Source: a virus
DNA length: 27,957 bases
IMG/VR virus record: IMGVR_UViG_3300037010_002203
Location: 1-27,957 of that record
Reading direction: 5' to 3' (one strand)
Part shown: piece after piece, positions 1 through 27,957 of the stretch
Numbering within the stretch: position 1 is the stretch's first letter
How the letters are laid out: each line of letters starts with the position of its first letter
The notes under the pieces: model-generated
What the model was told of the DNA's origin: nothing
The model's database searches: none
The model's input: only the letters and a program-made list of their open reading frames with translations
Made by a program: the position numbers and the translations under genes

Positions 1-289
1 CCAACCGTAGAATGCTTGACTTCCGCTGAGCAGTCGTGATGAAGTTCTCATGGCTGACCATGTCAACCCGGTACGCGAGCTGCTCCGCGGTGTACGCAAA
101 GAGCTGCAGGAGCATCATGAGCTCCGACGACAGAATCAAGTCATTGAAGACTTCCGCGTAGTAGATGCGAAGGTAATCGATCAGGGACTGCTCAATCGTC
201 GCCGCATCGAACGAGGTGAAGTTCACCTGCGCGAAAGCGTCGTAGATCTTGGTCCATGATTCAGCAGAGTTCGTATTCCGGAAGGCCAT
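1..289 (-). CDS. Baseplate wedge protein gp6-like (N-terminal part, cut by window edge)
   Basis: The start codon lies at 289-287 and the frame is open to the left edge, so only the first 96 residues are visible. The stretch SLIDYLRIYYAEVFNDLI, followed by a hydrophobic helix and then AYRVDMVSHENFITTAQ, is the pattern seen at the N-terminus of T4-superfamily gp6 proteins, which form the ring of the baseplate wedge. It follows the GNAT-like gene with a 26-base gap that holds a TAAATA-type octamer, so it may have its own late promoter. Only a weak GGGAA precedes the ATG. The family call is fairly firm even though the gene is partial. Confidence 0.8.
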   Translation of the reverse strand, partial: MAFRNTNSAESWTKIYDAFAQVNFTSFDAATIEQSLIDYLRIYYAEVFNDLILSSELMMLLQLFAYTAEQLAYRVDMVSHENFITTAQRKSSILRL

Positions 290-311
290 GTAGTTCCCGA
301 TAGGTTATTGG

Positions 312-319
312 GTATTTAC
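312..319 (-). promoter_or_regulatory. Candidate late promoter GTAAATAC upstream of gp6-like gene
   Basis: On the minus strand GTAAATAC lies 23 bases before the gp6-like start codon and includes the TAA stop of the preceding gene. T4 late promoters are TATAAATA and are read by gp55, and a gp55 homologue is encoded at 14535. The same core occurs before gp25, the hub operon, and the genes at 15525 and 20358. Confidence 0.45.
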
Positions 320-1041
320 GTCGGGAGCTGGGAGTCCGGAATTGAGCCCTTCTTTACCAACCACATGCGCCACGCGCCGGGGCGATTGCGGAAGCCAAAG
401 CGGCGCAGGAACTTTTGAATCTCCTTCATGAGCTCTTCATCGCTCTTTGGAGAGCTTTCATTTGCATCGAAGTGCGGACATGGATCGCCAAAAATCAACT
501 CAGCTTCCTGTGCCTCCTTCGACGCCAGGAACTTCTTCATCATCGCGGAACCATGCCCCTGCCCAGGCTCCTTCATCGAGAGCACTGAGAACTCAAGGAC
601 CTTCTTCGGATCATACCCGGCCGGCAGGTATCCTTCATGCTCTTCCTCCTCAAGATCCGGCTTCCAAGACCATTCAGCGTACCCCGTCTCGTCCTGAATC
701 TCCCCTTCGCTGAGACTCTTACGCAAGCCGAGCTCCCGCTGAACCCCGGCCATTACGAGCGCCCAGTACTTCAAGTTCTTCCGGTCGAAGCGCTTCTTCT
801 GTTCGTCCCAGAGCTTTTCGACGGTCTCAGGGGAGACATTAGCAGCCCGGGCCAAGTTCTTGATCTTCGTGTCGAAGCCGGAATTGCCAGGGGGCTTTCG
901 AGGAGCTGGAGCAGCCCGGCCGGCATCTTTTAGGGTCAAAAGGGAGCCCGGGGAGCGCTCGCCAGAGATGATAGGGTCCGAGCGCTTCATGCGGCCCTCG
1001 GAGAGAGGAGAGAAGACCTGGGAAAGTTCAGCGAGCTTCAT
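316..1041 (-). CDS. GNAT-like acetyltransferase domain protein with MKLAEL N-terminus
   Basis: A 241-residue protein in what look like three parts. Residues 1-50 are a basic, Pro/Ala-rich leader starting MKLAELSQVF, with LSE-G at 13-16, which fits the (L/I)-x-E cleavage rule of T4-type prohead protease. Residues 58-107 hold a helical module (NVSPETVEKLWDEQKKRF, then YWALVMAGVQRELGL) like one I recall from tailed-phage virion-associated proteins. Residues 155-241 look like a GNAT fold, with a GQGHGSAMM acetyl-CoA loop near 160-168 and an RFGFRNRPGAWRMWLVKKG ending. The substrate is unknown. A virion or prohead location is inferred from the N-terminus and the baseplate neighbours. The start has only weak Shine-Dalgarno support (AGGA 9 bases upstream). 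Confidence 0.6.
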   Translation of the reverse strand: MKLAELSQVFSPLSEGRMKRSDPIISGERSPGSLLTLKDAGRAAPAPRKPPGNSGFDTKIKNLARAANVSPETVEKLWDEQKKRFDRKNLKYWALVMAGVQRELGLRKSLSEGEIQDETGYAEWSWKPDLEEEEHEGYLPAGYDPKKVLEFSVLSMKEPGQGHGSAMMKKFLASKEAQEAELIFGDPCPHFDANESSPKSDEELMKEIQKFLRRFGFRNRPGAWRMWLVKKGSIPDSQLPT

Positions 1042-1114
1042 GAGAGAATCCTAGGTAGAAATTATTGACTCGGGATGATTTGAGACTGGGCCGGTGGCAC
1101 CTTCTGGAACTGCT

Positions 1115-1232
1115 CCCAGGGGCCTCGTTGGAGAGCAAAGGACCCCTGGGCCGGCCTGAACAATGAGGCCCCCGGCCGGGTCATTTCCCTATCCGCCCTT
1201 GCTGGTGCTGGCAGGGGCCCAGCGGGCCCCTG
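1115..1232. repeat. Cluster of GC-rich palindromes between two minus-strand genes
   Basis: Three inverted repeats are packed into about 120 bases. CCCAGGGG (1115-1122) pairs with CCCCTGGG (1143-1150). GACCC plus GGCCGG near 1141-1156 pairs with CCGGCCGGGTC near 1175-1185, with a 3-base bulge. CAGGGGCCC (1212-1220) pairs with GGGCCCCTG (1224-1232) across a 3-base loop. All are variants of one CCCAGGGGCC word. The last lies inside the 3' end of the 1181-1651 gene. No T-run follows, so a simple intrinsic terminator is not obvious; mRNA processing or attenuation is possible. Confidence 0.55.
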
Positions 1233-1651
1233 GCCATCGTAAACCGTACCTCACCGTGAAACTCGTCCTCAACCGTTGTCCAGCCTTTGCCAAAGCGCTT
1301 TACGAGCTTGCGGTAAAGACCAGCACGGTTCTCCTTGTCATCAGCCACGGCGGTAAACACGAGCTCTTCCGGGTCCTTGTCCTTGATGAACTCTTTTACC
1401 GAGGTCAGGACAAATTGAAAGACTTTCAGCTCATCTCCTGCACCGGTGTTGTCAAATCGTAAGGTTACTTTACCAGTCGAGTCAGGTTGATACTGCACGA
1501 AACTCAACTCCCACCGGCCGGCTCTGTCCAACACCGCGTCGAAGGCGTAGTGCTTGCCGTTGATTGTTGCAATGCTTCGGTGGGTAATCAAGCCGTCATG
1601 GTGCTTGATTTTACCAGCGTAAGGGGTGTTGAGTAGCTCTTGGAGTTTCAT
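1181..1651 (-). CDS. Phage protein, paralogue A of a tandem pair
   Basis: A 156-residue protein clearly paralogous to the next gene upstream (1648-2109). Both begin MKLxELL, both carry a central F(Q/S)FVLT(S/C) helix start, then a strand 'ELVFTAVADDKENRAGLY' followed by RKLVKRF and a glycine-tryptophan. The (S/G)LYRKLVKRF block near residues 110-120 is common in small T4-like phage proteins of unknown function. The paralogues diverge at the C-terminus: this copy ends in a Gly/Pro/Gln tail encoded by a palindrome, whereas the other ends in a charged tail. The start overlaps the upstream stop (ATGA), so translation is probably coupled. The function is not recognised. Confidence 0.7.
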   Translation of the reverse strand: MKLQELLNTPYAGKIKHHDGLITHRSIATINGKHYAFDAVLDRAGRWELSFVQYQPDSTGKVTLRFDNTGAGDELKVFQFVLTSVKEFIKDKDPEELVFTAVADDKENRAGLYRKLVKRFGKGWTTVEDEFHGEVRFTMARGPLGPCQHQQGRIGK

Positions 1652-2109
1652 GCCTCACCCCCTAGATCGCGGACTGGCCGAACCTTCTTGGTCAGCGTGA
1701 ATTGGACTTCAATCGATCCATCGTCTTCACTGAGCTCCCAGCCAGCAGCAAAGCGCTTTACCAGCTTTCGGTACAGCGAGACGCGAGCCGGGTTGCTCTT
1801 GTCCGCGGTGAAGCTAATCGTTGTTGGGGCTTGCGCAGCAATCAGCTTCTCGAGACAGGTGAGCACGAAGGAGAACACTTGAAATTCATGTCCAGTGCCG
1901 GTTGTACCGTGCTTCAGCGCATCATCATCAGCCGCGTTCTCGTCTTGATTTGCTTGCGCGAATGAGAACGCCCAGCCGTACCGCGACTTGCTAGCGTTGA
2001 AGATGTACGCTTCTCCAACGATCTCGGTTTCGTACCAGACGGCGGTGCTTGAGTTCCGAACAGTCTTGATTTCGCCCTTGTACGGAGCTAGGAGTTCAGT
2101 GAGCTTCAT
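1648..2109 (-). CDS. Phage protein, paralogue B of a tandem pair
   Basis: A 153-residue protein, upstream partner of the 1181-1651 gene. It starts MKLTELLAPYKGEIKTV and shares the order N-terminal tag, beta-rich middle, VFSFVLTCLEKLI helix, TISFTADKSNPARVSLYRKL strand-helix and a short acidic C-terminal strand. I see no catalytic motif. The start lies two bases after the stop of a 40-residue ORF, and the gene ends in an ATGA overlap with its paralogue, so the three form one translational unit downstream of gp25. A local gene duplication is the simplest origin of the pair. Confidence 0.72.
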   Translation of the reverse strand: MKLTELLAPYKGEIKTVRNSSTAVWYETEIVGEAYIFNASKSRYGWAFSFAQANQDENAADDDALKHGTTGTGHEFQVFSFVLTCLEKLIAAQAPTTISFTADKSNPARVSLYRKLVKRFAAGWELSEDDGSIEVQFTLTKKVRPVRDLGGEA

Positions 2110-2111
2110 GA

Positions 2112-2234
2112 TCAGTCCTTGAAAAGCACTTGACAGTGCTTGATTTGAGCATCGTCAAGACTGTATAGCTTGCGGGCGGTTGCGCGCTCGAGACCGTTGA
2201 ACGCGAGCACATGCGCTTGCTCTTGGAGCTTCAT
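2112..2234 (-). CDS. Small 40-residue protein with MKLQE N-terminus
   Basis: A short ORF of 40 codons between gp25 and the paralogue pair. Its ATG overlaps the gp25 stop (ATGA) and its TGA is two bases before the next ATG, so it is packed exactly as a real gene would be. The product starts MKLQEQAHVL and looks like two helices (residues 2-14 and 28-40) joined by ERATARKLYSLDDAQI. It shares its first residues with three neighbours. The function is unknown. Confidence 0.6.
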   Translation of the reverse strand: MKLQEQAHVLAFNGLERATARKLYSLDDAQIKHCQVLFKD

Positions 2235-2617
2235 GAGACGCTCGAGATCGTGAGTTTCAACGTCTCAGTGACATCCAGCTCTAGGTACTGCAGGTCAACA
2301 AAGGCAAAGATCGCGTTGTTGTCTGGCGCCGCTTGCACGGACATCGCGATAAGCTTCACACGAGGATCGTAGTCGACGACCTTGGTGATGTCGTCACGGA
2401 TGATGTTGATTGTTTTCTCATCCAGCGGTTCGAACGCGAGCAAAGGGAGGCGTGTTCCAAAGTTCGGTTGATTCACTCGCTCGCCTGGGATCGTGTACAG
2501 GTGATTCAAGAGGTCCCGCTTCACGAGCTCTTGATTTGTGAGCATCATGCCCTTGGCACGGTTGGTGAGATAGGAGGCGGTGCTGAAGCCGCGGTAGATG
2601 GGGAGCTTTGTTTTCAT
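2231..2617 (-). CDS. Baseplate wedge subunit gp25-like
   Basis: A 128-residue protein of the GpW/gp25 family, a wedge component at the sheath-contacting side of the baseplate and related to type VI secretion TssE. The diagnostic block is IPGERVNQPNFGTRLPLL at residues 43-60 followed by FEPLDE. The N-terminus (RGFSTASYLTNRAKGM) and the C-terminal strand-rich part are also as expected, and the length is close to T4 gp25 (132). The start ATG at 2617 is the second of two copies of a 17-bp duplication. The better ribosome-binding site (CGAGGA) lies before the first copy, so translation may be coupled through a 6-residue leader. Confidence 0.9.
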   Translation of the reverse strand: MKTKLPIYRGFSTASYLTNRAKGMMLTNQELVKRDLLNHLYTIPGERVNQPNFGTRLPLLAFEPLDEKTINIIRDDITKVVDYDPRVKLIAMSVQAAPDNNAIFAFVDLQYLELDVTETLKLTISSVS

Positions 2618-2634
2618 GGGAGCTTTGTTTTCAT
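2601..2634 (-). repeat. Exact 17-bp tandem duplication over the gp25 start codon
   Basis: The 17-mer ATGAAAACAAAGCTCCC (minus strand) is present twice without interruption, at 2634-2618 and 2617-2601. The first copy encodes MKTKLP and then hits TGA, which overlaps the ATG of the second copy (the real gp25 start). The GAGGA ribosome-binding site precedes only the first copy. Confidence 0.9.
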
Positions 2635-2654
2635 GGCAGTCCTCGTAACAAGTC

Positions 2655-2662
2655 CTATTTAG
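2655..2662 (-). promoter_or_regulatory. Candidate late promoter CTAAATAG upstream of gp25
   Basis: CTAAATAG on the minus strand lies 20 bases before the duplicated leader ATG and 37 bases before the gp25 start. It would drive gp25, the 40-residue gene, the two paralogues and perhaps the GNAT-like gene. It is one of seven TAAATA-core octamers found in the window. Confidence 0.5.
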
Positions 2663-2708
2663 GCTGCAGCGGTTACAGTTCTGCGTGTACGCCAGGAGTT
2701 GTTGATGT

Positions 2709-2714
2709 TAGAAT
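2709..2714 (+). promoter_or_regulatory. Extended -10 box TGT-TAGAAT
   Basis: TAGAAT preceded by TGT gives an extended -10 element with no clear -35. The last base of the hexamer is 7 bases before the ATG of the 41-residue gene, so the predicted start of transcription falls on or next to that ATG. Confidence 0.5.
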
Positions 2715-2720
2715 GACATC

Positions 2721-2846
2721 ATGAACGCTGCCCTCCGACTCCTCGCTGCACATCAAGTGCTCCTGGCCATGAGGGCCGCGTACCGACAGCACGCGCAGTT
2801 CAGCCACATCCCTGGCGGTTTTTACGCGCATCTGAACAGGATCTAG
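2721..2846 (+). CDS. Small 41-residue protein
   Basis: An ORF of 41 codons, beginning MNAALRLLAAHQVLLAM and ending YAHLNRI with a TAG stop. The N-terminal half is an amphipathic or weakly hydrophobic helix; the rest is Arg/His-rich. There is no Shine-Dalgarno sequence, and the -10 box is so close that the mRNA would be leaderless. It is the first plus-strand gene of the accessory block, divergent from gp25. No family is recognised. Confidence 0.5.
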   Translation: MNAALRLLAAHQVLLAMRAAYRQHAQFSHIPGGFYAHLNRI

Positions 2847-2848
2847 GT

Positions 2849-2854
2849 TAGAAT
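2849..2854 (+). promoter_or_regulatory. -10 box TAGAAT before the 2861 gene
   Basis: GGTTAGAATAG starts immediately after the stop of the preceding gene. The hexamer ends 7 bases before the ATG at 2861, the same spacing as at the previous gene, again implying little or no 5' leader. Confidence 0.5.
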
Positions 2855-2860
2855 AGTCCT

Positions 2861-3157
2861 ATGCACCAATGCCAATGCCAATGCCACCAGATCGGCGGTC
2901 CGTTCATCGCCGAAGATCCCGACTGTCCGGTTCATGGGCGTGACGCTCAGCGCGCCGCCTCGCACCGGGCCGAGATCATCCGCTGCGGGCCGCTGGCGGT
3001 CGGTGAGGATGACGCGGGGGCAGTCGAGGCGGCGCGCGGTGCGAGTCAACGCGGCAGTGTTCGCGCTCGAGCGCGAGCGAACCCTCAATTTCCACTCGCG
3101 GCCGCCACGGTAAACGAGCGCCGCGTGCACAAAGAAACCGAAGGAGCTTCCGAATGA
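2861..3157 (+). CDS. Small Cys/His-rich phage protein
   Basis: A 98-residue ORF. The N-terminus MHQCQCQCHQIGG followed by DPDCPVHG has four cysteines and two to three histidines within 25 residues and looks like a compact zinc-binding knuckle. The QC repeats come from three copies of CAATGC. The remainder is Ala/Arg-rich with no recognisable fold and may not be well conserved. The stop overlaps the next ATG (ATGA), which supports the frame. A role is not known. Confidence 0.55.
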   Translation: MHQCQCQCHQIGGPFIAEDPDCPVHGRDAQRAASHRAEIIRCGPLAVGEDDAGAVEAARGASQRGSVRARARANPQFPLAAATVNERRVHKETEGASE

Positions 3158-3354
3158 CCCGACAATCCTGGCCCGTGCTCATCCGCACGACAGTCATCAC
3201 CGGCAATGGCTGTGCCGTCGCGCAGACCATCGAGCATCTCGAGACGCAGGACGACGCGGACGAGTGCATCGCGGCCATCAATGGCCGGCGCGACCCGTCC
3301 CCGTACACCACGACCACGGCGCTCCGCCTGTTCACCGATGAGGAGTTCACCTGA
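3154..3354 (+). CDS. Small phage protein, 66 residues
   Basis: It starts MTRQSWPVLIRTTVITG with AAGGAG seven bases before the ATG, a good ribosome-binding site. The product looks like a small alpha/beta protein (two strands, then an acidic helix ETQDDADECIAAING, then a short tail). It overlaps its upstream neighbour by four bases and its downstream neighbour by one (TGATG), so it sits in a coupled operon with 2861 and 3354. The function is unknown. Confidence 0.6.
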   Translation: MTRQSWPVLIRTTVITGNGCAVAQTIEHLETQDDADECIAAINGRRDPSPYTTTTALRLFTDEEFT

Positions 3355-3617
3355 TGTCCTGGCCTCTGATTGTGATCTGGGCGTACGTCCTGGTCATGGG
3401 CGGCGTTCTCCTCTTTACAGATGACGGTGGCCATCGCACCTGGAGCAAGATGTCGGAACTGAACACCCCAGTCACGATCTTCGAGCTCGTGAACGGCCAG
3501 CCCCTGCGAGACGTGACTCTCGGCGAGCTCTTCAACCGGCTGCAGGAGCACGTGCTGTTCACCATCCTGGAGCACGGTCGCCTCGGCGTGCAGTTCGCGG
3601 CTCGCGACGTGTTCTGA
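3354..3617 (+). CDS. Small predicted membrane protein, 87 residues
   Basis: Residues 2-21 (SWPLIVIWAYVLVMGGVLLF) form one hydrophobic segment that fits a membrane-spanning helix or signal anchor. The rest is soluble, with an acidic turn and a helix TLGELFNRLQEHVLFTILEH. Inner-membrane location is inferred. It shares one base with the previous gene. No family is recognised. Confidence 0.55.
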   Translation: MSWPLIVIWAYVLVMGGVLLFTDDGGHRTWSKMSELNTPVTIFELVNGQPLRDVTLGELFNRLQEHVLFTILEHGRLGVQFAARDVF

Positions 3618-3619
3618 AC

Positions 3620-3883
3620 ATGCAGACCTGGATCGGAGAGCATAACTTCGATCACTACCGCAGCTGGTACAACATCGTCTTCGACTTCACCATGGAACGG
3701 AAATGAGCACGTCTCCGCCTGCCTGATCGGGTCAGCCGGCAAGAAGGGCACGGTCATCGAGCTCCTGCCTTGCGGCCTGGGACGCCGAAGAAACGAGAGG
3801 TCTTCGTTGGCCCGATCGAAGACGAACCAGGGTCGCCTGTTCAAGGCGAAGGTGTAGCGGTGAAGAGCCTTGCATCGCCCTGA
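3620..3883 (+). pseudogene. Probable frameshifted small gene
   Basis: A clean ORF of 28 codons (3620-3706) encodes MQTWIGEHNFDHYRSWYNI then VFDFTMERK and stops. Protein-like sequence continues in other frames: EHVSACLIGSAGKKGTVIEL from 3705, then EVFVGPIEDEPGSPVQGEG in a third frame to a TGA at 3881-3883. The order suggests one gene of about 85 codons disrupted by at least two indels. An alternative is a true 28-residue protein followed by non-coding DNA. No functional family is assigned. Confidence 0.4.
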
Positions 3884-3945
3884 ACCGAGGTGAGCCGGGC
3901 TTCACCTGGTGTCGCGGCGACACATCCCCTAACACAAGGAAGATC

Positions 3946-4626
3946 ATGACAGAACTGACGCGCTACGACGTCGACATGGACGGCTCAATGGAACCATGCG
4001 AAGATGGGCGTTGGGTCCGATACGACGATCTCGACCGCACCAAGACCGAGCAGATCGCGGACGTCGAGTACTACCGCGCGCTGCTCCTGCTCGCCGGGAT
4101 CGAGTACACCAGCGAGCACAAGCTCGAGAACGGGTACACCCCTGGCCGTGGCGGCGTCCAACCATGGCTGCTCGCCATGACGGCTTGGGGCCCGCTCACC
4201 ATCGGCTGGCGGAAGCGCGTCATCGACATCGACTGGCAAACGAGCAAGTACCCCGCGATCCTTATCGAGCCGCCCGAGGAGTACATCACGCACGCGCCTG
4301 GCTTCATCCACTGCTACGGGTACGAGCAGGCGATCCGCGCGCTGAAGGCCTTGAAGCTGCAGTTCGAGCGCCATGTGTACTACGACTCGCTCGGGGAACC
4401 GAAGAAATCCGAGGAGATCGCACGCCTGAAGAAGAGCGAGGCTGATGAGCGGCCCAAGGGCTCGATTACCGTCACCCGCGAGGAACTGTACGGGCAGCCA
4501 AGCATGCGGCTACTGAACGCGACCGAAGGAATTCACACGCCGGCGGCAGCTTGCGAGTACCTCTGCTCGGAGTGCCAGGAGCTCGGTGATTACTGCATGC
4601 GTGTGCCGAACCCGCTGAACACTTGA
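3946..4626 (+). CDS. Phage accessory protein, 226 residues
   Basis: AAGGAAG five bases before the ATG supports the start. The N-terminal stretch RYDVDMDGSMEPCEDGRWVR is the tyrosine/aspartate-rich patch often found at the start of small phage proteins of the Ea22-like group. The middle is rich in Trp/Tyr and aliphatic strands. A Lys/Glu-rich helix lies near residues 145-165, and the C-terminus (residues 197-217) has CEYLCSECQELGDYC, four cysteines that could bind metal. No catalytic motif is evident. It is not overlapped with its neighbours. Confidence 0.65.
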   Translation: MTELTRYDVDMDGSMEPCEDGRWVRYDDLDRTKTEQIADVEYYRALLLLAGIEYTSEHKLENGYTPGRGGVQPWLLAMTAWGPLTIGWRKRVIDIDWQTSKYPAILIEPPEEYITHAPGFIHCYGYEQAIRALKALKLQFERHVYYDSLGEPKKSEEIARLKKSEADERPKGSITVTREELYGQPSMRLLNATEGIHTPAAACEYLCSECQELGDYCMRVPNPLNT

Positions 4627-4695
4627 ACCCAGAATCTCGAGTGCCCTTCGGCTCGCGCCAGGCTTAAGATCACCTTCACCTCACCGAAAGCTCGC

Positions 4696-5460
4696 ATGTC
4701 TGAAACCCTGCAAGATCTCTTGGACTACGACCCCATTCAAGCTGTCGAGGACCTGACGCGCGGCGGCTTGATGAGCCAAGCCGATCGGGAGCTCCTGACC
4801 CTGATGTTCGCGCTCGAACACAACAAGCGCAAGGACGCGGCCCTGAACGCGCTGGACGACACGACGTACTCGAATGACGTGCAGAAGTACCTGCGCGTGC
4901 TCAGTGAGCTCGGGCTCGAGCAAGTCGCCGCGTTGCCGTTCACCCCGGTTCGCGGGGGCTACGAGCGCGAAGAGGGGTACAAGCCGCGGCATGAGACCCA
5001 ATACATCTTCGCGCGCCGAGACGGCCTGCTGCTGATGTTCGACACATTTCATGAGACGAGCGTGAACAGCTCGAAGTTGTACTACGCGTGGCAACCGACC
5101 TCGGAGTCCCCGCACCGTGTCACGAGCTCCGGTGGCTGGCACTGCCCGACCGGCTGGACTGACGACCACAAGGTCCCGGCCGACGCGGTCTGGGTCGGTG
5201 AGCATGACGCAAGGGTCGGGCTGCGGCACACGCTCTCGGGCCTCCAGGAGGGCGGCCGGTTCATTTCGCCGTGGCCGGTGCAGAACCATGCACGGTTCAT
5301 CTGGTGTTGCCACTACGGCGACCTGCAGAACCTGAGCTATGGTGACGAGGGGTACGAGCCCGCCATCAAGGCCGCGAACCAGCGGGTGTGGAACGCGATG
5401 CCTGATTGGGTGAAGGCGTTCACGCAGCACGTGCCGTTCTCGGCTGGAAGGAACGGCTGA
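4696..5460 (+). CDS. Phage accessory protein, 254 residues
   Basis: An ORF starting MSETLQDLLDYDPIQAVEDL; no Shine-Dalgarno sequence is seen, but the start is preceded by a TAAGAT hexamer near 4664. Residues 1-60 look helical; the rest is rich in Trp, Tyr and His with many turns, typical of a compact beta-rich protein. A 282-codon ORF on the opposite strand covers the same DNA, but its composition (Arg/Val-rich) is that of a shadow. One base separates the stop from the next gene's ATG. The function is unknown. Confidence 0.6.
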   Translation: MSETLQDLLDYDPIQAVEDLTRGGLMSQADRELLTLMFALEHNKRKDAALNALDDTTYSNDVQKYLRVLSELGLEQVAALPFTPVRGGYEREEGYKPRHETQYIFARRDGLLLMFDTFHETSVNSSKLYYAWQPTSESPHRVTSSGGWHCPTGWTDDHKVPADAVWVGEHDARVGLRHTLSGLQEGGRFISPWPVQNHARFIWCCHYGDLQNLSYGDEGYEPAIKAANQRVWNAMPDWVKAFTQHVPFSAGRNG

Positions 5461-5461
5461 G

Positions 5462-5614
5462 ATGCTTGGGTACTTCAAGCGACTTTTCCAGCCGCTGACC
5501 CTGGAAGAGAGCGGGGGCGATACCTTCAAAATCGTCGATGCTACAATGAAAATTGTTTACAGTGAGTCCGACTTGTTGTACAATTCCATCGTAACCCGCA
5601 CCGCCACATCATGA
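5462..5614 (+). CDS. Small 50-residue protein
   Basis: ATG one base after the upstream stop; 50 codons, starting MLGYFKRLFQPLTLEES and ending with an ATGA overlap with the 5611 gene. Its 3' half also contains two -10 boxes, including a strong -35/-10 pair, so the same DNA codes and serves as a promoter. The product looks like an amphipathic N-terminal helix and a beta hairpin. No family is recognised. Confidence 0.5.
   Translation: MLGYFKRLFQPLTLEESGGDTFKIVDATMKIVYSESDLLYNSIVTRTATS
5556..5584 (+). promoter_or_regulatory. Sigma70-type promoter TTTACA-N17-TACAAT
   Basis: TTTACA (5556-5561) and TACAAT (5579-5584) are separated by exactly 17 bases, the best-formed host-type promoter I see in the window. 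A second box, TGC-TACAAT at 5542-5547, lies just upstream. Both would transcribe the 5611 gene. Confidence 0.65.
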
Positions 5615-5860
5615 AGCTCACCAGGAAAGTTCAACAACAACTTATCAGCGAAGGTTGGACTATTCATGACGGCAAGGACTTGCCGAAGCTTCCGCTAACC
5701 ACGCGCGTGCAGATCATGTACACCGACGGTGAGACCTCGCATAGCGCTGGCTCTCCTGGCGTGCATGACAGTGCAAGACTGGTTCGACGGTTGGACTTGG
5801 GTCCCCGCCGATAGCGAGTACGCCGAACACAATATCGTCGCTTACCGCCTCATCAAGTAA
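5611..5860 (+). pseudogene. Frameshifted phage accessory gene
   Basis: The first frame runs MKLTRKVQQQLISEGWTIHD through a strand ending RVQIMYTDGETSH and then turns into Arg-rich, unnatural sequence before a stop at 5814. From about 5765 another frame reads MTVQDWFDGWTWVPADSEYA then EHNIVAYRLIK and stops at 5858-5860. The 'IVAYR' ending and the 'DG' strand belong together in a common small phage protein family, so one indel near 5740-5765 has probably split the gene. A sequencing indel cannot be excluded. Confidence 0.55.
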
Positions 5861-5918
5861 GCATCTTCCTCCTAGCCTCGAGCGTGGCGCCTCGGAGAAC
5901 AGCACCAAGAGACCTGAC

Positions 5919-6107
5919 ATGCACCTTTGCACCGCCCCCTGCTTTCCTCCCTGCGCGCATGAAGTCACGCAGAACCTGCTGAACGCGAAGAGCCGTTCAA
6001 TTCTCGGCCAGAACTGCAAGGAGCACATCGCGTCCTTGTTGGATCTTCGTGACAAGGACGGGAAGCTCACGAACGACTACTCGGCCTCGCCGCTGGAGCT
6101 CGCATGA
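5919..6107 (+). CDS. Small phage protein, 62 residues
   Basis: Starts MHLCTAPCFPPCAHEVTQNL: three cysteines and two histidines near the N-terminus could form a metal site, followed by two helices (NAKSRSILGQNCKEHIASLL and the C-terminal part). The Shine-Dalgarno match is weak (AGAGA). The stop overlaps the ATG of the next ORF (ATGA), which supports the frame. The function is unknown. Confidence 0.45.
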   Translation: MHLCTAPCFPPCAHEVTQNLLNAKSRSILGQNCKEHIASLLDLRDKDGKLTNDYSASPLELA

Positions 6108-6265
6108 ACTGGCTGCTTGCTGACGTTCTCGAACGCTTCAAGTGGTTCAATGAGAAACCGAACCGGCTCCTTGAGCTCATTCGATCGGCGAATGGAAGAC
6201 GCCACGCACTGGGCCGAACTCGAAAAACCACCGAAGGTGCAAAGTGTCTGAGCCAGAGTACTTGA
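6104..6265 (+). pseudogene. Short ORF, probably frameshifted
   Basis: ATGA overlap with the 5919 gene. The frame reads MNWLLADVLERFKWFNEKPN then RLLELIR before becoming Arg/Thr-rich and stopping at 6263-6265. An alternative frame offers RRMEDATHWAELEKPPKVQS with a stop at 6249-6251, which looks much more protein-like. A single indel near 6175-6190 would join the two into a protein of about 48 residues. Kept as a possible pseudogene; an intact 53-residue ORF is the alternative. Confidence 0.35.
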
Positions 6266-6291
6266 CTGTTGTCTACATCTGAAAGACCAAT

Positions 6292-6666
6292 ATGACCGGC
6301 AAGACTGAACACGTTTCCTTCTCCGACTTGCTCGGAAAGACCTTCACCTCCGTGGTGGAGGATGGCGACTCCATGACCCTCACCACGGCTGGTGTACGGT
6401 ACGACTTGGTGCATGAGCAGGACTGTTGTGAGTCCGTGTACATCGAGAGCATCGTGGGTGAGCTCAGTGATCTAGTCGGCGAGCCCATTCTCATGGCTGA
6501 GGAATCGTCGCAAGATGATCCGAACGCGTCTGAGCGCGGCATGTGGACGTTCTACAAGCTTGCAACTCGCCTCGGGTATGTCGACATCCGTTGGTACGGC
6601 TCGTCGAACGGGTACTACGGGGTCAGCGTCTCGTGCATCAAGACCTCGCCTGAGTTCTCGGAATGA
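6292..6666 (+). CDS. DUF7448-like phage protein
   Basis: A 124-residue protein with the sequence pattern I associate with the DUF7448 group of phage proteins: LLGKTFTSVV near residue 14, a hydrophobic strand, then HEQDCCESVYIESIVGEL (residues 41-58), LVGEPILMAEE and, towards the end, WTFYKLATRLGYVDIRWYG and SNGYYGVSV. The paired cysteines in EQDCCE and the Tyr/Trp-rich end are the family's signature. Its function is unknown to me. The stop overlaps the next ATG (ATGA). Confidence 0.75.
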   Translation: MTGKTEHVSFSDLLGKTFTSVVEDGDSMTLTTAGVRYDLVHEQDCCESVYIESIVGELSDLVGEPILMAEESSQDDPNASERGMWTFYKLATRLGYVDIRWYGSSNGYYGVSVSCIKTSPEFSE

Positions 6667-7005
6667 ACTTCCTGACGCGATTGCTGGGGCGGCGCGCGCT
6701 TGCGACAGCGAACTTGCTGAAGCAAATTCGAACTCATGAGTACGGCGATGAATGGTACCGAGAAAACCTTTGGTATTTTCGCTTGATCGAAGCTGACGGC
6801 CCGGTGCCGCGTGGGCCGGATGTTGGTAGCCATGGAAAAGGCCCTGCACAACCAAGATCTTCGCACCATGCGCCGATATCTCGAGTGCGTGAATGCGGAA
6901 CGACACGACGACACCGTCGCGCCTGCGGCCTTCATCCGCGACATCGCCCTGAACCATCTCACCGAAATCCTGCTCTTCCGCCTGGAGGAATCATGCGCCT
7001 CGTGA
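6663..7005 (+). pseudogene. Frameshifted gene or two overlapping genes
   Basis: The ATG overlaps the preceding stop and the frame gives MNFLTRLLGRRALATANLLK then a Trp/Tyr-rich stretch to ADGPVP at about residue 49, after which it becomes Pro/His/Arg-rich up to 7052. A second frame from GTG at 6811 gives MEKALHNQDLRTMRRYLECV and ends FRLEESCAS at 7005; this half is clearly natural. One indel near 6800-6815 would fuse the two into a protein of about 115 residues. GGAGG before an ATG at 6993 could also start a 19-residue ORF ending at 7052. Confidence 0.45.
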
Positions 7006-7032
7006 TGCGTACACTATTGATGACTGCCCACA

Positions 7033-7431
7033 ATGACCACGAAAGCCGATGACCGGATGGCGTTTCTCGACGCTGCCGATGCCAAGCTTGATGCGCTGCA
7101 CGCGAAGCGCGATGAGCGTGCGGAACGTCTCGGGCTCAGTCCTGCGCCTGCTGCGGGGGAGCCGGTGGCGTGGAGTCCTCTTCCCTACACGACGCCCTCC
7201 GAATTGTGGAAGGCGTTCAAGGGGGGTGCCAAGTTCGTTCTCCACTATCACGGCAAGCAGTATCCGGTGGAGCGTATGGAACCCCTGGAATACTTCGTCT
7301 ACGTACAACCTCCGGGTATTCCCGTCAAGGTTCGTGCAGACGGTTCCGACGCCGAGGGTGCGGGCAACACAAGAATCTGGCTTGCTGCCGCCCCTGTCGC
7401 ACCGCCAGCGGTGTGTTTCAGGATAGAATAG
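7033..7431 (+). CDS. Phage accessory protein with EPVAW motif
   Basis: A 132-residue protein: a charged helical N-terminus (DAADAKLDALHAKRDERAE), a Pro/Ala linker, then GEPVAWSPLPY at residues 42-52 and a beta-rich C-terminal half (KFVLHYHGKQYPVERMEPLE). The AP..EPVAW module is shared with the protein at 23928 and is common in small phage proteins. The start is uncertain: no Shine-Dalgarno is seen, and an in-frame ATG at 7057 is possible. TACACT at 7010-7015 could be its -10 box. Confidence 0.55.
   Translation: MTTKADDRMAFLDAADAKLDALHAKRDERAERLGLSPAPAAGEPVAWSPLPYTTPSELWKAFKGGAKFVLHYHGKQYPVERMEPLEYFVYVQPPGIPVKVRADGSDAEGAGNTRIWLAAAPVAPPAVCFRIE
7424..7429 (+). promoter_or_regulatory. -10 box TAGAAT inside the end of the 7033 gene
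   Basis: GGATAGAATAG overlaps the stop codon of the preceding gene. The predicted start of transcription is close to 7436, which leaves about 26 bases of leader, with GAGGA, before the ATG at 7462. Confidence 0.45.
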
Positions 7432-7461
7432 CTCATGCACACTACCAACCTGAGGACGATC

Positions 7462-7545
7462 ATGCATAAAGAGAAAGCCCGTCGAGTTCTTAAGTCGGAC
7501 CGCACCGGCTGGATTGAAGACGAAGACGGTGACCGTTACTACTGA
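7462..7545 (+). CDS. Small 27-residue charged protein
   Basis: GAGGA lies five bases before this ATG, which is why it is preferred to the in-frame ATG at 7435. The product starts MHKEKARRVLKSDRTGWIED and ends DRYY: a basic helix followed by an acidic turn and a tyrosine pair. It has its own -10 box just upstream. It is very short, so real translation is a moderate guess. Confidence 0.4.
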   Translation: MHKEKARRVLKSDRTGWIEDEDGDRYY

Positions 7546-7546
7546 C

Positions 7547-7577
7547 TTGACCCAGGGTGAATCCACTGGTGTATAAT
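7547..7577 (+). promoter_or_regulatory. Promoter TTGACC-N19-TATAAT (duplicated -10)
   Basis: TTGACC (7547-7552) and a consensus TATAAT (7572-7577) are spaced 19 bases apart. The tandem duplication places a second TATAAT at 7627-7632 without a matching -35, so the upstream one is the likelier promoter for the 7657 gene. Confidence 0.55.
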
Positions 7578-7680
7578 GGATCACAACTTCAGGACACCAA
7601 GATGATCGCCAGCACCCTGTTCACTGTATAATGGATCACAACTTCAGGACACCAAGATGATCGCCAGCACCCTGTTCACT
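7571..7680 (+). repeat. Exact 55-bp tandem duplication of promoter, RBS and start codon
   Basis: Positions 7571-7625 and 7626-7680 are identical. Each copy contains TATAAT, AGGACACCAAG and the first eight codons of the 7657 gene. The upstream copy starts at ATG 7612 and stops after nine codons (MIASTLFTV) at the TAA inside the second TATAAT. It has the same structural outcome as the 17-bp duplication at gp25. Confidence 0.92.
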
Positions 7681-7938
7681 CGCGTCGTTCCCGCTGACCG
7701 CGCCCGCGGTTTCGCTCTCCTGATCGGCTGGGATGCCAAACTCGTGCAATCCACCGCGATGTACATCTCCTCGCTCTCGGGCCTCACCTCGCGCGCACAA
7801 CTCGACGCCGCGATCAAGCGCGCCATCGGCACGCACGCGTACTCCGAAGTCCGCGACGTCACGGCCGAAGGCGTGAAGGCGAAGCTCTGCCTGCTCTTCA
7901 ACGAACCGAAGCCGGGCACCGAGCCCGCCGCCGAATGA
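7657..7938 (+). CDS. Phage accessory protein, 93 residues
   Basis: Starts MIASTLFTRVVPADRARGFA from the second copy of the duplicated start region, with AGGA eight bases upstream. It looks like a small alpha/beta protein: a hydrophobic helix (LLIGWDAKLVQSTAMYISSL), a basic helix (QLDAAIKRAIGTHAYSE), then a strand and an acidic Pro-rich tail. It is monocistronic: its own consensus -10 box upstream and a strong hairpin directly after the stop. No family is recognised. Confidence 0.6.
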   Translation: MIASTLFTRVVPADRARGFALLIGWDAKLVQSTAMYISSLSGLTSRAQLDAAIKRAIGTHAYSEVRDVTAEGVKAKLCLLFNEPKPGTEPAAE

Positions 7939-7940
7939 CC

Positions 7941-7978
7941 GCAGGCCCCGATCAGCGGGTATTCGCATCGGGGCCTGC
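7941..7978 (+). terminator. Hairpin after the 7657 gene
   Basis: GCAGGCCCCGAT (7941-7952) and ATCGGGGCCTGC (7967-7978) form a perfect 12-bp stem with a 14-base loop, starting three bases after the TGA. The downstream CTCGTTCG is a poor U-tract, so it is either a non-classical terminator or an mRNA 3'-end stabiliser. Confidence 0.6.
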
Positions 7979-8103
7979 CTCGTTCGCAAGTTTCACTTCG
8001 AGGGTGGACTTGCACTGTGGTGATTGGGTGTCGACGCACTTTTGCATTCAGTGATGTCGAACCGACAATGGTTAGGTGCTGCCTGGCAGCTTCAGGATTC
8101 CAA

Positions 8104-8562
8104 ATGATCATTTTCATCGTGTACTCAGAGGATGGGTCGTATGACGACTACAGCTGCACGAACATTGGCGCGCGATACACCATGGAGGCCGCTGAGACTT
8201 TCATCGAGGAGTTGAAGGCGGCCCAAACCCGTGAGAACGAGCTCTCGAAGAAGGCAGCTGAGCTCTTCAGCCAAGCCTTCACCGAAGCGCAGCCGCAGTG
8301 GGAGGCCCTGCCCGAGGGCAAGAAAAAGAAGAACCACCCCGAGCTGTATGCGCAGCAGAAGGTTCAGGCCGAAAATGACCGCCGCCGACAAGAATACGAA
8401 CCGAAGCACAAGGCCTGGTACGCTGAAGCACTCCTTACCTATCGCGCCTGCATGATCGAGGCCGGATACACACCTGAAGAGGCGATGGCGTGCACGTACT
8501 GGCGCTGGCACGCCTGCACCAGCGACTCAACCTTCAGCATCGAAGAACTGGAACTCCTGTGA
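8104..8562 (+). CDS. Phage accessory protein with charged coiled region, 152 residues
   Basis: The ATG at 8104 is chosen because AGGA lies eight bases upstream and the protein-like sequence (MIIFIVYSEDGSYDDYSC) begins there; an upstream in-frame GTG would add an unnatural segment. A short beta N-terminus is followed by a long charged helical region (residues 24-105, many Glu/Lys/Gln) and a C-terminal part with MIEAGYTPEEAMACTYWRWH. A TTGCAT-N16-GACAAT pair near 8033-8060 could be its promoter. The function is unknown. Confidence 0.55.
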   Translation: MIIFIVYSEDGSYDDYSCTNIGARYTMEAAETFIEELKAAQTRENELSKKAAELFSQAFTEAQPQWEALPEGKKKKNHPELYAQQKVQAENDRRRQEYEPKHKAWYAEALLTYRACMIEAGYTPEEAMACTYWRWHACTSDSTFSIEELELL

Positions 8563-8681
8563 ACTCCACCCAATCGGCACCTTCTTGATGAAGACCTCCG
8601 GCAAGAAACAGTGCGGGATCTCGACAACGTTTCAGAGGTCATTAGGTAGTTAAAACCACTGCCCGGTTCACCAGGAACGCA

Positions 8682-8721
8682 CGAGGGACCCTAGGGTCCC
8701 TCGACTGTTATGCTCTGCACC
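8682..8721. repeat. 40-bp convergent-junction element, copy A (22-bp palindrome plus 18-bp tail)
   Basis: Positions 8682-8703 are a perfect 22-bp palindrome that folds as a 9-bp stem (CGAGGGACC) with a CTAG loop. It is followed by ACTGTTATGCTCTGCACC (8704-8721). All 40 bases recur exactly at 27769-27808. It sits between the ends of convergent genes (plus gene ending 8562, minus gene ending 8753). Just after it, two CACCGGTC repeats (8738-8755) can form another short hairpin. No T-run is present on either side. Confidence 0.85.
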
Positions 8722-8752
8722 GGCTCCGCCTGAGCTCACCGGTCGACACCGG

Positions 8753-9865
8753 TCACGCTCGCCAATTCTTGTTCCGACTGCCCTTGCTTCCGGCACGAGT
8801 CCATGGCTCATGCGCTGGAACCGTGTCGGGCACGGTCGGGCACGTTGCCCCGTCGGCACTCGGGCCATTCAGATGGATGTTTGAGCCCGTCTGAATCAGG
8901 TCGTCAGCGGCCAGGATGTTGAGGCCGGCGGTGGACTCAATGTTCACACCCTTCCCGGAGAGGTGCGTGCTCTCGCAGCCGGCCATGAGCAAGGACTTCC
9001 CAGCCTGGATGTTCACGCCCTCACCAGCCTGGATGTTTACACTCTTCACGGCACTGAGATTGATGCTGCCGCCGCTTGAGAGACTGAAACTATCGGCTGC
9101 GTACGCATGAATCCGACCATCCTGATCGAGCTCAATCCATGATGCCCCGGCGGCCGTCGACACGTAGATCCGCTCGTTCGCATCGTCCAAGATGACTTGG
9201 TGACCTGCAGCGGTCTTCAACCGAAGGCGCCCCGTCGCCGGGTTGTCTTGCATGATGATCGAGTGCCGGCCGGGGGTGGTGAGCACGTAGCTCTGCGAGT
9301 CGTACTGCGCAACTCCGGCATCCTTCGGCTGCACCAGGTCCGCCTGGTATCCTTCAGCACCATCCTTGTGCGTCTTGTCCTGGGCCACCGCTCGCTCGTA
9401 CGCGCCACGGGTCAAGGCCTCAGAGGCAGTGAGCTTTCCTTGGAACTGCGCATTCAGGCTCGCGTTCTGTGGCTCGATGGGCTCGTATGTGTCGCTGAGC
9501 GGCGCTGGGCCGACGTCACTGCGATTGCGGCCAACTGGCAGCGAACGATTCCCGTGATCACGGAAGTACGAGCCAAGGTACACACGGCGGTTCGAGTCGT
9601 TGTACAGGAAACCGACGATGCAAAGCGCCCCAGCTTTTGGCACTGCCCAGAACCCGTACGACACGAGTCCAGATGTGACCGCGCCACCTGGCCCGGCGGG
9701 GTAATCACGGGTCTGCCCAGCGAATGGGGTCACGTACGTTGCCCATGGTAGGGTCTCAATGTCGTACAGCTCGCCATCTTGTGATGGCACCCAGATCTTG
9801 ACGCGCCCCATTTGCTGAGGGTCACTGGTGTCGACGACGACACCTTCCATCAGGCCTTGAATCAT
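8753..9865 (-). CDS. Baseplate central spike protein, gp5-like without lysozyme domain
   Basis: A 370-residue protein. Residues 1-100 form the gp5/VgrG-type OB fold (GVVVDTSDPQQMGRVKIWVP, later YGFWAVPKAGALCIVGFLYND and RRVYLGSYF). A flexible linker follows, and from about 195 onward there is a beta-helix stem with repeated strands (SIIMQDNPATGRLRLKTAAG, VNIQAGEGVNIQAG). The ending VPAHEPWTR is typical. It would be the membrane-piercing spike under the hub. T4 gp5 has 575 residues and an internal lysozyme domain; none is seen here. Its ATG overlaps the hub gene stop by four bases. It is the last gene of the operon. Confidence 0.88.
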   Translation of the reverse strand: MIQGLMEGVVVDTSDPQQMGRVKIWVPSQDGELYDIETLPWATYVTPFAGQTRDYPAGPGGAVTSGLVSYGFWAVPKAGALCIVGFLYNDSNRRVYLGSYFRDHGNRSLPVGRNRSDVGPAPLSDTYEPIEPQNASLNAQFQGKLTASEALTRGAYERAVAQDKTHKDGAEGYQADLVQPKDAGVAQYDSQSYVLTTPGRHSIIMQDNPATGRLRLKTAAGHQVILDDANERIYVSTAAGASWIELDQDGRIHAYAADSFSLSSGGSINLSAVKSVNIQAGEGVNIQAGKSLLMAGCESTHLSGKGVNIESTAGLNILAADDLIQTGSNIHLNGPSADGATCPTVPDTVPAHEPWTRAGSKGSRNKNWRA

Positions 9866-11979
9866 TTGGTGCTCCTCGGCGCCGCCGTTGGCCCTTGCGC
9901 CGAGGTGCTCGTAAAGCCAAACACGGTGTACGGCAAGAGGTCAAATTCCTGAGTGAACTTCGTGCCCTCAACCTTGCTGGTGATTCTTGACACGTAGTAA
10001 TAGTTGTCGTAGAAAAGCTGAGTCGCGAAGTTCTGCCCCTCAATCATTTCACCAAGCAGCGTCGTGTTCGGTCCGAACACGTTCACCTTCATGAACACTG
10101 GAGAGGCTGGCACTGCAGGACCAGTGAGTACAAAGCCATCAGCCCTTGACTGGAGTTGTGGCACGAGCTTCAACAGATTCGCCTCGAAGTCTTTGCGGTA
10201 CTGGGTCTTCACTGCCTCATTCGTGCTGCTTGTGTTGCTGCTCCCAACCGTAATTGCTGACACGTGCTTTGGAATCGCGGTCAGTGAAACACCCACCATG
10301 ATGTCTGGGTTTCCACGAAGCTCAAGTTTCGCGGCAACACCAACTCCTAGAGAATAGAAATTCGCCAAGTTCCTGGTGTACTGTTGCACCACTGCTTGAG
10401 GCGTCGTTCCATCGGCTGTCTGAGCGGCTGCTGAGAGTTGGTTGAAATTGCTTCGCTCTGCCTGCGTGCGCCGTGGCAGCAGCACTGGGTCTTTCGGTCG
10501 CATACCCTGAGAGACGCGCGAATCTGAGGAGGTCGTCTCACCGTCAGTCTGCTTCTGCCCATCATCAGCTGTCACGTACAGCTCACCCTGCCCAAGCTTC
10601 CGCCCCTGCATGAGCATGATATTAAAGTTCTCGATCTTCAAGTCGAGGTGTAGCACATCCAAGTTCTTCCCGGAGTAGATGTAATCGTACTCGAGGTAGT
10701 TCCGTGGCACGCGCTTTTCAGCTTGTGTGTCGGTGGCCGGGACGGTTTCATACAGCAGCTTGTCGTTCTCAGAGACTGCGCTGCCCGAGGCGCTGAGGTC
10801 AACGTTTGGCACAATGAATTCCACCACATCGATGTGCACGGTGAAGGAGTCATCATCGCTGGTGACTGTGATCAGGTGCTTGAAGAACTTGATCTCAGTG
10901 TTCTTGCTCTGGTCGCTCTTGAAGTTTCCGAGCTGCTGCACACCAAGCGTCTGGCTGAAGATCACATCAAGAACTTCAGTTACCGACAGATCAGGATTCA
11001 CCGCAACGAAGCTGTCCTTTGCCTGCGCGGTCGTGTTTGCCTGCGCGGTCTTCTGGGCTTGTTGTGCCGTCTGTGTGCGCTTTGTTTCCTCAGCTGCGAT
11101 CAGGGCTTTGAAGTTGATCTCAGAGGCACCGCCTTGCGCAGGTCCTGAGAACGCGAAGTCCTCCCAGGCCGGCGGGAGCGTGATCATGTACTGCACTTGG
11201 CGACCAAACCGAGCCTGTGGTACCGCTGGTCCACCAGCGGTCTGTGCTTGCACGTTCTGCTGGTTGTACCGAGTGATGGACTCATCGTTCAGTCGCTTCT
11301 CGAATGAGCGCACCACCGCGCCAAGGGTGTTCGCGCTTGGCCCGGTGAAGTAATTCGAGGCCGTCCCAATTGAGGACCAGGCGACATTGTGCTGCGAGTT
11401 CGAGCTCATGCCGATCAGTGGGAAGCATTTGCAAGAGTAAATGCCCTTGACCTCATTCAGATCGAGCGCGATCTTGTCGAAGATTGCTGGGATACCAATG
11501 CTCTGTACAACCTTTGTGCTCCCATCGGCAAGATGCCCAATAAAGAGCACTCGCATTAGAATCGACATTCCCTGTTGTGAAACCCCCAGCTTCTGATCCA
11601 TGAGATATTGCAGAAAGTTTGCGAACGCGATACCAGAACTATCAAGCACATCAAAGGTCATATCAACCCCGACCGCATTAGGGGTCTGGCTACCTGGAAT
11701 TTTTAGTCCTGCAATGATCGTGCTGAGCGAGAAGTTCTGCACAGCGAACTGGCTAAAGCGGCGCGTGTCAAGAACCAGGTATGCCGCGGCTGAGGCAGCG
11801 CTTGCGAAGACCTCGCCACCGAGGACCTTGCAGTTGTCAATTGCCTGCAGTGACGATGACATGGCGTCAGCGCTTCCATCCGTGAATGGGCGCAGCGCCT
11901 CAGTACTGCGAGCTGCGAGCAACACGTAATGCACCGAGTGCGATTGGAACTCGTCAAGAGGATTTGGTACTTTTGCCAA
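9862..11979 (-). CDS. Large virion protein, probable baseplate hub
   Basis: A 705-residue protein starting at a TTG codon (11979-11977) with AGGA about seven bases upstream; the first residues are M(TTG)AKVPNPLDEFQSHSVHY. It directly precedes the spike gene and overlaps it, the place of a gp27-type hub. The 'NPLDEFQSHSVHYVLLA' opening resembles large structural proteins I associate with T4-superfamily phages. Residues 260-330 contain an Ala/Gln/Thr-rich insert (EETKRTQTAQQAQKTAQANT) that is probably disordered or coiled. The last 100 residues (VFMKVNVFGPNTTLLGEMIE and following) look like an OB or barrel domain that could contact the spike. The hub role is inferred from position. Confidence 0.6.
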   Translation of the reverse strand: MAKVPNPLDEFQSHSVHYVLLAARSTEALRPFTDGSADAMSSSLQAIDNCKVLGGEVFASAASAAAYLVLDTRRFSQFAVQNFSLSTIIAGLKIPGSQTPNAVGVDMTFDVLDSSGIAFANFLQYLMDQKLGVSQQGMSILMRVLFIGHLADGSTKVVQSIGIPAIFDKIALDLNEVKGIYSCKCFPLIGMSSNSQHNVAWSSIGTASNYFTGPSANTLGAVVRSFEKRLNDESITRYNQQNVQAQTAGGPAVPQARFGRQVQYMITLPPAWEDFAFSGPAQGGASEINFKALIAAEETKRTQTAQQAQKTAQANTTAQAKDSFVAVNPDLSVTEVLDVIFSQTLGVQQLGNFKSDQSKNTEIKFFKHLITVTSDDDSFTVHIDVVEFIVPNVDLSASGSAVSENDKLLYETVPATDTQAEKRVPRNYLEYDYIYSGKNLDVLHLDLKIENFNIMLMQGRKLGQGELYVTADDGQKQTDGETTSSDSRVSQGMRPKDPVLLPRRTQAERSNFNQLSAAAQTADGTTPQAVVQQYTRNLANFYSLGVGVAAKLELRGNPDIMVGVSLTAIPKHVSAITVGSSNTSSTNEAVKTQYRKDFEANLLKLVPQLQSRADGFVLTGPAVPASPVFMKVNVFGPNTTLLGEMIEGQNFATQLFYDNYYYVSRITSKVEGTKFTQEFDLLPYTVFGFTSTSAQGPTAAPRSTK

Positions 11980-11987
11980 AAATATTC

Positions 11988-12362
11988 CTAGATGATCGGT
12001 GTCACATTCGTGAGCGGTACTTCACGTTGGCTGGCGAAACCGCCAAGCTTCCCCGTCAGCATCGCTTGCACCCGGCTTTTCGTTGGGATTCGCAGCACGC
12101 GACCAACTACGATCTCACCATACACATCGAGAATGGAGTTGTACTGCGCGATGAACCACCAAAGTGCCGGGTCATTGTAGAACACCGTAGCGATGATGTC
12201 AAGCCGGCCGGCCGTCTTCAAATCAACAACATACGTCGTGTCAGTGCTGTCGTGCTTGAAGACAGTGCGTTCCCACCATTCAAGTGCCCTGGTGTTCACC
12301 TCAGTCTTACCACCCGCGACGTATCGCGAGGTTTGCACCAATGTTGAATTCTTTGTAGCCAT
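11988..12362 (-). CDS. Baseplate wedge protein gp53-like (LysM-type)
   Basis: A 124-residue protein starting MATKNSTLVQTSRYVAG; the ATG at 12362-12360 overlaps the previous stop by one base (TGATG). Residues 50-98 (LKTAGRLDIIATVFYNDPAL then WWFIAQYNSILD and EIVVGRVLRIP) form a LysM-like module as in T4 gp53, a wedge-connecting protein. The C-terminal SQREVPLTNVTPII tail is also characteristic. It ends with a TAG codon, showing that amber is a working stop in this genome. Confidence 0.75.
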   Translation of the reverse strand: MATKNSTLVQTSRYVAGGKTEVNTRALEWWERTVFKHDSTDTTYVVDLKTAGRLDIIATVFYNDPALWWFIAQYNSILDVYGEIVVGRVLRIPTKSRVQAMLTGKLGGFASQREVPLTNVTPII

Positions 12363-13528
12363 CAACCATCTCCATAGGAATTCGGATCAAACGCATCAGT
12401 TGGCGATGGGTCGGTGTTCCCAAGCGCCTGTGAGGTATCGCGCGTTTGATCTGGTGGCGAACCATCATCACCGTACGGATTCTGTGTCGTGCCATTGTTG
12501 CCCGGGGCGAGACCAGATCCAGGACCCGCGAGCTCGCCAGATGGTACCGTGTCAGCTGTTGTTACTGTGCCGCCAAAGGCTCCGACCATGTCACCATTTC
12601 GGAAGGCGACCAGATCGAATGCATTGAACTGTTGCGCGGAAAACGATTCAGTGAGGCTGATTGTGATGCTCATCACGGCCGGGAATGGAATTTCAAAACC
12701 ACCAGGTCCGGTTTCGATGATGCCAGTTGGCAGCCAGTCGCAGTCTTTTGGCCAGTTCCATGAGGTGCTGGTGAGCACGACAGGCACCGCGCCAACCAAC
12801 CCGCGCCAACCGCTGAAGGTCAAAACTGGTGGCGGGGCACCGAGCTTGTTCTGGAACTGAATGAGCTGGTTGTCACCGAAGTACGACTGGCTCCACCCGC
12901 GCAGGGTGTTCAAGAAGATGTAGTTCCGCTTCGCCTCATCGCGCGTCCTGCAGGTGAAGGTCGCCACGATCTGCCAGGTCGTGCTCTTCGTGCCCTTGTA
13001 CTTCTGGAATTCACCAGGCGCCTGAGGAGGTGACATTGCCTCGTACTCAACCGTTCGATTTTCTGTGACTTCTGGCATGATGTCGAACTCAACGACGCGC
13101 TCCATAAGAGGCTCAGTTGGGAACGCGACATTGCTGCGGATCGCGGAGCTCTCACCGTCAAAGGTGCTTGCGGTAAGTTTGACCTTGTGATTCGTGTCGT
13201 CAGAACTACTGCTGCTTCCGGCGGTGGCGTTGATTTGCGAGGCAGAGACGCTACTCGTGTCGGTTTGGACAAGCGAGCTTGCGGTGCTGTAGTACGGATC
13301 TGTGCTCCGAATCGTCCTCATCGCCGACTGTGCTGAGAGCTGACTGAAAGTTGGTCCACCGGAGTTCAAACCACTGAAGGGCGCAGTTCCGCCAAACACC
13401 GACTTGACCTTGCTGTACCCTTCGTTCAAGAGCATGCCAGCATCGGCGATCGCGTAGTTCACAGCCCCAATCACTGCTCTGTTCGCCACCGGCAGAATGG
13501 CGGCCCCGAAGGCATCAAAGATACTCAT
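12362..13528 (-). CDS. Tail-tube/baseplate junction protein, gp48/gp54-like
   Basis: A 388-residue protein. The N-terminal ~100 residues are low-complexity (Ser/Thr/Ala), preceded by a glycine/alanine-rich helix. Residues 130-320 are the structured core: a strand ERVVEFDIMPEVTENRTVEY, then QAPGEFQKYKGTKSTTWQIV and a Trp-rich region with WNWPKDCDWLPTGIIE and FPAVMSITISLTE, a tube-fold pattern seen in junction proteins. The last ~70 residues are Gly/Pro/Asp-rich and likely disordered. Its place between the nucleotidyltransferase and gp53-like genes supports a baseplate role. The gp48/gp54 name is an inference; 'tube-domain virion protein' is safer. Confidence 0.6.
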   Translation of the reverse strand: MSIFDAFGAAILPVANRAVIGAVNYAIADAGMLLNEGYSKVKSVFGGTAPFSGLNSGGPTFSQLSAQSAMRTIRSTDPYYSTASSLVQTDTSSVSASQINATAGSSSSSDDTNHKVKLTASTFDGESSAIRSNVAFPTEPLMERVVEFDIMPEVTENRTVEYEAMSPPQAPGEFQKYKGTKSTTWQIVATFTCRTRDEAKRNYIFLNTLRGWSQSYFGDNQLIQFQNKLGAPPPVLTFSGWRGLVGAVPVVLTSTSWNWPKDCDWLPTGIIETGPGGFEIPFPAVMSITISLTESFSAQQFNAFDLVAFRNGDMVGAFGGTVTTADTVPSGELAGPGSGLAPGNNGTTQNPYGDDGSPPDQTRDTSQALGNTDPSPTDAFDPNSYGDG

Positions 13529-14211
13529 TCTTCTTCCTTTGGCTCGGCTAGCGCGGCCTTGATCTTATCGAACATCATCGAAGCAAGCTTCGGCTTCTCC
13601 TTCAAGCCGACGATCACAGAGAACTTTGCAAGCTCGTCCTTCTGCACTGCATGTCGGGCCAACGAAGCTGAGACCATGTCAGTCGGAATTTCATCATCCA
13701 TGTGTTGCAGGATGTCGGAGAGCGCTTGCTGCTTGTCTTGGCCCTTTGCCTCTGAAGCCTCGGAGTCTCGCTTGAGCTCAATCTCATAGTGATCAATCGG
13801 CTCATGGTCATTCGTCTTGAAGTACTTGTCAAGCATCTCCAGGTACTTGCCACCACGATCAGATCCAGCAGCAACAGCGATCGGTTCGTACTCGGCCTTA
13901 CGAACTTCTTCGAAGGCCTCGAACGCAGAGCCTGCAATCAAGAAGCGACAACCTTGTGCCTTCCCAGAGCCGGTCATGAATGCAACGCGTTCCTTCGCGG
14001 TCAGCGGATTTCGCTGCTTGTCCTTGCTCGTCTCCTTGCCTTCAACCACCACGATGATCGGCACCACTGAAAGCTTCAGCTCGGGATTTTCGCGAATGAA
14101 CTTCTTGACCTTATTGATGATCGCGTAATGTCCAATAGTTGGCGGAGAATATCTTCCGACAATCACAGCTGCTCTCCGCTTCTGTTCTCCCACTGTTTCT
14201 TCATTCAGCAT
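13525..14211 (-). CDS. Nucleotidyltransferase (NMN adenylyltransferase / cytidylyltransferase-like)
   Basis: A 228-residue protein if the ATG at 14211 is used; a GGAAAG ribosome-binding site precedes it, whereas the in-frame ATG at 14229 has none. GRYSPPTIGHYAII near residue 19 carries the (T/H)xGH nucleotide-binding motif of the HIGH superfamily. A C-terminal VSASLARHAV matches the IS(S/A)TxxR-type motif of NMN and phosphopantetheine adenylyltransferases. It would join a nucleoside monophosphate to a small molecule, possibly NMN to make NAD; the acceptor is not certain. It is the first large gene of a structural operon, overlapping the junction gene by four bases, so it may be expressed late. 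Confidence 0.75.
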   Translation of the reverse strand: MLNEETVGEQKRRAAVIVGRYSPPTIGHYAIINKVKKFIRENPELKLSVVPIIVVVEGKETSKDKQRNPLTAKERVAFMTGSGKAQGCRFLIAGSAFEAFEEVRKAEYEPIAVAAGSDRGGKYLEMLDKYFKTNDHEPIDHYEIELKRDSEASEAKGQDKQQALSDILQHMDDEIPTDMVSASLARHAVQKDELAKFSVIVGLKEKPKLASMMFDKIKAALAEPKEEE

Positions 14212-14380
14212 AGCGCACTTTCCAACCATTAAGTGGATGACTTGGATTATTTCTCAAAGCAATTCTGAACTTGAACGTTTCTAGACGGGCCTTGATGGCA
14301 CGCCGGCACCTCACAGAGCTCGTCTTGGTGTCGTACCAGATGTACACAAACCCTGATACCTGAGTGTCGCTTGAACGCAT
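14201..14380 (-). CDS. Small 59-residue ORF ahead of the nucleotidyltransferase
   Basis: ATG at 14380-14378, stop at 14203-14201, overlapping the nucleotidyltransferase start. The product looks natural: MRSSDTQVSGFVYIWYDTKT, then a basic helix RCRRAIKARLETFKFRIAL and NPSHPLNGWKVRYAE. A TAAATA octamer lies only four bases before the ATG, so a transcript from it would lack a leader and the true start may be an internal GTG. AGGA is present but 14 bases away. The function is unknown. Confidence 0.45.
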   Translation of the reverse strand: MRSSDTQVSGFVYIWYDTKTSSVRCRRAIKARLETFKFRIALRNNPSHPLNGWKVRYAE

Positions 14381-14383
14381 CGC

Positions 14384-14391
14384 GTATTTAG
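14384..14391 (-). promoter_or_regulatory. Candidate late promoter CTAAATAC for the hub/spike operon
   Basis: CTAAATAC on the minus strand in the divergent gap between the structural operon and gp55. It is the only TAAATA core upstream of the six-gene minus-strand operon that ends at 8753, so it is the natural candidate for late transcription of baseplate genes. Confidence 0.5.
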
Positions 14392-14470
14392 ATCCTAAGA
14401 TCCTTGCTCGTGCGGGTCATCCGGGTCGTACAATACGCAAGCAGCTCGTGGGCGATCAACCCGGGTGGAG

Positions 14471-14499
14471 TTGTACCTGGGTGCGGGACGGCATACAAT
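14471..14499 (+). promoter_or_regulatory. Promoter TTGTAC-N17-TACAAT for gp55
   Basis: TACAAT (14494-14499) has TTGTAC exactly 17 bases upstream. Another TACAAT lies at 14429-14434. The predicted start near 14506 gives a leader of about 30 bases before the gp55 ATG at 14535 and excludes the longer upstream reading frame from translation. Confidence 0.6.
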
Positions 14500-14534
14500 C
14501 CAACTGTAGCCGTTCAATCATCCCCAGGGATCCA

Positions 14535-15020
14535 ATGACGGCACCTGCCACCCCCAAACCAATCAAGCCCGCGAAAAAAGAGAAGTCCAAGACATCGAGA
14601 GGGCATTACGTTTCAAACGCACAGCTGCTCGAAGAGTTTCATATCGCGAAGGCAAAGGGGAAACTGACGGACAAGATGGCGAAGTACCTGATGCTCATCG
14701 CCGAGCGGTACTCGTACCACCCGTGGTTCGTGAACTACTCGTTCCGAGAAGATCTCGTGAACGCGGCGGTCGTAAATCTTTGTGCGAACTGGCACAAGTT
14801 CAATCCCGAGAAGAGTGACAACCCCTTCAGCTATTACACTACCGCGTCGTATCGCTCATTTTTGTCGTATCTCGACTCTGAAAGAAAAGAACGAGATATT
14901 CGAGACGAGTTGCTAATTGAAGCCGGGGCCTCACCTTCCTTCAACTACCAAGCCAAGCACGGCACGTCTGGGAAGACGTCCGATGATACCGCCTTCAGTG
15001 GCGGAGGAGCAGACGAATGA
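14535..15020 (+). CDS. Late-transcription sigma factor gp55-like
   Basis: A 161-residue protein; ATG 14535 has AGGGA six bases upstream. The Lys/Pro-rich N-terminus (APATPKPIKPAKKEKSK) is followed by YVSNAQLLEEFHIAKAKGKL, a helix TDKMAKYLMLIAERYS, then FREDLVNAAVVNLCANWHKF and NPFSYYTTASYRSFLSYLDS with a basic ERKERDIRDELL end. This order (short region-2-type sigma with DLV(N/Q)xAxxNxxxxxxxF(N/D) and a NPF.Y.T..A.R.F block) matches T4 gp55, the sigma that reads TATAAATA late promoters with gp33 and the sliding clamp. T4 gp55 has 185 residues. It probably recognises the TAAATA octamers in this window. Confidence 0.85.
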   Translation: MTAPATPKPIKPAKKEKSKTSRGHYVSNAQLLEEFHIAKAKGKLTDKMAKYLMLIAERYSYHPWFVNYSFREDLVNAAVVNLCANWHKFNPEKSDNPFSYYTTASYRSFLSYLDSERKERDIRDELLIEAGASPSFNYQAKHGTSGKTSDDTAFSGGGADE

Positions 15021-15175
15021 CCTTCATGAATTTCCGCAAGAGCCAAAGCTACAACGACTGGGCCGCCGGCAGCAATCCACGGCAATCATCCCAGTTCGGG
15101 TTGACCATTTCAGGTGGTACAACGCGGTACCTGCTCCGCGATGTGGAGTGGGTTGAGTACGGAGTTAGCGAATGA
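15017..15175 (+). CDS. Small 52-residue protein after gp55
   Basis: The ATG overlaps the gp55 stop (ATGA) with GGAGGAG eight bases before it. It begins MTFMNFRKSQSYNDWAAGSN and ends with a strand TRYLLRDVEWVEYGVSE; the stop overlaps the next ATG. This spacing makes it a near-certain gene despite its size. The product resembles a small beta-rich protein. The function is unknown. Confidence 0.6.
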   Translation: MTFMNFRKSQSYNDWAAGSNPRQSSQFGLTISGGTTRYLLRDVEWVEYGVSE

Positions 15176-15483
15176 CGATTGCTTCCCGACCAGCGCCGCC
15201 GATCGCGACTTCAGCGACCCTACCATCACACTTCCAAATCGGCGACATCGTCGTGTTTGCCCCTGCCGCGCTGATGTCAAGACCTCATGGAGTTTATGTG
15301 TCATGGATCGGTCTCAGTGCTCTCGTTGTCGGGGTGAAATTTGTGCAGGGTAAGGTGTTCTACGATTTGGCCATGCAAGAGGACGGTGGCTACTATGTTG
15401 AGAACCCGCTAATGAATGTTGATTCGATCTTCGTTGAGCACTCGATTCAGGCAAAGCCAGGGCAACAGTATCTTCAGCCATGA
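15172..15483 (+). CDS. Small SH3-like phage protein, 103 residues
   Basis: ATGA overlap with the 52-residue gene. After a Pro/Ala-rich N-terminus the core reads FQIGDIVVFAPAAL, GVYVSWIGLSALVVGVKF, GKVFYDLAMQEDGGYY and NVDSIFVEH, a five-strand barrel pattern of the KOW/SH3 kind common in small T4-like phage proteins of the 'GDxVxF ... GKVxYD' type. It could bind protein or nucleic acid. It closes the gp55 transcription unit. Confidence 0.6.
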   Translation: MTIASRPAPPIATSATLPSHFQIGDIVVFAPAALMSRPHGVYVSWIGLSALVVGVKFVQGKVFYDLAMQEDGGYYVENPLMNVDSIFVEHSIQAKPGQQYLQP

Positions 15484-15496
15484 CAGCCTTCGCTGG

Positions 15497-15504
15497 CTAA
15501 ATAG
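15497..15504 (+). promoter_or_regulatory. Candidate late promoter CTAAATAG upstream of the 15525 gene
   Basis: CTAAATAG lies 20 bases before the ATG at 15525, with AGGAG in between (15515-15519). The spacing would give a short leader that carries the ribosome-binding site, as expected for a T4-type late promoter. Confidence 0.55.
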
Positions 15505-15524
15505 ATGTTTCAATAGGAGCAACA

Positions 15525-15968
15525 ATGAAGCAAATCATCCAGGACCTGATCAATGGCCGGCTTGAGTCGGCCCAGGTCGCGATCCATGAGTACCTGCTTG
15601 CGAAGACGCAAGCCACAGCGCGAGCACTGACACCCAAGCAAAGACCTGAAGCGCATGGCAAAGGCCGTAGAGAGAAGGGCTCGATGAATGAAGCGTCCAT
15701 TCCGCCAAAAGAGCTTGCGTTCTGCCAGAAAGTAGCTGACGGCCTGACCTCTGACACGTTCAAGCCAATGGCAAAGGATGTTCACAACGCGCTTATGGCT
15801 GGAAATATGGAAAAGCACACGCGCCGCGGATTGAAGGTTCTTGCTGCGCTGAAGCCACTTGGGTACGATCCAGAAGATTCGAACAAGAGTGATCTGGCGC
15901 CAATGCAGAAGGCTCTTCGCAAAATTGGGCTGCGAGCTGCCGACTACAAGGGCATTCTGGAAGATTGA
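15525..15968 (+). CDS. Phage protein, 147 residues, possible prohead-core type
   Basis: AGGAG five bases before ATG. The first 30 residues (MKQIIQDLINGRLESAQVAI then HEYLLAKTQ) form a helical module similar in style to the N-terminal part of several T4-type head-core proteins. The middle is basic, and the C-terminal half is a helical domain with NALMAGNMEKHTRRGLKVLA and KALRKIGLRAADYKGILED. It has no enzyme motif. It follows a putative late promoter and is separated from gp47 by two hairpins. Head association is an inference only. Confidence 0.5.
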   Translation: MKQIIQDLINGRLESAQVAIHEYLLAKTQATARALTPKQRPEAHGKGRREKGSMNEASIPPKELAFCQKVADGLTSDTFKPMAKDVHNALMAGNMEKHTRRGLKVLAALKPLGYDPEDSNKSDLAPMQKALRKIGLRAADYKGILED

Positions 15969-16021
15969 ACCTGAGCCCAAAACTCAGGTTACATTTGATG
16001 GGGCAATGTTACAATTGCCCC
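15968..16021 (+). terminator. Two stem-loops between the 15525 gene and gp47
   Basis: AACCTGAG (15968-15975) pairs with CTCAGGTT (15983-15990) around a 7-base loop, starting on the last base of the stop codon; the downstream ACATTTG is only weakly U-rich. GGGGCAAT (16000-16007) pairs with ATTGCCCC (16014-16021) around GTTACA. The second contains TGT-TACAAT (16010-16015), an extended -10 box for gp47. So this gap could end one transcript and begin the next, with a -10 box inside a palindrome. Confidence 0.5.
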
Positions 16022-16087
16022 ATCGCCGTTTTCTTTGACACAAGATGCATGACGGCAACTAAACTTTCTTCTCGATCCTCGACAGCC

Positions 16088-17125
16088 ATGCGGCTGCTCT
16101 GTTTCACGGACATCCATTTTGGCGCCCGCTCGAATTCTGACCAGCACCTGCAGGACTGCCTGGACTTCATTGATTGGTTCTGCGCGCTCGCAATTTCGGA
16201 AAAGGCCACGCACCTTGCATTCCTAGGGGATTGGATGGAGAATCGAAACGCAATCAACGTGCGGACATTGAAGTACTCGCAAGAGGCTGCCCGTCGCTTG
16301 AATGTACTTGGTCTCCCGATTTACTTTCTGGTCGGCAATCACGACCTTTATCACCGCTCGAACCGTGAGGTCTTCAGCACCGATCCGTTCGGCGATCTGA
16401 AGAACTTCGTGATCGTGAACGAGCCAATGGAGATCACACCAGAGCTGTTCGCAACACCGTTCCTGTTCAAGGATGAGTACCCCGAGCTCGCGGGGCAGAT
16501 CAACAGCTACAAGTACGTGCTCGGTCACTTCGAGTTCCGTGACTTTGTCGTCACTGGGGCCGATCGACGGCTCGAGCATGGGCCGGACTCGGCGCAGTTC
16601 GACGGCCCGAAGTACCTGCTCAGCGGGCATTTCCACAAGCGACAGACGAACAAGAACGTAGTGTACATCGGGAACGCCTTTCCGACGACATTCGGCGACG
16701 CCTGGGACTCCGAACGGGGAGCGGCAATGTTGTCTACATCGGATGAAGAGCTGGTGTTCTACGACTACGAGTCGTCGCCGCTGTTCTACAAGACACGTCT
16801 CAGCCAGGTCCTCGCTGGCGACATCAAGTTCAAAGCCCGTGGTCGTGTTCGCTGTCTGCTGGACGTCGATGTCGGGTACTCAGATGTTCAGGCGCTGCGC
16901 GAAGAGATGATGAAGACCTTCGAGCTCCGCGAATTCTCCGTCGAGGAGGACATGCAGTCCAAGAAGGACTCGCTGAGCTCGGGGCTGGAGCTTGAAGGTG
17001 AGCTTGATCTCTCATCGCTCGACAACACTGTGCGTCAGCTCATCACTGAAGGCGTGACGCCAACTGCTACCATCGATCCAGCCATGCTGGTCACTCTGTA
17101 TGAAGAACTCAAGGAGAACACATGA
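16088..17125 (+). CDS. Recombination endonuclease subunit gp47-like (Mre11/SbcD family)
   Basis: A 345-residue protein close in length to T4 gp47 (339). The start at 16088 is chosen because homology-like sequence begins there (MRLLCFTDIHFG); in-frame upstream codons, including ATG 16049, give unnatural sequence. Calcineurin-type phosphoesterase motifs are complete: D8-x-H10, GDW at 47-49, GNHD at 83-86, LGHFE near 156 and SGHFHKRQ near 192. With gp46 it would form the nuclease complex that resects DNA ends for recombination-dependent replication. It overlaps the next gene (ATGA). Confidence 0.92.
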   Translation: MRLLCFTDIHFGARSNSDQHLQDCLDFIDWFCALAISEKATHLAFLGDWMENRNAINVRTLKYSQEAARRLNVLGLPIYFLVGNHDLYHRSNREVFSTDPFGDLKNFVIVNEPMEITPELFATPFLFKDEYPELAGQINSYKYVLGHFEFRDFVVTGADRRLEHGPDSAQFDGPKYLLSGHFHKRQTNKNVVYIGNAFPTTFGDAWDSERGAAMLSTSDEELVFYDYESSPLFYKTRLSQVLAGDIKFKARGRVRCLLDVDVGYSDVQALREEMMKTFELREFSVEEDMQSKKDSLSSGLELEGELDLSSLDNTVRQLITEGVTPTATIDPAMLVTLYEELKENT

Positions 17126-17355
17126 AGCTTACCTCCCGCGTCCCACATCTGGAAGTGAACCAGATCTCAAGGCTTGTGCTGAATGAGGGCGACATTCTGG
17201 TTGCACAACCTGATCTGCTCAGCCGCATGTCGCCAGCAAACGCCAGCATCGCGTGCGACGCGATCGCTCGTGGTCTTGGTGAACTTTTCCCAGATCACCG
17301 TGTTCTTGTCATGGACAAGAGTGTCGCGATCACCGTTGTGACGGTGCAACCATGA
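17122..17355 (+). CDS. Small phage protein in gp47-gp46 operon, 77 residues
   Basis: ATGA overlaps at both ends. Starts MKLTSRVPHLEVNQISRLVL and reads GDILVAQPDLLSRMSPANAS, a helix, then HRVLVMDKSVAITVVTVQP. The order strand, helix, strand, strand resembles small phage proteins that have a 'GDxLVV ... vlVld' pattern. The function is unknown. Confidence 0.6.
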   Translation: MKLTSRVPHLEVNQISRLVLNEGDILVAQPDLLSRMSPANASIACDAIARGLGELFPDHRVLVMDKSVAITVVTVQP

Positions 17356-17690
17356 GCGAGTACAACCCAGATTCCTGGGTGATCGTGGCGATCACGACAC
17401 CCAAAGAAACCATTCACAAGCTTCTCGCCGGTTGGTACGGCGGGTACCTTGGCAGTGACTCCTGGAAGCTCAGCTCCGGCTTTAAGGACGTGACACTTGA
17501 AGACGACGTGTACACGATTCCGCAGTACAGCGGCTCAGTGTACCGCGTGCGCAAGAACGATGAGCGAATGTCGGGCTTCACGAGCTCGATCTATGCTGGC
17601 TTCGTGAAACAGCTTGAGGGCTCCGAGAACACCATCAAGATCATTTCGATGGAGGAGTTCCTTGACTCCAAAGTTCAAAGCCCGGCTTGA
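17352..17690 (+). CDS. Phage protein with LAGWYGGYLGSDSW motif, 112 residues
   Basis: Overlaps the previous gene by four bases. Sequence: WVIVAITTPKETIHKLLAGW then YGGYLGSDSWKLSSGFKDV, an acidic strand, and YSGSVYRVRKNDERMSG. The block 'LAGWYGGYLGSDSWKLSSG' (residues 25-43) together with 'YSGSVYRC/V' is one I recognise from conserved hypothetical proteins of T4-superfamily phages, usually beside replication genes. The role is unknown. Near its 3' end the Met-Glu-Glu codons double as a strong ribosome-binding site for the next gene. Confidence 0.65.
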   Translation: MSEYNPDSWVIVAITTPKETIHKLLAGWYGGYLGSDSWKLSSGFKDVTLEDDVYTIPQYSGSVYRVRKNDERMSGFTSSIYAGFVKQLEGSENTIKIISMEEFLDSKVQSPA

Positions 17691-17958
17691 GAAGGTTTGG
17701 CACGAGTACCCCTTCCGCTATGGCGCGGTGCTTGTGGCGGAGGACGGTCGAAGATTCGGTCGCCTTCAAGATACAAGGGATCTCTAGGTTGGTGACACCC
17801 CTTGGTTGGCTAGTCGACTGCCGGTCTCCTCAGAGGACTGGTGCTTCGAAGTCTACCGCGTGACCATCAAGCCAGATCAGTACATGGTCGAACACGACCA
17901 TCCAAACTACCCACACACCTGGTTCGGAGACGGCCGGTACTTGGTACAGGAACTATGA
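17662..17958 (+). pseudogene. Small operon gene interrupted by one in-frame amber codon
   Basis: GGAGGAG four bases before a TTG codon at 17662 opens a frame reading TPKFKARLEKVWHEYPFRYG, then GRLQDTRDL, then TAG at 17785-17787. The same frame continues without another stop as VGDTPWLASRLPVSSEDWCF, later HPNYPHTWFGDGRYLVQEL, to TGA at 17956-17958. That TGA overlaps the ATG of the next gene, exactly as at the other joints of this operon. So the 98-codon unit is one gene by position and by composition, with a single nonsense codon. It may be a point mutation, amber readthrough or a sequencing error. The family is not assigned. Confidence 0.65.
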
Positions 17959-18506
17959 GCGAATACACACCACTCGAGCCAGGTGAAGTCATCTTTGCCG
18001 ACGAAGAAATCTGGAACAAGGTTCGGCTGTTGCCAACCAAGAAGGGCAATCGCGAAATGACCCTTCGTGAACGCCAGAACTTCCAGTACGGCATGGCTGG
18101 CCAGTTCGCGCACGATCGCGTCTTCTACAATGCAGGTTGGCAATACCAAACCGTCGGGCAGTACGAGCCGTTGGACCGGATCTTCAAATTCTGGCAGGAC
18201 GACAAGGTCTGTCGCTTCAGTAAGGACAAAGAAACCGGCGCCATGAATCAGTCCGCTTCCGTCACTTGTTCTCGTGGTGAACGCGCAGCTTGGGCTAAGC
18301 AGGTTCAAGAGGGCCGAGACATCATTGTGAACGTTTTCGATCAGGTGACTGAGTTCGGAAGCGAGTTCAAGTTCCTCGGCTCGTACAGCTTCAAGAAGAT
18401 TCTGGAGAAGGCCCAAAATTGGTCAGGCAAGTCGATCATTCGCGAGAGCACTTTTGACGACACACTGTACTTCTTCAAGTCTGATCTTACTGGTTGCCGC
18501 GCATGA
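17955..18506 (+). CDS. Phage protein of the gp47-gp46 operon, 183 residues
   Basis: Start ATG 17955 chosen for the ATGA overlap and because sequence before it belongs to the previous frame. It begins MSEYTPLEPGEVIFADEEIW and is mixed alpha/beta, with aromatic-rich FQYGMAGQFAHDRVFYNAGW and, near the end, FGSEFKFLGSYSFKKILEKA. No nuclease or ATPase motif is visible. It ends in an ATGA overlap with gp46, so it is translationally linked to it. A partner role in recombination is possible but unproven. Confidence 0.6.
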   Translation: MSEYTPLEPGEVIFADEEIWNKVRLLPTKKGNREMTLRERQNFQYGMAGQFAHDRVFYNAGWQYQTVGQYEPLDRIFKFWQDDKVCRFSKDKETGAMNQSASVTCSRGERAAWAKQVQEGRDIIVNVFDQVTEFGSEFKFLGSYSFKKILEKAQNWSGKSIIRESTFDDTLYFFKSDLTGCRA

Positions 18507-20242
18507 GTGACACGCTGTACTTCAACGAGCTCACTGTTCGCAATTTCCTGAGTTTCGGGAATCAGGATATTGTCATCGACCTGTCGAACCCCGGCACCGT
18601 TTCAATCGAAGGTCAGAACCTTGATCAGGGCGGCTCGAACGGTGCAGGCAAGACAACGATCATCAATGCGATCTGCTACGCGCTGTACAACAAACCGTTC
18701 GACAACATCAGCCTGCAACGCCTGATCAACAGCACGAACGCCTCCAAGAACACGCTCATGGAGGTGAAGCTGAGCTTTGAGCGCAGTGGCGACATGTACG
18801 AAATTCTGCGCACGCGCGGCGAGCAGTACACGATCAGCATCACTAAGAACGGCGATGACATCACTCCTGGGAAGGGGGTGATTGAGTGCGACCAGCTCAT
18901 CGAAGACATCATCGGAATCTCATACGAGCTGTTCACGAAGACCATCATCTTCTCTGGGAACGCGACCCCGTTCCTGGCGTTGCCGATCGCGCAGCAGCGA
19001 TCGCAGATCGAAGAGCTCTTTAACATCACGATGCTTTCTGAGAAAGCGAAGCTGTTGAAGGAAAAGCTGAAGCAGACCGAGCTGGATCTGAAGGTCCAAG
19101 AAGCTGTGATGAAGCAGCAGGAGCTCGCAATCGAGTTGCACTCTCAGCACACCACCGAGGCGGAGAAGCGAGTCTCGCGGTGGGAGACTGAGCGCACTGA
19201 ACACATCCTCATGATCAAGTCCTCACTTGCGGTGATTGGCACCGTGGACTTCGAGCTTGAGCAGCTCTTGCACGACGAGAAGAACCAGCTCCAGACGGAG
19301 GGGGCGTACCTTGCTGCGAAGCTTGCCCCGATCAAGAAGGACCACCAGATCCTGTCGCGTGATCTGGAGAAGGAGCTTGGCGAGCAAGCACACCTGATGG
19401 AAGCCAAGTGCCCGTACTGTTTGCAGAAGTTCGCCGATGCCGCGAAGAAGCTCGCTGAGCTCTCAACGAAGATCGACTCGAAGAGCACTCGCCTGTTGCA
19501 GCTCGATGAGGACATGAAGCTCTTCAGCGATCAGATCAAGGCGCAGGCTACTCGCCTTGGCGAGGTTCAGGCAAGCATCCAGCACCCGAATCTGAAGGAG
19601 CTCCTGCGCATCCGTGAGAACGCGAGCGTGATGCAGTCCAAGATTGATGAGCTTGAGGCCGCCGGGAATCCGCACATTGAGGCCCTCGAACGACTGAAGA
19701 CCGAGACGCAGGTCTCTGTTGACACTGAGAAGGTCGATACTCTTCGTCGTCGCCTCGAACACCAACAGTTCCTACTGAAGCTCCTCACGAACAAGGACTC
19801 GTTTCTTCGCCGCCGAATTATCAATAAGACGATTCCGTTCCTGAACTCGCACATCAATGCATACACGGCCTCGCTTGGGCTCCCGCACATTGTGAAGTTC
19901 GATGCCGATCTGTCCTGCACAGTGTCGGAGTTCGGCCGTGAGCTGGACTTCGGGAACCTGTCGGCTGGTGAGAAGAAAAGGGTAAACGTTGGACTGGCCT
20001 TGGCCTTCCGTGATGTCTTACATCACTTGCACGCGAAGTGCAATATTCTCCTCGTAGACGAACTCGATGGCGCGCTAGATGTGTCTGGCATGGATAGTGT
20101 TGTGCGCGTATTCAAGGACAAGGCACGCGACGAAGATATGGGAATTTATGTGATCAGCCATCATCCCTCAATTGCTGGTCGTCTTGATAAAATGTTGACC
20201 ATCCAAAAGGTTCACGGATTTAGTCAGATCATTGAGTCTTAA
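18503..20242 (+). CDS. Recombination endonuclease subunit gp46-like (Rad50/SbcC ATPase)
   Basis: A 579-residue SMC-like ATPase (T4 gp46 has 560). ATG 18503 overlaps the preceding stop; the sequence NFLSFGNQDI is the usual N-terminus. Walker A is GGSNGAGKTT (43-52), a Q-loop-like region follows, the coiled coils span about residues 170-450 with a zinc hook CPYC near 300, the signature is LSAGEKKR near 486, Walker B is ILLVDELDGALD near 515, and the switch histidine is in SHH near 552. It forms the nuclease complex with gp47 for DNA end processing. It ends the operon. Confidence 0.93.
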   Translation: MSDTLYFNELTVRNFLSFGNQDIVIDLSNPGTVSIEGQNLDQGGSNGAGKTTIINAICYALYNKPFDNISLQRLINSTNASKNTLMEVKLSFERSGDMYEILRTRGEQYTISITKNGDDITPGKGVIECDQLIEDIIGISYELFTKTIIFSGNATPFLALPIAQQRSQIEELFNITMLSEKAKLLKEKLKQTELDLKVQEAVMKQQELAIELHSQHTTEAEKRVSRWETERTEHILMIKSSLAVIGTVDFELEQLLHDEKNQLQTEGAYLAAKLAPIKKDHQILSRDLEKELGEQAHLMEAKCPYCLQKFADAAKKLAELSTKIDSKSTRLLQLDEDMKLFSDQIKAQATRLGEVQASIQHPNLKELLRIRENASVMQSKIDELEAAGNPHIEALERLKTETQVSVDTEKVDTLRRRLEHQQFLLKLLTNKDSFLRRRIINKTIPFLNSHINAYTASLGLPHIVKFDADLSCTVSEFGRELDFGNLSAGEKKRVNVGLALAFRDVLHHLHAKCNILLVDELDGALDVSGMDSVVRVFKDKARDEDMGIYVISHHPSIAGRLDKMLTIQKVHGFSQIIES

Positions 20243-20267
20243 TTTGCACTTATCGAAATGATAGATG

Positions 20268-20348
20268 GTGTAAATAGCCAACGCTGGGTCTCCTCTAAGA
20301 CGTAGTGCATGTGGGGATTGCCGTCCCGCGACATGCTTCTATTTACAC
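20268..20348. promoter_or_regulatory. Inverted repeat with paired late-promoter octamers upstream of 20358
   Basis: GTGTAAATAG (20268-20277) is inverted exactly as CTATTTAC plus AC (20339-20348). The left copy holds GTAAATAG pointing to the 20358 gene; the right copy points back into gp46. Between them, GCATGT and ACATGC (near 20308-20335) enclose GGGG...CCC, a further stem-loop that would lie in the 5' leader of the 20358 mRNA. It may be a leader structure, or a promoter pair sharing one palindrome. Confidence 0.5.
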
Positions 20349-20357
20349 GGAGCCGAG

Positions 20358-20822
20358 ATGCGCCTGCACGAAATCAAGACCCTGGGGGAACAAGCCCTTG
20401 AGACAAAGACCGCTGAAGATCTGTGGTCTGAAAACGAGGCTGACGTTTCCGACTACGTGTCGACAAGCAACTACCAGGTTCGCCCGGTCAAGGGCTCGAG
20501 CCCAACACAGTACGAAGTCTTCACGACCGTTGCTGACCAACGCAAGTTGTACGGCAAGTTCAATGCGCAGCAGTTGAACAACACCCTGAAGCCGATCCGC
20601 CCGAACCAGACACCTGATGCCGAGGGCTTCACTACGTATGTCGACCCCGTGAAAGTTTCGGCCTTCGCGTACTCTGGCGATCCAGTGAAGCTTGAACTCG
20701 GTGACGGTCTTACCGTCACACTGAACGACGGCGATTACGTCGTCCGCACGGTGAAGGGTTCCTCATTCCTGTACAACACCGAAGCCGCGACTGACTTCGA
20801 AACAAATCTGAAGAAGGCCTGA
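20358..20822 (+). CDS. Phage protein with MRLHEI N-terminus and internal repeat, 154 residues
   Basis: GGAG six bases before ATG supports the start. MRLHEIKTLGEQALETK may be a leader; LETK or ALE-T could be a processing site. The body contains two related motifs, NYQVRPVKGSSPTQYEVF at about 37 and DYVVRTVKGSSFLYNTEAAT at about 129, each a strand followed by (K)GSS and an aromatic. This suggests an internal duplication of a small beta module. It lies behind a late-type octamer. The function is unknown; a head-internal role is speculative. Confidence 0.6.
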   Translation: MRLHEIKTLGEQALETKTAEDLWSENEADVSDYVSTSNYQVRPVKGSSPTQYEVFTTVADQRKLYGKFNAQQLNNTLKPIRPNQTPDAEGFTTYVDPVKVSAFAYSGDPVKLELGDGLTVTLNDGDYVVRTVKGSSFLYNTEAATDFETNLKKA

Positions 20823-20824
20823 TC

Positions 20825-21457
20825 ATGCGATTCAATGAATTTTTGATGGCAGAGGAAGTGAAGAAGGGCGACTTCTCACGTGGTAAGGGTCAAGACAATC
20901 CTGATGTTGAGATCCCAGTCGGGCCAAATGGCAAGAAGTATGATCGCTTCGAGCTTGAGCACGAAGAGGGCAAGAGCGCAGCGAAGATCTATGGTATCAT
21001 GGGGAGCACCCGCCGGATGGTCTCAGCATCGTCGGTGGCCCTCGCCAGGGAGCTGGTGAAGATCTACAACGGTGGCAAGAGCGAGCACTCGGTGAAGCCG
21101 GTCACGATGCTCCAGGCTTTTGGTTCAAAAGAGATCAATGCTTTCAATGATGCTGGCATTAAGCTTGCAGAGAAGCCTGATGGGTGGAATGCGTTCGAGG
21201 ATGGTGCGTATCTTGCGAAGTACGCGTACACTGAACTTCAGCTGCGCCGCGCTGAGAAGGCGCTCGGTCATCGGCTCAAGGTGTACACGAGCAAGGAAAT
21301 TTTTGGAACCAGTGGTCGCCCACGTGGTATGCTAGCAAACGCTGATTTTCCTGCTGAAGAAATGTTCATTGTGGACTTCGGGAACAATGATCGCTGGATC
21401 GCTGATACCACTGGAGCGAATACATACATTCGGAACTGGGCAAAGCTCAAGACTTGA
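20825..21457 (+). CDS. Phage protein with MRFNEFLMAE N-terminus, 210 residues
   Basis: Start two bases after the upstream stop, with AAGG nine bases ahead. The N-terminus MRFNEFLMAEEVKKGDFSRG has the form of a T4 capsid-targeting sequence: a short hydrophobic/acidic helix ending in AE, where the prohead protease cuts after Glu. The body holds KYDRFELEHEEGKSAAKIYG, a helix SASSVALARELVKIYNGG and a compact C-terminal domain (YTSKEIFGTSGRPRGML, VDFGNNDRWIADTTGAN, YIRNWAKLKT). No enzyme motif is recognised. It is intact, unlike the gene after it. Confidence 0.6.
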   Translation: MRFNEFLMAEEVKKGDFSRGKGQDNPDVEIPVGPNGKKYDRFELEHEEGKSAAKIYGIMGSTRRMVSASSVALARELVKIYNGGKSEHSVKPVTMLQAFGSKEINAFNDAGIKLAEKPDGWNAFEDGAYLAKYAYTELQLRRAEKALGHRLKVYTSKEIFGTSGRPRGMLANADFPAEEMFIVDFGNNDRWIADTTGANTYIRNWAKLKT

Positions 21458-21458
21458 C

Positions 21459-21943
21459 ATGAAACTCTTTGAAATTGCGCAGTGGCTGGTGCACGATCGA
21501 CACCGAAACAGCACGATATACCTGCGCATATGGGCGCAAGGATTCTAACGGTGAGTTCATCTTTGATCGCGCCCCAAACTGGCAAGTGAATGAGGCGTAC
21601 AAACAGTACGGCGATGAACATGAGCTTGCGACACGCACTGATTTCAGCTCTGCCGTGACGATCCTAAGAAGGCAGCCGAGCAAGCTGAATTCGGCAAGGC
21701 CATCCGTCATGCGCTTGGTGGCATGGCTCTGTAGCCTGAAGAGTTCGTGGCTCAAGAGACCGGAAAGTACCTGAAGCAACTTTCAAAAGTCTCCAAGGAC
21801 GTTCATGACGCTGGTGAGAAGAGCAAGGAAGCGATCCAGCACGCAAAGACCGGATCTTCGGCAAAGGCAAAGGATGCCATTGCGGCGGCGAAGGCAAAGC
21901 CGAAGTTGATGACGCCATCAAGAAGGCCGCCGGGAAGAAGTAA
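21459..21943 (+). pseudogene. Damaged gene with MKLFEI N-terminus
   Basis: Frame 0 starts MKLFEIAQ and soon loses sense. A second frame from about 21480 reads GWCTIDTETARYTCAYGRKD then FDRAPNWQVNEAYKQYGDEH up to FSSAV. Frame 0 resumes near 21660 with DPKKAAEQAEFGKAIRHALG, meets TAG at 21732-21734, continues as PEEFVAQETGKYLKQLSKVS, and near 21897 another shift leads to EGKAEVDDAIKKAAGKK and TAA. Three indels and one nonsense codon in ~160 codons make a pseudogene the simplest reading. The Lys/Ala-rich end resembles a histone-like tail. It lies next to a homing endonuclease. Confidence 0.6.
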
Positions 21944-21965
21944 ATAACGGGTGAACCCACCCGTT
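21940..21965 (+). promoter_or_regulatory. Late-type octamer overlapping a hairpin at the homing endonuclease start
   Basis: GTAAATAA (21940-21947) runs into a perfect stem AACGGGTG (21946-21953), loop AACC, CACCCGTT (21958-21965). The GTG that starts the endonuclease frame is inside the 5' arm. A transcript from upstream would fold the start codon away, whereas one beginning about seven bases after the TAAATA core would lose the 5' arm. Confidence 0.5.
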
Positions 21966-23189
21966 AAACTCAAAACCGCCAGCGCGACTCCAGAGTTGCA
22001 AGACACACCAGCAATTGATCGGCTTCACGCAATTGAGCTTGAGCTGATTGACCTAGATGATGATCTTGCAAATCTAGAGCCTGTACCAGAGCACGTAGAC
22101 CACAATGATAAGTGGTGTGTATACCTCTGCGTTCACCCAATCGGATTCTACTATTATGGCAAGGGCATTACGGCGAACGTGTTAAGCGGAGCCTATAAGG
22201 GCTCCGGCACCAGTTTGCGGGCAGCCTGGGAATGGTACCCAAAGGATGAGTGGTATGCGCATGTGTTGCAAACATTCCCAGAGCTCCCGCTCAATGAGAA
22301 TAACAAAGACCCCGGCGAGCTGGAAGCGTACACCAGAGAAAAAGAAATTGTCACATTTGACATGCTCTGTGACCCATTTTGCTTGAATGATGTGCCGGGT
22401 GGGAAGGGAGGATGGTCTTGGGGTAGACTGTCTGCTAGGGTAGTTGACCGCAGAAAGAAGGCAGTGGCCAAATCATGGGAAGACCCAGAGATTCGTGAGC
22501 GACATCGTCTTGGAAATGTTGCACATTGGAGTTCTGATGCGGCCCGCGAAAAACACCGAGAGCGAGTAAGACACGCGTGGCTGATGCGCCGCAATTCTGA
22601 ATCCTATCAGGAACAAATTCAGGAGACTGAGTTGCGGCGGCAGATGAGAGCTGCTTCTGAGAAAGAGAAAAAGCTAAAGGGCCGAGTGAAAACTATGGCT
22701 AAGGCTGCAGCGAGCATCTCAGAAAAGGCCATTGAGCGTGCTAGGGCTAAACGTGAGGCAAACTACTCAGCCTCTATTAACCTGTTTGAACAGTGCGCGT
22801 CGCGACCCGTGGTATCACATGACAAAGTTCTAAAGCCACGTGAAACCCTGGCACTACACGGATCAACGGATTCGCACCAGTTGAGATTCTTCATCGATTG
22901 GCTAGACGATCATGCTATTCTACGATGGGGTGGCGAATCCCATAAGCTCCTCATTGCTAATCGGGAGCTTGATCGTAATGCACGCCGAGTTGAGCTTGAA
23001 CGACAGCGTGAAAAAATCTTCAAGCTTAGCCCAGAAACCAGACAAAAGATGAGAGACCGGCAACTGTCACACCAAAAGAGGGCTTGCCCTCACTGTGGTG
23101 GTGATTTTAGACCTGCATGTTTTGGTCGATATCATGGTGACAAGTGCAAGGTAGCGAACCAGGGCTCAGGTCTAGTTTGGGCGGCATGA
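21951..23189 (+). CDS. Free-standing GIY-YIG homing endonuclease
   Basis: About 412 residues from GTG 21951; an alternative TTG start at 21996 removes 15 residues. Residues 54-135 form a GIY-YIG-like nuclease: WCVYLCVHPIGFYYYGKG, LSGAYKGSGTSLRAAWEWYP, then EAYTREKEIV and CLNDVPGGKGG, the Seg-type pattern with catalytic Glu in the TREKEIV helix. NUMOD3-like SARVVDRRKKAVAKSWEDPE and further basic helices follow, and the C-terminus has a CPHCG-x-n-CFGRYHGDKC zinc finger often found in mobile nucleases. Codon use is more A+T-rich than its neighbours (AGA, CTA, AAA frequent), consistent with later arrival. It would cut DNA lacking the gene and copy itself by recombination. Confidence 0.82.
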   Translation: MNPPVKLKTASATPELQDTPAIDRLHAIELELIDLDDDLANLEPVPEHVDHNDKWCVYLCVHPIGFYYYGKGITANVLSGAYKGSGTSLRAAWEWYPKDEWYAHVLQTFPELPLNENNKDPGELEAYTREKEIVTFDMLCDPFCLNDVPGGKGGWSWGRLSARVVDRRKKAVAKSWEDPEIRERHRLGNVAHWSSDAAREKHRERVRHAWLMRRNSESYQEQIQETELRRQMRAASEKEKKLKGRVKTMAKAAASISEKAIERARAKREANYSASINLFEQCASRPVVSHDKVLKPRETLALHGSTDSHQLRFFIDWLDDHAILRWGGESHKLLIANRELDRNARRVELERQREKIFKLSPETRQKMRDRQLSHQKRACPHCGGDFRPACFGRYHGDKCKVANQGSGLVWAA

Positions 23190-23193
23190 TAGG

Positions 23194-23199
23194 TACAAT
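23194..23199 (+). promoter_or_regulatory. -10 box TACAAT before the 23223 gene
   Basis: GGTACAATG lies just after the homing endonuclease stop. A leader of about 18 bases with AAGGAA follows before the ATG. No good -35 is visible. Confidence 0.45.
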
Positions 23200-23222
23200 G
23201 ACCCCTTCTCCAAAGGAATCTG

Positions 23223-23489
23223 ATGAACGCAAAACTCGTAAAGAAACTCCGCCGCATCGCGCTCGGTATGGTTGTCGCGGCTGAAGCCCAGGACAAGACC
23301 AAGAAGATCGAACGCGTAGCGTACGTGACTGCCAGGAACGGCCAGATTGAGGTCGCACGGAATTCTTGGAAGGGCGCGTACAAGGCGCTGAAGAAGGGCT
23401 TGCGCTCCGTGAATCTGAGCGCGGCGTACAACCCCGAGTTCGACACTCCTGCGAAGCGCCTTGCCGCTGTGATGGCAGCGCAAGCCTAA
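23223..23489 (+). CDS. Small basic phage protein, 88 residues
   Basis: AAGGAA seven bases before ATG. The protein is rich in Lys/Arg: NAKLVKKLRRIALGMVVAAE, then ERVAYVTARNGQIEVARNSW and KGAYKALKKGLRSVNL. The pattern helix, two strands, helix with a positive surface suggests nucleic-acid binding, though no named domain is recognised. Resembles a common phage type of the 'xxKLxRxLRRxA' kind. It starts the second accessory block. Confidence 0.6.
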   Translation: MNAKLVKKLRRIALGMVVAAEAQDKTKKIERVAYVTARNGQIEVARNSWKGAYKALKKGLRSVNLSAAYNPEFDTPAKRLAAVMAAQA

Positions 23490-23492
23490 ATC

Positions 23493-23918
23493 ATGGAATC
23501 ACTGTGGCAGCAGTTCCTTGGAGTGCGGGCTGAAATTGAAGGCCGCGTCTCAGAACCTGAGGCTACGGCTGATCTGCGGGAAGTGCGGAAACACCGCCCC
23601 GCTGACGTGGCCTCGCAGAATCTTTCGCAAGCTGCCGATAACTTCGAGGTGAATCGGCGCATCACGTTCTACAACGGCTTCACCGGCCAATACATCCTCG
23701 TGATCGAGGGTCTGTGCAGCAAGGGTAACGACGACACCGACAAGAAGGTCACGTTCACCTGCAAGGTCGGGCCGAACGCCTACAAGAAGCACTTCCTCGG
23801 GGTATCCGACAACGTGACGTACTTCGTGGAGCAGATCGACGCGGCGCCAGCCAGCACCTACCGCTATCGCGTAACGTTCAACCCGTCCGCGCTGGTGCCC
23901 AACACCACGATGCAGTGA
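23493..23918 (+). CDS. Phage protein with FYNGFTGQYILVIEG motif, 141 residues
   Basis: Start three bases after the upstream stop, no clear Shine-Dalgarno. Residues 1-50 are helical and charged. Residues 51-141 form a beta-rich domain: FEVNRRITFYNGFTGQYILV, KKVTFTCKVGPNAYKKHFLG, VSDNVTYFVEQIDAAP and TYRYRVTFNPSALVPN. I recognise this type from phage conserved hypothetical proteins ('RxxxFYNxxxGxxxLxIEGxCSI ... KHxLGLSDNVTYFVEQL'). Function unknown. Confidence 0.65.
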   Translation: MESLWQQFLGVRAEIEGRVSEPEATADLREVRKHRPADVASQNLSQAADNFEVNRRITFYNGFTGQYILVIEGLCSKGNDDTDKKVTFTCKVGPNAYKKHFLGVSDNVTYFVEQIDAAPASTYRYRVTFNPSALVPNTTMQ

Positions 23919-23927
23919 GGACCCGCA

Positions 23928-24473
23928 ATGACCGACCGAACCGAACTGGCGCGAGAGGCACTGAAGAAGCAAGTCCGCGACTATGCAACGCGGTACGCCG
24001 ACTACCGCGCGGAAATCAGCTTCGAAGGAGCGGAAGAAAACTTCCTCCGCCTCGATGCGCTCGACGCTGCGATTGACACCCTCGCCGTCCTTGCACCGGC
24101 CCCGGCAGAGCCGGTGGCGTGGTTGACCCGTTGGCGCGCGAAGAAGGACGAGCCCGCTGATGTGAACCCGTGGATCGCCGTCGAGACCCGTAACTTCATG
24201 CCGAACCCGAGCAAGGAAGAAATTCCGCTTGGCCCGCTGCACTCCGCCACCCCGCCAGCAGTGCAGCCGCTGACGGAGGCGCAGATCGATGCGATGGTGA
24301 ATCGATTCCTGTCGTGGACGCTCCCCGAAAGCGTGTCTTCCGACCTTTGCGTCACCAACAGCAACTATCGATACCCGCGCAGCGGCACAAACCTGCTCTC
24401 AGGTCACGAAGCCCGCGCGATGCTGGAACACGTTCTCGGCATCACCTCCGGGCGGGACGGGGAGGCGGGGTGA
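23928..24473 (+). CDS. Phage accessory protein with EPVAW motif, 181 residues
   Basis: GAGGA seven bases before ATG. N-terminal helices (ELAREALKKQVRDYATRYAD, LRLDALDAAIDTLAVL), then PAPAEPVAWLTRWRAKKDEP at about 60-79, a linker, HSATPPAVQPLTEAQIDAMV and a C-terminal helix EARAMLEHVLGITSGRDGEA. The 'AP..EPVAW ... PLTEAQI' form is shared in part with 7033 and is typical of small phage proteins, many with a C-terminal helix predicted to bind partners. Function unknown. Stop overlaps next ATG by one base (TGATG). Confidence 0.65.
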   Translation: MTDRTELAREALKKQVRDYATRYADYRAEISFEGAEENFLRLDALDAAIDTLAVLAPAPAEPVAWLTRWRAKKDEPADVNPWIAVETRNFMPNPSKEEIPLGPLHSATPPAVQPLTEAQIDAMVNRFLSWTLPESVSSDLCVTNSNYRYPRSGTNLLSGHEARAMLEHVLGITSGRDGEAG

Positions 24474-24592
24474 TGTTCCGCGCTGTCGTTCTCGGCATCC
24501 TGCTCGCCTCCGCTTTCATCGGAATCGTCTGGTACCAGACCGCTGAGTGGTGCCACACCTCCCCTAACAAGTGCCCCGCGTGGGCTCGCTGA
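24473..24592 (+). CDS. Small membrane protein, 39 residues
   Basis: GGAGG nine bases before ATG 24473, which overlaps the previous stop. Residues 3-20 (RAVVLGILLASAFIGIVW) form one membrane helix; the tail YQTAEWCHTSPNKCPAW carries two cysteines and would face the periplasm if the positive-inside rule applies. Position and ribosome-binding site make it a likely real gene. Confidence 0.55.
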   Translation: MFRAVVLGILLASAFIGIVWYQTAEWCHTSPNKCPAWAR

Positions 24593-24601
24593 AAGACCGC
24601 A

Positions 24602-24949
24602 ATGACCCCTGACACGAGAGCCGCGATGCCGGACAACCTCAAGAGCGCCGAGTACAAGCTGCGCGGCGCATTCATCTCCAAAACGTTGCACGCGAACGAG
24701 TGCCAAGCCATCGTTGCGGAATTGGACCGGCTGCGCGCCCTCTCACCTGCCGCAGTGGATGCGGTGGGGAAGGACTGCCATGTTGCCGTGATCGGATTCC
24801 GTTGGGATTCCGAGAGGATGCAGCATGTCCCGCAACTGCTGATCGAGTTCGAGCCGGTACCCGCAGGCAGTCCGAACGACGCGAAGGGATGGCGCGATCG
24901 CGACGCAATGGCTGCCGCACTCGCGCGCAGCGGGAAGGGGTCGCGATGA
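24602..24949 (+). CDS. Phage accessory protein, 115 residues
   Basis: Starts MTPDTRAAMPDNLKSAEYKL with a weak GAAAGA upstream. A helical N-terminal half (RGAFISKTLHANECQAIVAE, LDRLRALSPAAVDAVG) is followed by a strand HVAVIGFRWDSERM and an Arg/Ala-rich end. The stop overlaps the next ATG (ATGA). No family recognised. Confidence 0.5.
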   Translation: MTPDTRAAMPDNLKSAEYKLRGAFISKTLHANECQAIVAELDRLRALSPAAVDAVGKDCHVAVIGFRWDSERMQHVPQLLIEFEPVPAGSPNDAKGWRDRDAMAAALARSGKGSR

Positions 24950-25149
24950 GCCCAGACGACATCGAGCGAGCACGAGTTCAGGCGGCCGAAGACATCGTGA
25001 TCGCCGGCATTCCCCAATGGATGCTGGACAACGCCAAGAAAGCGGATGCGAAGTTCAAGGCTGCGGGTGGTTGCAAGGGATGCGGAAGCCAAGTCATCGG
25101 CGTTCACACCTATCCGTGCAGCTACTGCGACGAACACCCATTCGACTGA
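24946..25149 (+). CDS. Small zinc-ribbon-like protein, 67 residues
   Basis: The ATG overlaps the previous stop (ATGA), with AAGGGG six bases before it. A helix (IERARVQAAEDIVIAGIPQW then MLDNAKKADAKFKAAGG) leads to CKGCGSQVIGVHTYPCSYC, with C-x2-C and C-x2-C pairs that fit a zinc ribbon, ending DEHPFD. The frame was chosen on the cysteine pattern and the overlap. Could be a small DNA- or protein-binding factor. Confidence 0.6.
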   Translation: MSPDDIERARVQAAEDIVIAGIPQWMLDNAKKADAKFKAAGGCKGCGSQVIGVHTYPCSYCDEHPFD

Positions 25150-25157
25150 GGACTGAC

Positions 25158-25559
25158 ATGACCACACCCCGCCCCTCCAATGCGCTGAGCGATGACGACA
25201 TCCGCGCCGTCTTCCTCGCGCACGGCTTCACGATCAAGCCCGGCTGCGACGACCTCAAGCCCTACGTGTACGAAGCGGCACGCGCAGCCATCGACCTCTA
25301 CGCCTCCTGCGCTGCGCCGGTAGTGGGGGTGCCGGACGGGCACTTGCACGACGATGGCTGCTTCACCTGGGCACCCGGCAAGAGGCCGAAGGAGCGGGAC
25401 GATTGTCGCGTCGGCTGGCGTGCACCGTTCTACCTCGCCGCCACCCCTGCGCTGATCCCCGCTGATTGCTGCAATGGTGGGTACGGTGAAATCCCAGGGA
25501 CTGAGCCGGGTACCTTCGTAATCTACGATGGCCCAATTCCCGAACTGAACAACGACTGA
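25158..25559 (+). CDS. Phage accessory protein, 133 residues
   Basis: GAGGA six bases before ATG 25158 decides the start over an upstream in-frame codon. It reads ALSDDDIRAVFLAHGFTIKP, a helix VYEAARAAIDLYASCAAP, a linker with GVPDGHLHDDGCFTW and a C-terminal part rich in Gly/Pro/Asp. The 'LSDDDIRAVFLAHGF.IK.G..DLKPYVYEAARA.I' opening is typical of small phage accessory proteins. Function unknown. Confidence 0.55.
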   Translation: MTTPRPSNALSDDDIRAVFLAHGFTIKPGCDDLKPYVYEAARAAIDLYASCAAPVVGVPDGHLHDDGCFTWAPGKRPKERDDCRVGWRAPFYLAATPALIPADCCNGGYGEIPGTEPGTFVIYDGPIPELNND

Positions 25560-25568
25560 AAGACCCAA

Positions 25569-25745
25569 ATGAAGCTCTCACGCAACTATGGCAAGAACGC
25601 TCGCGGCAAGACATACCCCGAGCAAAGCACCCGACAAATCATGCGCGGCCAGCGGCGCGCGCAAGGCGGTCCTGGCATCACGGAGGGAGTGCCATTCCCG
25701 ATTCTCCGTGAAGCCGCTCTGGCACCAAGTGCCGCTCTTTCCTAG
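25569..25745 (+). CDS. Small basic protein, 58 residues
   Basis: ORF of 58 codons starting MKLSRNYGKNARGKTYPEQS, with no strong Shine-Dalgarno. The first 35 residues are rich in Arg/Lys/Gln, the rest is neutral (GVPFPILREAALAPSAALS). It ends in TAG, and the bases after it (GGAAA) serve the next gene as ribosome-binding site. The next ATG is in the same frame. Confidence 0.45.
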   Translation: MKLSRNYGKNARGKTYPEQSTRQIMRGQRRAQGGPGITEGVPFPILREAALAPSAALS

Positions 25746-25751
25746 GAAATC

Positions 25752-25976
25752 ATGAAGCACATTCTCCTGACCCTTGCGGCCGTTGCCGCCATCACTGCCT
25801 CTGCGTTCTCGACGCCAGCCAGTGCCATGACCCCAACGCTGACGATCACGCCAGCCGTGAAGCAGGCGAATCCATTCGCGACGAACTTCTGTCAGCTCTG
25901 CCCGAAGATCGCGAACTGTCTGTACTGCAAGCCGCACCCGCCGCTCGCGACCAACGAGGACGACACCGAGGTCTGA
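25752..25976 (+). CDS. Small exported Cys-rich protein, 74 residues
   Basis: A classical signal peptide: MKHILLTLAAVAAITASAFS then TPASA, with probable cleavage after ASA at residue 25. The mature part contains FCQLCPKIANCLYCKP, four cysteines in two pairs, and an acidic end. It is likely periplasmic with disulphides or a metal site. AGGAAA lies three bases before the ATG. Such small exported phage proteins can act on the envelope, but no specific role is visible. Confidence 0.6.
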   Translation: MKHILLTLAAVAAITASAFSTPASAMTPTLTITPAVKQANPFATNFCQLCPKIANCLYCKPHPPLATNEDDTEV

Positions 25977-25984
25977 ACGCGTGA

Positions 25985-25990
25985 TACAAT
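25985..25990 (+). promoter_or_regulatory. Extended -10 box TGA-TACAAT before the 26014 gene
   Basis: GTGATACAATG just after the stop of the exported protein. It gives a leader of about 17 bases that includes AAGGAGGC in front of ATG 26014. Confidence 0.55.
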
Positions 25991-26013
25991 GGGGCCTTCG
26001 CCAAGGAGGCTCC

Positions 26014-26259
26014 ATGGATCGTGATGCCCAGTACTTCCAGTCGTGCCGCGCGAAGCGCGGCTTCGGTGCTCGCCGCTTGGAGTTCATCAAGGAGCTTCGA
26101 GTTCGCGAGCACGTTCGCACGCACTACATCATCATGACGGTGGCCCTTAGCACCGGCGCCGCTGAACCCTCGCCTGAGGTGTTGGCCAAGAAGGCCGAGA
26201 ATCTCACGGTGTTGAACTCCATCATCGAGGAACTGAATGCAATTGTCACCCACCGTTGA
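26014..26259 (+). CDS. Small helical phage protein, 81 residues
   Basis: AAGGAGG four bases before ATG 26014, far better than the upstream GTG at 25981 that lies across the -10 box. Starts MDRDAQYFQSCRAKRGFGAR and is mostly helical (RRLEFIKELRVREHVRTHYI; PEVLAKKAENLTVLNSIIEE). It overlaps the next gene by 23 bases. Function unknown. Confidence 0.6.
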   Translation: MDRDAQYFQSCRAKRGFGARRLEFIKELRVREHVRTHYIIMTVALSTGAAEPSPEVLAKKAENLTVLNSIIEELNAIVTHR

Positions 26260-26494
26260 ACACGAACGTCGCTCCCTGTACGAGGGCGACACCCCATTCG
26301 TGCTGTCTCTTCGAGCCGCCGAGTCGCTCGACATCCTGAACGTGCTCCGTGTCCCTGAAGCGACCGTGAAGCGCATCATCGCGCTCGTCACTGATGGCGA
26401 CAACAGCGTGCCCATGGCCATGTGGCGCACCGTGATCAAGAAGGAATATGACGCGGCCGTACAAGCTCAGTCTCCGGCAGCCGCTGCCGCCTGA
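26237..26494 (+). CDS. Small phage protein, 85 residues
   Basis: GAGGAA five bases before ATG, within the end of the previous gene. Sequence MQLSPTVEHERRSLYEGDTP followed by helices ESLDILNVLRVPEATVKRII and MAMWRTVIKKEYDAAVQAQ, ending in polyalanine. 'VPEATVKRIIALV' could be a small helix-turn-helix, but the evidence is thin. It overlaps the 416-residue gene by 47 bases. Confidence 0.55.
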   Translation: MQLSPTVEHERRSLYEGDTPFVLSLRAAESLDILNVLRVPEATVKRIIALVTDGDNSVPMAMWRTVIKKEYDAAVQAQSPAAAAA

Positions 26495-27698
26495 TCACCC
26501 GCTGCATTGGGCGCGCTTTTGGCCCAACAAGCAGCGGCTGCATCGCGGGCGGATCGAGGCGAGGCAGGACCTCGTGCTCTGGCTCGCGAATCTCTATCAC
26601 GGGGCTATCCGCTGCGGGAAACCATTTGGCTTCTGCACCATTGAGCTTCGGCTCATGGACCTCCGTGATTGGGTGCGCGACTACCGCCCAGCGCTCGATC
26701 ATTTCTTCGTGACGAAGCAGCTTGGGTACTTTGTAGACGAGGACACGACGACGCTCACGATCCTTGAGCCACGTCGTCTTCCGCCCGAAGAACTTGAGAG
26801 TGTAGATGAGGTCGCTGACGCGCTTCAGTACACCCCACCGCGCCGCCCCGAGAACTGCGTGATTTCGAAGGTGTTGCTTCGAAGCGGGCTGAATCGCCAG
26901 GAGCTCGTGCAACGGCTGCTCACTAGTGGTCGCCCAGAGCTCGTACCGCAACTGAACTGGTTGCTGAAGCAGCCAAGTGAACTGAACTTCCACTTCTCCC
27001 CCAGTGGGAAGCTCCAACAGCGTGACACAAGTGTCTGGCCAATCCCCGCGATTGAGACCTGGCCAGGTTGGTTGCGCGAAGAGCTCTTCGGCCCTGGCAT
27101 CGATCTTGATTCGGCGTACATCCAGTTCCTGTTGCATTCCTTAAGGAAGGTCTTCAAGGACCGCCCGCAACTTCTGCAAATCCTGTTTCCAGATCTCTTG
27201 CGGCTCTTGCACGACAAGGAAGCCTTCCGTAAGGAGCTCTGTGAGCAAGTGCTGCAACGCCCGTACAATGACCGGTACCGCTCGCTCATCAAGCAGGTGA
27301 TCATGAGCCTGGCGAATGGCTCAAGGATCTCGCCGACGCTTCTCACCTCTGGCACTGGGTTTTCACTCACGGTCGAGTTGATCGTTGAGGCGGCGCCTGA
27401 AGCATCTGTCTCTGACCTTACTGCGATCGGTGAGCGGCTGAAGCTGATTGGTGACCAGTTCGCCTCAGCCAAGAAGTACGTGTGCCTCGAGCTCCAGAAG
27501 CACGCACCAAATCGGGCGAACATGAAGGCCGTGTTCAGCTCGTATTTTTCCTGGGAGAGGGCTGCGAGGTACGCGCTCTGGGAGGAGATCGAGCGGCACG
27601 GAATCATGGTTCACGACGGAATTGACGGAGTGCCGCAGAAGCACCTTGATCGACTGCCAGAGCTCATTGAGCGACTTGGGCTTCTATTGACTGCGTGA
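26448..27698 (+). CDS. 416-residue protein with polymerase-palm-like motif order
   Basis: AAGGAAT directly before ATG. No family is recognised with certainty. Three spaced motifs recall small phage/plasmid polymerase-palm proteins: GIDLDSAYIQFLLHSL at 217-232 (aspartates 219 and 221, motif A-like), YRSLIKQVIMSLANGSRIS at 277-295 (Lys282, motif B-like), and SWERAARYALWEEI plus GIMVHDGID at 368-393 (Glu370, His389, Asp390, motif C-like). The N-terminal 200 residues (FGFCTIELRLMDLRDWVRDY and others) look like a separate helical domain. A DNA polymerase/primase-like role is a hypothesis from motif order only; it could equally be an unrelated phage protein. It ends the accessory block before the 40-bp element. 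Confidence 0.6.
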   Translation: MTRPYKLSLRQPLPPDHPLHWARFWPNKQRLHRGRIEARQDLVLWLANLYHGAIRCGKPFGFCTIELRLMDLRDWVRDYRPALDHFFVTKQLGYFVDEDTTTLTILEPRRLPPEELESVDEVADALQYTPPRRPENCVISKVLLRSGLNRQELVQRLLTSGRPELVPQLNWLLKQPSELNFHFSPSGKLQQRDTSVWPIPAIETWPGWLREELFGPGIDLDSAYIQFLLHSLRKVFKDRPQLLQILFPDLLRLLHDKEAFRKELCEQVLQRPYNDRYRSLIKQVIMSLANGSRISPTLLTSGTGFSLTVELIVEAAPEASVSDLTAIGERLKLIGDQFASAKKYVCLELQKHAPNRANMKAVFSSYFSWERAARYALWEEIERHGIMVHDGIDGVPQKHLDRLPELIERLGLLLTA

Positions 27699-27768
27699 GG
27701 CGGCGAGTTTAGAGGCATTAGGTGACAGATAGCGGTTCCATGTAGCCGCACGCGACACCAGAAACCAC

Positions 27769-27808
27769 CGAGGGACCCTAGGGTCCCTCGACTGTTATGC
27801 TCTGCACC
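27769..27808. repeat. 40-bp convergent-junction element, copy B
   Basis: Identical over 40 bases to 8682-8721: a 22-bp perfect palindrome (27769-27790) and the 18-bp tail (27791-27808). It again lies between convergent gene ends (plus gene ending 27698, minus gene ending 27845). Here it is also enclosed by a 10-bp inverted repeat, GCGACACCAG (27752-27761) and CTGGTGTCGC (27828-27837), so a larger cruciform can form. Confidence 0.85.
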
Positions 27809-27844
27809 AGTGAACTTTCGGTGTAGCCTGGTGTCGCTAGGTCA

Positions 27845-27957
27845 TCAAGAACGATACCGGGGCGGCGGGCTTGAAGTACCTGTCTGACCCCCAGACGTAC
27901 CACCCTCGGCACTTTTGACCTCGGCGAATTGCGATCGACCAACGATCAGTTCAATCT
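27845..27957 (-). CDS. C-terminal end of a minus-strand gene (cut by window edge)
   Basis: On the minus strand one frame is open from the edge to TGA at 27847-27845 and reads IELIVGRSQFAEVKSAEGGT, then a Gly/Thr/Ser/Pro-rich end SSPPPRYRS. The other two frames stop at once. The low-complexity tail resembles the disordered ends of the structural proteins at 12362. It supports a convergent arrangement around the 40-bp element. Product unknown. Confidence 0.45.
   Translation of the reverse strand, partial: IELIVGRSQFAEVKSAEGGTSGGQTGTSSPPPRYRS

Follow-up and report, generated by a model that had tools for sequence, protein, structure and literature searches.

Why would a phage carry the same 40-bp sequence, letter for letter, at two places where its genes run head-on into each other? 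The question arose from IMGVR_UViG_3300037010_002203, a virus record of 27,957 nt that was analysed here over its whole length (positions 1–27,957) and is referred to below as the window. Based on the genes that it encodes, including a late sigma factor, a gp46/47-like recombination nuclease and baseplate genes, the window is T4-like.

Two identical copies between converging genes

The 40-mer CGAGGGACCCTAGGGTCCCTCGACTGTTATGCTCTGCACC occupies positions 8682–8721 and 27769–27808, and the two copies agree in every letter, which confirms the exact repeat described in the initial annotation. Their similarity extends over 53 bp at 92% identity (8669–8721 and 27756–27808). Besides a 55-bp tandem duplication at 7570–7679, this is the sole long exact repeat in the window. 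The tandem duplication, which is likewise exact (TGTATAATGG...), lies across the start of the gene at 7657 and includes a −10-like TATAAT. Both copies of the 40-mer contain a perfect 22-bp palindrome, with a different tail on either side. The genes and sequence features around the two copies are:

8104–8562, plus strand: gene left of copy 1, 152 aa, no family found
8669–8681, minus strand: copy 1, tail A (minus strand TGCGTTCCTGGTG), read after the hairpin by a minus-strand transcript
8682–8703, no strand: copy 1, perfect 22-bp palindrome with a 9-bp stem (CGAGGGACC/GGTCCCTCG) and loop CTAG
8704–8721, plus strand: copy 1, tail B (ACTGTTATGCTCTGCACC), read after the hairpin by a plus-strand transcript
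8753–9865, minus strand: gene right of copy 1, 370 aa, baseplate hub/tail lysozyme-like
26448–27698, plus strand: gene left of copy 2, 416 aa as listed, 347 aa from a later start
27752–27761, no strand: copy 2, 10-bp inverted repeat enclosing the hairpin from outside, left arm GCGACACCAG
27756–27768, minus strand: copy 2, tail A (minus strand GTGGTTTCTGGTG)
27769–27790, no strand: copy 2, the same 22-bp palindrome
27791–27808, plus strand: copy 2, tail B, identical to tail B of copy 1
27828–27837, no strand: copy 2, 10-bp inverted repeat enclosing the hairpin from outside, right arm CTGGTGTCGC
27837–27957, minus strand: C-terminal end of the gene right of copy 2, readable over about 22 aa, with the frame interrupted close to where the contig stops

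The proposal that both copies lie between converging genes was borne out, although the minus-strand gene at copy 2 had at first been assumed and is now supported by about 22 residues. The contig ends 150 bp beyond this copy. Past it, the minus strand reads ...GWYVWGSDRYFKPAAPVSFLMT followed by a stop codon (27837–27839), which resembles, by eye, the C-terminus ...TYDWTSDTYARPSSIVTFKF and stop of the baseplate-hub gene found at the same place in relatives. There, the baseplate-hub gene faces the same plus-strand gene as at copy 2 (26448–27698), which is conserved among the relatives and for which no family was found. Because of this resemblance, we consider the copy 2 junction to be convergent too, on shorter evidence than at copy 1.

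A family of hairpins with two unlike tails

Exact matches to the palindrome were found in 11 further viral contigs, three of which are 331–343 kb long. One of the 11 (G004) contains the palindrome with no recognisable tails A or B and was left out of the lineage. Overall, the element family occurs in uncultured jumbo phages of the T4-like type, on at least 12 contigs, the near-complete ones measuring 331–343 kb, and the lineage members that were compared share approximately 55–80% amino-acid identity with one another. The inner 20-mer of the palindrome had no match among 84,980 bacterial and archaeal genomes, the element was unmatched in the isolated phages searched at the DNA level, and the comparison with Rfam gave no match at the element. 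By protein, the nearest isolated phages are XacN1, Stenotrophomonas phage RAS14 and the PA5oct group, with an identity of only about 30–34%, and the GGGACC–GGTCCC hairpin is absent from XacN1, RAS14 and Paride. Elsewhere in the window, the protein encoded at 23493–23918 strongly matches the Pfam family PF25682 (Phage_VG64, a name taken from a mycobacteriophage protein).

The oriented family consensus reads CACCAGRAAY-N3-CGAGGGACC-CTAG-GGTCCCTCG-N3-GTTATGCTCTRCACC. Every hairpin ascertained via tail A (outward GTTTCTGGTG) bears tail B (outward GTTATGCTCTGCACC or a variant of it) on the opposite side, and among these hairpins there was not a single A–A or B–B pairing. The inner stem GGGACC/GGTCCC is almost invariant, with GGGCCC/GGGCCC in one member. 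The base of the stem covaries, with G–C, C–G, A–U and U–A pairs all being seen there, and doubly changed cells numbered 28 versus 14 in shuffles (0/500 shuffles as high). CTAG is the most frequent loop; TTCG, GCAA, AGCT and others were also found. In one of the near-complete genomes (G005), the hairpin is often enclosed by a further pair of inverted repeats (CGGCGACACGA...TCGTGTCGCCG), with a three-way junction as the predicted fold, and copy 2 of the window shows a 10-bp version of this arrangement. Long arms of this type occur in only about a fifth of the members (approximately 8/38), ruling out the outer inverted repeat as a universal feature.

Most copies lie at the ends of converging gene blocks

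Placement was analysed in three near-complete genomes (G002, G005 and G010), in which genes were called by codon usage. Convergent junctions account for 3.9% (50/1,280) in these genomes, whereas 14 of the 19 family members are located at one (binomial p ~2e-16), a very large contrast even if individual junctions may be wrong with our home-made gene caller. Family members were picked manually on the basis of their tail scores, and the 14 include one that straddles the two ends of the G002 contig. The other 5/19 lie at tandem junctions, and none of the 19 was found inside a gene or at divergent starts.

Across all contigs, 22 occurrences of the CTAG form could be classified, and 19 of them are convergent, with both stop codons usually 16–130 nt away; of the other three, one (in G007) turned tandem via a rearrangement. 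CTAG loops were also found at two other convergent junctions on different stems (GAGCTCC-CTAG-GGAGCTC and GAGGTCC-CTAG-GGACCTC). The A–hairpin–B arrangement with its self-complementary loop offers a sequence signature for head-on operon ends in a large lineage of uncultured jumbo phages. A polarity of A and B tracking late versus early genes was considered and dropped, as the gene functions on either side follow no rule.

A probable bidirectional terminator

Judged from sequence and position, the element is probably (at a rough probability of 0.75) a bidirectional intrinsic transcription terminator common to two head-on gene blocks. A two-way terminator was among the roles initially suggested, and it is supported by the convergent placement, the lack of genic or divergent copies, the covariation in the stem and the reuse of the stem with T-tracts. 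We infer both that transcripts end at the element and that the mechanism is intrinsic. RNA polymerase coming from either direction would transcribe one perfect palindrome, and the RNA would fold into the same hairpin for both directions, with a G+C-rich stem of 9 bp and CUAG as its self-complementary loop. Beyond the hairpin, the polymerase would enter a tail enriched in U, namely B (NNUGUUAUGCUCU) on one strand and A (NNNGUUUCUGGUG) on the other. Transcription would halt in this tail, and neither block would make RNA antisense to its opponent. The core hairpin has a predicted energy of −16.8 kcal/mol, is rich in G+C and is encoded identically on both strands. At convergent sites, most loops are self-complementary, so that either strand gives an identical RNA.

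At tandem operon ends of the same genomes, the same stem occurs with TTCG, GCAA and GTAA loops about 20 nt past the stop codons; the loop mostly reads in sense, and a T-rich tail comes next. Of 23 GAGGGACC-TTCG-GGTCCCTC hairpins in other viral contigs, 18 show at least six T among the eight bases that follow on the UUCG strand, and one shows such a T-run on the opposite strand. Versions with a UUCG or GNRA loop and a clear T-tract are ordinary one-way terminators elsewhere.

According to the initial annotation, the element lacks a U-tract. This is correct in that the window copies show no run of T; their first eight bases past the stem hold three to four T on every strand. Across the family, however, both sides are enriched in T, with 3.8 and 4.3 T in the first eight bases after the stem compared to 2.1 in intergenic sequence (p < 1e-11 each), and the U-tract is interrupted, beginning about 3 nt past the stem. 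Tails that are T-enriched but unclean would be expected of an intrinsic terminator that works both ways and has to compromise on its U-tract. A terminator consensus scan of the window did not call the element.

Tail similarity is higher within genomes than across shared junctions

The conservation of the inner GGGACC/GGTCCC and of the tail sequences exceeds what an intrinsic terminator requires, and the question is raised why a terminator has two unlike conserved tails that are yet uniform within each genome. Based on a tail table curated by hand, the likeness of tail B is 0.675 within a genome versus 0.585 at the same junction across genomes (p 0.004), and that of tail A is 0.691 versus 0.610 (p 0.02). 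Copies at the same junction in different genomes are not more alike than any others. This pattern leaves two options: recombination homogenises the copies, or the copies track a factor particular to each genome. Either would explain why the two copies in the window are exact despite their differing surroundings.

The second of these options leads to a factor-dependent two-way stop, in which a phage or host protein would act on the tails or the stem, as a roadblock on DNA or on the RNA, the hairpin alone being insufficient. Tails A and B are conserved past the U-tract, invariably one of each, the inner stem varies hardly at all, and tails that are homogeneous within a genome and differ between genomes are what co-evolution with a genome-specific factor predicts. 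Homogenisation through copying gives the same pattern, however, the same stem works elsewhere with plain T-tracts, and there is no known factor, so that we consider this explanation unlikely. Similarly doubtful is its more specific form, in which A–hairpin–B would be a two-way stop for a termination factor either encoded or modified by the phage. Such a factor would recognise both tails and co-evolve with them, resulting in genome-specific tail variants.

Dispersed palindromes, recombination sites and promoters

The REP/BIME and ERIC sequences of enterobacteria are short extragenic palindromes at 3′ ends that form mosaics with other motifs, and the element is similar to them in all of these respects. 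It could then be a REP/BIME-like dispersed palindrome that spreads by copying and mainly shields mRNA 3′ ends from exonucleases. The strictly extragenic and dispersed location at 3′ ends would fit this, as would the mosaics with the repeats R1 and R2 (see below) and the terminal inverted repeats CGGCGACACGA in one genome. Nevertheless, we regard a REP-like nature as improbable, because the REP-associated Y1 transposase (PF01797) is absent from the six genomes searched, whereas control genomes were positive, most copies are located at junctions common to several genomes, and convergent ends are strongly preferred over tandem ones. The same three features distinguish the element from REP, BIME and ERIC as families.

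Even less probable is a DNA recombination site that inverts or rearranges genome segments, which the initial annotation had listed as a recombination or segmentation site. In G006, inverted elements flank both sides of a 28-kb segment (61794–89754; L279 and L280), and the contig of G010, which belongs to the same species, is without exactly this segment. The segment is turned in G007, G009, G011 and L127, and elements are located at the joins in G007 (105085), G009 (11123) and L127 (6172); in G011, the turned segment also has a different left neighbour. Furthermore, several contigs stop at or near an element. However, the turned genomes form a single clade (support 1.0), so that one old inversion event suffices, and the two flanking copies have just some 75 bp in common (89% identity). 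Assemblies can be expected to break at palindromes, as in the 336-kb contig of G002, both ends of which fall within the palindrome. One ancestral inversion has its ends at two elements, but breakpoints would in any case be expected to fall between operons. Phase-variable inversion was rejected, as the inverted arrangement is restricted to one clade.

That the tail is a promoter yielding antisense transcripts is hardly credible: the proposed extended −10 box (TGTTATGCT in the window) is lost in sister genomes bearing the same element (GTTTAGCTAAACACC, GATTGGTTCTATGTCC), the −35 position falls inside the G+C-rich hairpin, and a promoter scan found no −35/−10 pair at 16–18 nt at copy 1.

Comparison with known terminators

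Two-way stops at convergent phage operons are already known; unusual here are the conserved lopsided flanks and the likeness within genomes. T4 and its relatives have bidirectional rho-independent terminators downstream of uvsW.1 (PMC1524935). The probable terminator described here shares with them the single hairpin between converging transcripts and a position that is conserved across related genomes. In contrast to the uvsW.1 terminators, several junctions per genome reuse a nearly identical sequence, whose flanks A and B are fixed and dissimilar and whose U-tract is interrupted. For the Pseudomonas putida phage pf16, the available text of the report places a bidirectional terminator wherever the coding strand switches and, within that text, describes no shared conserved flanks, self-complementary CTAG loop or homogenisation (PMC5587285). 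The viral UUCG-loop terminators (GAGGGACC-TTCG-GGTCCCTC-T7) have the same stem sequence, but they are one-way, with an asymmetric loop and a T-run on a single side. In the open-access papers searched, we found no description of asymmetric conserved tails or of their homogeneity within a genome. If the element works as proposed, it would offer a compact two-way insulator for synthetic constructs.

Other dispersed repeats

In addition to the hairpin family, further repeats were observed in the intergenic regions of these genomes. One of them adjoins copy 2 of the window:

27710–27738, plus strand: R1 repeat (AGAGGCATTAGGTGACAGATAGCGGTTCC), beside copy 2 on its A side, present several times in each relative

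R1 has the form GGCATTAG-N-TGACAGATAG(T)GCGGGTTCA, is intergenic and occurs in approximately 6–11 copies per genome (G005 L235–L252, G010, G002). The position N is apparently occupied by one base per genome, which differs between genomes. R1 is often located directly past stop codons or terminators and faintly recalls tRNA D-/T-arm sequence. A function as a promoter was rejected, since its orientation relative to the next gene is inconsistent. A second repeat, R2 (CGGCGACACGAGGCGACGCCGG), is present in about 12 copies in G005, all of them intergenic and frequently accompanied by R1 and a terminator hairpin (for example at 51533, 101815, 202593, 234570 and 306097). At 75500–75600 of G005, corresponding to an element junction in G006, R1 is followed by a different long palindrome (GGTGCGGTGTTGAACTCAACACCGCACC). 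Finally, the viral contigs L090, L091, L102 and L105 contain an unrelated repeated palindrome, CTACTACGTAGGAGAGGGACC-NNNN-GGTCCCTC...CCTACGT. The palindrome CTACTACGTAGGAGAGGGACC-NNNN-GGTCCCTC occurs in many contigs with nearly identical flanks and looks like a separate dispersed element.
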